Positions 1 to 64,000 of a stretch of 64,000 nt of DNA are shown here, in pieces. Numbering within the stretch: the stretch's first letter is position 1; the number at the start of each line of letters is the position of its first letter. Source of the DNA: Candidatus Thiothrix anitrata (lineage in GTDB: Bacteria > Pseudomonadota > Gammaproteobacteria > Thiotrichales > Thiotrichaceae); the NCBI RefSeq assembly GCF_017901155.1, contig NZ_CP072800.1, positions 1,887,283 through 1,951,282 of the forward strand, written 5' to 3'. Both the position numbers and the translations under genes were made by a program. The notes beneath the pieces are model-generated. The model was not told the DNA's origin and ran no database searches. It was given only the letters and a program-made list of their open reading frames with translations.

Positions 1-414
1 GTAGATGCGTAAGTCGGCTTGCAGGGCGGCAAGTTCGGCGCGGAAAATGGCGCATTGTGCGTCGTTTTCAAACGCTTTTTCGATGGAAAGTTTGTGCCAT
101 TTGGCGGTGAACGGGCGGATAATTTGGTTCAGTACCACAATCGCGAGCTTGGTGAACTCGAAGCTGTCGCGCCCGTTTTTCTTGATAATGTCGCGGGTGG
201 TGGGGAACAAAGAATGAATGCTTTTCAGCGCGGTGGCTTCGTCGCCCGTTTTACTGTCGAGGGCTTGGGTGGTGATGCGCGTCAATAACTCGATGTACAT
301 TTCCCACGCTGCATTGCGGTCAGCGTCTTTGAATTCGACGGAAAGCTGCAAGAAATGCGCGTTGATTTGCAGCTTGGTCATTTTCCATTTGGTCAGCCAG
401 TTGAGCCAGTTCAT
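1..414 (-). CDS. Hypothetical protein, partial (C-terminus off the window)
   Basis: An open frame of 138 codons runs from an ATG at 414 off the left edge with no stop. The N-terminus begins MNWLNWLTKW and the visible part is predicted to be mostly helical, with charged and amphipathic stretches and no signal peptide or membrane segment. I do not recognise the family. It lies 15 bp downstream of the toxin gene on the same strand, so it may be co-transcribed with the toxin-antitoxin pair. Short plus-strand frames overlap this stretch but show no family features, and the uninterrupted minus frame is the better model. Confidence 0.5.
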   Translation of the reverse strand, partial: MNWLNWLTKWKMTKLQINAHFLQLSVEFKDADRNAAWEMYIELLTRITTQALDSKTGDEATALKSIHSLFPTTRDIIKKNGRDSFEFTKLAIVVLNQIIRPFTAKWHKLSIEKAFENDAQCAIFRAELAALQADLRIY

Positions 415-428
415 GGGGTGTCCTTGTG

Positions 429-836
429 TTATAGGCGTTGGGCAAATTCTGCCGCTGTTAAAATGTTGTATTCATCGCGTAATGCCAGTAACCCTTTGTC
501 CCCCGTAATCAAGTAGTTGGCTTTCCCGATTAGGTAAGCGGATAATATCAGGTTATCGTTGGCATCGGCGGGGACGACGGCAACAGTCTCTATCTCACCC
601 AGATAATGGGAACGCAAAAAAATCTGCTGGAGGAATTGAGCTGTTTCCGTTTGCCCCCAGTTTAGCCGTTTTTGGATTTTTGGGTAAGTCAGCACTCGCC
701 CAATTTCATCCAGTTGAAATTGGCTTAAAACCAACTCAATAAGATTGAGCCGCCATGCTTGGACGATTTTGCCGGGAATACTGTTTGGCAACATTAGCCC
801 AGAGAGCAAAATATTGGTGTCGATGACAACCCTCAT
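429..836 (-). CDS. Putative toxin, PIN domain (COG1569-type)
   Basis: This 135-aa protein is a single PIN domain, the nuclease fold of VapC-like toxins. The expected acidic residues are visible: D6 in VIDTNILLSG, E44 in QLDEIGRVL, D94 in DANDNLIL and D113 in ITGDKGLLAL. The family is expected to cleave RNA in a metal-dependent way; the target cannot be read from sequence. The start codon overlaps the end of the upstream antitoxin gene by 4 bp (ATGA), typical of translationally coupled toxin-antitoxin operons. Length is normal for PIN_3/COG1569 proteins. The family call is firm; toxicity is inferred. Confidence 0.85.
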   Translation of the reverse strand: MRVVIDTNILLSGLMLPNSIPGKIVQAWRLNLIELVLSQFQLDEIGRVLTYPKIQKRLNWGQTETAQFLQQIFLRSHYLGEIETVAVVPADANDNLILSAYLIGKANYLITGDKGLLALRDEYNILTAAEFAQRL

Positions 837-1111
837 GCAGGCACGTCCTGTCGTGAGTGACTGATGGCTTCATCCAGCAAATCGTAAACTTCCTGTTCTG
901 GCATATCTTGAAAAGCTTGTTGCAAGTGCTTGGTAATACGGGAAAATTCTTCATCCAATTGGCGTAAGCGTTCAAACAAGGGGATGTCAATCAGCGCGGC
1001 AACGGCTTTGCCCGCTTTGGTAATGACAATTTGGTCACGTTTGTATTGAACTTCATTTAATAATTCACCAAGGTTTTGGCGAACTGTCATGGCGGGTGCT
1101 TCGCGTAACAT
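833..1111 (-). CDS. Antitoxin, Phd/YefM family
   Basis: This protein of about 92 aa has the Phd/YefM N-terminal pattern: PAMTVRQNLGELLNEV, then the QIVITKAGKAVAALID strand-turn-strand. That part dimerises and binds DNA, and the variable C-terminal half (LRQLDEEFSRI...) would wrap the PIN toxin. I chose ATG 1111 because GGAG sits 6 nt upstream; an in-frame GTG at 1123 would add four residues but lacks such a site. The gene precedes and overlaps the toxin gene. A perfect palindrome just upstream is a good candidate for its own operator. Confidence 0.85.
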   Translation of the reverse strand: MLREAPAMTVRQNLGELLNEVQYKRDQIVITKAGKAVAALIDIPLFERLRQLDEEFSRITKHLQQAFQDMPEQEVYDLLDEAISHSRQDVPA

Positions 1112-1129
1112 GGGCTGCTCCACTGATAT

Positions 1130-1151
1130 AACTATAGCAACTAGTATAGTT
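1130..1151. promoter_or_regulatory. Palindromic candidate operator of the toxin-antitoxin operon
   Basis: Arms AACTATA (1130-1136) and TATAGTT (1145-1151) form a perfect 7-bp inverted repeat around an 8-nt centre. The site ends 18 bp upstream of the antitoxin ATG, and its TATACT/TATAGT elements could double as a -10 region. Phd/YefM antitoxins usually bind palindromes in their own promoter, so autoregulation is the natural reading. Function is inferred from position and symmetry only. Confidence 0.5.
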
Positions 1152-1238
1152 AGAATGGTGCGTTATATCCAATAAAGCAGTTTTGCCGAAGATGGTTTAT
1201 TATCCCCCTATCGAAACGCGCCATCAGTAGAAAACCCC

Positions 1239-2866
1239 ATGCACGACATCTTTCTCAGTTATTCCACCAAAGACCGTGACCGTTTAAAGCCGCTTGTTGC
1301 TGCGTTGGAGCAGCGTGGCTGGTCGGTGTTTTGGGATCATAAAACTGTTCCCATTGGTAAGCATTGGCAAAACGTGATTGGGCAAGCGATTCGTGATAGC
1401 CGTTGTGTAGTGTGGCGTGGTCAGCGCATTCTATTGCTTCCGAATGGGTGATTGAAGAGGCGTTGGAAGGCAAGAAACGCGGGGTGTTGCTGCCAATCCG
1501 TTTGGAGAATGTCGAAATTCCGTTTGGTTTTGGTGTGTACCAACCCGGTGATTTTATTGGTTGGGATGGCAAAGCAGAACACCTCGAATTCTTGCGTTTA
1601 GCGGGTGAAATTCAGGGATTGTTGGCGCGTCACGATGCCGAAAGCCAGCGCAAGGCGGATGCAATTGCCGCTGAACAACAACGTTTGGCAAAAGAACAAG
1701 CCTTAGCGGCACAGCAAGCGCGTGAAGCAGCCGAACGTCAACGCAGTATGGATGAGGAAGCCCAACGTCAACGTGAAGCCGCTGCTGCTGCCGAAAAAGT
1801 ACGTTTGACACAAGAAAAAGCCGCAGCCGATCAAAAAGCCCGTGAAGCCCGTGCTTTAGAACAAGCCGAACGCAAGAAACGTGAACAAGCGGCTGCTGAA
1901 GACACCGCTCGCCGTGCTGCCGAAGCTAAAGCCAAACAACCACAACCCTTAGTTGATGGTTTAGTGTTAGAAGAACTCACTCCTCCTTTTTGGAAAAAAC
2001 GTCATTTCCAGCTTGGTGCTGCCGCGTTGTCGGTAGCGGTTGTGGTGATTTATATGCAGCAATCCGAAGTGGTAACAATGCCGGAAATGATCGACATCAT
2101 TCCCGAAGGTAGTAAGCCAGTCAGCTTCACAATGGGTTGCAAGGAAGGGCGTGATGATGTGGAAGGAGGCTGCGATAGTGACGAAAAACCCGCGCATAAA
2201 GTCACCCTAACTAAACCTTATAAACTGGCAAAAACGGAAGTAACGGTAGCGCAATTTCGAGCTTTTGTAGACGCTACGGGTTACAAAACGACAGCGGAAG
2301 AGAAAGGCTCATGCTGGTCGTGGGCTGATGGCTGGAAAGAAGTCAAAGGCAATTCATGGCTTAAATTAGGTTTTGAGCAAGGCGAAGACCACCCGGTGGC
2401 TTGCGTCAGTTGGGATGATGCGCAAGCGTATGTTGATTGGCTTAAAAAAGAAACTCAAAACCTTTACCGTTTGCCGACGGAAGCGGAATGGGAATACGCC
2501 GCTCGTGGCGGTAAAGAAGGTGCGTACCCGTGGGGACAAAGTATTGGTAAAGATAACGCCAACTGTTCTGGAAATTTGTGTGGTGATCAGTTTGAATACA
2601 CGTCTCCCGTAGGTAGTTTTGCGGCGAATCCTTTCGGTTTGAAGGATATGCACGGAAATGTTTGGGAATGGGTCAGTGATTGGAAAGGTGATTATGCGGC
2701 GGAGCCGCAACAAGACCCGAAGGGTCCATCTTCTGGCGTCGAGCGCGTCGTTCGCGGCGGTTCGTGGAGCGGCCTCGGCGGGGGCGTGCGTTCTGCCATC
2801 CGTGGCAGGGGTGATCCCGCTATGCGTGACTACGACATTGGCTTCCGTCCCGCCCAAGGTCAGTGA
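1239..2866 (+). pseudogene. TIR / coiled-coil / membrane / FGE-sulfatase-like protein, frameshifted
   Basis: The gene is broken near 1412 by one missing base. Frame one encodes a TIR N-terminus (MHDIFLSYSTKDRD, then LEQRGWSVFWD) and stops at 1451. The rest of the TIR domain (WSAHSIASEWVIEEAL) and all downstream domains lie in the -1 frame. One extra G would give the expected CVVVAWS junction. Domains in order are TIR (about residues 1-125), an Ala/Glu/Gln-rich coiled coil (DNA about 1625-1945), one membrane helix (about 2004-2060), and a formylglycine-generating-enzyme-like domain (about 2100-2860) with motifs LPTEAEWEYAARGG, HGNVWEWVSDW, VVRGGSW and IGFRPA. FGE-fold domains of this kind often serve as ligand-binding scaffolds rather than enzymes. 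TIR domains act in NAD-consuming or signalling defence systems. The last part resembles a DGR variable region (see next entry). The gene may be a relic, may be a sequencing error, or may express only the downstream part. Confidence 0.75.
2747..2858 (+). other. Candidate DGR variable region in the FGE domain
   Basis: Between the conserved RGGSW and IGFR motifs the codons are agc-ggc-ctc-ggc-ggg-ggc, then gtg-cgt-tct-gcc, then atc-cgt-ggc-agg-ggt-gat and gac-tac-gac. Variation falls at the positions that are usually Asn (AAC/AAT) in related FGE proteins. The third base is mostly C or T, and most changes are at codon positions one and two. This is the footprint expected of adenine-directed mutagenic retrohoming by a diversity-generating retroelement. 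No template repeat or reverse transcriptase is visible in the window, so the call rests on codon pattern and family knowledge. Confidence 0.55.
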
Positions 2867-2934
2867 GCTAGGCAAGGCGGCGGAGCCGCAATGCCGCCGG
2901 AGGCGGTTTTGGTGGAACGTAACGCTACGGGGTG

Positions 2935-2952
2935 CAGGGGCAGTAGCCCCTG
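2935..2952. other. GC-rich hairpin (7-bp stem, 4-nt loop) downstream of the variable region
   Basis: CAGGGGC and GCCCCTG form a perfect 7-bp stem around an AGTA loop, 69 nt after the stop codon. Short GC-rich hairpins with tetraloops just downstream of the variable region are a known requirement for homing in several DGRs. There is no proper U-run after it (ccgatggtattttt), so it is a poor Rho-independent terminator. A second, weaker inverted repeat, GGCGGC (2876-2881) / GCCGCC (2893-2898), lies between it and the gene. The DGR role is inferred. Confidence 0.4.
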
Positions 2953-2979
2953 CCGATGGTATTTTTCCAAGGAGGCGAT

Positions 2980-3084
2980 GTGAAATTACGGTTTTTCAGC
3001 ATCAACGCACTCCGAACCTTCCCCCCATCCCCAACCCCTTCCCCCGCAAGGGGTGAAGGGGCTAAGAATGCGACTTTCGCCTAA
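2980..3084 (+). pseudogene. Truncated 5' end resembling a DGR-associated HRDC accessory gene
   Basis: A GTG at 2980 has a near-perfect ribosome binding site (AAGGAGG, 2969-2975). It opens a 34-codon frame that starts VKLRFFSINAL and then runs into low-complexity Pro-rich sequence encoded by a palindromic repeat. The first eleven residues resemble the start (M-K-L-R-F-F-S-I-x-A-L) that I recall for HRDC-domain accessory proteins next to DGR reverse transcriptases. The strong binding site without a real gene behind it suggests that the rest was lost where the repeat now sits. The match is short and made from memory, so confidence is moderate. Confidence 0.4.
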
Positions 3085-3167
3085 CAACAGGCAAAATTGC
3101 ACGAAATCTTTCTCTTGCTCCCTTCACCCCTTACGGGGGAAGGGCTGGGGATGGGGGGAATTCGGAG
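3010..3167. repeat. Paired REP-like palindromic repeat (inverted doublet)
   Basis: Two copies of a GC-rich palindromic unit (CCCCATCCCC, CCCTTCACCCC, GGGGGAAGGG) face each other. The left copy spans about 3010-3061 and the right about 3116-3167, with outer ends CTCCGAA and TTCGGAG. The doublet fills much of the 343-bp gap between the TIR-FGE gene and the Uma2 gene. A closely related single unit lies between sdhB and sdhE, and a related palindrome follows acnB. The pattern fits REP/BIME-type dispersed elements. The doublet truncates the HRDC-like frame. Confidence 0.7.
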
Positions 3168-3209
3168 TAGTGCGATTGAGGAAAGCCGGACGCTTGCCGC
3201 CGGGTTTTT

Positions 3210-3785
3210 TTATTCCTCCTGCATAAACGCCCAATCAATCAGCAATTCAGGAAGCAGCCCCACCGCAGTCGGCTCATCCATCCCAAACATCAGCGGCAAG
3301 CCGTATTGCCCATCATCTTTCAGCGTATACACCATCACCCAACGGTCAATCGGGTGGATAATCCAATATTCCTTTACCCCATGACGCTCATATAACCAGC
3401 GTTTTTTGTCCATATCTTTGAGCGCGGTGGAAGGCGAAAGCACTTCAATAATCCAGTCCGGCGCACCCCGGCAGCCTTTGTCATCCAGCTTGTTTTTGTC
3501 GCAGATTACGGCAAGGTCGGGTTGCACAGTGGTGTCTACATCGTCATCAGCTTCGTTATGGTTGGGGAGGCGTATGTCAAACGGTGCGGGATAAACTTCG
3601 CAGCTTTTGCCTTCCAGATAACGGTCTATCTGATTACCTACTTTCAGGACAATCTTTTGGTGTTGCCGTGACGGAGCTGCCATTGCATACGCCACACCCT
3701 CAATCAGTTCCCAACGCTCATCTTCCGGCCATTTGGCGTAATCGGCGTAGGTAAAATGTTGCGGTAACTGTTCTGCTGCACCCAT
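3210..3785 (-). CDS. Uma2 family endonuclease-like protein (DUF820)
   Basis: This 191-aa protein has the Uma2/DUF820 layout of the PD-(D/E)xK nuclease fold. It shows ERWELIEG near residue 24, VQPDLAVICD around residue 88, WIIEVLSPST around residue 111 and a Lys-rich helix (DKKRWLYE) after it. E29, D90, E114 and the downstream lysines are the likely catalytic set. Family members are numerous in cyanobacteria and filamentous sulfur bacteria, and their substrate is largely unknown. The gene stands alone, downstream of the palindromic doublet and divergent from the AAA+ ATPase. It is paralogous to the second Uma2 gene 1.5 kb away. Confidence 0.85.
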   Translation of the reverse strand: MGAAEQLPQHFTYADYAKWPEDERWELIEGVAYAMAAPSRQHQKIVLKVGNQIDRYLEGKSCEVYPAPFDIRLPNHNEADDDVDTTVQPDLAVICDKNKLDDKGCRGAPDWIIEVLSPSTALKDMDKKRWLYERHGVKEYWIIHPIDRWVMVYTLKDDGQYGLPLMFGMDEPTAVGLLPELLIDWAFMQEE

Positions 3786-3872
3786 TGGTCGTACTCCTAA
3801 GCTTTTCTCTGCATGAGATTAACCATAGCATATTCCCAGAATGATCTGCTATTTCAAAGATTCAGTGCTAAA

Positions 3873-3920
3873 ATCAGTCGTAAGTTTGACTGATTTTGAT
3901 ATGTGGTCAGTCGTAAAGTT
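3873..3920. promoter_or_regulatory. Inverted plus direct repeat upstream of the AAA+ ATPase gene
   Basis: ATCAGTC (3873-3879) and GACTGAT (3888-3894) form a 7-bp inverted repeat. The left half recurs as GTCAGTCGTAAAGTT at 3906-3920, parallel to ATCAGTCGTAAGTTT at 3873-3887. The cluster lies directly before the GTG start of the ATPase gene, in the divergent spacer with Uma2. It could be a regulator site; no specific factor can be named. Confidence 0.35.
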
Positions 3921-3932
3921 GGAGAATATCTC

Positions 3933-5236
3933 GTGGAAAAAGACAAAATCTTCGCTATCCTGAGCGACTGGAACGCTTGGAACAAGCCTTTACCCGCCAC
4001 GTTCAGCCGCCCGTTGTACGAGCAGGAAATCGCCCGCAAAGCCAAATCCGGCGAAGTGATTGTGATCAAGGGCGTGCGCCGCAGCGGTAAATCTACCCTG
4101 TTGACCAACGAAATCAAACGCCTGCAAGCGTCGGGAATGCCCGCGAAAAATATCCTGTTCGTGAATTTAGAAGATCAGCGTTTTTTCCTGTTCGCGCCGC
4201 TTACCCTGCTGGAAAAAATCAAGGAAACCTGGCTGGAATACGTGCAGCCGCAAGGCGCAACCGTCATCATGCTGGACGAAGTACAAAACATTCCCCAATG
4301 GGAAAAGTGGGTGCTGAAGGAATACGAAATAGGCAGCAGCAAGTTGTACGTCACCGGCTCAAATTCGCAATTGTTGGGGGTAGAATTCGGCACAGCCCTC
4401 ACCGGGCGTTACCTTGATGTCGAAGTTTACCCGCTGGGCTTCAAAGAGTTTCTGCTATTCCACGCGGTTGAAATCCACTCACGGGCAGATTTCATCCAGC
4501 AACAGCTTAAAATCAGACAGCTTTTCCGGCGTTACGTGGCGTTTGGTGGTTTCCCGAAATTGCGCTGACCGATAACGAATTACTGGCGAAAGAAACGCTT
4601 AAGGTTTACTTCGATTCCATCTTGCTGCGCGATATTGTTAGCCGCCACAAGTTGAATAATTTCACGGTGCTTCAGGAATTGTCGCTGTTTTTGCTGTCAA
4701 ATAATGCCACCCTTAATGCCTATAATAAGCTGAAAAACACCTTCAATGTGTCGTTTGAGATGATTCGCGAGTACGTGGAATTTCTGCAAGGGGCTTACCT
4801 GATTTTTACGCTCAACAAGTTTGATTACTCGTATAAAAAACAGGTGGTTAATCCGAAGAAGTTTTATGCGGTGGATACCGGTTTGTCCAATAATGTGTCG
4901 TTCAACGTATCCGCCAAGATTGCGCAGAATCTCGAAAATATCGTGTTTCTGGAGCTGAAACGGCGGCATGAAAACGTTTTTTACTACAAAACAGCCAACA
5001 ATTTGGAAGTGGATTTTTTGGTGGAGCGGGATGATTGCTACGAACTGATTCAGGTGTGTGCAACGTTGCAAGACAGTGCCACCCGTCAGCGCGAATTACG
5101 GGTGTTTACGGTCGCCGCAGCGGAGTTACACAAGCCGATCAAGCCGCTGATTCTGACACTGGATGAGAGTGAAACGCTGGTGCAAGACGGTTTGAGCATC
5201 GACATTCGCCATGTGTTGGAGTGGTTGTGTTTGTAA
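3933..5236 (+). pseudogene. AAA+ family ATPase with DUF4143 domain, frameshifted
   Basis: The N-terminal half has a Walker A motif (GVRRSGKST), a Walker B motif (VIMLDEVQNI) and the sensor VTGSNSQLL, typical of the archaeal-type ATPase/DUF4143 family. The frame stops at 4566 because one G is missing after 4556; with it the protein would read GGFPEIALTDNELLAKETL and continue through the second half. The second half holds the DUF4143 part (LLRDIVSRHK, YAVDTGLSN, then NLEVDFLV), which is nuclease-like (PD-(D/E)xK). The intact product would be about 435 aa. GTG 3933 is chosen because GGAGA lies 7 nt upstream. Family function is poorly understood. Whether the break is real or an error cannot be told from the sequence. 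Confidence 0.8.
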
Positions 5237-5239
5237 TGC

Positions 5240-5836
5240 CTACTCTGCCTGTTGTTGCTCCAACCACGCCAATACATCCTCATTCTGAACCCGCTCGTAA
5301 ATGGCTTCGACAGATAGTGTGGCATTGACCGATTCCAATACCACCTCATCACCCAAGAAGTAATAGGTGGATTGCCAACTGGCACTGCGGCGTTGCACTT
5401 CGATTTCCGCAAAATCCTGCTCAATCAGCACGTATTCCAAGAGGCTAGGGATGGCGAGGTATTCCAGACGCTTTTCGCCTTTGTCTTTTTTGCGGGTGCT
5501 TTTGGAGAGCACTTCGATAATGAGGATGGGGCTTTCCCTGACACGTTCATCGTCTGAAGTATCATCGTCACACACCACCACAACATCGGGGTAGCGGAAG
5601 CGTTTGCCGAAGGTTTTTACCAGCATGTCCCCACTGAGAGGTTCGCACGTTTGGTGGCGTAAATGATTCCACAAGAGTGCAGACATATTGCGGGCAATAC
5701 GGTTGTGATTAACCTTTGCGCCAGCCATTGCGTAAACCTGACCATCCACATATTCGTGTTTGATGTCGCTGACTTCTTCGCCCGCCAGATAGTCTTCTAC
5801 GGAAAGGTAATCGCATTTTTCTGCCACTGCTGCCAT
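5240..5836 (-). CDS. Uma2 family endonuclease-like protein (DUF820), second copy
   Basis: This is a 198-aa Uma2 protein if read from ATG 5836; an upstream ATG at 5875 would add 13 residues that are not typical of the family. Motifs are SDIKHEYVDGQVYAMAG near the N-terminus, YPDVVVVCDDD near the middle and ILIIEVLSKST followed by Lys-rich KKDKGEKR, matching the PD-(D/E)xK core. It converges with the AAA+ ATPase gene and ends 3 bp from its stop. It differs clearly from the first Uma2 copy, so the pair is not a recent tandem duplication. The substrate is unknown. Confidence 0.85.
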   Translation of the reverse strand: MAAVAEKCDYLSVEDYLAGEEVSDIKHEYVDGQVYAMAGAKVNHNRIARNMSALLWNHLRHQTCEPLSGDMLVKTFGKRFRYPDVVVVCDDDTSDDERVRESPILIIEVLSKSTRKKDKGEKRLEYLAIPSLLEYVLIEQDFAEIEVQRRSASWQSTYYFLGDEVVLESVNATLSVEAIYERVQNEDVLAWLEQQQAE

Positions 5837-5976
5837 AACGTCACCCGCTGGTTTATTTAGTGCTGATATTAGCATATCGGGCTAAAACAGCGCGATTATC
5901 ACCTGCTTATCGTCTCGTTTAGCCGATGCTGCTACACTCTGGTGACATTGTAAAAATAATAATGGACGTATTAACT

Positions 5977-7632
5977 ATGGCAACAGCAACTGTTTCCGAA
6001 TACCAGAGTATTCCCTTGTCGGAAGGTAAAGCGCGTGAGTGGGTGGCAGCGTTGCCGCTGGCTGATCCCGGTGAAACCACGCGCCGCTTGTTCCACGGTT
6101 TGGTGGATTTAAACCGCCGTGCCGTGCCGCCGCAAACCCGTTTAGCCATTGGTGAGTCATTGCGCCCGGTGGTGGATATGGTGCTGGAAAATCTGCAACG
6201 GCATTTGGTGGCTCGCGCTTTTCCATTGACCCAAAAAAGCCAGAAAATCTTTGAGTTAGCCCAATCCCTGATGCTGGAATTCGCGGGTTTGTGGCAAGTG
6301 ACCGCGCTCGATATTCTCACCCGCAAGGAAGGTAACAAAAAGCAGTTACAACAGGCGATTTATCAAGCCTTGGATTACATGGGGCGGGTGTTGTTGCTGA
6401 CGTATTCGGTGTATGCGCGTACCCGTGAAACCCTGTGGCATGATATTCACCATTTGTATTTATTGGCGGTGGAAAATGCCGTTGATCAAATCAAGTGTCG
6501 TGACCCCAGCCCCGGTGCGCCGACGATTGAAGCGCGTTATGTGCAAATGAATTTGTTGGCGTTGGTCAAGCCTTATTGTTTGCGTCAAGGCGAGGTCGAA
6601 CGTGTGATGCATTATTTCATTACGCATACGGCTTTGGTACGTATTTCCGGTGATGCGGGTGATGATGTGAGTGTGAATGCCCCTGTTGCCATGCTCAACA
6701 GTGATGAACCCGCAGTGCTGATGCCAGTGAGTGATTTGCCGTTATCGCCGACAGTACGGGTGCTGCACTTGAGTGCGTTGATTGCGGCGATGGATGCCAG
6801 CATTCGGCAATTGGATAAAGTCGGTGCGTCGGTGTTGGTGTTGCATGAGGGTTTGAGCCGTAATCTGGCAAAACGCATGATTTTTCATTTAACCACGGTG
6901 CGTAATCGCAGTTTTAATCGTTTTCCGAAAAAGGAAACGATTGGGATGGTGACGCGTATGGGGGATGTGCTCAAGGTGGTACAGGAAACCAGTATGCAGG
7001 AGGTGGATAGCGCAGAGGAGGATATGCTGTTTAATGTGTTTGTTTCTGGTGATTACGCTTCAGAGGATGATGTGAAGCACGCGGTTGCTGCACAAGTTGA
7101 GGAGCAAGCAGGGGCGCGGATTCAAACTTGGCAAGTCCTGAACAGTAGTGTTGGCGGTTATGGTTTGTGTTGGAACGGCAAGGAGGAATCCGGGGCGCGG
7201 GTCGGGGAAATTGTGGCGTTGCGTGATTTAACCAAAGAATCTTCGGTGTGGATGATTGGTGTGATTAAGTGGATGGAGTTTATGCGCGGCACGGGTTTGT
7301 GTTGCGGAGTGGAATTGCTATCCACCAAGGCAATGATGTTGACGGTGCAGCAGGTGTTGAACCGTGAGTTGCGTCAGAAATTGCCGGTGCAAGGTTTAAT
7401 GTTGCCGAGTATTGCCGGGGTGCGTCCTGATCCGGCGTTGGTGTTGCCTGCGTACATGTTTCAGGTGGGCGATGATGTGCGTCTGGAGTTTGCGGAGCGC
7501 GAGGAGCGGGTGCGTTTGGTGCTGTTGGATGAGTGTATGGGGGTGTTTGCGTATTTTCGTTTTACTACCTTGATGGAACAGCCCGAAGCAGATGATGAAG
7601 ACGATTTTACCGCACTGTGGCAGTCGTTGTAG
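5977..7632 (+). CDS. PilZ-like domain protein, probable c-di-GMP effector
   Basis: This protein of about 551 aa has a long helical N-terminal part (LPLADPGETTRRLFHGL, a pattern seen in large PilZ-type proteins of gammaproteobacteria) and a beta-rich C-terminal domain. NSSVGG near residue 388 fits the PilZ NxSxxG motif, followed by GLCW and a barrel-like stretch (VGEIVAL, WMIGVIKW, CCGVELLS). A clean RxxxR half of the c-di-GMP site is not obvious, so binding may be weak or altered. ATG 5977 is preferred (GGA 10 nt upstream); ATGs at 5962 and 5926 are possible. It precedes a PAS/EAL-like protein and a polysaccharide tyrosine kinase, which suggests control of exopolysaccharide by c-di-GMP. Confidence 0.6.
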   Translation: MATATVSEYQSIPLSEGKAREWVAALPLADPGETTRRLFHGLVDLNRRAVPPQTRLAIGESLRPVVDMVLENLQRHLVARAFPLTQKSQKIFELAQSLMLEFAGLWQVTALDILTRKEGNKKQLQQAIYQALDYMGRVLLLTYSVYARTRETLWHDIHHLYLLAVENAVDQIKCRDPSPGAPTIEARYVQMNLLALVKPYCLRQGEVERVMHYFITHTALVRISGDAGDDVSVNAPVAMLNSDEPAVLMPVSDLPLSPTVRVLHLSALIAAMDASIRQLDKVGASVLVLHEGLSRNLAKRMIFHLTTVRNRSFNRFPKKETIGMVTRMGDVLKVVQETSMQEVDSAEEDMLFNVFVSGDYASEDDVKHAVAAQVEEQAGARIQTWQVLNSSVGGYGLCWNGKEESGARVGEIVALRDLTKESSVWMIGVIKWMEFMRGTGLCCGVELLSTKAMMLTVQQVLNRELRQKLPVQGLMLPSIAGVRPDPALVLPAYMFQVGDDVRLEFAEREERVRLVLLDECMGVFAYFRFTTLMEQPEADDEDDFTALWQSL

Positions 7633-7717
7633 GGGGGAGTTGCAGTTCGTCAATCACTAACACTCGATAATCAGGCTCTATGTGGGTTTTTCCCCGGTGA
7701 ATGCGTATCGTCGGGGT

Positions 7718-9343
7718 ATGAAAAAACAGACGTTACAATGTTTAGTGATTGATCGGGATGTAGAAGTAACAGCGTCGCTGGACGCTGCGTTGTGTCATGC
7801 CAATACGCCGCATGAGTTACAGCGGATTGCATCTATGCAATTGCTGATTCCGGCTTTGATCCAAAAACCGCATTTATTGTTTTGTCCACCCGCTCATGCG
7901 GAGTCCATTGCGTTGCTGCTGGAAACGTTGCAACGTCATTCCCCGGATACTTTATTGGTGCAGGTTTCCCATGAAGAGTGGCAGGGTTTAACAAATTGGT
8001 TAGCAGGCGTTGAGTCGTGTGTTTTGCCTATTCATGATGTGGATTATTTTGCGCAGTATGTCGATTTTTTATTGCATTACGCGAGGCTTAAGCATGAGTT
8101 TCGTCAATCTAAGCATTTACTGGGTGTGGCTGAGTTACGTTGCCATTGGTTAGTCGATTATTCGTGGGAGGCGATTGCGTATGTGGCGCAGGGGGGGCAT
8201 CTCTATGCGAATAATGCCTATTTGTCATTATTTGGGTTTGCGTCACCAGCAGCACTGCGGGCTTTGCCGGTGTCGCAATTAGTGGCGACGGATGAGCGCA
8301 AAACTTTTGAAGCTTTGGGACGTGCGGCAGATGTGGGTAATCGTCCGTCCAACCGTGTGTTAATTTCACTGCGTACTTTGACAGGTGAAACCATCCGTGC
8401 CGAGGTGCGTTTTATTCCTGCGGTTTTAAAAGGTAAGCGTTGTTATCAATTGCATGTGCGCCCGTTGGAACGTCCTACGCGGGCAGCAGCGGTGGTGACG
8501 GTTCCGCTCAGCCCGTGGGATCAGGCGTTAACGCCCTCGAAAATGGCTGATCCACAAACACCGATTATGCCTGCGGTTTTAGCCAAGCCTCTCGAACCAC
8601 CACCTTCCCCTTCAGTAAAACTGTCCATGCCAGCCTTGGATGGAATGCAGGAGATGTTTACCCCGGCAATGATCTTACGTGAACGTTTGCCAGCGTTATC
8701 GTTTGCGGAACCGATATTCCAACCACAACCCGGACGGCGTTTTAGTTACTCGTCGTTAGTGCGGCGTTTGCGTGCGGATAATGCGCGTTTCCGTTTGGAT
8801 TATTGGAATATTGGGCAAGCCTTGGTGCATGTATCAGCCCGCAAGTCTTCTCAGCCGCTTTATTGGGTGTTGGTTGGCGTAGGTGAATGGATTTTTAAGC
8901 AAGATGAGGCACGCAAACGCTTAGCGCGATTATTTATGGCTGCACCGCAGGCCGCTGCAAGCATCGTGATAGCGGTGGAGTATCGAGATTGTTTGGCGGA
9001 TATGCGCGCGATTGGTAACGTAAGCAAGTTGCTGCGGCAATTCGGGGTGTTGTTGGCAATTGATAATGTGGTAGACGATAAGCGTTTATTGCCGTTGGTG
9101 CGGGCGTTGAAGCCTGTCTTGGTGCGTTTGTCACCTGAATGGGCGGCGAATGTGACAGTGGATACTGAAGAGGCACGTTATTTGCATAAGTTAACGCATC
9201 AACTGAGTGAGGCGGGGAGTCGTGTCATTATTAGCGGCGTTAATGATGTTGCCACGTTGAATTTGGTGTGCGCCACATCCGCAGCCTATTTACAAGGGCG
9301 CATTGTTAAACAACAGGATGTTCTGCGGGAAGGTGTGAAGTGA
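7718..9343 (+). CDS. PAS and degenerate EAL-like domain protein
   Basis: This protein of about 541 aa starts with a receiver-like alpha/beta segment (QCLVIDRDVEVTASLDAAL) lacking a clear phosphorylation pocket. A PAS domain follows (WEAIAYVAQGGHLYANNAYLSLFGF). After a Pro-rich linker comes a C-terminal half with EAL-fold hallmarks (LLRQFGVLLAIDNV, LKPVLVRLSPEW, SRVIISGVND, AAYLQGRIV). The signature EAL metal ligands are absent, so it is probably a c-di-GMP sensor or scaffold, like FimX-type proteins, rather than a phosphodiesterase. ATG 7718 is favoured over an in-frame GTG at 7682. Its stop overlaps the next gene by 4 bp, indicating coupling with the tyrosine kinase. Confidence 0.65.
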   Translation: MKKQTLQCLVIDRDVEVTASLDAALCHANTPHELQRIASMQLLIPALIQKPHLLFCPPAHAESIALLLETLQRHSPDTLLVQVSHEEWQGLTNWLAGVESCVLPIHDVDYFAQYVDFLLHYARLKHEFRQSKHLLGVAELRCHWLVDYSWEAIAYVAQGGHLYANNAYLSLFGFASPAALRALPVSQLVATDERKTFEALGRAADVGNRPSNRVLISLRTLTGETIRAEVRFIPAVLKGKRCYQLHVRPLERPTRAAAVVTVPLSPWDQALTPSKMADPQTPIMPAVLAKPLEPPPSPSVKLSMPALDGMQEMFTPAMILRERLPALSFAEPIFQPQPGRRFSYSSLVRRLRADNARFRLDYWNIGQALVHVSARKSSQPLYWVLVGVGEWIFKQDEARKRLARLFMAAPQAAASIVIAVEYRDCLADMRAIGNVSKLLRQFGVLLAIDNVVDDKRLLPLVRALKPVLVRLSPEWAANVTVDTEEARYLHKLTHQLSEAGSRVIISGVNDVATLNLVCATSAAYLQGRIVKQQDVLREGVK

Positions 9344-10914
9344 CAATACCACTAATGTCTGGGCCGGTTATTTTAGCTAAGAGTACGCCAGTATTGCCCA
9401 AGGATTCTTGGTGGCGGCGGTTATTGCGTCAGGCCGGGTTGATTTTGAGCTGCGTGTTGTTGGTGGTCGCAGTCACTGTGTATGGTGTGTTGCAATCTGA
9501 GCCGGTTTACCGTGCTGTTGCTACCATGCAGTTTGAAAAAGAGCGGGTTAAAATTAGCGAAACGAATACCTTGGAGCGCAGTAAAATCAGTATGGCGATG
9601 GATGACCCGTTTCTGTACACCCAATATGAAAAACTAAAAAGCCGTGCTTTGGCAGAAAGAGTGATTCGCGAGGTTGATTTGCCAGTAACGGCATTGGTAG
9701 CACCTGATCCGGTGGTTGATTTGTTGGCTAAGTTACAGATTAAACCGCTGGCACGTACCCAATTGCTGAAAATTAGTTATGAAAGCACGGATTCCGCCTT
9801 GGCAGCAGCCTTGGTCAACGGTGTGATGGATACACTAATTAAATTGAACCAAGAGGCACAACCACCGACGATCAGTTTGTTACGTAAAATGCAGACCTTG
9901 CAGGTAGTGAGTGATACCTTTATGCCCTCGCTGGAGGTGGTGGAACGCGCCCGCTTGTATGAGGTTCCTTGGTATGTGCAGCATGTGCGATGGTTAGGAG
10001 TGGCGGTGCTGGGTGGGTTGTTGTTGGGTGTTATGTTGGCCTTATTGCGCGAAAAATGGGGTAAGAAGCCCATGTCAGTTCAAGCATTTCAAGCAATGAG
10101 CGGTTTACCCGTGTTGGGCTCGATTCCACGTGTGCGTGGCTTTACGAAGCGTCGTTTGGTGCAAGGGGCATTGCGCAATCTGGATTCACCGACTGCGGAA
10201 GCTTATCGGGTTGCGACAGCAAATGTACATTTTAGTGGTATCAGTCGCGCACCAAGGATTGTCCTGTTCACGAGTGTTAATCCCGCTGAAGGCAAATCGG
10301 TGTCGGCGGCCTACATTGCTATTCAGCAGGCACGCCAAGGCTTGAAAGTGCTCTTGATTGATGCGGATTTGCGTAAACCTTCATTGCACGGCTATTTGGG
10401 GGTAGCGAATCGGCGTGGTCTAAGTGATTATTTACGCGGTGATGCTGATGTGGCAACCATGACGCAGGCAATAGCAGCGGTCAAAGGCTTGTACTTCTTA
10501 GCCGCCGGGAGTAAAGCGCAACATCCAGCAAATCTGCTTTCGCAAGCGGATTTACCGCAGTTATTGCAACGGGCGACACAATATTTCGATAGTATTGTGA
10601 TTGACGCACCCAGTGTGCTGGGTTTTGCTGATGCGTTGTATTTAAGTGCAGTAGCTGATGCCACCGTGATTGTTGCCAATGCTGAAGCTATTAGCCCGTC
10701 GCGCTTATTGCATACGGTGGAACAATTGCACAGGGTGAAGTCTAATATTGTCGGTTGTTTAATGCTGCGGTCGCCGGAAAATGCCCCAGATTACCGTCAT
10801 TATCGTTTGCATCAACAATATGCTAGCGAGTCTCAAGATGCAGTAGTCCTGATTAAGAATAAACACAAAGGCTTGAACCTGATATTAACTCCGGGTGCCA
10901 ATGCCGTGGTGTAA
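9340..10914 (+). CDS. Wzc/CpsD-type tyrosine autokinase with Wzz-like domain
   Basis: This 524-aa inner-membrane protein has TM1 near residues 29-50, a short Wzz-like periplasmic part, TM2 near 216-235 and a cytoplasmic BY-kinase domain. The kinase motifs are a Walker A-like AEGKSVSAAYIA, Walker A' VLLIDADLRKP and Walker B SIVIDAPSVLGFADAL. The first Walker A position is Ala instead of the usual Gly, but the lysine is kept. The C-terminus carries only a short Tyr group (DYRHYRLHQQY) rather than a long Tyr tail. Such proteins set chain length and export of exopolysaccharide. No glycosyltransferase or Wza gene is nearby. It starts with GTG in a 4-bp GTGA overlap, and its 3' end overlaps the convergent ABC permease gene by 30 bp. 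Confidence 0.8.
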   Translation: MTIPLMSGPVILAKSTPVLPKDSWWRRLLRQAGLILSCVLLVVAVTVYGVLQSEPVYRAVATMQFEKERVKISETNTLERSKISMAMDDPFLYTQYEKLKSRALAERVIREVDLPVTALVAPDPVVDLLAKLQIKPLARTQLLKISYESTDSALAAALVNGVMDTLIKLNQEAQPPTISLLRKMQTLQVVSDTFMPSLEVVERARLYEVPWYVQHVRWLGVAVLGGLLLGVMLALLREKWGKKPMSVQAFQAMSGLPVLGSIPRVRGFTKRRLVQGALRNLDSPTAEAYRVATANVHFSGISRAPRIVLFTSVNPAEGKSVSAAYIAIQQARQGLKVLLIDADLRKPSLHGYLGVANRRGLSDYLRGDADVATMTQAIAAVKGLYFLAAGSKAQHPANLLSQADLPQLLQRATQYFDSIVIDAPSVLGFADALYLSAVADATVIVANAEAISPSRLLHTVEQLHRVKSNIVGCLMLRSPENAPDYRHYRLHQQYASESQDAVVLIKNKHKGLNLILTPGANAVV

Positions 10915-11658
10915 TAGATACATTGCAAAACTGCCTAATAAGACAATAAAACCAATAATTACGCCATAACTGATCCAGATGTTGATGTCGGCAGTACCGA
11001 GGATGCCATAGCGAAAGCCATTAACCATGTATAAGATGGGGTTGGTTAGAGAAGCATGTTGCCAAAAACTGGGTAGTAAACTGATGGAGTAAAATACTCC
11101 CCCTAAATAAGTCAATGGTGTTAATACAAAGGTGGGAATAATGGTAATGTCATCAAAGCTTTTGGCATAAACGGCATTGATCAGCCCTGCTAGAGAAAAC
11201 AGTGTGGCAGTTAATAAGATAATGCTGCTAGTGATCCAAAAGTTTTTTATCTGTAAGTCACTAAACACTAAAGACACGATGGTGACTGCGAAGCCAACGG
11301 CAAGACCACGCGCTATACCGCCAGAGACATAACCTATTAAAATTAACCAATTAGGGGTTGGTGATACCAGCATTTCGGCAATGTTGCCTTGAAATTTTGA
11401 GCCGTAAAATGAAGAAACCACATTCGCGTAAGCGTTGGTAATCACACTCATCATGATCAAGCCGGGAACAATAAATTCCATGTAGCTATAACCATCCATG
11501 TCGCCGATTTGTGAGCCAATTAAATTTCCAAAAATAACAAAGTATAATGCAGTGGTAATAACGGGAGGAATAATCGTTTGCACCCAAATCCGACTAAAAC
11601 GTAATATTTCACGCACCACAATAGTGTAATAGGCTGTCCAGAGTTGCGAGGCATTCAT
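10885..11658 (-). CDS. ABC-2 type transporter permease (YadH-like)
   Basis: This 257-aa protein has about six hydrophobic helices and the ABC-2 family signature MEFIVPGLIMMSV and NIAEMLVSPTPNWLILIGYV. LTPLTYLGGVFYSISLLP lies near the last helices, as in YadH and NodJ-type permeases. It would form the membrane channel of a two-component exporter with the ATPase encoded just upstream, overlapping it by 4 bp. The substrate is not shown; family members export polysaccharides, lipids or drugs. Its 3' end lies inside the 3' end of the opposite tyrosine kinase gene. Confidence 0.88.
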   Translation of the reverse strand: MNASQLWTAYYTIVVREILRFSRIWVQTIIPPVITTALYFVIFGNLIGSQIGDMDGYSYMEFIVPGLIMMSVITNAYANVVSSFYGSKFQGNIAEMLVSPTPNWLILIGYVSGGIARGLAVGFAVTIVSLVFSDLQIKNFWITSSIILLTATLFSLAGLINAVYAKSFDDITIIPTFVLTPLTYLGGVFYSISLLPSFWQHASLTNPILYMVNGFRYGILGTADINIWISYGVIIGFIVLLGSFAMYLLHHGIGTRS

Positions 11659-12581
11659 ATTTTATTGCTCTCCAGTACATCCATGAACAGTTGTTCCAGA
11701 CGATTGGTTTTATTGCGCATACTGCGAATCCCGACAGCGTGCGTATTTAAAAAATCAAATACTTGGTTAAGTGAGTAATGTGTTTTATGAAACGTGACCT
11801 CCAGTGTTAATGAGTCACGTAACTGAAAGTGGCACAAGTTACTGGTAACCGGCAATGAGGTGAGTGGAGCTGCTAAGTCGAATACATAGCTTTCCGTATC
11901 TAAGCGGTTAAGCAATTGCTTCATGCTGGTATTTTCAATCAGTTCCCCACGATCAATAATGCCAATATTGCGGCATAAACTTTCGGCCTCTTCCAGATAA
12001 TGGGTAGTGAGAATAATGGTTGTGCCGTTGGTATTTAATTGCGCCAGAAAATCCCACATGGAACGCCGGATTTCAATGTCAACCCCTGCGGTAGGCTCAT
12101 CCAGAATCAACAAACGCGGCTGATGCACTAAGGCGCGAGCGATCATGAGGCGGCGTTTCATCCCGCCGGAAAGGTGGCGTGCTTGTTCGCGGCGTTTGTC
12201 CCACAAGCCTAATTGATTGAGTAGGCTGGCGGCACGTTCAAATGCTTGCTTGCGTGGTATGCCGTAAAAACCGCCTTGGTTGGCAATGATTTCTTCGACT
12301 GGCTCGAAAATATTGAAATTGAACTCCTGCGGTACTAAACCGATTTGTGCCTTGGCTTGTGTGCGTTGGGTATCAAGATCGTAACCAAAAATCTTGACCG
12401 TGCCCGATGTTTTATTGACCAACGAGCTGATAATGCCAATGGTGGTTGATTTCCCTGCACCATTTGCCCCCAGCAGTGCGAAAAAATCACCTTGCTCAAC
12501 CTGCAAGTTAATGCCGCGTAGCGCGGTAAAACCGTTGTTGTAGGTTTTGTGTACATTTTGAATGTCCAATGCTGCGGTCAT
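11655..12581 (-). CDS. ABC transporter ATP-binding protein (YadG-like)
   Basis: This 308-aa ATPase has Walker A GANGAGKST, signature LSGGMKRRLMIARAL, Walker B LLILDEPTAGVD and the switch TTHYLEEAE. The C-terminal 80 residues form the accessory domain common to YadG/CcmA-type exporter ATPases. It is first in a two-gene operon with the ABC-2 permease (4-bp overlap). The promoter must lie in the 115-bp spacer shared with mtgA. Export direction is inferred from the family. Confidence 0.9.
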   Translation of the reverse strand: MTAALDIQNVHKTYNNGFTALRGINLQVEQGDFFALLGANGAGKSTTIGIISSLVNKTSGTVKIFGYDLDTQRTQAKAQIGLVPQEFNFNIFEPVEEIIANQGGFYGIPRKQAFERAASLLNQLGLWDKRREQARHLSGGMKRRLMIARALVHQPRLLILDEPTAGVDIEIRRSMWDFLAQLNTNGTTIILTTHYLEEAESLCRNIGIIDRGELIENTSMKQLLNRLDTESYVFDLAAPLTSLPVTSNLCHFQLRDSLTLEVTFHKTHYSLNQVFDFLNTHAVGIRSMRNKTNRLEQLFMDVLESNKI

Positions 12582-12696
12582 GTGCGGTTACTTAGCTGTC
12601 GATGGAAAAATTCTGGATGTTAGCATGTTACTAACGAGTAGGGTTTTGCTTGTGACATAATGCCACGAATTGTCCTCCTCGTAGTGTAGTGAAGCG

Positions 12697-13392
12697 ATGT
12701 TCGCAAAAGTTTGGTATTGGTTGTGGCGCATTCCTTTGTATCTATTTTTGGCTCTGTGTGTGTGGTTGCTGGTGTTCCGTTGGGTTCCGGTGCCGACTTC
12801 GGCTTTTATGCTGGCGCAGGATGTTAGCGCGATTTTCAATAAAGACGTGCCGTTTGTACGTCATGACTGGGTAAGTCTCAATGAAGTGCCGTATCACATG
12901 CAAGTGGCGGTGATTGCTTCCGAAGATCAACGTTTTGCGGAGCATTGGGGCATTGATGTGGATGCAACACGTGCGGCTATTGCGAATGAAATGCGCGGGC
13001 GGAGTAAAGGTGGCGGTAGTACGATTACCCAGCAATTGGCCAAAAACCTGTTCTTATGGCAGGGGCGTAGCTACCTGCGCAAGGGCTTGGAGTGGGGTAT
13101 TGCCAGCTTGATTGAACTGTTTTGGTCAAAAGAGCGTATTTTAGAGGTTTATCTCAATACCGCACAGTTTGGTAAAGCGGATTACGGGGTGAGTGCGGCC
13201 GCACAAAATTTGTTGCATAAGCCCGTGGCGAAGTTAAGCGCGGCTGATGCAGCATTATTGGCGGCAGTGTTACCCGCACCTAACCGCCTCAATGCACAAA
13301 AGCCTTCAGGATACGTGCGGGCGCGTCAGGGGCGTATCTTGCGGCAAATGCGCTCGTTAGGTGGTGCGAGTTATTTGCAGAGGTTGGATTAA
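12697..13392 (+). CDS. mtgA: Monofunctional biosynthetic peptidoglycan transglycosylase
   Basis: This 231-aa protein polymerises glycan strands from lipid II at the outer face of the inner membrane. An N-terminal anchor (residues about 11-28) is followed by a GT51 domain with catalytic EDQRF (E76), GRSKGGGSTITQQLAKNLFL and KERILEVYLNTAQFG. There is no transpeptidase domain, so it is MtgA rather than a class A PBP. Length matches the family. It diverges from the ABC exporter genes and its end overlaps the convergent HlyD-like gene by 4 bp. Confidence 0.93.
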   Translation: MFAKVWYWLWRIPLYLFLALCVWLLVFRWVPVPTSAFMLAQDVSAIFNKDVPFVRHDWVSLNEVPYHMQVAVIASEDQRFAEHWGIDVDATRAAIANEMRGRSKGGGSTITQQLAKNLFLWQGRSYLRKGLEWGIASLIELFWSKERILEVYLNTAQFGKADYGVSAAAQNLLHKPVAKLSAADAALLAAVLPAPNRLNAQKPSGYVRARQGRILRQMRSLGGASYLQRLD

Positions 13393-14174
13393 GGCAACAC
13401 CACCCTCGCTGATTCCGACGGGCGCAGTAATTCCTTGGGGTTGCGTTTAAAAATAATGTCCAGTTCGTAGATTGCGCCTTCGGGTTCAATGCGTACCGCT
13501 TCAACACCGCGCCGGTAAACTTTACCACTGCGTGAGCTGCCGTTGGCCAATACTTGTGCGCTGGTTCCGACCGGGTATTGGCGCAGCACATCGGCGGTTA
13601 CCAAGACGCGGGCGAGCATTTGATCATCGGGTGCGAGGCTAATCAGTGGCTGATCTTGTTTGCTGGCGAAAATTACCGCGCCTTGCCAAGTGTTGTTGGC
13701 GGCAACAATCCCGGAAAACGGAGCCTTGAATTCGGTGTGTTCCAGTGCAACCTGCGCGGCTTCCACTGCGGCATTGGCGGACTCGGCTTCAGCTTTGGCT
13801 ACCGCTTGTTTTAATTCTGAATCCTTGAGTTCTTCTTCGGCAATTAAGCCTTTGTCGAACAATTCTTGGGCGCGAGCCATATCGCGCTCACCATCCTCGA
13901 CGCTGAGCTTGGCACGCGCAACGCGAGCTTGTGATTCCAGTAACACGGCTTTTTGTTTGCGTTGGTCGATGCGCAACAATACTTCGCCTTTATTGACGTG
14001 TTGCCCGGCGGTCACTTTGACGGTTTCAATGATGCCGTTTTCCATAACACGCATGTCGATTTTATGCACCCACTCCAATCGACCTTTGAGTTCAAGGGCG
14101 TGTGCAGTGGTGCTGCTAAGCATCAAAAATGGCACTAATAAACAAGCGTAAGCATAGCGTTGACGAGTCATCAT
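13389..14174 (-). CDS. HlyD/RND-type periplasmic adaptor (membrane fusion protein)
   Basis: This 261-aa protein has a signal peptide (LLVPFLMLSSTTAHA), then the adaptor layout. A lipoyl-like half (IETVKVTAGQHVNKGEVLLRID), an alpha-helical hairpin rich in Ala, Glu and Lys, the second lipoyl half (FKAPFSGIVAANNTWQGAV) and a beta-barrel follow. It is short for the family and has no C-terminal membrane-proximal domain. It overlaps the TolC-like gene by 4 bp (ATGA) and follows a periplasmic thioredoxin gene. No inner-membrane pump subunit is encoded next to it, so its partner is unknown. Confidence 0.75.
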   Translation of the reverse strand: MMTRQRYAYACLLVPFLMLSSTTAHALELKGRLEWVHKIDMRVMENGIIETVKVTAGQHVNKGEVLLRIDQRKQKAVLLESQARVARAKLSVEDGERDMARAQELFDKGLIAEEELKDSELKQAVAKAEAESANAAVEAAQVALEHTEFKAPFSGIVAANNTWQGAVIFASKQDQPLISLAPDDQMLARVLVTADVLRQYPVGTSAQVLANGSSRSGKVYRRGVEAVRIEPEGAIYELDIIFKRNPKELLRPSESARVVLP

Positions 14175-15178
14175 TCGGTTTTTTCCTCAGGCTTGGCGGT
14201 GGCGGTTACTAAAGGCCAAACGGGTTTTCCTTGAAGTGCATTGAGTTGTGCTAAGGCAAGTGTGCTACAAAATTGGATTTGCTGCTGTTGCAGGCGCACT
14301 TTGCTTTGTTGCGTCATGGCATCGCCAATGTCAGATTTAACTTCTTGTTCATAAAGGGTGCGGCTACGTTCGAGGTAATAATCCCGCCACAAGGTTTCGG
14401 CTTTATTGCGTTCCGCCGCGACTTTGAAAATATCCAAACGTAACACTAGTTCAAGGATTTGCTGGCGAATTTCCATGTCCAGTAGAGCGCGTTCCGGTGC
14501 GTCAGCATCTTCCAGTAAATCACTCAAATGGTCACTGACGAGTGCGGCGTTGAGCAGTTCTTCCGTGGTTGGCAATTCCGCTGGTGGCGTGGGCAATGTC
14601 GGTGGGTTTAACTCGCTGGGCAGTTTTGCTGGGTTGTTAATGGCTTGCGCTAATAGCGAGCGTGTCAGGCGTTGCGAGGCCACACTAGCGGCTGCTTGCT
14701 GGCGCACAACCTGATATTCCGCGTCCAATTCTGCTACATCCAGCTCAGAAAACTCTTTCAGTTCCATGCGGGTTCTGGTGCGATCCAATGGGATGAAGTA
14801 GACCGCCATGTTTTCATTGTCACGCACCGCGCTGCTGTCTGCCAAAATCACCTCAAAGAAACGTTGCATGATTTCCAAGCGTTGTGCATCGGTTGCGCTG
14901 ACCAGTGAGGTTAATGCGCGATCCCGTTGGTTATCGGGGCTGGTATTGTTGTTGTATGCGAGATTGTGGCAATCCAGATACAATGGGCGCGGTGCTGGAT
15001 GACGTGCTGCAATGTCGGCACTGATTTGGGTGCGCGGGTGTTTCTCCGCAAAGCTCAACGCTTGCTCTAGGCTCAATGGGTCTGGAACTTCGGTGGTTGC
15101 GTGCGTAGGGCTGAGGGGCAGGGTGAGACAGATAAATAGTCCCAGTGCCCGTGTGTTCCAAAACGTTTTATTGCTCAT
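14171..15178 (-). CDS. TolC-like outer membrane efflux family protein
   Basis: This protein of about 335 aa has a signal peptide (ALGLFICLTLPLSPTHA) and then long Ala/Gln/Glu-rich helices typical of the coiled coils of outer membrane efflux proteins (LSLEQALSFAEKHP at the start, ALAQLNALQGKPVWP at the end). It is shorter than classical TolC (about 420-490 aa), and one of the two OEP repeats is poorly conserved. ATG 15178 is chosen; an in-frame ATG at 15256 would add 26 non-signal-like residues. The start overlaps the upstream thioredoxin gene by 11 bp. With the downstream adaptor it may form part of an export path. Confidence 0.6.
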   Translation of the reverse strand: MSNKTFWNTRALGLFICLTLPLSPTHATTEVPDPLSLEQALSFAEKHPRTQISADIAARHPAPRPLYLDCHNLAYNNNTSPDNQRDRALTSLVSATDAQRLEIMQRFFEVILADSSAVRDNENMAVYFIPLDRTRTRMELKEFSELDVAELDAEYQVVRQQAAASVASQRLTRSLLAQAINNPAKLPSELNPPTLPTPPAELPTTEELLNAALVSDHLSDLLEDADAPERALLDMEIRQQILELVLRLDIFKVAAERNKAETLWRDYYLERSRTLYEQEVKSDIGDAMTQQSKVRLQQQQIQFCSTLALAQLNALQGKPVWPLVTATAKPEEKTE

Positions 15179-15764
15179 TTTTGAATTTCGTGAAAGGCAT
15201 TTCTTCGTTTTTACTGGTGGTGATGTATTTGCCGAGTTGTAAGAATTCTTCTGCATCTTTAGTCGCTCCAGTCAAACGGCCGTTTTTGAAAGGTTTGCCT
15301 TCTAGGTCGATAAATTGAAAAACTGGCGTGGCACGTGCGCGAAATTCTTTCAGTGCGAAGTCTTTTTGCGTAGTGGCTTCGCCGCTGAAGTTGGTTAACT
15401 CCAAGTCGCCTTCGACATCGACAGTGATAATACGGAAGTTTTCTTTATAAAAATCCTGAATATCACTGCGATTCAGTACCGTGGTCTTCATGCGGTGGCA
15501 GAAGGGGCATTCGTCCATTTCAAACATGAGAAGCAAGCCCTTTTTACCATCGGTTTTGGCAGTTTCGAGTTCATCCTGCATATCATTGAAGGTTTCATCG
15601 AAGAATAATTTTACGTCACGCGTTTCGATGGCAGCCTGATCTGTGGTTACAGCGGCTGGGGTTGCTGTTTCGGGTGTTGCAGCAGGCGTTTCTGCAACAA
15701 CGGTCGTTGTCAGCCCAAAAGCCAAAAGTGTGGTCAACAGGGTAGTACGTAACACGTTAGTCAT
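15168..15764 (-). CDS. Periplasmic thioredoxin-fold protein with CPFC motif
   Basis: This 198-aa protein has a signal peptide (TTLLTTLLAFGLTTTVVAE), an Ala/Thr/Pro-rich linker and a thioredoxin domain. The active site is CPFC in MFEMDECPFCHRMKT, and cis-Pro is in RARATPVFQFID. It resembles SoxW/DsbC-like thioredoxins that reduce or isomerise disulfides in the periplasm. ATG 15764 directly abuts GGAGG, so an in-frame GTG at 15755, with GGAGG 9 nt upstream, may be the true start. It heads the thioredoxin / TolC-like / adaptor operon, an uncommon grouping. Confidence 0.75.
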   Translation of the reverse strand: MTNVLRTTLLTTLLAFGLTTTVVAETPAATPETATPAAVTTDQAAIETRDVKLFFDETFNDMQDELETAKTDGKKGLLLMFEMDECPFCHRMKTTVLNRSDIQDFYKENFRIITVDVEGDLELTNFSGEATTQKDFALKEFRARATPVFQFIDLEGKPFKNGRLTGATKDAEEFLQLGKYITTSKNEEMPFTKFKNEQ

Positions 15765-15861
15765 CCTCCAAAGGTTTGCAGTTTCGCAGTCTCTTCATCT
15801 TTATAGCCTTATGCTATTGGGAATTTAGGGTGTGTTCAAGCGAGAAAGTTTCAAATAGGTG

Positions 15862-16746
15862 TTATCTAAGGGCAAACCATAACACGAAAGGTATAATGAT
15901 TAAGCTGGCAAGGTTGCCTAGTAATACGATGGAGGCCACGCGCTGCGGTTCTTGTTGGTATTGTTCTGCGACCAATACATTGAGAACGGCGGGTGGTAGT
16001 GCAGCGAAAATCAGCAGTTGTGCGTATTGCGTTTGATCTAAATCTAATAGTGGGCTAATCAGTAACATGCAAGCAATGCTGGCTGCGGGGCCTGCAATCG
16101 CGCCGAATGCACCTAGTTTCCAGTCACGGAAATTCACGTCCAGTAAGCGCACTCCCAGCGAAAACAACAGTAAAGGGATCGACACCTGCCCCAGTAATTT
16201 CACCGTATTGGCTACTGCATCCGGTAAATTTATCTGTAACCCGCTGCATAATAAACCCAATAATGTCGCCTGTATCATCGGCATTTTCAGTAATTGTAAC
16301 GGGCGGGTGCGGTGGTCAAGGATGTAAAACCCAACAGTAAAATGCAGCACCATTTCAATAATAAACAGCACTACAGCGGCTTGTAACGCCTCTTCCCCAA
16401 ATGCAAACAACACTAGCGGGATGCCCATGTTGCCTGAATTGTTAAACATCATCGGAGGTAAAAACGTTTTAAGGTTAAGCTTCAATAGCTGTGCTATCGG
16501 TAGCAGTAATAAGCCCGCACCCAAAACCGCCGCCACACCACCAATCGCTAAATCGCGGTATGCGGGGAAATCGAAAGGTTGGTTAACCAACGCCCAAAAT
16601 ACCAAGAAGGGTGCGAAAAACTCCATGTTGAGGCGGTTGACTACGCTCATGTCAGGGCGGTAGCGATAACCGTAAGCTGCCCCCAACCCAGTACAAGCGA
16701 ATACCGGGAAGATAATGCTAAAAATGCGCAATGCAGTGTCTAGCAC
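15862..16746 (-). CDS. AEC family transporter (auxin efflux carrier-like permease)
   Basis: This 294-aa integral membrane protein has about ten hydrophobic helices and the two-bundle AEC layout, with MFNNSGNMGIPLVLFAFG in the first half and LLLFSLGVRL in the second. Bacterial members move organic acids such as malate or other anions; the substrate cannot be read here. The likely start is GTG 16746. It lies downstream of yhbY on the same strand with a 15-bp gap and may be read through from it. Confidence 0.85.
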   Translation of the reverse strand: MLDTALRIFSIIFPVFACTGLGAAYGYRYRPDMSVVNRLNMEFFAPFLVFWALVNQPFDFPAYRDLAIGGVAAVLGAGLLLLPIAQLLKLNLKTFLPPMMFNNSGNMGIPLVLFAFGEEALQAAVVLFIIEMVLHFTVGFYILDHRTRPLQLLKMPMIQATLLGLLCSGLQINLPDAVANTVKLLGQVSIPLLLFSLGVRLLDVNFRDWKLGAFGAIAGPAASIACMLLISPLLDLDQTQYAQLLIFAALPPAVLNVLVAEQYQQEPQRVASIVLLGNLASLIIIPFVLWFALR

Positions 16747-16761
16747 TGTGCGTAGCTCATT

Positions 16762-17061
16762 TTAAAACGTTTGTTTTAAAATATCAGGGCGGTCGGGGTT
16801 ACGGCGGTATAAAACAGCAATGTTGCCGATGCGTTGAATGGTTTGCGCTTGGCTATATTGGACAATTTGTGACAGAATTTCGTCACGTAAATTGCGGTCG
16901 CCGACGCTTAATTTGATCTTAATCAATTGGTGGTGGTCGAGTGCTCCGCTAATTTCTTCCAAGATCGTGGGTTTCAGCCCGTGCTGACCGACCATCACAA
17001 CGGGTTTGAGGTCGTGTGCGCGAGTACGCAGCCGTTTTTTCTGAGTTTCGTTCAGTTCCAT
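16762..17061 (-). CDS. yhbY: YhbY family CRM-domain RNA-binding protein
   Basis: This 99-aa protein is a single CRM domain (LRTRAHDLKPVVMVGQHGL, then HHQLIKIKLSVGDR), associated with assembly of the large ribosomal subunit. ATG 17061 gives the usual family N-terminus MELNETQKKRL; an upstream ATG (17115) would add 18 atypical residues. It diverges from rlmE with a 47-bp spacer, the arrangement found in many gammaproteobacteria. Confidence 0.92.
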   Translation of the reverse strand: MELNETQKKRLRTRAHDLKPVVMVGQHGLKPTILEEISGALDHHQLIKIKLSVGDRNLRDEILSQIVQYSQAQTIQRIGNIAVLYRRNPDRPDILKQTF

Positions 17062-17108
17062 GATACGCTTTCCGTAAATTGACGAAGTGTAATGAGTGAT
17101 ATTGAGGC

Positions 17109-17729
17109 ATGGCAAGAAGCAAAAGCAGTCAACGCTGGTTAGGTGAGCATTTTAGTGATGAATTTGTCAAAAAAGCACAGCAAGAAGGTTATCGTTCGCG
17201 TGCAGTTTACAAATTAAAGGAAATTCAGGAGAAAGATCGCATTATCCAGCCGTGCATGAAGGTCGTGGACTTAGGCGCGGCTCCCGGTGGGTGGAGTCAG
17301 TACGCAACAAAATTGATTGGACGTAAAGGACGAATCGTGGCTAGTGATATTTTGCCATTAGACCCTTTACCGTTTGTGGAGTTTGTGTTGGGCGACTTCC
17401 GTGACGATGCCGTTTTAGCCGAAATTTTAGGGTTATTGGGTGATGATAAGGCTGATCTTGTAATTTCGGACATGGCACCCAATATGAGTGGCGTGGATGC
17501 TGTCGATCAACCCCGCGCCGTTCATCTATGTGAACTTGCGTTAGATATGGCGCGGCAGGTATTAAAGCCGGGTGGAGCCTTCTTAGTAAAGCTTTTTCAA
17601 GGAGCTGGTTCGGAAGAATACTTGCGTGAAGTGCGTAGTAGCTTCAAAACCGTGAAAGTAAGAAAGCCAGCAGCGTCAAGACCCCGCAGCAGGGAAGTTT
17701 ATGTGCTTGCCCAAGGTTTTGTGGTGTAA
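17109..17729 (+). CDS. rlmE: 23S rRNA (uridine-2552 2'-O) methyltransferase
   Basis: This 206-aa RrmJ/FtsJ family enzyme methylates U2552 in the A-loop of 23S rRNA using S-adenosylmethionine. Seen are the SAM-binding motif [15 protein letters not shown], the catalytic K-D-K-E set with [21 protein letters not shown] and a terminal [10 protein letters not shown]. Length is usual. It lies 63 bp upstream of ftsH, the classical rlmE-ftsH pair. Confidence 0.95.
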
Positions 17730-17792
17730 TATAGGCTCGGATGGGTGTCACTGTGCATGGTGATACGCGTAAGTTGATAACGGAGAAATCTT

Positions 17793-19724
17793 TTGAACGA
17801 TTTAAGCAAAAATTTACTGATCTGGGCTGTTATCGCCTTTGTCCTGATTGCGGTATTCAGTAAATTTAGTGCGCCAGTACAGTCCTCTTCAGCCGTACCG
17901 TATTCGGAGTTTTTGAGTAGTGTCCACAATGGCACTGTTAAGGAAGTCGAGATTCGTGGCCAGAAAATCATTGGATTAGATGGGAATGGTAGCAAATTTG
18001 TTACCTATAGCCCACCGAATGATCCGAAGCTGGTTGATGATTTGGTGAAGCATAACGTCAAATTCCAAGCTTCCCCACCCGAAGAGCGTTCTATCCTCTG
18101 GGAAATTATTATTAATTGGGTGCCGTTTCTATTGATTATCGGTTTGTGGATCTACATCATGCGCCAGATGCAAGGTGGCGGTGGCGGTCGTGGTGCAATG
18201 TCGTTTGGTAAAAGTCGTGCGCGGATGATGACCGAAGACCAAGTAAAAGTGAATTTTAACGATGTCGCTGGCTGTGATGAAGCCAAGGAAGAAGTGGGTG
18301 AACTGGTCGAGTTTTTGCGCGATCCGGGCAAATTTCAGAAGCTCGGTGGTAAAATTCCACGCGGTGTATTGATGGTAGGCTCACCTGGTACCGGTAAAAC
18401 ATTGCTGGCAAAGGCGATTGCGGGTGAAGCGAAAGTACCATTCTTCAGCATTTCCGGTTCCGATTTTGTGGAAATGTTCGTTGGTGTGGGTGCTTCTCGT
18501 GTACGCGATATGTTTGAACAGGCTAAAAAGCACGCGCCTTGCATTATCTTTATCGACGAAATTGATGCGGTAGGCCGTCAACGTGGTGCGGGTGTAGGTG
18601 GTGGTCACGATGAACGTGAACAGACCCTCAACCAGTTGCTGGTCGAAATGGACGGATTTGAAGGCAGTGAAGGTATTATTGTGATTGCGGCGACTAACCG
18701 CCCGGACGTTTTGGATGCGGCATTGTTGCGACCCGGTCGTTTTGACCGTCAGGTAGTCGTGCCGTTGCCAGACGTGCGTGGTCGTGAGCACATCCTTAAA
18801 GTGCACATGCGTAAAGTGCCGTTGGGCGATGACGTGAAGGCATCTTTGATTGCACGTGGTACGCCGGGTTTCTCTGGTGCGGACTTAGCGAACTTAGTCA
18901 ATGAAGCGGCTTTATTTGCAGCGCGTAATAATAAACGCACCGTTGATATGGTGGAGTTTGAGAAGGCCAAAGATAAGATAATGATGGGTGCTGAACGTAA
19001 GTCCATGGTTATGAAAGAAGCTGAGAAATTGGCGACAGCTTACCATGAAGCTGGTCATGCAATTGTTGGCTTGAGCGTTCCTGAGCATGATCCTGTCTAT
19101 AAGGTCAGCATCATTCCGCGTGGTCGTGCACTGGGTGTAACCATGTATTTACCGGAAGAGGATCGCTACAGCGCGAGTAAACAGCGTCTGGAAAGTCAAA
19201 TTTCCAGCTTGTACGGTGGCCGCATCGCTGAAGAGTTGATTTACGGTATTGAAGGTGTAACGACTGGTGCATCTAATGATATTGAGCGTGCAACCAGTAT
19301 TGCACGTAACATGGTTACCAAATGGGGGTTGTCAAGTCGGATGGGGCCATTAGCGTATTCCGAGGACGAGGGCGAAGTCTTCTTGGGGCGTTCTGTCACG
19401 CAGCATAAGCATGTGTCTGATGAAACGGCTTTCGCGATTGACGGTGAAATTCGTCAGGTGATTGACCGTAATTATAACCGTGCTAAGCAGATTCTCACTG
19501 ATAAAATGAGTGTATTGCACGCAATGGCACAAGCACTGATGAAATACGAGACAATTGATCGCGCTCAGGTGGATGCCTTGATGCGTGGTGAAGAGCCGCC
19601 GCCGCCAGCTGATTGGACTGATGATGACTCATCGGGCGGTAAAGGTACACCGAGTAAGCCGCGTGCGTCGGAGGGTGATAAAACTGACGGGAGTGTTATT
19701 GGTGGGGCGGCTAGCTCACATTAA
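17793..19724 (+). CDS. ftsH: ATP-dependent zinc metalloprotease FtsH
   Basis: This 643-aa membrane protease degrades misfolded membrane proteins and regulatory substrates. It has TM1 (residues about 8-24), a small periplasmic domain, TM2 (about 107-124), the AAA module (Walker A GSPGTGKT about residue 195, Walker B IIFIDEID, second region of homology [20 protein letters not shown]) and the zinc site HEAGH (about 418). The start is TTG 17793, supported by GGAG 7-10 nt upstream and by the normal N-terminus that follows. A strong terminator lies 26 bp after the stop and separates it from folP. Confidence 0.96.
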
Positions 19725-19750
19725 GCATTCTCACCGTTGATTAAAATGAA

Positions 19751-19782
19751 GGCGCGAATTTGGGTTCGCGCCTTTTCTTTTT
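19751..19782 (+). terminator. Rho-independent terminator after ftsH
   Basis: GGCGCGAA (19751-19758) and TTCGCGCC (19765-19772) form a perfect 8-bp stem around TTTGGG, followed by TTTTCTTTTT. It lies 26 bp after the ftsH stop and 14 bp before folP, so folP must be transcribed by read-through or from a promoter overlapping this spacer. Confidence 0.9.
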
Positions 19783-19796
19783 GGGGAGTAGCGAGA

Positions 19797-20621
19797 ATGT
19801 CAGTGGTGATAACGCACAGCGTAAGGGTGATGGGGATTCTTAATGTAACTCCCGACTCGTTTTCTGATGGCGGCAAATTTCATGGGTGTGATGTCGCTTT
19901 GCGTCATGTGGAACAAATGTTGCTGGATGGTGCAACAATTATTGATGTGGGCGGTGAGTCGACGCGCCCCGGTGCACAGGCGGTAACATTACAGGCGGAA
20001 TTAGATCGTGTTGTGCCCGTCATCGAAGCCATTAACGAGCGTTTTGAGGTATTGGTGTCAGTGGATACCAGTAAGCCTGAAGTCATGCAGGCAGCCGTTG
20101 CTGCGGGTGCGGGCATGATTAATGACGTGCGGGCGTTGCAGGAGCCGGGTGCGTTGGCGGTTTGTGCGGATTTGTCCGTGCCCATTTGTTTGATGCACAT
20201 GCAGGGGGAGCCGCGCACCATGCAGCAAAATCCACAATACGCTGATGTGGTGTGGGATGTTTACCGCTTCTTTAAGGCGCGAATTCAAGCGTGTGAAGTG
20301 GCTGGTATTGAGCGTGAACGTTTGATTCTTGATCCGGGGTTTGGTTTTGGTAAGACATTGCAGCATAATGTTGCGCTTTTATTTCAATTACGCGAATTAC
20401 AGCGGCTAAACTTACCTTTACTGGTGGGATTGTCGCGTAAATCCATGATTGGTGCATTGTTAGGTGGTATTCCCGTGGAACAGCGAATGTCGGGCAGTGT
20501 CACCGCTGCGGTGATGGCGGCAGTGAACGGCGCGTCGATTGTGCGGGTGCATGATGTCAAAGAAACGGTTGAGGCAATTAGTTTTTACAACGCAGCATTG
20601 GAAGTTTGGATGACAAGCTAG
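19797..20621 (+). CDS. folP: Dihydropteroate synthase
   Basis: This 274-aa TIM-barrel enzyme joins p-aminobenzoate to 6-hydroxymethyl-dihydropterin pyrophosphate in folate synthesis. Motifs are MGILNVTPDSFSDGG, DVGGESTRPGA, INDVRAL, LDPGFGFGK and LVGLSRKSMIG. ATG 19797 with GGGGAG upstream is chosen; a longer frame from 19737 would run through the terminator hairpin. It lies between ftsH and glmM as in E. coli. Confidence 0.95.
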   Translation: MSVVITHSVRVMGILNVTPDSFSDGGKFHGCDVALRHVEQMLLDGATIIDVGGESTRPGAQAVTLQAELDRVVPVIEAINERFEVLVSVDTSKPEVMQAAVAAGAGMINDVRALQEPGALAVCADLSVPICLMHMQGEPRTMQQNPQYADVVWDVYRFFKARIQACEVAGIERERLILDPGFGFGKTLQHNVALLFQLRELQRLNLPLLVGLSRKSMIGALLGGIPVEQRMSGSVTAAVMAAVNGASIVRVHDVKETVEAISFYNAALEVWMTS

Positions 20622-20662
20622 ACGGGTGTTTGGTTTGAATTGAGTGGTAGGATTTTACAGCA

Positions 20663-21999
20663 ATGGCAAGAAAATATTTCGGTACAGACGGGATTCGCGG
20701 CAAAATCGGGCGTTATCCGATGACCCCTGACTTTGTATTAAAATTAGGTTGGGCAGCGGGAAAAGTGCTGGCAAGTAACGGACATCCTTTGGTGTTGATC
20801 GGTAAGGATACGCGGATTTCCGGTTACATGCTGGAATCTGCATTGCAAGCAGGTTTGGTGGCTGCGGGTGTGAATATCCGTTTATTAGGGCCGATGCCTA
20901 CGCCTGCGGTGGCTTATTTAACTCGTGCATTCCGGGCTTCTGCCGGCATTGTAATCAGTGCCTCGCACAATCCGTACGATGATAACGGCGTGAAGTTTTT
21001 CTCTGGTGACGGCACAAAATTGCCCGACGAAGTAGAAGAAGAAATTGAACGTTGGTTGGATATGGACTTTAAAACCGTGTCTTCTGACGAACTGGGTAAA
21101 GTCGAACGTGCTAAAGACGCGGCGGGACGTTACATTGAATTTTGCAAACGCGCGTTGCCAAATACGTGTTTCCCTGAAAGGTTTGCGGATGGTCGTCGAT
21201 TGCGCCAACGGTGCGACTTATCACGTAGCACCCGATGTGTTCAAGGAGCTGGGCGCGGAAGTCATTGCGATTGGCAATACGCCTGATGGTATCAACATTA
21301 ATGAAGCGTGCGGCGCAACCCATGTGGATGCTTTGTGCGATGCCGTTTTACGTTATCGTGCTGATCTTGGCATTGCCTTGGATGGTGATGGTGATCGTTT
21401 GATCATGGTGGATCAGCGCGGCGAGACGGTCGATGGCGATGAGATTCTCGCGATTATTGCGCACCACCGTCATGCTGAAGGCAAATTGCACGGCGGCGTG
21501 GTTGGCACGCTGATGAGCAATCTTGGTTTGGAAAAGTCGATTCAGGCGTTGGGCGTGCCGTTTTACCGTGCGAAAGTCGGCGACCGCTATGTTATTGAGC
21601 AAATGACGCAACATGATTGTGATTTGGGTGGCGAATCCTCTGGGCATATCATTGTGCGCAATTTCATCACTACCGGTGATGGCATTATTGCCGCGCTGCA
21701 AGTGTTGCGTGCGATGCGCATGACGGGCAAGTCCTTACATGACCTGAAAAGCGTGATGACCAAATACCCGCAAACCCTGATCAATGTTCCGACCAAAGCA
21801 CAAGATCAATTTGAATGAATCTGTCGCGATTCAGGATGCTGTGCGTCAGGTTGAGCAACAATTGGGTAATCGTGGACGGGTATTATTGCGTGCCTCTGGC
21901 ACTGAGCCTCTGATTCGGGTGATGGTGGAGGGTGAAGATCCCCACGAAACCGCTGAATTGGCAGAGCAAATCGCCAGTGCGGTGCGGGCTGCGGCCTGA
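20663..21999 (+). pseudogene. glmM: Phosphoglucosamine mutase GlmM, two frameshifts
   Basis: GlmM converts glucosamine-6-phosphate to glucosamine-1-phosphate for UDP-GlcNAc synthesis. All functional parts are present but in three frames: the phosphoserine loop [12 protein letters not shown] (frame from 20663), the metal loop [13 protein letters not shown] (after about 21170) and the phosphate-binding [11 protein letters not shown] (after about 21798). The first break is one extra T near 21169-21171, after the PNT residues and before [11 protein letters not shown]. The second is one extra base near 21798, before HKINLNES. Removing one base at each restores a normal protein of about 445 aa. Because glmM is essential in most bacteria and sits in its normal place, errors in the consensus are the first explanation; a second glmM elsewhere is the other. 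Confidence 0.88.
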
Positions 22000-22075
22000 C
22001 CTGCCCAGAATGAAGATTGATTTCCACCGCTTATGCAGGTAATCTTTCGCCCTTGCTTGAAAGAGAGGTGGAGTT

Positions 22076-22828
22076 ATGCGTCAAAAATTGGTTGCAGGTA
22101 ACTGGAAACTAAACGGGTCAAAGGCGAGTATCGAGTCTTTGATGGGTGGCATTCTAGCAGGGCTGGAAGGCATGGATAATGTGGCGGTGGCAGTTTGCCC
22201 ACCTTATGTCTACATTCCCATGACTCAATCGCTGGTGGTTGGAAGCCGTGTCGGTCTGGGTTCTCAGGATATTGCTGATCAAGACGCAGGGGCTTTCACT
22301 GGCGAAGTTTCCGGTACGATGCTCAAGGAATTCGGCTGTGACTACGCGATTGTAGGTCACTCTGAACGCCGTGCGATTTACGGTGAGCAGGACGCTGATA
22401 CTGCGCGTAAGTTTGCTGCTGCACGTAAGCACGGTCTGAAGCCGATTCTGTGTGTGGGCGAAACGCTGGAAGAGCGTGAAGCTGGCATTACTGAAGCGGT
22501 CGTAGCGCGTCAGCTGGATGCGGTGATTGCGATGGAAGGTGTGGAAGCACTGACTGACGGTGTGATTGCTTACGAACCGGTGTGGGCGATTGGTACGGGT
22601 AAAACCGCTAGTCCGCAACAGGCGCAGGATGTTCATGCGTTTATTCGCGGCAAATTGGCTGCGCTGAATGAATCAGTCGCAGCAAAAGTACAAATTTTAT
22701 ACGGCGGCAGCGTCAAAGGCGCGAATGCTGCTGAATTGTTTGCAATGCCGGATATTGACGGTGGCCTGATTGGTGGTGCATCACTGGATGCCAACGAATT
22801 CTTGGCTATTTGCAAAGCCGGTAACTAA
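22076..22828 (+). CDS. tpiA: Triosephosphate isomerase
   Basis: This 250-aa cytosolic TIM-barrel enzyme interconverts dihydroxyacetone phosphate and glyceraldehyde-3-phosphate. Seen are GNWKLNG with the substrate lysine, VGHSERR with the catalytic histidine, [14 protein letters not shown] with the catalytic glutamate and [11 protein letters not shown] for phosphate binding. GAGAGG lies 8 nt upstream of the ATG. Its place between glmM and secG is common in gammaproteobacteria outside the Enterobacterales. Confidence 0.96.
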
Positions 22829-22845
22829 GGTTAATAAAAAACACT

Positions 22846-23310
22846 ATGTTATACAATGTCTTGTTGATCATGTTGATCGTTGTTTCTGTTGCCATGATTG
22901 TGTTGATCCTGATGCAACAGGGTAAGGGTGCAGATGCGGGTGCTGCGTTTGGCAGTGGTGCGTCAGGTACAGTATTTGGGTCGCAAGGTTCTGCGAACTT
23001 TTTGAGTCGCACGACGGCGATTTTGGCAACGCTTTTCTTTTTACTGGCATTAGCATTAGCGTTCCTGGCTTCAGGGCGTACTATCCAATCGGGCAGTATT
23101 ATGGAAGCGGTTACGCCAAGTGGGCAAGCGGTGGAAACCGCAGCACCGGTGCCAAACAGTGACGTACCGCCAGCGCCTGCCGCCGAGAAAGCTTCTAGCG
23201 ATGTTCCGCCTGCTGTTGATGCTAAGCCGTCTGACAAGGTTGAAGAAAAGGCAGTGGTTGATGAGAAAAAACCAATTGCCGATGAAAAACCCGTGCAAGA
23301 GTCAAAGTAA
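22846..23310 (+). CDS. secG: Protein-export membrane protein SecG
   Basis: This 154-aa subunit of the SecYEG translocon has the two expected helices (residues about 2-22 and 54-75) and the conserved loop [21 protein letters not shown]. The C-terminal half is a long Pro/Ala/Lys/Glu-rich tail, longer than in E. coli SecG (110 aa) and probably disordered. It lies 17 bp after tpiA and directly before the tRNA-Leu gene. Confidence 0.93.
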
Positions 23311-23336
23311 TAGCAGTAGAATATCGCGCCTGCTTT

Positions 23337-23421
23337 GCCGACGTGGTGGAATTGGTAGACACGCTATCTTGAGGGGGTAGTGGCGCAAGCTGTACCGGTT
23401 CGAGTCCGGTCGTCGGTACCA
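23337..23421 (+). tRNA. tRNA-Leu (anticodon GAG)
   Basis: This is an 85-nt class II tRNA including the encoded CCA. The acceptor GCCGACG pairs with CGTCGGT (one G-U pair). The anticodon stem CTATC/GGTAG holds loop TTGAGGG with anticodon GAG, and a variable arm and a T-arm (ACCGG TTCGAGT CCGGT) follow. It corresponds to leuU of E. coli, which also follows secG. Confidence 0.95.
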
Positions 23422-23426
23422 TACAT

Positions 23427-23460
23427 AAAAAGCCTGTCATCGTAAGATGATGGGCTTTTT
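23427..23460 (+). terminator. Rho-independent terminator after tRNA-Leu
   Basis: AAAAAGCCTGTCATC and GATGATGGGCTTTTT pair over 15 positions (two G-U) around a GTAA loop, ending in a T-run. It starts 5 nt after the tRNA CCA end and closes the secG-tRNA-Leu transcript before the nuo operon. The 185 bp from here to nuoA hold no gene that I can see and should contain the nuo promoter. Confidence 0.9.
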
Positions 23461-23645
23461 GCTTTTATGCCTAATTCTTGCTAAAACCTGACAATACCCA
23501 CTTTGGGGAATTAATCTGTGGTTCATGCACCGTTATATTCGACTGTATAACGAAATAGTGATACAAACAGTGTGTGTTTGGAATCATGCATCACAGACAA
23601 CCGAGTGGTTTGGAGAGAACGCCACGGTTTGCACCAGGAGTTAGT

Positions 23646-24002
23646 ATGCTAGGAGAATACCTTCCCATTCTCGTTTTTCTGGCAGTCGGTTTTGGCTTAG
23701 CAGTGGTATTGCTAGGTTTGGGTTTGCTTGCAGGCCCGCGCCGACCGGACGCAGAAAAAGATTCACCGTTCGAGTGCGGCTTCCCCGCGTTTGAAGACTC
23801 TCGCATCAAATTTGACGTGCGCTACTACCTCGTCGCCATCCTCTTCATCATTTTCGACCTTGAAATCGCCTTTCTGTTCCCGTGGGCCATTGTGCTCGAC
23901 ACCATTGGTGTGTTCGGTATCGTGGCGATGGGTATTTTCCTGACTATCCTGATTGTTGGTTTCATCTACGAGTGGAAAAAAGGGGCATTGGAATGGGAGT
24001 AG
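23646..24002 (+). CDS. nuoA: NADH-quinone oxidoreductase subunit A
   Basis: This 118-aa membrane subunit of complex I has three helices and the conserved loop [25 protein letters not shown] 23646 is chosen because AGGAG lies about 7 nt upstream and the next residues ([12 protein letters not shown]) are the usual N-terminus; the longer frame from 23574 adds non-conserved residues. It is the first gene of nuoA-N and overlaps nuoB by 10 bp. Confidence 0.95.
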
Positions 24003-24469
24003 AAGGGATTCTGGAGAAAGGCTTCGTTACCACGACAGCCGATGCCCTGATCAACTGGGCGCGTACTGGCTCGTTGTGGCCGATGACCTTTGGTCTGGCG
24101 TGCTGCGCGGTGGAAATGATGCACGCGGGGGCTTCTCGTTACGATTTAGACCGTTTCGGTATTGTATTCCGTCCCAGTCCGCGTCAATCGGATGTGATGA
24201 TCGTGGCAGGAACGCTGACCAACAAGATGGCTCCGGCATTACGCAAGGTCTATGATCAGATGGCGGAACCGCGTTGGGTGATTTCGATGGGGTCTTGCGC
24301 CAATGGTGGCGGTTACTACCATTATTCCTACGCGGTGGTGCGCGGGTGTGACCGGATTGTGCCGGTGGATATTTACGTACCCGGTTGCCCGCCAACCGCT
24401 GAAGCCCTGCTGTATGGCATTATCCAGTTGCAGAATAAAATTCGTCGAACCAACACGATAGCGCGGTAA
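23993..24469 (+). CDS. nuoB: NADH-quinone oxidoreductase subunit B
   Basis: This 158-aa peripheral subunit carries the terminal 4Fe-4S cluster N2 next to the quinone site. The cysteine pattern is complete: [21 protein letters not shown] and [15 protein letters not shown] 23993 lies inside the end of nuoA. The next gene follows after 3 bp. Confidence 0.96.
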
Positions 24470-24472
24470 TTC

Positions 24473-25186
24473 ATGGCTGTATCACTCGAATTTGTTAAGG
24501 ATTACGTTCAGCAAGGACTCGGCGATAAGCTGTCAGCCAGCATTCTGGCGCACGGCGAGTTGACCTTGGAAGTAGCTGCTGAACATTGGCTGGAAGTGGC
24601 GCGTTTCTTGCGGCACGATTCCATGTTGGATTTTGCGCAACTGACCGATTTGTGTGGGGTCGATTACCTCACATATGGTGATGCGGAATGGGATGTGACC
24701 ACTGCCTCACGCAGCGGTTTTAGCCGTGCGGCACAGGCTACCGAGGCGGATCCGTTTGATTTTGATGCGCAGGAAGAAGACGCTCAGTTCGCGGGTAAAC
24801 GTTTCGCGGTAGTCATTCACTTGTTATCGGTAAGCCGCAATATGCGTATTCGGGTGCGCACACGCTGCGATGACAACGATTTTCCGGTAGTGGCATCGTT
24901 GGTCGACATCTGGAGTTCGGTGAATTGGTACGAGCGTGAAGCGTTTGATCTGTTTGGGATTATGTTCAGTGGACACCCGGATTTACGGCGCATCCTCACC
25001 GACTACGGTTTTGTCGGACACCCCTTCCGCAAAGATTTCCCGCTCATCGGACAGGTTGAAATGCGTTACGACGCTGAGCAAAAGCGCGTCATTTACGAAC
25101 CTGTATCCATTGAAGCGCGGGTATTGGTTCCGCGCACTATCCGCGCTGACCAGCGTTTTTCCCCAGCCGTGGAGCGTGATGACTAA
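24473..25186 (+). CDS. nuoC: NADH-quinone oxidoreductase subunit C
   Basis: This 237-aa 30-kDa subunit of the peripheral arm has the family signature [26 protein letters not shown] split over its C-terminal half, then [10 protein letters not shown]. An acidic insert near residues 85-105 ([14 protein letters not shown]) lies between the first and second parts of the domain. It is separate from nuoD, unlike the NuoCD fusion of E. coli, and its stop overlaps the nuoD start by one base. Confidence 0.95.
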
Positions 25187-26439
25187 TGCCTGAAATCCGC
25201 AATTTTACGCTGAACTTTGGTCCAGCTCACCCCGCCGCGCACGGTGTGTTGCGTCTGGTGCTGGAAATGGACGGCGAAACCATCGTGCGTGCTGACCCGC
25301 ATATTGGCTTGCTGCACCGTGGCACCGAAAAGCTGGCAGAAAGTAAACCGTATAACCAAAGCATCGGTTACATGGATCGCCTCGATTACGTGTCGATGAT
25401 GTGCAACGAACACGGTTACGTGCTGGCGATTGAAAAGCTGTTGGGGATTACCCCGCCAGAACGTGCGCTTTACATTCGCACCATGTTCGACGAAATTACC
25501 CGTATTCTCAATCACTTGCTGTGGATTGGCGCACACGCGCTGGACGTGGGTGCAATGACTATGTTCTTGTACGCTTTCCGCGAACGCGAAGATTTGATGG
25601 ATGCATATGAAGCGGTATCCGGCGCACGTTTGCACGCGACTTACTACCGTCCGGGCGGGGTTTACCGCGATTTACCGGATTCCATGCCGCAATTTTTGCC
25701 GAACCGTTTCCGCACTGAAGTCGAAGCTAAGCGTTTGAATGCCAATCGTGGCGGTTCGTTGCTGGATTTCTTGGAAGATTTCACCAACCGTTTCCCCGGT
25801 TATGTCGACGAGTACGAAACCTTGCTGACTGACAACCGCATCTGGAAGCAGCGTCTCGTCGGGATTGGCGTGGTGTCGCCGGAGCGTGCGCTGCAACTCG
25901 GTTTCAGTGGCGCAATGCTACGCGGTTCAGGCGTTGAATGGGATTTGCGCAAGAAGCAACCGTATGCCGCTTACGACAAAATGGATTTCGATATTCCGGT
26001 GGGAACGCACGGCGATAGCTACGACCGCTATTTGGTGCGGGTTGAAGAAATGCGCCAATCCAATCGCATTATCAAGCAATGTATTGACTGGTTGCGCGTC
26101 AATCCCGGTGACGTGATGTTGGAAGACAGCAAAATTGCTCCGCCGAAACGCGCTGAAATGAAGCAGGACATGGAAGCCTTGATTCAGCATTTCAAGCTGA
26201 TGACCGAAGGCTATTGCTTGCCAGAAGGCGAGTCTTATGCGGCAGTGGAACACCCTAAAGGTGAATTTGGTTGCTACATCGTCTCGGATGGCGCGAACAA
26301 ACCGTACCGCTTAAAAGTGCGTGCGCCGGGATTTGCACATTTATCCGGCTTGGATGAAATGGTGAAAGGTCACATGCTGGCTGACGTGGTGGCGATTATC
26401 GGCACTCAAGATATTGTTTTCGGGGAGGTTGACCGTTGA
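25186..26439 (+). CDS. nuoD: NADH-quinone oxidoreductase subunit D
   Basis: This 417-aa 49-kDa subunit forms the quinone-binding pocket with NuoB. Motifs are [24 protein letters not shown] (quinone-near His) and [21 protein letters not shown] with the terminal IVFGEVDR. Length is standard for unfused NuoD. It starts within the nuoC stop codon (TAATG) and ends overlapping nuoE. Confidence 0.96.
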
Positions 26440-26960
26440 TGACTGAACATCCTATTACGATGCTCAAGCGCAAAAGCGACTTGCTCAGCCATCACGAGCG
26501 TGAAGACATTGATAGCTGGTTGGCACGCTATCCGGCGGATAAAAAGCAATCAGCACTGCTGGCAGCATTACGTGCGGTGATGCACGAAGACCATTATTTA
26601 TCCCGCGAAAAAATGGATGCGGTGGCAGATTATTTAGGCTTGCCCGAAATTGCGGTGTATGAAGTTGCCAGTTTTTATTCCATGTATGAAATGGATGCAA
26701 AAGCGGCGGCGAAGTACAGCATTTCGGTTTGCACCAATGTCTCCTGCATGTTGTGCGGTTCGGATGTGATTCTCGATCATGTTGAGAAAAAGCTGGGCAT
26801 TAAGCTGGGCGAATCCACGCCAGACGGTAAATTCTTCCTTAAAGTCGAAGAAGAGTGCCTCGCCGCTTGCAGCAGTGCGCCGATGATGCAGGTCAACCAC
26901 GTATACCACACCCATCTCACCCCTGAAAAAGTGGATGAGATTTTGGACGGACTGGAGTAA
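26439..26960 (+). CDS. nuoE: NADH-quinone oxidoreductase subunit E
   Basis: This 173-aa 24-kDa subunit has a thioredoxin-like fold with a 2Fe-2S cluster (N1a). The ligands are [11 protein letters not shown] and [14 protein letters not shown] 26439 has GGGGAGG about 11 nt upstream; a TTG three bases earlier is also in frame. It overlaps the last base of nuoD. Confidence 0.95.
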
Positions 26961-26964
26961 GCAC

Positions 26965-28245
26965 ATGGCAAATCAAGTCTGTTTCATCACGACCCAATTT
27001 GGTGACCAAGCCAATACATTGGAAAGCTACCTCAAAGTTGGCGGCTATCAGGCATGGCGAAAAATTCTGGCTGAAAAAACGCCTGCTGAAAATATTATCG
27101 AGGAGATCAAAGACTCCGGACTACGCGGGCGCGGCGGTGCAGGTTTCCCCACTGGCATGAAGTGGAGCTTTATGCCGCGTACTATGCCAGGGCAAAAATA
27201 CATCGTCTGCAACTCGGACGAATCCGAACCGGGTACGTGTAAAGACCGCGACATCTTGCGTTTCAACCCGCACGCGCTAGTGGAAGGCATGGCGATTGCG
27301 GGTTACAGTATTGGTGCAACCGTTGGTTACAACTACATGCGCGGCGAGTTTATGGATGAACCGTTCATCCATTTCGAGCAGGCAGTGAAAGAAGCCTACG
27401 AACTCGGTTTGCTGGGCAAAAATATTCAAGGCAGTGGCGTTGATTTTGACCTGTACGGCACGCTCGGTGCGGGTGCGTATGTGTGTGGCGAAGAGACTGC
27501 CTTGCTGGAATCGCTGGAAGGCAAAAAAGGTCAGCCACGTTTCAAGCCGCCATTCCCCGCGAGTTTCGGTTTATACGGTCGCCCGACCACGATTAATAAC
27601 ACTGAAACGCTGTCTTCCATTCCGGTGATCATGCGCAATGGCGGCAAGTGGTTTGCCGATTTGGGTGTGAAAAACTCCGGCGGCGAAAAGCTGTTTTCGA
27701 TGTCTGGGCATTTGAACAATCCGGGCAATTTCGAGATTCCGATGGGAATGCCGTTCCCTGAACTGCTGGCGTTAGCTGGTGGGGTGCGTAATGGTCGTAA
27801 ACTCAAAGCGGTGATTCCGGGCGGTTCGTCTGTTCCGGTGTTGCCGGGTGATGTCATGATGGGCTTGACGATGGATTACGACACCATTGCCAAAGCCGGT
27901 TCATACCTTGGTTCGGGCGCGGTCATTGTGATGGACGACACCACCGATATGGTCAAAGTGTTGCAGCGGATTTCCCGCTTTTACTTCTCCGAATCCTGTG
28001 GGCAATGCACACCGTGTCGTGAAGGCACTGGCTGGTTGTACCGGATGTTGACCCGCATTGTGGAAGGCAAGGGCAAGATGGAAGACGTTACGCGGCTCGA
28101 AGAAATTTCCCACAATATCGAAGGCCGTTCCATTTGCGCCTTGGGTGAAGCGGCAGCGATGCCGGTGTGGAGTTTCGTTAAGCATTTCCGTGAGGAATTT
28201 GAATACTACGTCAAGCACGGACGTAGCATGGTGGGACAGGGGTAA
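26965..28245 (+). CDS. nuoF: NADH-quinone oxidoreductase subunit F
   Basis: This 426-aa 51-kDa subunit binds NADH, FMN and cluster N3. Seen are the NADH site [13 protein letters not shown], the FMN-binding region [27 protein letters not shown] and the cluster motif [18 protein letters not shown] 26965 follows nuoE by 4 bp; an upstream in-frame start at 26935 would lie inside nuoE and adds atypical residues. Confidence 0.96.
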
Positions 28246-28248
28246 CAC

Positions 28249-30555
28249 ATGGCAGAAGAATTCGTCACCATCGAAATTAACGACCAGCCGGTTCAGGCTC
28301 GCAAAGGTGCGATGCTGATTGAAGTGGCTGATAATAATGGAATTTCCATTCCACGTTTTTGTTACCACAAAAAGCTCTCGATTGCTGCCAATTGCCGCAT
28401 GTGCTTGGTGGAAATGGAAAAATCGTGGAAACCGGTTCCCGCTTGCGCCACGCCCGTGAATGCAGGCATGAAATTCTGGACGCGCTCCGACAAAGCCAAA
28501 AACGCGCAGAAAGGCATTATGGAATTCTTGCTGATCAATCATCCGTTGGATTGCCCGATTTGCGATCAGGGTGGCGAATGCGAATTGCAGGATGTGTCGG
28601 TCGGTTACGGCAGCAATAAATCGCAATACGCCGAAATCAAGCGCGTGGTGCAAGACAAAGACATTGGCTCGTTGATCGAAACCGAAATGACCCGCTGCAT
28701 TCAATGCACCCGCTGTGTGCGTTTCGGTGATGAAATCGCCGGGATGCGCGAAATGGGCGGGGTAGGGCGCGGTGATCGGCTCGAAATTGGCACGTATATT
28801 GAGAAATCGCTCAAATCTGAACTCTCCGGCAATGTGATTGACCTCTGCCCTGTGGGTGCGCTGACCGCGAAACCGTCACGCTACAAAGCACGGGCGTGGG
28901 AAATGGTGGCGCATGATGCGATTGCCCCGCACGATTCGGTGGGTTCACACCTTCAAGTTCACACCTTCCGCAAGGAAGTGGTGCGGGCAGTGCCGTGCGA
29001 AAATGACGCGATAAACGAATGCTGGATTTCCGACCGTGACCGTTTCAGCTATCAAGGCATTGCCAGTGCTGACCGTATTACCAAGCCAATGCTCAAGCGT
29101 GACGGGCATTGGTATGAAGTGAGCTGGCAACAGGCGTTAGATGCGACCGCAGAAATTTTACGAGCGGCTGATCCAGCACGCACCGGTGCATTGGCAAGCG
29201 CAACTTCTACCGTGGAAGAGTTGTATTTGTTCCAGCGTTTAATGCGCGGTTTGAATATTCGCAATATTGATCACCGTGTACGCCAGACTGATTTCAGTGA
29301 CCAAAGTGCTGCGCCGCTTTGCCCTTCCTTGGGAATGCCTATCGCGCAATTGGAACAACAAAATGCGGTATTTTTGATTGGTTCTAATGTGCGCCAAGAG
29401 CAGCCGTTACTGAATCACCGCATCCGTAAAGCGGCTTTGAAAGGCTCGGCGGTGATGGCGTTGAATCCGCGAGCCTTCGATTTCAATTACGATGTGGCGC
29501 AACAGGCGGTTGCTCCGGCAGATATGCTGCAAACTTTACAAGCGATGGCGAATGACCCTGATAATCCGGTGATGGCAACGCTAAAACAGGCAGAACACGC
29601 GACGGTATTGCTGGGCAATGTCGCCGTTCAGCATCCCGATTTTGCGGCGTTACGCGGCTTGGCTTTCACGATTGCTGAACGAACGGGCGCAACCTTTGGC
29701 TATTTGGCTGAAAGTGCTAATAGCGTGGGTGCGTGGGTAGCAGGTGTTGTGCCGCACCGTTTATCGGCGGGACGTGAACTCAAACAAGCGGGTGTGCCGG
29801 TTGGAGAGTTCCTCAGTGAAAATACCCGCACGTTTGTATTGCTGAATACTGAGTTGGCAGATTTCGCGAATCCGCAACAAGCAATGAAAGCGTTGAGTGC
29901 AGCGGAAAACGTGATTGTGATTGCGCCGTTTGCGGATGATACAACCCGCAAATACGCGACAGTGTTACTGCCGGGTTCGACGTTTGCCGAAACTTCCGGC
30001 ACGTTCATTAATGCAGCGGGACAGTGGCAAAGCTTTAAGGGTGCGACTGTGCCACCGGGCGAGGCGCGACCTACTTGGAAAGTGCTGAGGGTGTTGGGTA
30101 ATACGGCGGGTGTGCCTGAATTTGACTGGGTTGCCACCGAAGAAATTGTTGCCGAGTTGCACCTTGAATTGGATGGCGTAGAGGTTTGTAACAACCGTTA
30201 TGCTGGCACTGTGGGTAGAGACGCAAAATCTTGCGTCTCTACGGCGGCAGATGGGGCGTTTCAGCGTATTGGTGACGTAGAAATGTACCGCGTTGATCCG
30301 CTAGTACGCCGTGCGAAAGCCTTGCAAGCCATGATTCCTCCGGCGGCGGTACAGTTGAATCCGCAAGATGCGGCGAATATGGGTGTTGCGGCTGGTGATA
30401 CGCTTAAAGTCTCGCAAGGTGCGGTGACGATCACGCTGCCAGCACAACTGGACGCAGGTATTCCAGCAGGTTGCGCCGGTTTGCAGTCGGGCATTGAAGT
30501 ATCCAACGTGTTGGGCGCGGCCTTCGGTGCGCTCCAAATAGCAAAGGCAGGTTAG
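28249..30555 (+). CDS. nuoG: NADH-quinone oxidoreductase subunit G
   Basis: This 768-aa 75-kDa subunit carries several Fe-S clusters. The N-terminal ferredoxin part has [10 protein letters not shown]; then come [18 protein letters not shown] and [16 protein letters not shown], followed by the molybdopterin-oxidoreductase-like domain without cofactor. Near residues 655-665 the coding sequence contains a perfect 12-bp-stem palindrome that adds the residues [10 protein letters not shown] in frame. Apart from that, length and motifs are ordinary. It lies 3 bp after nuoF. Confidence 0.95.
30215..30242. repeat. Perfect palindrome inserted in frame within nuoG
   Basis: GTAGAGACGCAA (30215-30226) and TTGCGTCTCTAC (30231-30242) are perfect 12-bp arms around AATC. 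The sequence resembles the GTAGAGACG-type dispersed palindromes known in cyanobacterial and some other genomes. It encodes [10 protein letters not shown] between YAGTV and AADGAFQ without breaking the frame. It is followed by coding sequence and not a T-run, so it is not a terminator. Confidence 0.8.
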
Positions 30556-30562
30556 GAGAATG

Positions 30563-31630
30563 ATGGAAATACTCGCAAATTTCTTCGGTGCATTCCTTCC
30601 TGAGTGGATGGTGACGCTGCTAATCATTTTGATCAAAGTGGTGGCAATTGTGTTGCCGCTGATCCTATTAGTGGCTTACGCGACTTACGCAGAACGCAAA
30701 ATCATCGGTTTCATGCAGGTGCGTGTGGGACCGAATCGGGTTGGGTTTAAAGGCTTGTTGCAGCCGTTTGCGGATATGTTCAAGCTGATTTTTAAGGAAA
30801 TAGTGATTCCTGAAAAATCCAACCGTTTTCTGTTTTTGATCGCACCCTTGTTGGCAATGGGGCCTGCATTTGCGGCTTGGGCGGTGATTCCGTTCAGTGA
30901 CGGCATGGTGTTGGCGGATGTGAATGCGGGATTGTTGTTCCTGTTGGCACTGACTTCCTTGGGAATTTACGGGGTCATTATTGCGGGTTGGGCATCGAAT
31001 TCTAAGTATGCGCAACTGAGTGCAATGCGTCTTGGGGCGCAAATGGTGTCGTATGAAATTGCAATGGGGTTTGCGTTGGTCGGGGTGCTGATGGCATCCG
31101 GCAGTTTGAATCTCGGCGACATTGTGCGGGCGCAATCCGGTAGCATTTTTAGCTGGTTTGTGTGGCCTTTGTTTGGCTTGTTCGTGGTGTATTTTATTTC
31201 GGGTGTGGCGGAAACCAATCGTGCGCCGTTTGACGTGGCAGAAGGCGAGTCCGAGATCGTGGCGGGTTTCCATGTGGAATATTCCGGTATGGCGTTCTCG
31301 ATTTTCTTCCTCGCAGAATACGCGAATATGTGGCTGATTGCTGCACTGACTTCGTTGATGTTCTTGGGTGGGTGGTTGTCGCCGTTCCAAGGGCTGACTT
31401 TCTTAACGGATATGCCGGTATTGGGCTGGGTGTTTGGCGATGGTATCCATTGGTTACTGTTGAAAGCCTCGTTCTTCATGCTGCTGTTCTTTTGGTTTCG
31501 CGCCACGTTCCCGCGTTACCGTTATGACCAAATCATGCGCTTGGGGTGGAAAATTCTGATCCCGATAACCTTGGTGTGGATTTTTGCGGAAGGGCTGGCG
31601 ATCGCGCTGGGCTGGAAACCGTGGCTGTAA
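30563..31630 (+). CDS. nuoH: NADH-quinone oxidoreductase subunit H
   Basis: This 355-aa membrane subunit links the quinone site to the proton channels, with eight or so helices. The conserved loops are [40 protein letters not shown] and [17 protein letters not shown]. Two adjacent ATGs (30560 and 30563) follow AGGAG; the second has the better spacing. It lies 7 bp after nuoG. Confidence 0.95.
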
Positions 31631-31640
31631 GGAGACTGAT

Positions 31641-32132
31641 ATGAGTTTCAACTGGAAACATTATTTCAAGACGTTCAGCCTGAAAGAATTGATGCAGGGC
31701 ATGGGCGTGACGGGGAAGTATTTCTTCGAGCGTAAGATCACGATTCAGTACCCGGAAGAGAAAACGCCGATTTCCAACCGTTTTCGCGGGCATCACGCGC
31801 TGCGGCGTTACCCGAACGGCGAGGAGCGTTGCATTGCCTGCAAATTGTGCGAAGCGGTTTGCCCCGCGCTGGCAATCACGATTGATTTGGAAGAACGCCC
31901 GGATGGTACACGCCGTACCACGCGCTATGACATTGATATGTTTAAGTGCATTTACTGCGGCTTCTGTGAAGAAGCCTGCCCGGTGGATGCGATTGTGGAA
32001 ACCAATATTTTCGAGTATCACTTTGAAAATCGTGGTGAAAACATTCAAACCAAAGACAAATTGCTGGCAATCGGTGACAAGCACGAAGCTGAGATTGCCA
32101 AGATGAAAGCCGCTGATGCGCCGTACCGTTAA
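31641..32132 (+). CDS. nuoI: NADH-quinone oxidoreductase subunit I
   Basis: This 163-aa ferredoxin-like subunit has two 4Fe-4S clusters (N6a/N6b) ligated by [12 protein letters not shown] and [15 protein letters not shown] 31641 with AAGGAG 7 nt upstream gives the usual [12 protein letters not shown] start. A start at 31584 would overlap nuoH and is unlikely. Confidence 0.96.
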
Positions 32133-32141
32133 GGGGATGAC

Positions 32142-32741
32142 ATGACATTTGAGCAGATTATCTTTTACCTGTTTTCCGCTGTATTACTGGCAGCGGCAGT
32201 GGGGATGGTGACGGTACGCAGCCCGGTGTATGCGGCGTTGTGCCTGATTTTGAGCTTTTTCACCAGTGCTGCATTGTGGTTGCTGTTGGAAGCGGAATTC
32301 CTCGGCTTGGTACTGGTATTGGTGTACGTCGGGGCGGTAATGGTGCTGTTCCTGTTCGTGATTATGATGCTGGACTTGAACCTTGATCCGGTGAAAGAGG
32401 GGTTGGTGAAATACGCGCCTGCTGGATTTTTAGTGGCGGCAGTGATTGCGGTGGAAATGATTATGGTGCTGCAAAGTGCGCCGTTTCAGATTGCGACACC
32501 ATTGAACCCGCCTCCAGCGAATAATACCGAAGCCTTGGGTTTAATTTTATACACTGATTATGTTTATCCGTTTGAAATTGCAGCGGTAATTTTGTTGGTG
32601 GCAATTATTGCGGCGATTACTTTGACGCTGCGCCGCCGCCCGGATTCGCGTAAACAAGACATTAGCCAACAGGTGCAGGTGAAGCGGGCAGACCGTGTAC
32701 GTCTGGTGAAGATGAAAGCCGAAACCAAGGAGCAAGCATGA
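32142..32741 (+). CDS. nuoJ: NADH-quinone oxidoreductase subunit J
   Basis: This 199-aa membrane subunit has five helices; [20 protein letters not shown] carries the pi-bulge helix that changes conformation during coupling. A charged C-terminal tail (about 40 residues, Arg/Lys/Gln-rich) extends beyond the last helix. It overlaps nuoK by 4 bp (ATGA). Confidence 0.94.
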
Positions 32742-33043
32742 TCCCTTTGTCGCATTTCCTGATTGTGGCGGCGTTGCTGTTTGCTATCAGCATAGCAGGC
32801 ATGATTATCAACCGTAAGAACGTGCTGATCTTGTTGATGTGCATCGAGATGATGTTGCTGGCGGTGAACCTGAATTTTATCGCGTTTTCCCATTATTTGG
32901 GGGATATGGCAGGGCAGGTGTTCGTGTTCTTTATCCTCACGGTGGCGGCGGCGGAAGCGGCGATTGGCTTGGCGATTTTGGTGGTTTTGTTCCGTAATCG
33001 GCGCACGATCAATGTTGAACAACTTGATGCGATGAAGGGGTAA
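32738..33043 (+). CDS. nuoK: NADH-quinone oxidoreductase subunit K
   Basis: This 101-aa subunit of three helices has the conserved membrane glutamates in [15 protein letters not shown] and [18 protein letters not shown]. Length matches the family exactly. Overlaps with nuoJ and close spacing with nuoL indicate translational coupling. Confidence 0.96.
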
Positions 33044-33046
33044 GTG

Positions 33047-35032
33047 ATGGAAGCGATTTATCTGGCTATTCCGCTTGCACCGTTGTTCGGAGCGATTGTT
33101 GCGGGATTATTCGGGAAGAAGATTGGGCGTGCAGGGGCACACTGGGTTACGATTTTGGGCGTGGCGGTGGCGTTTTTGCTGTCGGTTTACGTTGCCTATG
33201 ATGTGATGGGCAATGGTAATAGCTATAACGGTACGGTGTATACTTGGGCTGAAATTGGCAAAATCCGCTTTGAAGTGGGGTTTATGCTGGATAATCTCAG
33301 TACCATGATGATGCTGGTGGTGACGTTCGTGTCGTTGATGGTGCATATTTACACCATTGGTTATATGCACGATGACCCCGGTTATCAGCGTTTCTTCAGT
33401 TACATCTCCTTATTTACCTTCTCAATGCTGATGCTGGTGATGAGCAACAACTTTTTGCAGTTGTTCTTTGGCTGGGAAGCGGTCGGTTTGGTGTCGTATT
33501 TGTTGATTGGTTTTTGGTATAAAAAAGACACTGCGATTTACGCGAATATGAAGGCGTTTTTGGTGAATCGGGTGGGGGATTTTGGGTTTTTGTTAGGGAT
33601 TGCTGCCATTGTGGTGTCCTATGAGACATTGAGTTACTCGCAGTTGTTTGATTCACTGTATATTAAACCGCATCCTCTGGAAGTGGTGGATGGGGTATAT
33701 TGGGATTTATGGACTTTCATTGCTATTTGTTTGTTCATTGGGGCAATGGGTAAGTCAGCGCAAGTGCCTTTGCATGTGTGGCTGCCTGATTCGATGGAAG
33801 GCCCAACGCCAATCTCGGCACTGATTCACGCCGCGACGATGGTAACCGCAGGGATTTTTATGGTGGCGCGGATGTCACCGGTGTTTGAATTGTCTGATAC
33901 GGCGTTAAACCTGATTTTAATCGTGGGTGCAACCACGGCTTTTTTCATGGGTTTGATTGGTATTGTGCAAAACGATATTAAGCGTGTGGTGGCTTATTCT
34001 ACCTTGTCGCAATTGGGTTATATGACGGTTGCGTTAGGTGCTTCGGCTTATTCTGCCGGGGTGTTCCATTTGATGACGCACGCCTTCTTTAAGGCATTAT
34101 TATTCTTGGCGGCAGGTTCGGTGATTATCGCGATGCACCATGAGCAGGACATTCGTAAGATGGGTGGTCTGAAAAAATATATGCCGATTACGTATTGGAC
34201 TGCCTTGATTGGCTCCTTGGCCTTGATTGGCTTCCCCGGCTTTTCTGGCTTCTTCTCGAAAGATCTGATTATTGAATCCGTGCGCCATTCTGAATTATGG
34301 GCATCGGGGTATGCCTATACCTTGGTGTTGTTAGGTGTGTTTGTCACCGCATTTTATAGCTTCCGTATGTTCTTCTTGGTATTCCATGGGGAGGAGCGCA
34401 TGGATAATCACACCATGCATCATTTGCACGAGTCACCTTGGGTAGTGACGGTGCCGTTGATATTGTTGGCGATTCCATCTGTATTTGCGGGATATTTGTT
34501 GGATCCGATGGTGGTTGGCAGTTTCTTCCAAAATGAGATTTATGTTAATGATTCTGCACACGTTTTTGATCCAGGAGCGAAAGATTCGATTTCCATGCAC
34601 CTTGGAATAGAAACCATTAGTGCGAATTATCATGGTATCGGGGGCTTCATTTTGCATGGGTTAATGATGCCGCCGTTTTGGTTAGCAATGTCTGGCTTAG
34701 GTTTGGCTTGGTACATCTATCTGAAAAACAATACACTGGCGGTATGGACGTATGACAAGTTCCGTTGGTTGCATACATTGTTGGATCGTAAGTATTATTT
34801 GGATGATTTTAATCAAAAGATTTTTGCGAAGGGTTCACTGCATCTTGGGAATGCGTTGTGGACGTTTGGTGAGCGTTTCTTGATTGACGGTTTGATTGTC
34901 AATGGTTCGGCACGTGTCGTGCAGTGGGTATCCGGTGTCGCCCGCCATCTTCAGACGGGGTATTTATACCATTACGCTTTTTCAATGATCGTTGGTTTGT
35001 TACTGATGATTACTTGGTTGTTGTTTTTTTAG
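33047..35032 (+). CDS. nuoL: NADH-quinone oxidoreductase subunit L
   Basis: This 661-aa antiporter-like proton channel has about 16 helices and the long lateral helix at the C-terminus. Motifs are GWEAVGLVSYLLIGFWY, KSAQVPLHVWLPDSMEGPTP, HAATMVTAGIFMVAR and FPGFSGFFSKD. ATG 33047 is preferred over GTG 33044. Codon use turns somewhat less GC-rich in nuoL-N than in nuoA-I. Confidence 0.95.
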   Translation: MEAIYLAIPLAPLFGAIVAGLFGKKIGRAGAHWVTILGVAVAFLLSVYVAYDVMGNGNSYNGTVYTWAEIGKIRFEVGFMLDNLSTMMMLVVTFVSLMVHIYTIGYMHDDPGYQRFFSYISLFTFSMLMLVMSNNFLQLFFGWEAVGLVSYLLIGFWYKKDTAIYANMKAFLVNRVGDFGFLLGIAAIVVSYETLSYSQLFDSLYIKPHPLEVVDGVYWDLWTFIAICLFIGAMGKSAQVPLHVWLPDSMEGPTPISALIHAATMVTAGIFMVARMSPVFELSDTALNLILIVGATTAFFMGLIGIVQNDIKRVVAYSTLSQLGYMTVALGASAYSAGVFHLMTHAFFKALLFLAAGSVIIAMHHEQDIRKMGGLKKYMPITYWTALIGSLALIGFPGFSGFFSKDLIIESVRHSELWASGYAYTLVLLGVFVTAFYSFRMFFLVFHGEERMDNHTMHHLHESPWVVTVPLILLAIPSVFAGYLLDPMVVGSFFQNEIYVNDSAHVFDPGAKDSISMHLGIETISANYHGIGGFILHGLMMPPFWLAMSGLGLAWYIYLKNNTLAVWTYDKFRWLHTLLDRKYYLDDFNQKIFAKGSLHLGNALWTFGERFLIDGLIVNGSARVVQWVSGVARHLQTGYLYHYAFSMIVGLLLMITWLLFF

Positions 35033-35059
35033 CCCCTAGGACATTACTTGGAAATACAC

Positions 35060-36685
35060 ATGTTTGATTTGCCAATACTGAGTTTTCTGATTTGGCTGCC
35101 CATTGTGGGTGGTTTAGGGGTATTGATTGTGGGCGACCGTTTTGGTGCTAAACAATTTGCCTTGGGTATTGCGTTAATGACGTTTTTACTGAGTTTGCCG
35201 CTGTATATTGGGTTTAATACGACCTATGCGGGAATGCAATTTGTTGAAAAATACCTGTGGACCGATACGTTTAATATTTATTACCACTTGGGCGTTGATG
35301 GTCTGTCGATGCCTTTGATTCTGTTGAATACCTTTATCACGGTGTTGGTGGTCATTGCAGGTTGGGAGGTTATCAAATATCGCATTTCGCAATACATGGC
35401 GGCGTTTTTGATGATGGCGGGTATCGTCAACGGGGTGTTTGCCGCGCTGGATGCGATGTTGTTTTATATTTTGTTTGAAGCGATGTTAATTCCACTGTTT
35501 CTAATCATCGGGATTTGGGGTGGCGCACGGCGGGTTTACGCGACTATTAAATTCTTCTTGTATACCTTCTTTGGATCGGTATTTTTGCTGATTAGTTTGA
35601 TTTATTTGTATCAGTTAGGGGCGTCGACGGAAGGGTATCAGGCCAGTTTTGCGATTGCTGATTTGTACCGTTTGCCGGTTGACCGCACTGCGCAAATATT
35701 GATTTTCCTGTCATTCCTGCTGGCATTTGGGGTGAAAGTTCCAATGTGGCCGGTACACACTTGGTTGCCGGATGCGCACGTTGAGGCTCCGACCGGAGGC
35801 TCGGTTATTTTGGCGGCGATTACCCTGAAAGTTGGTGGATATGCATTTTTGCGTTTGGCTATGCCAATTACTCCGGATGCGGCATCACAGCTTGATTGGT
35901 TAGTGCTCACTATGTCGCTAACTGCGGTAGTTTATATTGGGTTTGTTGCTTTAGTGCAGCAGGATATGAAGAAATTGGTGGCGTATTCGTCTATTGCACA
36001 CATGGGTTTTGTGACTTTAGGTTTCTTTATCATCTACTCCATTTCAGGCGCGGTTCAAGGCGAGAATCTTGAATTGATGAACACACAGGGTATTCATGGA
36101 TTGATGGCAGCGGACAAATTGGACAGCGTGATTTTGGGAATTCAGGGTGCGATGGTGCAGATGATTTCTCACGGCTTTATTTCCGCAGCGATGTTCCTGT
36201 GCATTGGGGTGTTGTATGACCGGATGCATACCCGTGATATTAATGCTTATGGAGGGGTGGTGAATCGGATGCCGCAGTTTGCCGCATTATTTGTGTTGTT
36301 TGCGATGGCGAACACCGGTCTGCCAGGAACATCAGGTTTTGTGGGTGAGTTCATGGTGATTTTGGCAAGTTTTAAAGCGAGTCCATGGATTGCGGTGTTA
36401 GCAGCGACAACTTTGATTGTAGGGGCTGCGTATACTTTGTGGTTAGTGAAGCGGGTGATTTTCGGTGAAATTCGTCATGGTGAAGTGGCGGAATTGCACG
36501 ATGTTAACCAGCGTGAATTTGTCATGCTTGCCTTGTTGGCAGGTGCGGTATTGCTGTTAGGTTTGTGGCCTCAGCCTTTGACCGATGTAATGGATGCATC
36601 AATTAGAGAATTAATTCCACAAATTTTGCAAAGCAAGATTAGTGGTTGCTTGGGAATGAGCGTGGAGGCTTGTAAAATCTTATGA
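35060..36685 (+). CDS. nuoM: NADH-quinone oxidoreductase subunit M
   Basis: This 541-aa antiporter-like subunit has the channel glutamate in FYILFEAMLIPLFLIIGIWG, the lysine motif FGVKVPMWPVHTWLPDAHVEAP and SSIAHMGFVTLG. ATG 35060 with GGA 8 nt upstream is preferred; an in-frame TTG at 35048 would add four residues. The stop overlaps nuoN by 4 bp. Confidence 0.95.
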   Translation: MFDLPILSFLIWLPIVGGLGVLIVGDRFGAKQFALGIALMTFLLSLPLYIGFNTTYAGMQFVEKYLWTDTFNIYYHLGVDGLSMPLILLNTFITVLVVIAGWEVIKYRISQYMAAFLMMAGIVNGVFAALDAMLFYILFEAMLIPLFLIIGIWGGARRVYATIKFFLYTFFGSVFLLISLIYLYQLGASTEGYQASFAIADLYRLPVDRTAQILIFLSFLLAFGVKVPMWPVHTWLPDAHVEAPTGGSVILAAITLKVGGYAFLRLAMPITPDAASQLDWLVLTMSLTAVVYIGFVALVQQDMKKLVAYSSIAHMGFVTLGFFIIYSISGAVQGENLELMNTQGIHGLMAADKLDSVILGIQGAMVQMISHGFISAAMFLCIGVLYDRMHTRDINAYGGVVNRMPQFAALFVLFAMANTGLPGTSGFVGEFMVILASFKASPWIAVLAATTLIVGAAYTLWLVKRVIFGEIRHGEVAELHDVNQREFVMLALLAGAVLLLGLWPQPLTDVMDASIRELIPQILQSKISGCLGMSVEACKIL

Positions 36686-38115
36686 TGAATATTGCCATTG
36701 CTACCCCGGAAATCTTTTTATTGAGCACCATCTGCTTGATTATGTTGCTCGACTTGTTCTTACGTGAAGATTGTCGCACGGTAACTTATTTGTTGTCGAT
36801 TGTGGCGTTGCTGGCGACTGCCTTGTTGGTTTATAGCACGATGGACGGTCAGAAAATTATTGGTTTGAATGATACCTATGTGCGCGATGATTTGAGCGGT
36901 ATTTTGAAAATTAGTATGTTGTTATTGACGGCAGTGGTCTTTGTATATGCCCGCAAATATTTGCTGGATAACAAGTTGTGGGTCAGTGAGTTTTTTCTAT
37001 TAGGATTGTTTGCCGTATTAGGCATGATGATTATGGCATCGGCAAATCATTTGCTGGTGGTGTATCTCGGCTTGGAGCTATTGGCGTTATCCATGTATGC
37101 GTTGGTCGCATTAAATCGTGATAGCGGGCGCGGTTCTGAAGCGGCCATGAAGTATTTTGTGTTGGGTGCAGTGGCTTCGGGTTTGTTGTTGTATGGCATT
37201 TCCATGCTCTATGGTTTAAGTGGCAAGTTGGATATTACTGGGGTGGCTACTTACGTAGCAGCACAAAATGTCATGGAAAATATCCCATTGCTGTTTGCTT
37301 TGGTATTCGTGGTGGCGGGTATTGCGTTTAAGTTTGGTGCTGTGCCTTTCCATATGTGGGTTCCAGACGTTTATCAGGGTGCGCCAACGGCGGTGACATT
37401 GTTTTTGGGAAGTGTGCCAAAAATTGCAGCATTGGCAATGTTATTCAGGGTCTTGGCAGAAGCTAATGCGGCGGCGCAGCCGGGATGGGGGCAAATGCTA
37501 TTGGTGTTTGGCTTGGTGTCGGTGTTACTCGGCAATGTGGTGGCGATTGCACAATTCAGCGTAAAACGCATGTTGGCGTATTCCACAATTGCGCATATGG
37601 GTTTCATTTTAATGGGGACTATTTCTGGTGAACAGGGCTATTCCGCCGCACTGTTCTACACCATTACTTATGCTTTGACTACGGCGGGTGGCTTTGCTGT
37701 TTTGATTTTGCTGGGGCGTGCAGGTTTTGAAGCTGAAACCTTGGATGATCTTAAGGGTTTGAATGAGCGTAATCCTTGGTACGCGTTGTTGATGTTGCTG
37801 TTCTTATTTTCTATGGCGGGCATTCCACCTACTGTGGGCTTTTACGCAAAATTGTCGATTATCCAATCGGTTATGCAGGCGGGATATTTGTGGCCTGCGG
37901 TATTCATGGTGGTAGTGTCGGTGATTGGTGCGTTTTACTACCTGCGTGCTATCAAAATGATGTATTTTGATAAGCCCGATGATGATTCGCCGATTAAGGC
38001 AGAACTTGATTTTAATGTGCTGGTTAGCGTAAACGGTGCGCTAATGTTGGTACTGGGTTTTTTCCCCGGCTTCCTAATGGGTGTATGCTCTTTGGCTATA
38101 GGCGCGAGTTTATGA
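36682..38115 (+). CDS. nuoN: NADH-quinone oxidoreductase subunit N
   Basis: This 477-aa third antiporter-like subunit has LGLELLALSMYALVAL with the membrane glutamate, FKFGAVPFHMWVPDVYQGAPT and STIAHMGFILMG. It is the last complex I gene and shares an ATGA overlap with the DUF2818 gene, so that gene is in the same operon. Confidence 0.95.
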   Translation: MMNIAIATPEIFLLSTICLIMLLDLFLREDCRTVTYLLSIVALLATALLVYSTMDGQKIIGLNDTYVRDDLSGILKISMLLLTAVVFVYARKYLLDNKLWVSEFFLLGLFAVLGMMIMASANHLLVVYLGLELLALSMYALVALNRDSGRGSEAAMKYFVLGAVASGLLLYGISMLYGLSGKLDITGVATYVAAQNVMENIPLLFALVFVVAGIAFKFGAVPFHMWVPDVYQGAPTAVTLFLGSVPKIAALAMLFRVLAEANAAAQPGWGQMLLVFGLVSVLLGNVVAIAQFSVKRMLAYSTIAHMGFILMGTISGEQGYSAALFYTITYALTTAGGFAVLILLGRAGFEAETLDDLKGLNERNPWYALLMLLFLFSMAGIPPTVGFYAKLSIIQSVMQAGYLWPAVFMVVVSVIGAFYYLRAIKMMYFDKPDDDSPIKAELDFNVLVSVNGALMLVLGFFPGFLMGVCSLAIGASL

Positions 38116-38399
38116 GTACAGTACAGTGGGTTTTTTTGGTTGTGGCCTTCGTTTTGGCTAATTTGCCTTGGTTAAGTCAAAGTTGTTTTTTAGTGTTGCG
38201 CTGTGAGCGTAAGTCACCTTGGTTGCGTCTCTTAGAGTGGTTCGTCTTGTACTTTATTGTTGGTGGGTTGGCAATTGCTTTAGAACACCAAGTGACGGGA
38301 GGGGCTGTCCATGCTCAGGATTGGGAGTTTTATGCTGTAACACTGTCGCTATTCATGGTATTCGCCTTTCCTGGCTTCATTTTCCGTCATGTGCGCTAA
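38112..38399 (+). CDS. DUF2818 family membrane protein, end of the nuo operon
   Basis: This 95-aa protein has three predicted membrane helices (STVQWVFLVVAFVLANLPW, LEWFVLYFIVGGLAIAL, FYAVTLSLFMVFAFPGF) and a short charged end. It matches DUF2818, a family found almost only downstream of nuoN in beta- and gammaproteobacteria. ATG 38112 overlaps the nuoN stop; a longer frame from 38085 is an artefact of that overlap. A role as a complex I accessory or assembly factor is suggested by context alone. Confidence 0.8.
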   Translation: MSTVQWVFLVVAFVLANLPWLSQSCFLVLRCERKSPWLRLLEWFVLYFIVGGLAIALEHQVTGGAVHAQDWEFYAVTLSLFMVFAFPGFIFRHVR

Positions 38400-38464
38400 T
38401 TTTGTTTATTGCTAATAATATACTTGCAAGCGTCAGTAAATCTCTCTATAGTTCACACCTCTGA

Positions 38465-38541
38465 TGCGGGGTGGAGCAGTCTGGCAGCTCGTCGGGCTCA
38501 TAACCCGAAGGTCGCAGGTTCAAATCCTGCCCCCGCTACCA
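38465..38541 (+). tRNA. Initiator tRNA-fMet (anticodon CAT)
   Basis: This 77-nt gene includes the CCA. The anticodon stem TCGGG/CCCGA, with its three G-C pairs next to loop CTCATAA, and the unpaired 1:72 position (T/T) mark it as initiator rather than elongator. It corresponds to metY of E. coli, which also precedes rimP-nusA-infB. Confidence 0.95.
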
Positions 38542-38546
38542 AATAT

Positions 38547-38573
38547 AAAAAGCCCCTATACGGGGCTTTTTTA
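38547..38573 (+). terminator. Rho-independent terminator after tRNA-fMet
   Basis: AAAAGCCCC and GGGGCTTTT pair around TATAC, with a T-run ending TTTTTTATT. It starts 6 nt after the tRNA end and 35 bp before rimP. Partial read-through would let the tRNA promoter feed the rimP-nusA-infB operon, as reported for metY in E. coli. Confidence 0.88.
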
Positions 38574-38607
38574 TTATCTGCCCATTCGAGATGGCGATAG
38601 GATCGTA

Positions 38608-39081
38608 ATGCAGGAACAATTGGATGCTTTGATCGAAACAACGGTAACTGGCCTCGGTTATGAGTTGTGGGGATACGAATACCGCCCGCAAAAAGAAAGT
38701 GCGTTGTTGCGGGTGTTTATCGATTCCGAAAATGGAATTACCGTTGAGGATTGTGGGCGTGTCAGTCATCAGTTAGGCTCTGCTTTGGACGTTGATGACT
38801 TAATTCCGCTTGCTTATATCTTAGAAGTGTCTTCCCCAGGCATTGATCGGGTCTTGTTTGTTCCCGCGCATTACACCCGTTATTTGGGTAGAACGGTGAA
38901 AATCCGTACCCGCTTACCCGTTGAGAAACGTCGTAATTTCGTCGGTAAATTGCAGAATGTTAATGACGAGCGTATCGCGGTGGAAGTGGAAGGTATAGTT
39001 TATGAAATCGCCTATGATTTGATTGATCGTGGGCGTTTGGTTTTAGATGATGTTCGACCTCAGCGTAAGGGCGGTAAGTAG
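38608..39081 (+). CDS. rimP: Ribosome maturation factor RimP
   Basis: This 157-aa cytosolic factor for 30S assembly shows the family features GYELWGYEYRP, LLRVFIDSENGITVEDCGRVS, YILEVSSPGIDR and a C-terminal SH3-like domain. ATG 38608 has AGGA 5 nt upstream. A longer frame begins inside the tRNA gene and is not credible. nusA follows after 2 bp. Confidence 0.94.
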   Translation: MQEQLDALIETTVTGLGYELWGYEYRPQKESALLRVFIDSENGITVEDCGRVSHQLGSALDVDDLIPLAYILEVSSPGIDRVLFVPAHYTRYLGRTVKIRTRLPVEKRRNFVGKLQNVNDERIAVEVEGIVYEIAYDLIDRGRLVLDDVRPQRKGGK

Positions 39082-39083
39082 GC

Positions 39084-40583
39084 ATGAATAAAGAAATCCT
39101 CTATGTTGTTGATGCAGTTTCTAATGAGAAAAATGTTACTAAAGACCTGATTTTTCAGGCAGTTGAGACTGCACTGGCGATGGCTACTCGTAAGCGTTAT
39201 GGCATGGGTATGGATGTTCGCGTCTCTGTGAATCGTCAAACCGGTGATTACGATACGTTCCGTCGCTGGAAAGTGATGGATGATGAAGACCCTGGCTTTG
39301 AAACACCTGAGCGTCAGATTCTCATTAGTTATGCTAAAGATCGTGGTTTGGATGTTGAAATTGGTACTTACATCGAAGAGCCGATTCCCTCCGTCGATTT
39401 TGGACGTATTGCTGCACAAACTGCAAAACAAGTTATTGTTGCCAAGGTACGTGAGGCGGAACGTGAAAAAGTAGTTTCCGCTTACCGTGATCGGGTTGGT
39501 CAACTGATTATGGGTGTGGTTAAACGTGCCGATCGCAAAGGTGTCGTGATTGATTTGGGCGAAAATGCAGAAGCTTTTATTCCACGTGAAGAAATGATTC
39601 CGGGTGATAACCTGCATACTGGTGCACGAGTGCGTGGTTTGCTCAAGGAAATTCGCCAAGACGTGCGTGGCCCACAAATGATCATCAGTCGTTCTGATGT
39701 TAACTTCCTGATAGAGCTGATGAAGTTGGAAGTTCCTGAAGTTAGTCAGGAAATGATTGACATCATGGGTGCTGCACGTGACCCCGGTTCGCGTGCTAAA
39801 GTAGCAGTACGCGCCAACTTGCCTAATGTTGACCCGATTGGTGCTTGTGTTGGGATGCGTGGTTCACGGATTCAGACGGTTACCAATGAGTTGGGCGGTA
39901 AAGAACGTGTCGACATTGTGTTGTGGAATGATGACATCGCAACCTATGTAATGAATGCAATGGCTCCGGCGGAAGTATTGTCAATTGTGGTGGATGAAGA
40001 AGCCCGCACGATGGACATCGGTGTTGACAGTGAAAAATTGTCGCAAGCTATCGGGCGCGGTGGACAAAATGTACGTCTTGCCAGTGATTTGACCGGATGG
40101 ATTCTCAATGTAATGAGTGTTGAAGAAGCCGAAGCAAAAACGCAGGCCGAGCAGCAAACATTAATTAGTTTATTTATGGATAAGCTGGATGTTGATGAGG
40201 AAGTGGCTGGTATCCTTGTCGAAGAGGGTTTCTCAACGCTGGAAGACGTGGCTTACGTTCCTGTTGAAGAGTTTCTTGCCATCGAAGGCTTCGATACAGA
40301 AATCGTGGGTGAATTGCGTGATCGTGCGCAAACCGCCCTGCTTTCTCAAGCTATTTCTCAAGACCAGCATTTGCCAGCGGAAGATTTGCTGCATATGGAT
40401 GGTATGGATGACGCACTGGCGTTTAAACTAGCGACTAATGGCATCTGCACAATGGAAGATTTGGCAGAACAGGCGGTAGATGAGCTGGTGGAAATCGGTG
40501 AAATTGATGAAACGCGAGCGGCGACGTTAATTATGACAGCACGCGCCCCTTGGTTTGCAGACGAAAACAAGGCAGAAGCATGA
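39084..40583 (+). CDS. nusA: Transcription termination/antitermination protein NusA
   Basis: This 499-aa RNA polymerase-binding factor has an N-terminal polymerase-binding domain, an S1 domain (GVVKRADRKGVVIDLGENA), two KH domains (CVGMRGSRIQTVTNELGG and QAIGRGGQNVRLASDLTGW) and two acidic C-terminal HhH repeats, as in E. coli NusA (495 aa). It lies between rimP and infB in the usual order. Confidence 0.96.
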   Translation: MNKEILYVVDAVSNEKNVTKDLIFQAVETALAMATRKRYGMGMDVRVSVNRQTGDYDTFRRWKVMDDEDPGFETPERQILISYAKDRGLDVEIGTYIEEPIPSVDFGRIAAQTAKQVIVAKVREAEREKVVSAYRDRVGQLIMGVVKRADRKGVVIDLGENAEAFIPREEMIPGDNLHTGARVRGLLKEIRQDVRGPQMIISRSDVNFLIELMKLEVPEVSQEMIDIMGAARDPGSRAKVAVRANLPNVDPIGACVGMRGSRIQTVTNELGGKERVDIVLWNDDIATYVMNAMAPAEVLSIVVDEEARTMDIGVDSEKLSQAIGRGGQNVRLASDLTGWILNVMSVEEAEAKTQAEQQTLISLFMDKLDVDEEVAGILVEEGFSTLEDVAYVPVEEFLAIEGFDTEIVGELRDRAQTALLSQAISQDQHLPAEDLLHMDGMDDALAFKLATNGICTMEDLAEQAVDELVEIGEIDETRAATLIMTARAPWFADENKAEA

Positions 40584-40604
40584 TTCTGCGGGAGGAATGA
40601 CAAG

Positions 40605-43532
40605 ATGTCGGACATAGCGATCAAAAAACTTGCCGAGATAATCAATGCCCCCGTCGAAGTACTGTTGAGGCAGTTGCAGGACGCAGGTATTTCAGTCAGT
40701 GGTGCAGATGCATGGATCACGGATGCCCAGAAATTAACGTTATTGGCACACATTCGCCAAGGTGCGCCTACGGCAGCAGATACGGGTAATAAAGTAACCC
40801 TGAAACGCCGTTCCACCAGTGAAATGACGGTAGGTGCGGGACGCGGTAAGACAACCGTAAGTGTTGAAGTCAGACGTAAGAAGGTTTTCACAGCCGATGC
40901 ACCTGGTCAGGGGCATCAGTCGTCCGTTAGTAGTACTATTCGTGCCGAGGATGCGGCGAAGCAGATGCTTGCTGAACGTCAGGCGCGTGAGGCTGCGATT
41001 CAAAAGGCGGAGCAAGAACGCCGCCAACTCGAAGCGCGGCGTATTGAACAACAGCGCCAGAAAGCTGAAGCCGTGAAATCTGAGTCGCCCAGTGTTGAAC
41101 CTATTGCGGTTACGCCTGAGCCAGATGCTTCGATTGTCGTACCGGTGGCCGTGCCAGCAGTTGCGATTGAACCCGTGGTGATCGCTACTTCGCCAGCACC
41201 AGCACCAGCACCAGCACCAGCACCAGCACCAGCACCAGCACCAGCACCAGCACCAGCACCAGTTCTCGCGCCTGCTAAAGCGATAACAAAACCGGTTGAT
41301 GTACCCCAGGATGCTCCCGCCGCGCACACCAGTATCAGCGCAATGTTCCCGCGCAATACGGATGATGGTTTGTCAGCGAAGGATCAGCGTCATGTGGTTG
41401 CTACAGCTGCTAAGGAAGAAGCAGCGGCAGCACTGAAGCGCCGTCCTTCCAAGTTGAAAATTAAACCTAAAGCAACTTTGGCTCCTCAGACTGTGGCTGA
41501 TAGTTCTGAGCCTGAAGCGGCTGTTGCACCGACTATTGCGACTGCTGAAACGTTAGCAAGTGATTCTGTGACTCAAGGTGATAAGAAAGCACATAAAAAA
41601 CCTGCGAAAACTAAAACTGCGGGTCGGGATCGAGAAGAATTGCACGTGTCATCTAACAGTGGTGGTGCGCGTCATGGCAAGAAAAAAGGTGGTGGTAAGC
41701 AATCCTTCGGCCGACCAGATCCTCGTCAGGCAGCTAACAAACACGCATTTGAAAAGCCTGTTGCACCGGTGGTAAAGGAAATTGAAATTCCGTCAACGAT
41801 TGTGGTTTCTGAATTAGCTCAAAAACTCGCTATCCGTGCTACTGATATTATCAAGGCGATGATGAAAATGGGCATGATGATGACCATTAACCAAGCTATC
41901 GACCAAGACACCGCGATTTTGGTAACAGAAGAGCTAGGTCATAAAGCTAAGCCAATGCAAGACATGGACGATGCAGCACTGTTGGCAGCCATTATTGGGC
42001 AAGATACCAATGAATACGAAGCTAAGCCGCGTCCGCCAGTTGTTACTATCATGGGCCACGTTGACCACGGTAAGACATCTTTGCTCGACTATATTCGTAA
42101 AACACGGGTAGCAGCTGGTGAAGCGGGCGGTATTACCCAGCATATTGGTGCTTACCATGTTGATACTGATCATGGCACAGTGACTTTTCTTGATACGCCG
42201 GGGCATCAGGCGTTTACTCAAATGCGTGAGCGTGGCGCAAAAGTTACCGACATTATTATCCTGATTGTTGCCGCCGACGACGGCGTAATGCCACAGACCA
42301 AAGAGGCAATCAAGCACGCGAAAGCAGCAGGTGTGCCAATGGTGGTGGCGATCAATAAGATCGACAAGCAGGGTGCTGACCCTGACCGAGTATTGAACGA
42401 GCTTTCCCAGCATGAGGTCAATACTGAAGCTTGGGGTGGTGATGTTCCGGTTGTGCAAGTTTCCGCAAAAACGGGGCAGGGTATTGATGCTTTGTTGGAA
42501 ACTTTATTGTTGGTGGCTGAAGTGCAAGAGTTAACTGCTCCTGTTGATGCGCCAGCGACCGGTAACGTGATTGAAGCCAGTATTGAAAAAGGCCGTGGTG
42601 CGGTAGCTACCGTTTTGGTGCGTAGTGGTACCTTGCGACGTGGTGATTTGCTGCTGTGTGGTTCCGAATACGGCAAAATTCGCGCCATGTTTGACGAAAA
42701 TGGTCGTCCGGTAAAAGAAGCCGGGCCTTCTATTCCAGTTTCTGTGCTTGGCCTTTCTGCTGCACCAGAAGCAGGTGATGAGGTCGTGGTGCTCAACGAT
42801 GAGCGTAAGGCGCGTGAAATCGCTGAATTGCGTCGTGAAAAACAACGCGATACACGCTTTGCGGCGCAACATGTTAGCAAGTCCGAAGACTTCTTCACGC
42901 AGGTGAAAGCCAGTGAGCGTGCGCAAGTTAATGTGCTGATCAAGGCGGATGTACAAGGTAGCGTGGAAGCGTTACGTAATGAATTGCTTAACCTGTCAAC
43001 TGATGAGGTTGATGTCCGTGTGGTATCGGCAGGTGTGGGCGGTATTAGTGCCAGTGACGTGGATTTGGCTTCAGCCTCTAAAGCGACCGTGATAGCATTT
43101 AATGTGCGTACCGATGCTACTGCACGTAAAACCGCTGCGGATAACGGTGTTACGATTCGTTATTACAGCATTATTTATGAAGTCATCGACGACATTAAGT
43201 CGGTCATGAGTGGATTGTTGTCGCCGGAAGTGCGTGAAGTCTTTGTCGGTTTGGCGGAAGTGCGCGATGTCTTCCGTTCTTCAGCATTGGGTCAAGTTGC
43301 TGGTTGCTTGGTGGTTGATGGTGCCATGCGTCGTAGCCTGCCGATTCGCGTGTTGCGTGATAATGTGGTGATTTTCAACGGTGAGTTGGAATCTTTGCGT
43401 CGTCACCGTGATGACGTGAAAGAAGTCCATATGGGAACAGAGTGTGGTATCGCGGTTAAAGACTACAATGACGTTCGCAAAGGCGATAGCATTGAATGTT
43501 ATGAACGCGTTGAAGTTGCAAGGAAGATTTAA
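40605..43532 (+). CDS. infB: Translation initiation factor IF-2
   Basis: This 975-aa GTPase places fMet-tRNA on the 30S subunit. It has an IF2_N domain at the start, a long charged and Pro/Ala-rich linker, a second IF2_N-like segment ([20 protein letters not shown]), then the G domain: [28 protein letters not shown] and INKID. C-terminal EF-Tu-like domains follow. The linker contains a perfect hexanucleotide tandem repeat. Length is at the upper end of the family, due to the linker. Confidence 0.96.
41193..41262 (+). repeat. CCAGCA hexanucleotide tandem repeat in infB
   Basis: Eleven perfect CCAGCA units plus a partial CCAG encode an uninterrupted Pro-Ala run in the IF-2 linker. Units are identical at the DNA level, which suggests slippage rather than selected protein sequence alone. 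Changes in copy number would stay in frame (two residues per unit). Confidence 0.92.
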
Positions 43533-43535
43533 CTC

Positions 43536-43937
43536 ATGTCGCATCATGCACCTCATGGCTTTGCACGTACTGAGCGGGTTGCTGAGCAGATTCGCCGCGA
43601 CCTCGCAATGTTGATTCGTGACCGGGTAAAAGATCCGCGAGTGGGTATGGTGACTCTGCTGGATGTTGAAGTCTCTAAGGACTTTGCCCACGCGAAAATC
43701 TGGTTTGATGTGCTCCAAGCCGATCAGGGTCAGGATGCACAGGCAGCTTTGAACCATGCCGCTGGTTTCTTGCGGCGTGAGTTGGGGCATTTACTCAAAT
43801 TGCGTATGACCCCGGCGTTACACTTTTTCTATGACGATACCCAGTCACGCGGTAATGCATTGTCAGTGTTGATTGATAAGGCCGTAGCCTCTGATCAGCA
43901 CCCGCAAGCTGTAGCAACGGATACGGATGTACCTTGA
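43536..43937 (+). CDS. rbfA: Ribosome-binding factor A
   Basis: This 133-aa KH-like protein for 16S rRNA 5'-end maturation and cold adaptation has RTERVAEQIRRDLAMLI at the start, then DPRVGMVTLLDVEVSKDFAHAKIW in pieces, and LRRELGHLLKLRMTPALHF. It lies 3 bp after infB and overlaps truB by 4 bp. Confidence 0.95.
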   Translation: MSHHAPHGFARTERVAEQIRRDLAMLIRDRVKDPRVGMVTLLDVEVSKDFAHAKIWFDVLQADQGQDAQAALNHAAGFLRRELGHLLKLRMTPALHFFYDDTQSRGNALSVLIDKAVASDQHPQAVATDTDVP

Positions 43938-44842
43938 GTCGGCGGCATTTCCGTAAATTAGACGGTATTTTGTTGCTGGATAAAGGCTTAGGTGTCTCCA
44001 GCAATAAAGCCCTGCAAGATGCCCGCTTCTTATTTGGGGCGGAAAAGGCAGGACATACGGGAAGCCTTGATCCGTTAGCTTCTGGTATGTTGCCAGTGTG
44101 TTTCGGGGAAGCAACCAAAGTGTCTGGTTTATTACTGGATTCTGACAAGCGTTACCTGACGACGGCCACTTTGGGTGTTGTGAGTAGTACTGGCGATGCG
44201 GAAGGTGAAAAGCTTAATCCGCGCTCGATTCCTACCTTGACTGCGTCCGCTATTGAAGAGGTTCTCCAACGTTTTCGCGGTAAAATCACTCAAATTCCCC
44301 CGATGTATTCTGCCTTGAAAAAAGCCGGGCAACCACTGTATAAGTTGGCACGTCAGGGCATTGAAATCGAACGTGAACCCCGTCACGTTACCATTCACGA
44401 ATTGACTCTGTTGGAACGCACCCCAACCACCTTGAATTTCACGATAACGTGCAGCAAAGGCACTTACATTCGTACCTTGGTGGAAGATATTGGTGAGGCA
44501 CTAGGCTGTGGGGCTTATGTTTCGGCATTACGGCGTGAACGTGTTGATCCGTTTGGTGCTTACTCCATGTATACTTTGGAAAGTTTACGGGCGTTAGCAG
44601 ATGAGCAGGGTTTCGATGCCTTGGATTCAGTGTTATTGCCTATAGATGCGGCTTTGCCAAACGTTGCCGCATTGACTTTGAGTGATACGCAGGTGTTACG
44701 TATCCGTCAGGGGCAGCGTTTCGCGGTTGAAGTTACAGACGATTGCGACTTATTACGTCTGTATGATGATGATGGCTTATTCATCGGGCTGGGTAGTGTT
44801 GTACAAGGCAATTTGAGTGTACGCCGCCTTTTAGCGTATTGA
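43934..44842 (+). CDS. truB: tRNA pseudouridine-55 synthase
   Basis: This 302-aa enzyme makes pseudouridine 55 in the T-loop of tRNA. The catalytic Asp is in AGHTGSLDPLASGMLP; KGTYIRTLVEDIGEALG and a C-terminal PUA-like part follow. The start is TTG 43934 overlapping the rbfA stop; the residues that follow (SRRHFRKLDGILLLDK) are the usual N-terminus. The rpsO and pnp genes that often follow are not present here. Confidence 0.94.
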   Translation: MSRRHFRKLDGILLLDKGLGVSSNKALQDARFLFGAEKAGHTGSLDPLASGMLPVCFGEATKVSGLLLDSDKRYLTTATLGVVSSTGDAEGEKLNPRSIPTLTASAIEEVLQRFRGKITQIPPMYSALKKAGQPLYKLARQGIEIEREPRHVTIHELTLLERTPTTLNFTITCSKGTYIRTLVEDIGEALGCGAYVSALRRERVDPFGAYSMYTLESLRALADEQGFDALDSVLLPIDAALPNVAALTLSDTQVLRIRQGQRFAVEVTDDCDLLRLYDDDGLFIGLGSVVQGNLSVRRLLAY

Positions 44843-44975
44843 TTAATTTATGTTCGATTTTTAAAGTAAAAATTCATCTCTTACCTATTTTCCCTTATTG
44901 AAGATAGAGCCACTTAATGTGAAAATATTATCAGCCTTGAACGGCTGGGTTCTTGGCGTGTTGAGGGGAGCTTGC

Positions 44976-45281
44976 ATGGTCTATCGTTACCGTTATCACT
45001 ATCCGTTCGTGCAAAAAGTGATGTTTTTATCGTTGTGGATTTTGGGTGGATTTTTTGTTCTGATTAATTTCTTATCGAATCCGATTTTGTCGGTCGAAAG
45101 TACTGCTCCAGTGTTGTCAATGGCATTGGTGACAATTCAAGTTGGTCTGCTGATTACCTTGTGGTGCATGTTCTTTAAAGCATCGTGCTCTATGGGACAG
45201 ATGTTGCGCTGGTTTGTTGTCGGTGTTGTGATATTGCCTTATTTGGCGCAAATTGGTTTGCTGTCTTTTCAATCATTGTAG
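44976..45281 (+). CDS. Small hypothetical membrane protein
   Basis: This protein of about 101 aa has three hydrophobic segments (VMFLSLWILGGFFVLINFL, MALVTIQVGLLITLWCMFF, WFVVGVVILPYLAQIGLL) and no recognised family. ATG 44976 is preferred because GAGGGGAG ends 5 nt upstream; the frame is open back to about 44898. It lies 133 bp after truB and converges with the rhodanese gene. It is probably real given the ribosome binding site and hydrophobic layout, but its function is unknown. Confidence 0.5.
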   Translation: MVYRYRYHYPFVQKVMFLSLWILGGFFVLINFLSNPILSVESTAPVLSMALVTIQVGLLITLWCMFFKASCSMGQMLRWFVVGVVILPYLAQIGLLSFQSL

Positions 45282-45310
45282 ATGCCAGATAGAGCATCAG
45301 TGACGAGGTT

Positions 45311-45733
45311 TCAGCATTGTTCCCACGGTAAGCCGTGAAACCGCCACCCGCCTAATGTGCCGCGATGGTGGTGTTCATCACGTTCACCTTCAAAACCTTC
45401 TTCGACGTTTAAAACATGTTCAAAACCGGCTGCTAATAATGCTGCCCCAGCTTCCTGTGAGCGTTTACCACTGCGGCAAATTAATACGACCGCTGCGTTT
45501 TGTTTGGGTGCGCCGGATTTGCAACGTCCGCTGATTGCGCGTTCGACTTCTGCTGCAAAATTGGGGTTAACTTCCCAATCGGGTTCGTCAATCCAAGCAA
45601 TGTGGATTGATCCTACAGGATGCCCGACAAATAAATATTCCATGGACGAGCGGATGTCGATCAAGAAACTGCTTTCGGTATTTTGCAGGTAGTCGTAAGC
45701 CGCTGTAGGGGTTAAATCAATCAGGTTACTCAT
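45311..45733 (-). CDS. Rhodanese-like domain protein
   Basis: This 140-aa single rhodanese domain has FLIDIRSSMEYLFVGHPVGS and the active-site loop VLICRSGKRSQEAG with the catalytic cysteine, so sulfurtransferase or persulfide-carrier activity is plausible. No signal peptide is present. It is the last gene of the sdh operon and overlaps the SdhE-like gene by 8 bp. A link to sulfur metabolism is a guess. Confidence 0.85.
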   Translation of the reverse strand: MSNLIDLTPTAAYDYLQNTESSFLIDIRSSMEYLFVGHPVGSIHIAWIDEPDWEVNPNFAAEVERAISGRCKSGAPKQNAAVVLICRSGKRSQEAGAALLAAGFEHVLNVEEGFEGERDEHHHRGTLGGWRFHGLPWEQC

Positions 45734-46010
45734 TTGGGTGTCCTTCCGTTATCCGGTCGTTGTGTACACGTATCTGATTAACAATCGCACGAACGCCTGC
45801 GTCGCCGGATTCCCGGTTGCCAATGATCCAGTCCAGTATATCTTGATCTTTAGCACTTAACAGGCGTTCAAAGGCGAATTGCTCGGATAGGTTTAGCTTT
45901 TGGTGGCAATCTTTAAGAAATGCGCCTAAAGGTCGATCAAGCACCTGTAATGTACGTCGACATGCCCAGCGCAGGCGCACCATGCGTTCCTCCTGAAAAG
46001 GCTCATTCAT
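45726..46010 (-). CDS. SdhE-like protein lacking the RGxxE motif
   Basis: This 94-aa protein has the size and fold pattern of SdhE/CptB: MVRLRWACRRTLQVLDRPLGAFL, then FERLLSAKDQDILDWIIG. The RGxxE motif needed for FAD attachment is replaced by R-T-L-Q-V. It overlaps the true sdhE gene by 8 bp and the rhodanese gene by 8 bp. It is a diverged paralogue, not a frameshifted piece, since both copies are full length. A changed or partner role is inferred. Confidence 0.65.
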   Translation of the reverse strand: MNEPFQEERMVRLRWACRRTLQVLDRPLGAFLKDCHQKLNLSEQFAFERLLSAKDQDILDWIIGNRESGDAGVRAIVNQIRVHNDRITEGHPNE

Positions 46011-46239
46011 AGGGCTTTCTCAGTTTTTCAATCAACTCAGCGTATTCATCGGGAACAGGAATCATGGCTAAGAGCATGTCCAATAATATTGGATCTTGCA
46101 TGGTTAACAGTTCGTCCAGCCGTTGTATTTCCTCAGCATTAGCACTGGGGTAGTGGTGTTCCAAATAGTATTGAAATACCACATCCAGTTCTTTCAAGCC
46201 TCTGCGACTACGCATTTTCAAGCGGGAAAGTTCACTCAT
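46003..46239 (-). CDS. sdhE: FAD assembly factor SdhE
   Basis: This 78-aa protein has the SdhE signature RRGLKELD (RGxxE intact) and the acidic helix LDELLTMQDPILLDMLL. SdhE helps attach FAD to SdhA. ATG 46239 gives MSELSRLKMRSRRGL; a start at 46269 would run into the upstream palindromic repeat. It is the fifth gene after sdhC-D-A-B on the same strand. Confidence 0.88.
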   Translation of the reverse strand: MSELSRLKMRSRRGLKELDVVFQYYLEHHYPSANAEEIQRLDELLTMQDPILLDMLLAMIPVPDEYAELIEKLRKPYE

Positions 46240-46254
46240 GGTGCTTGTGTGTCC

Positions 46255-46300
46255 TCTTGCTCCCTTCACCCCTTGCGGGGGAAGGGTCGGGGATGGGGGC
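46255..46300. repeat. REP-like palindromic unit between sdhB and sdhE
   Basis: CCCTTC (46262-46267) and GAAGGG (46281-46286) with internal ACCCC/GGGG form a stem-loop, flanked by CTTGCT and GGATGGGGGC. The unit is almost identical to the right copy of the doublet at 3116-3167. As an intercistronic hairpin it could shield upstream sdhCDAB mRNA from 3' decay and lower sdhE expression; that effect is inferred. Confidence 0.75.
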
Positions 46301-46303
46301 GGT

Positions 46304-47083
46304 TTACCGCCGTTCGATCATCTTTTTCTTCAGTTCTGCGATTGCCTTGGCAGGGTTCAAACCCTTAGGGCAAGTGTTGGTGCAGTTCATGATTGTGTGG
46401 CAGCGATACAGGCGGAACGGGTCTTCTAGGTTATCCAGACGTTCTCCGGTGGCTTCGTCACGGCTATCAACTACCCAACGGTTGGCTTGCAGAAGTACCG
46501 CAGGCCCTAAATAACGATCACTATTCCACCAGTAGCTTGGGCAAGAGGTGGAGCAACTTGCGCATAAAATGCACTCGTATAAGCCATCCAGTTTCTTGCG
46601 GTCTTCCGGGGATTGCAGGCGTTCACGGTCTGGTGGTGCAGGCGTTTGCGTCTGAATCCACGGCTTGATGGAGGCGTATTGCGCGTAGAAGTGCGTCAAG
46701 TCAGGCACGAGGTCTTTGACGACTTCCATGTGTGGCAATGGGCTAATGGTTACATCGCCATCAAAAGCGTCAATCGCTTTGATGCACGCGAGGGTATTAG
46801 TACCACCAATGTTCATCGAACATGACCCGCAAATTCCTTCACGGCAAGAGCGACGGAATGTCAGTGACGGATCAATTTCATTTTTGATCTTTAACAGCAC
46901 ATCCAACACCATTGGCCCGCATTGGTCGAGGTCGATTTGGTAGGTATCCCAGCGCGGATTTTCTCCGCTATCAGGATCATAGCGATAGATACGGAAATTC
47001 TTTACGCGGGTTGCACCAGCCGGTGCAGGCCAGGTTTTGCCACTCTTAACAACCGAGTTAGCAGGTAAGGTAAATTCAGCCAT
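46304..47083 (-). CDS. sdhB: Succinate dehydrogenase iron-sulfur subunit
   Basis: This 259-aa subunit passes electrons from FAD to quinone. It has the 2Fe-2S site [15 protein letters not shown], the 4Fe-4S motif [12 protein letters not shown] and the 3Fe-4S motif [17 protein letters not shown]. It is slightly longer than E. coli SdhB, with an N-terminal extension (about 20 residues). It follows sdhA after 14 bp. Confidence 0.96.
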
Positions 47084-47097
47084 GACGATGCTCCCTC

Positions 47098-48885
47098 TTA
47101 GTAAACCCGTTTCTTCGGTGCGATGTATTCAATTTCATCCGTCAACGTGTAAGTGTGAACGGGGCGGTAGTCGATTTTGACTTTGCCGGACTCTTCCACC
47201 CAAGCGATTGAGTGCTTCATCCATTCATCATCGTTACGATCCGGGAAGTCTTCACGGGCATGTGCACCACGGCTTTCTTCACGGTTTAAGGCGCATTGAA
47301 TCGAGGTCTGGGCGCAATCCAGCAGGTTCGCTAACTCGAAGGTTTCCATCAGGTCAGAGTTCCATACCAAGCTGCGGTCTTTGACGGCGACATCTTGGAA
47401 GCTGGCGTAAACCTCTTGCATCTTGTCGACACCTTCCTGCAAAGTTTCCGCTGTACGGAAAACCGCTGCGTGCTTTTGCATGGTGTATTGCATGGCTTCA
47501 CGGATTTTTGCGGTGCTGGTATTGCCGTTGCTGTTATGGATGCGCTTGAATCGATCCAATGCTTTTGCCAAACCAGCCGCCGGGAGTTCGGGCTGGGTAA
47601 GACCGGGGGTCAGGATTTCAGCGCAACGGTTAGCTGTTGCCCGCCCGAACACCACGATGTCCAGCAAGGAGTTAGAACCGAGGCGGTTCGCACCATGCAC
47701 CGATACGCAGGCACATTCACCAATCGCCATCAAGCCCGGTACCACGCTATCAGGATCACCGTCTTTCAGTGTGACCACTTCGCCATGGTAGTTGGTGGGG
47801 ATGCCGCCCATGTTGTAATGCACCGTTGGTAATACCGGAATTGGCTCTTTGGTTACATCGACACCAGCAAAGATACGCGCACTTTCCGCGATCCCCGGCA
47901 GACGCTCATGAATCACTTCAGCCCCTAAATGTTCCAGATGCAGGTAAATATGGTCTTTTTTTGGACCAACACCACGGCCTTCATTGATCTCAACGGTCAT
48001 GGAACGGCTTACCACGTCACGCGAAGCAAGGTCTTTGGCATTCGGGGCGTAACGTTCCATAAAACGTTCACCGTTGGCATTCGTCAGATAGCCGCCTTCG
48101 CCGCGTACCCCTTCGGTAATCAGGCAGCCAGCACCGTAAATGCCGGTTGGGTGGAATTGGGTGAATTCCATGTCTTGCAGTGGCAAGCCAGCCCGCGCCA
48201 CCATGCCATTACCGTCACCGGTACAGGTATGTGCAGAGGTGGCAGAGAAGTAAGCCCGCCCGTAACCGCCAGTTGCGAGCACCACGGTTTGCGCACGGAA
48301 AATCCGCAAAATGCCGTTGGCTAAATCCCACGCCAGCACCCCACGGCACACGCCTTCCTCATCCATAATCAGGTCGGTCGCGAAATGCTCAATGAAAAAT
48401 ACCGCGTCGTGACGCAAGGATTGCTGATACAGCGTGTGCAGAATCGCGTGACCGGTGCGGTCAGCTGCGGCACAAGTACGATGCGCAATGCCTTTACCAA
48501 ATTCAGTGGTCATCCCGCCGAACGGACGCTGGTAAATACGACCTTCTTCCGTGCGCGAAAACGGTACACCTTGGTGTTCCAGTTCAATGACCGCCGGAAT
48601 CGCTTCACGGCACATGTATTCAATCGCGTCTTGGTCACCCAGCCAGTCCGAGCCTTTTACGGTGTCGTACATGTGCCATTGCCATTTATCCGGCCCCATA
48701 TTGCCAAGCGCGGCGGACATGCCACCTTGCGCTGCCACGGTATGGCTACGGGTTGGGAAAACTTTGGTAATACAGGCCGTGGATAAGCCTTTTACTGCCA
48801 TCCCGAAAGTAGCCCGCAAACCCGCGCCACCCGCGCCCACGACCACGACATCGTAGGTATGATGTTCAATTTTGTATTCAGTCAT
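47098..48885 (-). CDS. sdhA: Succinate dehydrogenase flavoprotein subunit
   Basis: This 595-aa catalytic subunit oxidises succinate to fumarate. Seen are the Rossmann motif [12 protein letters not shown], the FAD-linked histidine in SHTVAAQGG, the active-site region TEGVRGEGG, and [23 protein letters not shown] 48885 gives the normal start [12 protein letters not shown]; a longer frame from 48912 adds nine residues overlapping sdhD. Confidence 0.96.
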
Positions 48886-48901
48886 TGGTAGTTTGCCCTC
48901 G

Positions 48902-49282
48902 TTAGCCTGCAAAAGCGGTACGTAAAATGCTTAGAATGCTGCTAGTACTTAACAGTACCAGCACTAATTTCATGCCAATCAAAACGGCTACTTTTACGCC
49001 GTCATGGTGGATGTAATCTTCAATGATTACGGTCAGCCCTTGGCTGGCGTGTAAAAATGCGGTAAACACAAACAGTGTTAGCATGGTGGTGGTAAAAGGT
49101 TGAGCAAACCACGCTGCGACGGTAGCGTAACTTTCGCCAGCGTGAGCGGCGACCGCAAATACGATCCATAATGTCAGAGGAATCAATGCCACAGCCGTCA
49201 TGCGTTGCATCCACCAGTGTTTTACGCCATCACTGGTGCTGCCAAGACCACTGGCACGTTTGAAAGGTGTCAATAAACTCAT
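48902..49282 (-). CDS. sdhD: Succinate dehydrogenase membrane anchor SdhD
   Basis: This 126-aa protein has three membrane helices, [20 protein letters not shown] at the start and [21 protein letters not shown] with the heme-region His and the quinone-site Asp-Tyr. ATG 49282 is chosen by family length. It lies between sdhC and sdhA. Confidence 0.92.
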
Positions 49283-49304
49283 AATCTGCAATTCCTCAAC
49301 AAGG

Positions 49305-49682
49305 TTACGCAACCAGCCACAATAAGACAGTTAGTGCGAACGAAGCACCGACCATGATTTTGCCACTAAAATAGACGGTTGGCAGGTCAAAACCGAAACC
49401 GGTATCCCACACCAAATGCCGAATGCCATTCGATAAGTGGTAAAATAACGCCCATGACCAGAAGAATAAAACGATTTTACCCAGCACCGAACCCAGTAGA
49501 GCATTGGCACTGACGAACGTTTCCGCCCCTCCCGCCAGCGCACTTAGCCAGTAGGTTACTAGCAACGTACCAACTGCTAATAGCACCCCGGTGGCGCGGT
49601 GCAAAATGGAGAGCACAGAAGTTAATTGCGGCTTATAAACCTGCAAGTGGGGTGAGAGCGGTTTGTTGCTGGTGTGCTTCAT
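49305..49682 (-). CDS. sdhC: Succinate dehydrogenase cytochrome b556 subunit SdhC
   Basis: This 125-aa anchor subunit has RPLSPH-like start KPLSPHLQVYKPQLTS, SILHRATGVLLAVG (quinone-site Ser/Arg) and the heme histidine in YHLSNGIRHLVWDTG. It is the first sdh gene and lies 13 bp after gntR, so the regulator and the enzyme are in one operon. Confidence 0.94.
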   Translation of the reverse strand: MKHTSNKPLSPHLQVYKPQLTSVLSILHRATGVLLAVGTLLVTYWLSALAGGAETFVSANALLGSVLGKIVLFFWSWALFYHLSNGIRHLVWDTGFGFDLPTVYFSGKIMVGASFALTVLLWLVA

Positions 49683-49695
49683 AAAAAATTCCCGG

Positions 49696-50400
49696 TTAAT
49701 GAGTATTCAAATCCTCTGGAGACACCGCCATTGATTCAATACACTTGCGTGCATTATCGCGTGATGCCCTGATGTGATGGCGCATAAGTGTTTCAGCCAT
49801 CTCCCCATCACGCCGTTCCAGTGCCGACACGATTAGGTTGTGTTCTTGGTACGCCTGCACGCTGCGGTTTGCCCCGGATTTAAGACGGAAGCGATAAAAC
49901 CGCACCAAATCATACAAATCCTGACATAGCATCCGAATCAAGCGTTGATTCTTGCTGCCTTGGATAATGCAGAAGTGAAAGTCGAGGTCGACGCTTTGCT
50001 GCGGAATGCCATTTGGGTCATTCCCAATGGTTTGCTGACGTTCCAGCAATTGCCGCAAGCGCATCAATTCTTCCTCACTCATATTTTCTGCTGCCAAACG
50101 TGCCGCCATCCCCTCCATCGCCTCACGAATCTGGTAAATATCCATCATCTGCGCAGTGGAGAACCCAATAATGCGTGCACCAATATTGGGCTTGCGTGTT
50201 ACTAAATTACAATTTTCCAACTTACTGATGGCTTCCCGGAGTGAACCCCGGCTTACGCCATAAGCACCTGCGAGTTCTGGCTCGCTGATTTTTTTCCCAG
50301 CAGGTATTTCACCCTCCAGAATGGCACGTCGCAGATCAATGAAGAGCTTGTCTGCAATCGTGACAGGATCCTGCAATTGGCAGGCGGAATGAAAAGCCAT
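49696..50400 (-). CDS. GntR family regulator, FadR/FCD subfamily
   Basis: This 234-aa regulator has an N-terminal winged helix (LRRAILEGEIPAGKKISEPELA, YGVSRGSLREAISKLE) and an all-helical FCD effector domain with the metal-binding pattern D/H...H...H (DLDFHFCIIQGS, QEHNLIVSAL, LMRHHIRASRDN). FCD proteins usually sense small carboxylates. It heads the sdhCDAB operon, and palindromic TGTYGACA sites surround its promoter and lie before sucA and sucB. Local autoregulation and TCA control are inferred from those sites. Confidence 0.85.
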   Translation of the reverse strand: MAFHSACQLQDPVTIADKLFIDLRRAILEGEIPAGKKISEPELAGAYGVSRGSLREAISKLENCNLVTRKPNIGARIIGFSTAQMMDIYQIREAMEGMAARLAAENMSEEELMRLRQLLERQQTIGNDPNGIPQQSVDLDFHFCIIQGSKNQRLIRMLCQDLYDLVRFYRFRLKSGANRSVQAYQEHNLIVSALERRDGEMAETLMRHHIRASRDNARKCIESMAVSPEDLNTH

Positions 50401-50415
50401 GGTGTATCCTCATTT

Positions 50416-50471
50416 TGTCGACACTCTGTCATTTATGTTGACAATAATACCGATAAATAGCGTTTTTTCAA
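50416..50471 (-). promoter_or_regulatory. gntR-sdh promoter with two TGTYGACA operators
   Basis: Reading leftward, TTGAAA (50466-50471) and TATTAT (50444-50449) with a 16-bp gap form a good sigma-70 promoter. Directly after the -10 lies TGTTGACA (50436-50443), and 20 bp on lies the perfect palindrome TGTCGACA (50416-50423). Sites at the start point and just below it are suited to repression. The sequence fits the FadR-subfamily operator pattern (TnGTnnnACnA). Binding is inferred. Confidence 0.6.
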
Positions 50472-50488
50472 GTCAAACATCCTGACAT

Positions 50489-50518
50489 TGTTGACACTTT
50501 TAAAGTAGAATGTCGACA
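50489..50518 (+). promoter_or_regulatory. Two further TGTYGACA operators in the gntR/sucA spacer
   Basis: TGTTGACA (50489-50496) and TGTCGACA (50511-50518) are 22 bp apart, about two helix turns. CTGACA (50482-50487) and TAGAAT (50506-50511) with an 18-bp gap could be a rightward promoter for sucA, with the second operator at its start point. The arrangement mirrors the leftward promoter. Confidence 0.5.
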
Positions 50519-50573
50519 CTATAACAAGAGGATGACCCGATTTATAGCAGAAAGCAGCACTTTCACTGCCTAC

Positions 50574-50602
50574 TTGACACCAATGTGTCGACAATGCACT
50601 AT
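50574..50602 (+). promoter_or_regulatory. sucA-proximal -35 element with TGTCGACA operator
   Basis: A perfect TTGACA (50574-50579) is followed by the palindrome TGTCGACA (50586-50593) and a weak -10 candidate (CACTAT, 50597-50602, 17-bp gap). The operator would lie between -35 and -10, a repressor position. It is 70 bp before the sucA ATG. Confidence 0.45.
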
Positions 50603-50662
50603 TTTGCTGCGCTGCGTCAAGTCGGAAATGTTTGAAATTTACCATCAATGTAGGTTTGACAG

Positions 50663-53503
50663 ATGAATAAAGGAGAAGCCCAGGCTGTGGCTTGGAATGC
50701 TGATACACAACTCGATGGGAATAGCGTTTTGTATTTGGAGGAAATGTACGAACGCTATTTACAAGACCCAACGTCTGTTCCCGCAACATGGCAGCAGTAC
50801 TTTGATAGCCTGCCTGCCATTAACGGCGCAGAGCGCGATACGCGCCACTCTGTCGTCAAAGATTACTTCCGTGCTTATGCGGCAAAGCCTCAAGCTTATG
50901 CGGCTTCAGCGAGCAGTGATGCGAGCCATCTTGAGCATGAACGCAAGCAAGTTAAGGTGCTGCAACTTATCAATGCTTACCGTGTGCAAGGTCACTTTCA
51001 TGCGAAAACCAATCCGTTAGATGAAAATACCCCTGCTTTTGTTAAGGAGTTGACGCTGGATCACCACGGTTTAGGCGCGAGTGATTTAGACGTTAAGTTC
51101 AATACCGGCTCGTTGTTTGCCCCGGATCAAATGACATTGCGCGACATTCTGGTGCAGTTGGAGCAAACCTATTGCGGTTCTGTGGGCACGCAATACATGC
51201 ACACCACCAGCACAGAGCAAAAACGTTGGATTCAACAGCGTTTAGAAACTGTGCGTTCAAAGCCTAGCTATAGCATCGAAGAGAAGTTAGAAATTCTCGA
51301 TCGTTTAACCGCAGCAGAAGGTTTGGAGCGTTATTTGCATACCAACTACGTTGGACAGAAACGATTCTCGCTGGAGGGTGGTGAAAGCTTAATTCCAATG
51401 TTGAATACGTTAATTCAGCACGCAGGTACGCTTGGTACTGAAGAAATGGTTATCGGCATGGCGCATCGTGGACGCTTGAATGTGCTGGTAAACGTTTTGG
51501 GTAAAGCACCCGGAATGTTGTTTGGTGAGTTTGAAGGTAAATACGCGATTAGTGAGGAACGTACCGGTGATGTGAAATATCACATGGGCTTCGCGTCCGA
51601 CCTGATGACTCCGGGTGGCCCGGTGCATGTGGCGATGGCATTTAACCCTTCGCATCTGGAAATCGTCGGCCCGGTGGTGGAGGGTGCGGTGCGTGCGCGT
51701 CAAGACCGTTGGGATGAAGGTTCAGGCAATAAAATTGTACCGATTGTATTACACGGTGATGCGGCGTTTGCAGGTCAAGGCGTTAACATGGAAATGCTGC
51801 AAATGGCAGATACCCGTGGTTATCGCACTTACGGTACGATCCACATTGTTATTAATAACCAAGTGGGCTTTACCACCAGTGTGGCGGCGGATGCCCGTTC
51901 AACATTCTACTGCACTGACCTTGCTAAAATGGTGGACTCACCCGTATTCCACGTGAATGGTGATGATCCTGAAGCGGTGGTTATGGTCACGAAAATTGCG
52001 ATGGATTACCGCAATAATTTTAAGAAGGATGTAGTGATTGATTTGGTTTGCTATCGTCGTCATGGGCATAACGAAGCGGATGAGCCTTCCGCAACGCAGC
52101 CAGTGATGTATCGCAAAATCCGTGCAATGGCGACCACGCGTGAACGTTATGCCCAGCAATTGGTCGCTGAAGGCGTGCTTACCCTCGAACAGGCGCAGGA
52201 ACGCGTACAGCAGTGTCGCCAGCAATTGAGTTCGGGTGCGCCAACCGTGCCGCACTTACTCGAAAAGGGACAGGTCACACATCAATACCCCGTTAACTGG
52301 AAGCGTTTTGTTAACGGTAGATGGGATATGCCTGTTGATACTACTGTTGATGCTGAAACAGTGAGGCGTTTAGGGGAAAAGCTGACAGTGCATCCGGCTG
52401 ATTTTAAACTGAATTCACGGGTGGCACGTATTGTTGCTGACCGCAAGAAAATGGCGGCCGGTGAACAGCTTATGGATTGGGGTTTCTGTGAAAATCTTGC
52501 CTATGCGACTTTGCTGGATGAGGGTTATCCGATTCGTTTGTCTGGTGAAGATTGCGGACGCGGTACATTTTTCCATCGCCATGCGGTGTTTCACGAGCAA
52601 GAGAGTGGTGAGCGTTTCATTCCGTTAGAGCACTTGTCCGAGGCGCAATTACCGTTTGTGGTGATTGATTCGTTACTTTCAGAAGAAGCAGTGTTGGCGT
52701 TTGAATACGGTTATGCGACCACAGAAGCGAATACATTAACGATTTGGGAAGCGCAATTCGGTGACTTCGCCAACTGTGCGCAAGTGGTGATTGACCAGTT
52801 CATCAGTTCCGGTGAGCAAAAATGGGATCGTTTGTGTGGTTTGGTGATGTTGTTGCCACACGGCTTTGAAGGTCAGGGGCCGGAACACTCTTCCGCACGC
52901 TTGGAGCGTTATCTGCAATTATGTGCTCAGGATAATATGCAAGTGTGCGTGCCAAGTACGCCAGCGCAGGCTTTCCACATGCTGCGCCGTCAAATGTTGC
53001 GCGACTATCGCACGCCATTGATTGTCATGACTCCGAAAAGCTTGTTACGTCACCCGCAGGCGGTGAATAGCGTTGAAGACTTGACCGAGCGTGGTTTCCA
53101 AAATGTGATTGACGAAGTGGATGCGATTGATCCGTTGCAAGTTACCCGTTTGGTGATGTGTAGCGGCAAGGTTTATTACGATCTTTTGAATAAGCGTCGT
53201 ACAGAAAATTTAAGCCATGTGGCTTTGGTGCGAATTGAACAGCTTTACCCATTCCCTGATAAGGATATGAATGAGTTGGTGGATCGTTACCCCAATGTCG
53301 GCATTAATGTGTGGTGTCAGGAAGAGCCGCTCAATCAAGGCGCGTGGTTGAGCATTCAGCCTTCCTTGCGAGGGGTGTTGGGTGGTATGGCACGTTTAGA
53401 TGTTGCGAGCCGTCCTGCTTCGGCTTCCCCGGCGGTGGGTAGTGCGAAAGTCCATGCTAAACAGCAACAAGCTCTAGTGTACGCAGCACTGGGTATTTCT
53501 TAA
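50663..53503 (+). CDS. sucA: 2-oxoglutarate dehydrogenase E1 component
   Basis: This 946-aa thiamine diphosphate enzyme decarboxylates 2-oxoglutarate and transfers succinyl to E2. Seen are the N-terminal E2-binding segment (LYLEEMYERYLQDPTSVPATW), GMAHRGRLNVLVNVLGK, the ThDP motif HGDAAFAGQGVNMEMLQM...INNQVGFTT, CYRRHGHNEADEPS and VMLLPHGFEGQGPEHSSAR. Length is normal. It is the first gene of the suc-gltA-acnB run and is divergent from gntR-sdh. Confidence 0.96.
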   Translation: MNKGEAQAVAWNADTQLDGNSVLYLEEMYERYLQDPTSVPATWQQYFDSLPAINGAERDTRHSVVKDYFRAYAAKPQAYAASASSDASHLEHERKQVKVLQLINAYRVQGHFHAKTNPLDENTPAFVKELTLDHHGLGASDLDVKFNTGSLFAPDQMTLRDILVQLEQTYCGSVGTQYMHTTSTEQKRWIQQRLETVRSKPSYSIEEKLEILDRLTAAEGLERYLHTNYVGQKRFSLEGGESLIPMLNTLIQHAGTLGTEEMVIGMAHRGRLNVLVNVLGKAPGMLFGEFEGKYAISEERTGDVKYHMGFASDLMTPGGPVHVAMAFNPSHLEIVGPVVEGAVRARQDRWDEGSGNKIVPIVLHGDAAFAGQGVNMEMLQMADTRGYRTYGTIHIVINNQVGFTTSVAADARSTFYCTDLAKMVDSPVFHVNGDDPEAVVMVTKIAMDYRNNFKKDVVIDLVCYRRHGHNEADEPSATQPVMYRKIRAMATTRERYAQQLVAEGVLTLEQAQERVQQCRQQLSSGAPTVPHLLEKGQVTHQYPVNWKRFVNGRWDMPVDTTVDAETVRRLGEKLTVHPADFKLNSRVARIVADRKKMAAGEQLMDWGFCENLAYATLLDEGYPIRLSGEDCGRGTFFHRHAVFHEQESGERFIPLEHLSEAQLPFVVIDSLLSEEAVLAFEYGYATTEANTLTIWEAQFGDFANCAQVVIDQFISSGEQKWDRLCGLVMLLPHGFEGQGPEHSSARLERYLQLCAQDNMQVCVPSTPAQAFHMLRRQMLRDYRTPLIVMTPKSLLRHPQAVNSVEDLTERGFQNVIDEVDAIDPLQVTRLVMCSGKVYYDLLNKRRTENLSHVALVRIEQLYPFPDKDMNELVDRYPNVGINVWCQEEPLNQGAWLSIQPSLRGVLGGMARLDVASRPASASPAVGSAKVHAKQQQALVYAALGIS

Positions 53504-53530
53504 GTAAACAAAATAGGTACATAAGACGCT

Positions 53531-54646
53531 ATGTCATTATTAACGCATTATCACCAAGCGGTTGCAGAGGGATGTATTACCAAAGACCCGGCGCAACTTG
53601 AAGCGATAACCGTGCTGCAACAAGTATGGGATGAGTTATTAGTGACACCAGCGTTGCCGCCAGCACGTAAAACTGGGCTGCGCCGTTTCTTTGGCGGCAA
53701 GCGTCCTGTTAGCGTGGAGTCTGTGCGCGGTGTTTATCTGTGGGGTGGTGTTGGACGTGGTAAAACTTGGGTCATGGACACGTTTTATGCACGGATTCCC
53801 CTCACGGAAAAACGCCGGATGCACTATCACCATTTCATGTTTTTTATTCATGAAGAGTTGAAAAAACTGTCGATGCACCGTAATCCCTTGGAAGCGGTGG
53901 CGGAAGCAATGGCGCAAGATACCCGGTTGCTGTGTATTGATGAATTTCATGTGATGGACATTGTGGATGCCATGTTATTGCATGGTTTGCTGGATGCGAT
54001 GTTTAAGCAGGGAATGACTTTAGTGACGACCTCAAACCGCGTGCCGGATGACTTATATTTGAACGGTTTGCAGCGTGAGCGTTTTTTACCTGCTATTGCT
54101 TTATTGAAAAAGCATACTCACGTGGTAGAGTTGGACAATCGCGTTGATTATCGAATGCTCAAGACCGTTACCAATGATGGTTTTTTAGCGGATGATGATG
54201 CCATTTTGGTTGAGCATGAGTTGGATAAGTGTTTTGCTGAGTTGGCGGAAGGTGAGGTTTCTTGCGGACAAGACATTCAGGTGCAAGGGCGCGTTTTGCC
54301 GACGAATCGTTGTGCTGACAATATCGTGTGGTTCGATTTCAAAACATTGTGTGAAACGCCACGCTCTACGCGTGATTACATCGAGTTGGCTGAGCGTTTT
54401 GATTACATTATTTTGTCAGGATTGCACGTGCTGGGGGAAGAACATGAGGCGGCAGCGCGGCGTTTCCTGAATTTGATTGATGAATTGTACGATCGTCAGG
54501 TTCAGTTTATTTTTTCAACAACGTTGGCCTTGGAAGATCTGTACCAAGGGCAAAAGCTCAAATTTGAATTCCAACGTGCCATGAGTCGTTTGAATGAAAT
54601 GAAAAGCAACGAATATCAGCAAGTGAAATTAGCGAGTGTGGCCTGA
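53531..54646 (+). CDS. zapE: AFG1/ZapE-like cell division ATPase
   Basis: This 371-aa P-loop ATPase has Walker A YLWGGVGRGKTWVMD, Walker B RLLCIDEFHVMDI and the sensor VTTSNRVPDDLY, as in ZapE/AFG1. In E. coli ZapE acts at the division site on FtsZ under stress. Here it lies between sucA and sucB (27 and 123 bp gaps), so sucA and sucB are not directly adjacent. Such a position could tie it to suc expression. Function is from the family. Confidence 0.88.
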   Translation: MSLLTHYHQAVAEGCITKDPAQLEAITVLQQVWDELLVTPALPPARKTGLRRFFGGKRPVSVESVRGVYLWGGVGRGKTWVMDTFYARIPLTEKRRMHYHHFMFFIHEELKKLSMHRNPLEAVAEAMAQDTRLLCIDEFHVMDIVDAMLLHGLLDAMFKQGMTLVTTSNRVPDDLYLNGLQRERFLPAIALLKKHTHVVELDNRVDYRMLKTVTNDGFLADDDAILVEHELDKCFAELAEGEVSCGQDIQVQGRVLPTNRCADNIVWFDFKTLCETPRSTRDYIELAERFDYIILSGLHVLGEEHEAAARRFLNLIDELYDRQVQFIFSTTLALEDLYQGQKLKFEFQRAMSRLNEMKSNEYQQVKLASVA

Positions 54647-54658
54647 TGTGATTCAGGT

Positions 54659-54666
54659 TGTCGACA
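54659..54666. promoter_or_regulatory. TGTCGACA palindrome after zapE
   Basis: TGTCGACA within TTGTCGACAA lies 12 bp after the zapE stop and 52 bp upstream of the next identical site, close to five helix turns. The spacing suggests cooperative or looped binding by the FCD-type GntR regulator before sucB. Confidence 0.45.
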
Positions 54667-54710
54667 ATATTGCGATTTTCTATTTAAATTAAGCAATTTT
54701 TGACTTACAA

Positions 54711-54718
54711 TGTCGACA
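54711..54718. promoter_or_regulatory. TGTCGACA palindrome at the sucB promoter
   Basis: TGTCGACA lies 51 bp before the sucB ATG. TACAAT (54706-54711) just upstream could be the -10 element, so the site would cover the start point, as in the gntR-sdh promoter. A separate sucB promoter would explain the operator here in spite of the upstream sucA-zapE genes. Confidence 0.5.
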
Positions 54719-54769
54719 ATATCAATGAAAAATGATACTTTGAACAAATACAACCGAGGATGTGGAAAG

Positions 54770-55984
54770 ATGAGTACTGAGATTCTGACTCCCGTATTAC
54801 CAGAGTCCGTCGCCGACGCGACCGTGGTTACATGGAGCAAAAAAGTCGGTGATAGTGTCAAACAGGACGAAGTACTGGTTGAAATCGAAACCGACAAAGT
54901 GGTACTGGAAGTACCTGCTCCTGCCGATGGTGTCCTCACCGAAATTGTTGAACAAGCTGGTGCTACCGTCATCAGTAGCCAATTGCTGGGTCGTATGACC
55001 GTTGGTGCTGTCGCCGCAGCCCCGAAAGCCGAAGCAGCACCCGCTGCTCCTGCTCCAACAGCCAGTGCTGAACCACAAACCGCGCCTGCTGCCCGCAAGC
55101 TGATGGCAGAAAACAATCTTTCTGCTGCTGATGTCGAAGGTTCCGGCAAGCAAGGCCGTATCCTCAAAGAAGACGTGCAAGCCGCTGTTGCCGCGAAACC
55201 TGCTGCCGCGCCAGCTCCTGTTGCTGCTCCTGCACCCGTCGCCGCCGCACCTGCACCAACTGTTGCCGTTACTGCTTCCGGTGCTCGCATGGAACAGCGT
55301 GTCCCGATGACCCGCCTGCGTGCCCGCATCGCCGAACGTCTGATGTACGCCAAGCAATCCACCGCGATGCTGACCACCTTCAACGAAATCGACATGAAAC
55401 CGTTGATGGATCTGCGTAACGAATACAAAGACGCATTCGAGAAAAAACACAAAGCGAAATTGGGCTTTATGTCCCTGTTCGTCAAGGCAGCCGCTGTCGC
55501 GCTGCAACGTTTCCCTGAAATCAATGCCTCGATTGATGGCAATGATGTTGTTTACCACGGCTTCTGCGATATTGGGATTGCCGTGTCATCTGATCGCGGT
55601 CTGGTCGTGCCTATCCTGCGCAATACCGAAAATATGGGCTTAGCTGACATCGAATCCGGCATCGCCGGTTACGCTGCTAAAGCCCGTGAAGGTAAGCTGG
55701 ATATGAACGATCTGTCTGGTGGTACGTTCACTATAACCAACGGGGGCGTTTTTGGGTCGTTGCTATCAACCCCAATTCTCAACCCTCCTCAAAGCGCGAT
55801 CCTGGGGATGCACTCGATCCAGAAGCGCCCTGTCGTTGTCAATGATCAGATTGTTATTCGCCCGATGATGTACGTGGCTCTCTCGTATGACCACCGCATT
55901 GTCGACGGTCAAGGTGCTGTCACCTTCCTCAAGACCATCAAGGAATTGGTTGAAAATCCGGTTCGCTTGGTGCTGGATGTGTGA
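54770..55984 (+). CDS. sucB: Dihydrolipoyllysine-residue succinyltransferase (2-oxoglutarate dehydrogenase E2)
   Basis: This 404-aa E2 has a lipoyl domain with the target lysine in [14 protein letters not shown], an Ala/Pro linker, an E1/E3-binding domain ([19 protein letters not shown]), another Ala/Pro linker and a catalytic domain ending [17 protein letters not shown] with the active His and Asp. ATG 54770 is chosen over an upstream ATG at 54710 that lies inside the operator. lpdA follows after 11 bp. Confidence 0.95.
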
Positions 55985-55989
55985 GGTAA

Positions 55990-57432
<1,443 letters not shown>

Positions 57433-57458
57433 GCCACACCGTTAACCCCTACGCTTTA

Positions 57459-57492
57459 ACGCCACGGTCTGCTGCACGCAGATACGTGGCGT
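57459..57492 (+). terminator. Nested hairpin between lpdA and sucC
   Basis: ACGCCACG (57459-57466) and CGTGGCGT (57485-57492) form the outer 8-bp stem, with an inner TCTGC/GCAGA stem. It is followed only by TTTG, so it is a weak terminator or a processing/stability element separating sucAB-lpdA from sucCD. Either role is inferred. Confidence 0.5.
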
Positions 57493-57545
57493 TTGTACGA
57501 TTATAACCCGCGTTTTCGCGGTGAACTACCAAAGGAAAACTGAGG

Positions 57546-58715
57546 ATGAATTTACACGAATATCAGGCCAAAGCGGTTTTTAGCCAATACGGTATGCCTG
57601 TACCCACTGGCAAAATCGCCTCTACAGCGGCGGAAGCCGAAGCAGCAGCGGCTTCTTTAAGCACGGCGACAGTAGTGGTCAAAGCGCAAGTCCACGCAGG
57701 TGGACGCGGCAAAGCCGGTGGCGTGAAACTGGTTAAAACCCCGGCTGATGCAGCCACCTTTGCAGCCAGCTTGCTGGGTACAAACCTAGTCACATACCAG
57801 ACCGACAAACACGGTCAACCCGTCAACACCATTCTGGTGGAAGAAACCTGCAATATTGCCCGCGAACTGTACCTCGGCGCAGTGTTGGATCGCTCCAGCC
57901 GCCGCATCGTGATCATGGCTTCCACCGAAGGCGGCATGGAAATCGAGAAGGTTGCGCACGAAACCCCGGAAAAAATCCTCAAAGTGCAGGTTGATCCGCT
58001 GGTTGGTGTCATGCCGTACCAAGGCCGTGAACTCGCATTCGGCTTAGGCTTGCAAGGCGCACAAATTGGGCAATTCACCAAACTGCTGGTCGGCTTGGGC
58101 AAAATGTTCAAGGAAAAGGACCTGTCTCTGGTCGAAATCAACCCGCTGGTAGTCACGGCTGAAGGCAACTTATTGTGTCTCGATGGCAAAGTGAATGTGG
58201 ACAGCAACGCGCTCTACCGCCAGCCTGAACTGGTAGCGATGCGTGACAAATCCCAGGAAGATGCGCGTGAACTGGAAGCGGACGAGTGGGAACTGAACTA
58301 CGTCGCGCTTGAAGGCAATATCGGTTGCATGGTCAACGGCGCAGGCTTGGCAATGGCGACGATGGACATTATCAAACTGTCCGGTGGTCAACCGGCTAAC
58401 TTCCTCGACGTGGGCGGTACGGCGACTGCCGAGCGTGTGGCTGCGGCGTTCAAAATCATCCTCTCCGATAGCAATGTGAAAGGCATTCTGGTCAATATCT
58501 TCGGCGGTATCGTGCGTTGTGACCTGATTGCAGAAGGCATTATCAAAGCGGTGCAAGAAGTGAATGTAGGAGTCCCCGTTGTGGTGCGTCTGGAAGGCAA
58601 TAACGCCGAAAAAGGGCTGGAATTGCTGGATAAAAGTGGTTTGGCGGTGATTACTGCCAGTGATTTGGGCGATGCTGCCCTGAAAATCGTTGCTGCCGTA
58701 GGAGATGCCGCATGA
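57546..58715 (+). CDS. sucC: Succinyl-CoA synthetase beta subunit
   Basis: This 389-aa ATP-grasp subunit binds nucleotide and succinate. Motifs are [39 protein letters not shown], and [21 protein letters not shown] with [18 protein letters not shown] lies just upstream of the ATG region. It overlaps sucD by 4 bp. Confidence 0.96.
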
Positions 58716-59587
58716 GCGTATTAATCAACAAAGACACCAAAGTCATCTGCCAAGGTTTCACCGGCAAGCAAGGGACTTTCCATTCCGAGCAAGCGATTGC
58801 TTACGGCACTAACATGGTCGGCGGGATTACACCGGGCAAAGGCGGCACAACGCATTTGGGTTTGCCGGTGTTCAATACCGTGCGTGAAGCGGTGGAAGCG
58901 ACAGGTGCGGATGCCAGCGTGATCTACGTTCCGGCGGCATTCTGCAAAGATTCGATTATTGAAGCAGCCTACGCGGGTATCAAGCTGATTGTGTGCATTA
59001 CCGAAGGCATTCCGGCACTCGATATGCTGGATGCGAAAGTGGTGGTGGATAGCCTTGGCGTGCGCCTGATTGGCCCCAACTGCCCCGGTATCATTACACC
59101 GGGCGAATGCAAAATCGGCATTATGCCGGGTCACATCCACAAGCCGGGCAGTGTCGGTATCGTGTCACGTTCTGGCACGCTGACTTACGAAGCGGTCAAG
59201 CAAACCAACGAATGGGGGCAAAGTACCTGTATCGGTATTGGTGGCGACCCGATTCCGGGCACAAGCTTCATTGATGCACTGACCTTGTTCCAAGCTGACC
59301 CGCAAACCGAAGTCATTTTAATGTGTGGCGAAATCGGCGGTTCAGCGGAAGAAGAAGCGGCGGAATTCATTAAAGCCAACGTAACCAAGCCAGTGGTTTC
59401 CTACATTGCAGGCGTTACTGCACCCAAGGGTAAGCGCATGGGTCATGCTGGTGCGATTATTGCAGGCGGGAAGGGTACGGCGCAGGAAAAGTATGCTGCA
59501 CTGCAACAGGCGGGCGTGTATACTGTTCAGTCTCCGGCTGAACTAGGGAAGGGTGTCGCTGCTGCGTTCGCAGCCCTGCAAGGATAA
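58712..59587 (+). CDS. sucD: Succinyl-CoA synthetase alpha subunit
   Basis: This 291-aa CoA-binding subunit has [46 protein letters not shown] and the phosphohistidine in [14 protein letters not shown]. It starts in an ATGA overlap with the end of sucC and ends 28 bp before gltA. Confidence 0.96.
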
Positions 59588-59615
59588 ATTTTCGTTAATT
59601 TTTTGGAGTGCCTGC

Positions 59616-60920
59616 ATGACCAAACAAACTGTCACCATTACTGATAACATCACTGGCAAACAAGTCGAGTTGGATGTACTTCAGCCTAGCATCGGGGTCA
59701 AAACCATTGACATCCGTAAACTGTACAAGGAACTGGGGTATTTCACTTACGACCCCGGTTTCATGTCGACCGCTAGTTGTTCCAGTGAAATTACCTATTT
59801 GGATGGGGATGCAGGCACGCTGCTCTACCGTGGTTATCCGATTGAGCAGTTGGCAGAACACAGCAGCTTTTTGGAAGTCTGCTATTTGCTGCTGAATAAA
59901 ACTTTGCCCACCAAGCAAGAGTTGGCAGATTTTGAGTACATGATCTCGCGCCACACCATGTTGCATGATCAGGTACAGTATTTCTTCCGGGGTTTCCGTC
60001 GCGATGCGCATCCGATGGCAACCGTGGTTGGGGTTGTGGGGGCGTTGTCCGCGTTCTACCACGATGACATGAATATTCATGACCCAGAACAACGTAAACG
60101 TTCTGCGCACCGTTTGATTGCGAAAATGCCGACGATTGCCGCATGGAGCTACCGTTATTCCGTGGGTTTACCGTTTGTCTACCCGTGCAATAGATTGTCG
60201 TATGCGGAAGATTTCTTGCACCTGATGTTCTCCGTGCCGACCGAACCGTATACGCCTGACCCGTTGCATGTGAAAGCGTTGGAAGTCATTATGATTTTGC
60301 ACGCTGACCATGAGCAAAATGCCTCGACCTCAACTGTGCGTTTAGCAGGCAGTTCGGAAGCGAACCCGTTTGCCGCCGTGGCAGCAGGGATTGCGTCCTT
60401 GTGGGGGCCTGCGCACGGTGGTGCGAACGAAGCTGTGATCAATATGTTGCGTGACATTGAAAAGTCTGGCTTGCCATTGTCGCATTGGGTAGACCGTGCT
60501 AAAGACAAAAATGACCGTTTCCGCTTGATGGGCTTCGGGCATCGCGTGTATAAAAACTATGACCCGCGTGCCAAAATTATCCGCGAATTGGCGAATGAGA
60601 TTCTGGATCGTTTACCAGCCAATGACCCGAACCAGAAACTGTTTGCGATTGCGCGTGAGCTGGAACAGGTGGCATTGAACGATGAGTATTTCAAAGCGCG
60701 TAACCTGTACCCGAATGTCGATTTCTATTCCGGGGTGATTTTCCTGAGCATGGGGATTCCGGTCAGCATGTTTACGGTGATGTTTGCGCTGGCACGTACC
60801 ATCGGCTGGATTTCACAGTGGGATGAAATGATGGGTGATGAGGAGTCGCGCATCGGTCGTCCACGCCAGTTGTACATGGGTGCGGAACGCCGCGAATATG
60901 TTCCAGTGGATGAAAGATAA
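59616..60920 (+). CDS. gltA: Citrate synthase
   Basis: This 434-aa type II (NADH-sensitive, hexameric) citrate synthase condenses oxaloacetate and acetyl-CoA. Active-site motifs are [30 protein letters not shown] and [15 protein letters not shown]. The N-terminal beta-rich part ([13 protein letters not shown]) is typical of this type. ATG 59616 with TTGGAG upstream is preferred to a start inside sucD at 59553. Confidence 0.96.
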
Positions 60921-60949
60921 GTTTTGTTGTTTTGAGGAGTCTATAGAAA

Positions 60950-63556
60950 ATGTTGCAAGAATATCGCCAACACGTTGCCGAACGCGCTGCCAGCGGCATC
61001 CCGCCCAAGCCATTAGATGCTGCACAAACCGCTGCACTGGTGGAATTGCTGAAAAATCCTCCGGCAGGCGAAGAAGCATTTCTGGTTGATTTGCTGGAAA
61101 ACCGCGTTCCGGCGGGTGTCGACGAAGCTGCCTATGTGAAAGCCGCTTTCCTTGCTGCCATCGTCACGGGTGAAACTGCTTGTGCATTGATTAGCCCGGT
61201 GCGTGCGGTCGAAGTTCTCGGCATGATGTTGGGTGGTTACAATGTACAACCTTTGATTGCCGCGCTGGATGTGCCTGCAACGGCTGATGCAGCGGCTACC
61301 GCTTTGTCACACACGCTGCTGATGTTTGACGCATTCCACGACGTAGAAGCCAAAGCGAAAGCAGGTAATGCGTCTGCACAAAAAGTCATGGAATCATGGG
61401 CAGCGGGCGAATGGTTTACTTCCAAGCCAGAAGTGGCTGAGAAAATCACCGTTACCGTTTTCAAAGTGACTGGCGAAACCAATACTGACGACCTGTCTCC
61501 TGCACCGGATGCTTGGTCGCGCCCTGACATCCCACTCCATGCTAACGCGATGCTGAAAATGGCACGCGACGGTATCGAGCCAGAAGTTCAAGGCAGCGTA
61601 GGCCCTCTGAAGCAAATCGACGCGATGAAAGCGAAAGGCTTCCCGGTTGCTTACGTTGGTGACGTGGTAGGTACAGGCTCTTCACGTAAGTCTGCCACTA
61701 ACTCTGTGCTGTGGTTCTTCGGCGATGATATGCCGGGGATTCCTAACAAGCGTGCCGGTGGTTACTGCTTCGGTAGCAAGATTGCTCCAATCTTCTTCAA
61801 CACCATGGAAGACGCTGGCGCATTGCCAATCGAGATGGATGTTGCCCAAATGAACATGGGTGACGTGGTTGATGTCTACCCTTACGAAGGCGTTGCTAAG
61901 CGTCACGGTACGGATGAGGTCATCTCCACTTTCGGTCTGAAAACCCAAGTGTTGTTGGACGAAGCTCGTGCTGGTGGTCGTATCAACCTGATCATCGGGC
62001 GTGGCCTGACTGCGAAAGCGCGTGAGTCCCTGGGTCTGCCAGCGGTTGACCTGTTCCGCTCGCCTGAGCAGCCTGCTGATACTGGCAAAGGCTACACACT
62101 GGCGCAGAAAATGGTTGGTAAGGCGTGCGGTCTGCCGGGTGTACGCCCTGGTATGTATTGCGAACCGAAAATGACCACGGTTGGTTCACAAGATACTACT
62201 GGCCCGATGACTCGTGACGAGCTGAAAGATTTGGCTTGCTTGGGTTTCTCTGCCGACCTGACCATGCAGTCTTTCTGCCATACGGCTGCTTACCCTAAGC
62301 CAGTTGACGTGGTAACTCACCACACGCTGCCTGATTTCATCATGACCCGTGGCGGTGTTTCTTTGCGCCCCGGTGATGGTGTAATCCACTCGTGGTTGAA
62401 CCGCATGTTGTTGCCGGATACCGTTGGTACTGGTGGCGACTCGCATACCCGTTTCCCGATTGGTATTTCCTTCCCTGCGGGTTCTGGTCTGGTCGCGTTT
62501 GCTGCTGCGACTGGCGTTATGCCGCTGGATATGCCGGAATCTGTGCTGGTACGTTTCACTGGCACAATGCAACCGGGTATCACGCTTGCGTGACCTCGTT
62601 CACTGCCATTCCGCACAAAGCGATTCAAATGGGATCTGCTGACCGTGGAAAAGAAAGGCAAGAAGAACGTGTTCAACGGTACGGTGCTGGAAATCGAAGG
62701 TCTGGATCACCTGACTGTCGAACAAGCCTTTGAACTGTCTGACGCTTCTGCGGAACGTTCTGCGGCGGGTTGTACGGTTGCGCTGTCTGAAGCATCGGTT
62801 GCTGAATACCTGCGTTCCAACATCGTTATGCTGAAATGGATGCTCTCAGAAGGCTATGGCGATCCACGCACCATCGAACGCCGTATCGGCAAGATGGAAG
62901 AGTGGCTGGCGAATCCAAGCCTGATGCGTGCTGATGCGGATGCAGAATACGCAGCCGTGATCGAAATCAATATGGATGAGATCAAAGAGCCTATCCTGTG
63001 TGCGCCGAATGACCCGGATGATGCACGTCTGTTGTCGGAAGTGGCTGGTCGCAAGATTGATGAAGTCTTCATCGGTTCGTGCATGACCAACATCGGTCAC
63101 TTCCGTGCGGCGGGCAAGCTGCTGGATGCCGCTAACACGCAAATCCCAACCCGTATGTGGATTGCGCCACCGACCAAGATGGATGCAGCCCAGTTGAGTG
63201 ACGAAGGTTACTACAACATTTACGGTCGTGCTGGTGCGCGGATGGAAATGCCGGGTTGTTCACTGTGCATGGGTAACCAAGCACGTATTCAGGAAGGTTC
63301 AACTGCGGTTTCCACCTCTACCCGTAACTTCCCGAACCGTTTGGGGACTAACACTGACGTGTTCTTGGCTTCGGCTGAGTTGGCGTCTGTTGCGGCGGTT
63401 ATGGGTAAATTGCCAACGGTTGCAGAGTACATGGAATATGCCAATAAGCTGGATAGCATGTCGGCTGACATTTACCGTTACCTGAACTTCGATAAGATGG
63501 AAAGCTATCAGAAGGCGGCGGCGAAAGTTGTGCCGATTCCGGTAGTGGCAGGTTAA
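60950..63556 (+). pseudogene. acnB: Aconitate hydratase B, interrupted by three 1-nt insertions
   Basis: AcnB interconverts citrate and isocitrate. The first part (HEAT-like and swivel domains, [17 protein letters not shown], and the Fe-S domain start [16 protein letters not shown]) runs to a stop at 62591. The rest (LTVEKKGKKNVF, CAPNDPDDAR, GSCMTNIGHFRAAGKLLD, GCSLCMGNQAR) runs from 62645 to 63556 in the same frame. Removing G62588, T62604 and A62634 gives the family sequence ITLRDLVHAIPHKAIQMGLLTVEK with no other change, and a normal protein of about 867 aa. Three insertions within 47 bp, net in frame, look more like a local consensus error than decay, as the rest is perfectly conserved. 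Confidence 0.9.
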
Positions 63557-63573
63557 AGAACCCCTCACCCCCA

Positions 63574-63605
63574 GCTCCTCTCCCGCGTAGCGGGCGAGGG
63601 GAGCA
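63574..63605. repeat. GC-rich palindrome after acnB
   Basis: CTCCTCTCCCGC and GCGGGCGAGGGGAG pair around GTA (one unpaired C), flanked by CCCCTCACCCCCA. It is the same general type as the palindromes at 3.0-3.2 kb and 46.3 kb, but a different variant. It sits between the acnB stop and its terminator. Confidence 0.7.
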
Positions 63606-63610
63606 AGAGA

Positions 63611-63636
63611 AAGCTCCGCTAGTCGGGGCTTTTTTC
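63611..63636 (+). terminator. Rho-independent terminator after acnB
   Basis: AGCTCCG (63612-63618) and CGGGGCT (63624-63630) pair over 7 bp (one G-U) around CTAGT, followed by a T-run (TTTTTTC). It ends the suc-gltA-acnB region. Confidence 0.8.
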
Positions 63637-63728
63637 GGTTTGGACAGTCTGAAACCGCTGGAAAAGGGATTATCTTTGACTCAGATTGTTCTATGATTGA
63701 ACCGCGATGTAAAAAAGAGGGAGTTTTT

Positions 63729-64000
63729 ATGAGTGTTAATGTCAAAAAGTTATTGAATATTACGGTAATCAGCGTGCTATTGCTGGCAAGTGCGGCCTGC
63801 ACTAAAACCGATGAGGTTAAGCAGGAGAGTGGCAAAGCGGTAGCCGCAGTCAAGGCAGCAGACAAACCTGCTGCGGCTCATTCTGTTCAAAATGCAGTTA
63901 GTCATTCGGCGGCAGTTGCTAATGCCAAAGTGGGTAATGTCCCCATCCGGCGCATTACTTTTGTTGAAAATGCGGATTACGCAATCATTACCGGCACGCT
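63729..64000 (+). CDS. Putative lipoprotein, partial (C-terminus off the window)
   Basis: ATG 63729 has GAGGGAG 6-12 nt upstream. The frame starts with a lipoprotein signal (LLNITVISVLLLASAAC, lipobox L-A-S-A-A-C variant, Cys at residue 24), followed by an Ala/Lys/Val-rich stretch and NVPIRRITFVENADYAIITGT before the window ends. No family is recognised. It follows the acnB terminator, so it has its own transcript. Confidence 0.65.
   Translation, partial: MSVNVKKLLNITVISVLLLASAACTKTDEVKQESGKAVAAVKAADKPAAAHSVQNAVSHSAAVANAKVGNVPIRRITFVENADYAIITGT

What the first reader, a model, noticed from the sequence alone, without database searches (positions are those of the whole stretch)
2747..2858. 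Diversity-generating-retroelement footprint at the end of a TIR-FGE protein
Between the conserved RGGSW and IGFR motifs, nearly all variable codons end in C or T and differ from AAC/AAT at positions one and two (agc, ggc, ctc, ggc, atc, ggc, gac, tac, gac). The stretch is poor in A on the coding strand. Adenine-directed mutagenesis of an Asn-rich template would leave this mark. A DGR-diversified FGE receptor fused to TIR through a coiled coil and a membrane helix would be a variable sensor joined to a defence-type effector.
Basis: partly seen in the sequence, partly recalled or inferred. Interest (0 to 1): 0.78.

Follow-up and report, generated by a model that had tools for sequence, protein, structure and literature searches.

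The report
Orphaned DGR-written tail of TIR-FGE gene
The last stretch of this bacterial sensor-like gene carries the mark of a natural hypermutation machine, but no such machine was found in this genome and it survives in related species, so the gene looks like a frozen and probably broken leftover of a diversifying receptor.

Summary
The footprint is real, but the machine that made it was not found in this genome. A congeneric genome (G007; genus Thiothrix, inferred) carries a DGR-type reverse transcriptase and an Asn-rich template repeat. Against that template the window's 2753-2848 differs at 17 of 26 template adenines and at 3 of 70 other bases (Fisher p = 8e-10, best of eight templates). 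Two GC hairpins follow (2877-2889, 2894-2906); hairpins of this kind lie behind 22 of 38 FGE tails examined and 0 of 3 templates.

In the window's single-contig genome I found no DGR reverse transcriptase (two CRISPR-type RTs and one UG13a RT), no template and no piece of the RT module. The TIR half is split by a frame change near 1412; the two relatives aligned there are open. Just upstream of the cassette the gene matches a TIR-FGE gene of G014, whose own repeat fits another template family: the window gene is a mosaic.

Best reading: an orphan, in-trans DGR target, now frozen and probably a pseudogene. DGR-diversified FGE/TIR sensors, remote targets and degenerate loci are published for other bacteria; the added part is the Thiothrix case, where several genomes keep targets without the machinery.

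The parts
1239..1451 (+). N-terminal part of the TIR domain in its own frame (stop at 1449-1451)
   Evidence: TIR_2 E=9.7e-13 for 1239-1445; 62% and 77% identical over 60 residues to L110 and L112
1403..2866 (+). ORF of 487 aa: rest of TIR, Ala/Glu-rich probable coiled coil (by eye), hydrophobic segment, FGE domain
   Evidence: the ORF listing; FGE-sulfatase E=5e-59; frame change against both relatives at about 1412
2003..2062 (+). hydrophobic segment, probable membrane helix
   Evidence: Kyte-Doolittle maxima 1.46-1.54 within 2003-2074; no dedicated predictor was run
2126..2854 (+). FGE-sulfatase domain
   Evidence: Pfam PF03781 residues 242-484; PDB matches include PvdO, FGE and Treponema denticola variable protein 1, 2y3c
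2738..2848 (+). variable repeat of template family A
   Evidence: 17/26 template A sites and 3/70 other sites changed in the core against the G007 template
2877..2889 (+). hairpin GCGGC-GGA-GCCGC, 28 bases after the repeat core
   Evidence: the exact 13-mer occurs only twice in the whole genome, both times in this gene
2894..2906 (+). second hairpin CCGCC-GGA-GGCGG
   Evidence: the same tandem arrangement in L111, L112 (one base changed), L114, L117
2696..2708 (+). second copy of the hairpin 13-mer, inside the ORF and upstream of the repeat
   Evidence: may be chance from conserved AEP codons

Best explanation
The tail of this TIR-FGE gene is a DGR variable repeat. A family-A DGR (HRDC protein, reverse transcriptase and Asn-rich template, as still present in the congener G007) copied its template RNA with errors at adenines and pasted the cDNA, in trans, over about 110 bases at the end of the gene, using the repeat's 3' end and perhaps the downstream GC hairpins as landing site. 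The FGE domain then displayed a randomised surface, and the TIR half was presumably the response module, as proposed for related 'antigen sensors'. No DGR machinery was found in this genome and the TIR frame is now broken, so what remains is a frozen, probably inactive orphan target. Shown here: the adenine-confined differences, the template and RT in congeners, failure to find either in this genome, the hairpins, the mosaic and the frame change. Inferred: writing in trans within this lineage, the role of the hairpins, antigen sensing, TIR output, and that the frame change is biological.
For:: window core against the G007 template 17/26 A and 3/70 non-A (p=8.1e-10, not corrected for choosing among eight templates); 17 non-A differences from the next template family; in G007 the template core starts 45 bases after the stop of an RT with motif IGSLTSQ whose best solved relative is 8ub7 (E 8.7e-42; I recall this series as the BPP-1 DGR RT); trypsin-like peptidase, AAA ATPase, FGE target, HRDC protein, RT and second FGE target in that locus. 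L113, a TIR-FGE gene on another contig of G007, differs from G007's own template at 17/26 A and 1/70 non-A; window matches L110 (G014) at 37/44 bases just upstream of the cassette, but at the template's non-A sites matches L110 at 50/70 and the G007 template at 67/70; hairpins; no DGR RT, template or module found in G000; frame change.
Against: No DGR RT or template was found in the window's genome, so activity here cannot be shown. Three non-A differences remain (template divergence or later mutation). A short gene conversion from another variable repeat would look the same as retrohoming. The hairpins are missing behind 16 of 38 FGE tails, 9 of the 11 in G000 itself and some clearly DGR-written ones (L099 first copy, L100, L046) included, and they have 5-bp stems and GGA loops, not the 7-10 bp stems and GRNA loops described for phage DGRs (PMC3240598, passages). 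The frame change could be a sequencing error. A plasmid carrying the DGR could be missing from the one-contig assembly. Genome searches score a limited number of candidates per genome (e.g. 20 of 27 for G000).
Confidence: 0.85

Rival explanations
1. Ordinary diversifying selection on an FGE/C-type-lectin surface, with no retroelement: Asn codons at exposed positions simply vary.
For: FGE domains are widespread; even an FGE tail of this genome that does not look DGR-written (L048) shows a mild excess at template-A sites (17/27 A, 27/69 non-A, p=0.03).
Against: Only 3 of 70 non-A template bases differ in the window, silent sites included, against 17 for the next template family and 27 of 69 for L048 with its best template; the matching template lies beside a DGR-type RT in a congener.
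Confidence: 0.04
2. The cassette came by recombination (gene conversion or transfer of a 3' end) from another DGR target gene, and this copy was itself never a retrohoming target.
For: Mosaic with L110; TIR-FGE genes with family-A repeats (L113, L114) align with the window from 2624 to about 2907 at 79%; no RT found in G000.
Against: Hairpins behind the repeat occur in genes of both template families (L117, L110 and L111-L115), so the gene could have been a competent target before; no donor with the same letters was seen: the closest of the other repeats shares 15 of 26 template-A sites (L099); agreement with L113 falls to 29/44 just upstream of the repeat.
Confidence: 0.25
3. A living system: the DGR is encoded on a plasmid or another replicon missing from the assembly, and the frame change is a sequencing error.
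For: The assembly is one contig and would not show an unassembled plasmid; a second gene nearby (AAA_14 at 3903-4568, DUF4143 at 4622-5236) also looks split, which could point to base errors.
Against: Completeness 99.56%; the two open family-A RTs lie on contigs of 446 kb and 4.5 Mb; the RT is also not found in other congeners with family-A repeats, the single-contig G005 and G015 included.
Confidence: 0.1

Closest known systems
Clade-5 DGRs of multicellular bacteria with putative antigen sensors (Thiohalocapsa PB-PSB1; Dore et al. 2024, PMC10907252; I read the outline with abstract, sections 5, 6 and 7, part 1 of section 11, and search passages)
   Same: FGE/CLec targets; TIR, peptidase and MoxR-like partners; loci with one long and one CLec-only target; degenerate loci lacking RT or template; candidate remote targets
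   Different: There each class keeps one complete locus in the genome; here no complete DGR was found in the genome, and the TIR-FGE target has a frame change. 'Thiothrix' does not occur in that paper's main text.
Remote variable proteins of cyanobacterial DGRs (PMC7517822; passages read)
   Same: CLec paralogues far from the RT with template homology; one gene (all3226) with remnant TR-VR homology and no RT gene nearby
   Different: Other phylum; here the search for RT and template covered the whole genome and the template was found only in other species
BPP-1 DGR target site (PMC3240598; passages read)
   Same: GC-rich hairpin shortly downstream of the variable repeat (28 bases here; 4-34 bp in the paper's phage set)
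   Different: 5-bp stems with GGA loops in tandem, instead of a 7-10 bp stem with a GRNA loop; not present behind every repeat

Membership tests
Diversity-generating retroelement (complete) | reverse transcriptase of the DGR type in the genome | tested here: not met
   Three RVT_1 hits in G000: one beside Cas1, one RT-Cas1 fusion with a sub-threshold Cas6 match, one RT_UG13a; the best match of P0001 in G000 is the CRISPR-type RT at 30% identity
Diversity-generating retroelement (complete) | template repeat in the genome | tested here: not met
   only variable-repeat-like or chance-level matches in G000; one search finds exact template words in G007, G004, G002 and (a weakly changed repeat) G011
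Diversity-generating retroelement (complete) | accessory protein (Avd or HRDC type) | tested here: not met
   The HRDC-RT-template module of L100 matches only two variable repeats in G000 (DNA level); Avd-type families were not searched
DGR target gene (variable repeat) | differences from a template confined to adenines | tested here: met
   17/26 A, 3/70 non-A against the G007 template
DGR target gene (variable repeat) | C-type-lectin/FGE fold at the C terminus | tested here: met
   PF03781 E=5e-59; PDB 2y3c Treponema denticola variable protein 1 E=6e-16; by sequence only, no structure was predicted
DGR target gene (variable repeat) | downstream hairpin/cruciform | tested here: inconclusive
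   Tandem hairpins at the expected place, behind 22 of 38 tails and 0 of 3 templates, but short stems and 3-base loops; no functional test
DGR target gene (variable repeat) | ongoing hypervariation between cells or strains | not testable with these tools
   one genome per species held
TIR effector (NAD-consuming or signalling) | intact TIR domain | tested here: not met
   frame change at about 1412; L110 and L112 are open there; seven of seven related TIR-FGE genes scanned have TIR_2 in one frame with FGE

The most novel reading that the evidence does not exclude
In Thiothrix, DGR machinery is repeatedly lost while its randomised TIR-FGE receptors are kept, and one receptor gene can change hands between template families: related TIR-FGE genes in G000 and G014 carry repeats written from family A and family B templates. 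The frozen receptors would then act as a fixed repertoire, like germ-line receptors left behind by an extinct diversification machine.
Probability: 0.3. Interest if true: 0.62.

Novelty: new member of a known kind. Interest (0 to 1): 0.42.

Why it matters
DGR-diversified TIR/FGE sensors are candidates for a bacterial form of adaptive immunity, but what happens to the receptors when the diversifier is lost is, to my knowledge, little studied. This genus offers a natural comparison: related bacteria with an open, a broken or no detected copy of the same DGR, all with rewritten receptor tails.

Tried and rejected
Ideas tested and dropped. (1) A template inside G000: four searches, none found. (2) A DGR RT among the three RTs of G000: rejected by family and PDB matches. 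(3) Hairpins as part of a transferred cassette: dropped, because genes of both template families carry them. (4) A clear 3' junction of the mosaic: not resolvable (13/18 against L110; 13/18 and 14/18 against L113 and L114); only the 5' junction is clear. (5) G011's exact template-word match is a weakly changed variable repeat in an open FGE frame. (6) The two best matches outside G000 to the L046 repeat (L287, L288) are repeats, not templates; the other matches were not examined.

Limits of the counts. One search compared only tails of exactly 32 residues ending GFR or GCR, so those with an insertion or ending GLR (L046's third copy, L050, all of L106, others) were dropped before counting; of its 32 rows two are templates, and L048 among the remaining 30 does not look DGR-written. 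Loci fetched are 20 stretches chosen from the longer list, and the loci were chosen around FGE genes. One search counts hairpins within 80 bases of 38 non-template tails in 33 loci. No family tree and no structure prediction was made. Paper searches; 'Thiothrix' with 'diversity-generating retroelements' or with 'retroelement' gave 0 papers in that open-licence library. One search (passages of PMC8144416) gave nothing on Thiothrix or TIR.

They changed 'most' repeats with hairpins to 22 of 38, added the hairpin-free repeats as evidence against, and confirmed TIR plus FGE in seven of seven related genes.

Full report
What is there. The window lies at 1,887,283-1,951,282 of a single 3.55-Mb contig (G000, completeness 99.56%, contamination 3.27%). 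The gene begins with a TIR domain in the frame of 1239-1451 and continues in the frame of 1403-2866. Two relatives, L110 of G014 and L112 of G002, each with TIR_2 and FGE in one open frame, align to both halves; the frame changes in the window at about 1412. After TIR come an Ala/Glu-rich stretch that looks like a coiled coil (by eye), a hydrophobic segment at 2003-2062 and an FGE-sulfatase domain (residues 242-484, E=5e-59). The genus is inferred to be Thiothrix: contig G002:C3 has the length (257,488) and the match position of NZ_JAQTLS010000003.1, Thiothrix sp. STA_22. G000 itself was not named.

The footprint. Searching 40 genomes (own included) with 2560-2880 gave matches in 20 of 40, several confined to the repeat. 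In G007 one match is a template repeat: L100:7470-7565 reads RGGSWNNNGRNVRSAIRNRNDPANRNNNIGFR, and its core starts 45 bases after the stop of a reverse-transcriptase frame with IGSLTSQ and YMDD motifs. Against this template the window core changes 17 of 26 A and 3 of 70 non-A bases; by template base over 109 positions A 18/28, C 2/32, G 1/30, T 1/19. The p-value, 8.1e-10, is for the best of eight templates. As controls, the window has 17 non-A differences from the next template family, and an FGE tail of the same genome that does not look DGR-written (L048) has 27 of 69 from its best template, though it too shows a mild A excess (p=0.03). The low non-A count, more than the A excess, is the decisive number.

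The machine in relatives. The G007 locus holds a trypsin-like peptidase, an AAA ATPase, a 964-aa protein ending in FGE, an HRDC protein, the RT, the template and an FGE-only protein. The RT's best solved relative is 8ub7 (E=8.7e-42), a series I recall as the Bordetella phage DGR RT; the CRISPR-type RT of G000 matches that entry at 1e-6 and group II RTs at up to 2.8e-39. This layout resembles the 'clade 5A' loci of Dore et al. 2024 (PMC10907252, section 11 part 1): MoxR-like ATPase, one long and one CLec-only target. A TIR-FGE gene on a different contig of G007 (L113; TIR_2 E=8.7e-18) differs from the G007 template at 17/26 A and 1/70 non-A sites, so a TIR-FGE gene is an in-trans target in a genome that still has the template and an open RT.

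Absence here. G000 has three RVT_1 proteins: one next to Cas1, one RT-Cas1 fusion with a Cas6 match just below its cut-off and one RT_UG13a (E=1.4e-230). The DGR RT query finds in G000 only the first two, at 30% and 27% identity. The 1784-base HRDC-RT-template module finds in G000 only two variable repeats, the window's and that of L045 (20 of 27 candidates scored). The template word finds only three-mismatch matches there, and exact ones in G007, G004, G002 and G011, the last a weakly changed repeat. A 2.6-kb stretch upstream of the G007 target's FGE end is found in 4 of 16 genus genomes, not in G000. Of the 16 genomes, an open RT at least 75% identical to P0001 is found in two (G007, G004) and a broken one in G002. 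Seven genomes have at least one repeat within four non-A differences of a family-A template (13 of 30 tails compared): one has the open RT (G007), one the broken RT (G002) and in five it was not found (G000, G005, G012, G014, G015). G004's repeats end in GLR and were not in that count. In G015, 101 bases from behind the template remain at 93% identity without RT or template, which reads as a scar of loss.

Mosaic. Window 2118-2767 aligns with L110 at 79%. Just upstream of the repeat (-60 to -16) the window agrees with L110 at 37/44 bases, with L113 at 29/44 and with the template's flank at 8/44; inside the repeat, at the template's non-A sites, it agrees with L110 at 50/70 and with the G007 template at 67/70. 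L110's own repeat fits a family-B template of G013 (16/29 A, 5/67 non-A). The two related genes thus carry repeats from different template families. Retrohoming from a new template or a short gene conversion would both do this; no other repeat compared shares more than 15 of the window's 26 A-site letters.

Hairpins. GCGGC-GGA-GCCGC begins 28 bases after the repeat core and CCGCC-GGA-GGCGG follows it. In 36 loci (893 kb counting both strands, chosen around FGE genes) there are 30 occurrences of these two words (one base degenerate in the first); 27 begin 25-52 bases behind an FGE end matched by my motif and three do not (window 2696, L100:8626, L103:6481). Counted by tail, 22 of 38 non-template FGE tails have one within 80 bases and 16 do not; none of three templates has one; in G000 itself 2 of 11 tails have one. 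In G000 the exact first word occurs twice, both in this gene. They are not the phage consensus (7-10 bp stem, GRNA loop; PMC3240598, passages). So the hairpins support, but do not prove, a target site.

Elsewhere in G000. At C1:2,984,000-2,998,000 (L046) lie a trypsin-like peptidase, an AAA_5 ATPase, a 985-aa FGE protein and two short FGE proteins, with no RT or template match in that stretch. Two of their repeats differ from each other at 19 of 24 positions that are A in the G002 template and at 2 of 72 others; against the L044 repeat the figures are 19/24 and 6/72, and 15/24 and 6/72. This genome therefore keeps further orphan repeats of another template family; the two best matches outside G000 are repeats too, and the template of this family was not identified.

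Verdict. Remote and remnant targets and degenerate loci are in print for other organisms (PMC7517822 passages; PMC10907252 sections 5 and 7), so this is a new member of a known kind, with an instructive pattern of loss across one genus.

Noticed in passing
L046 (G000:C1:2984000-2998000): Ternary-conflict-like locus (trypsin-like peptidase, AAA ATPase, three FGE proteins); two of the repeats differ almost only at template-A sites (19/24 A, 2/72 others), yet no RT or template was found there.
   Followed up: partly
L045, L044, L047, L050 (G000): Further FGE tails that look DGR-written; L045 fits a family-B template of G001 (15/30 A, 4/66 non-A).
   Followed up: partly
window 3903-5236: AAA_14 (3903-4568) and DUF4143 (4622-5236) in two frames; I recall these two domains as usually one protein, so this may be a second frame-broken gene within 3 kb.
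   Followed up: partly
window 3019-3160: Inverted repeat, arms 3022-3067 and 3113-3158, 80% complementary, behind the TIR-FGE gene; REP- or MITE-like.
   Followed up: partly
window 2934-2953: Hairpin GCAGGGGC-AGTA-GCCCCTGC about 70 bases after the stop codon; could be a terminator.
   Followed up: no
L001 and L002 (G000:C1:3084531-3101962): Two CRISPR-type RTs about 13 kb apart: one separate RT next to Cas1, one RT-Cas1 fusion.
   Followed up: partly
L131, L141, L122, L123, L129: At least three more template families (B, C, D) with Asn-rich templates beside RTs or RT fragments in other genus members.
   Followed up: partly
L099 (G015:C1:883000-897000), 7149-7249: 101-base remnant of the region behind the template, 93% identical to G007, with RT and template not found: reads as a loss scar.
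   Followed up: partly
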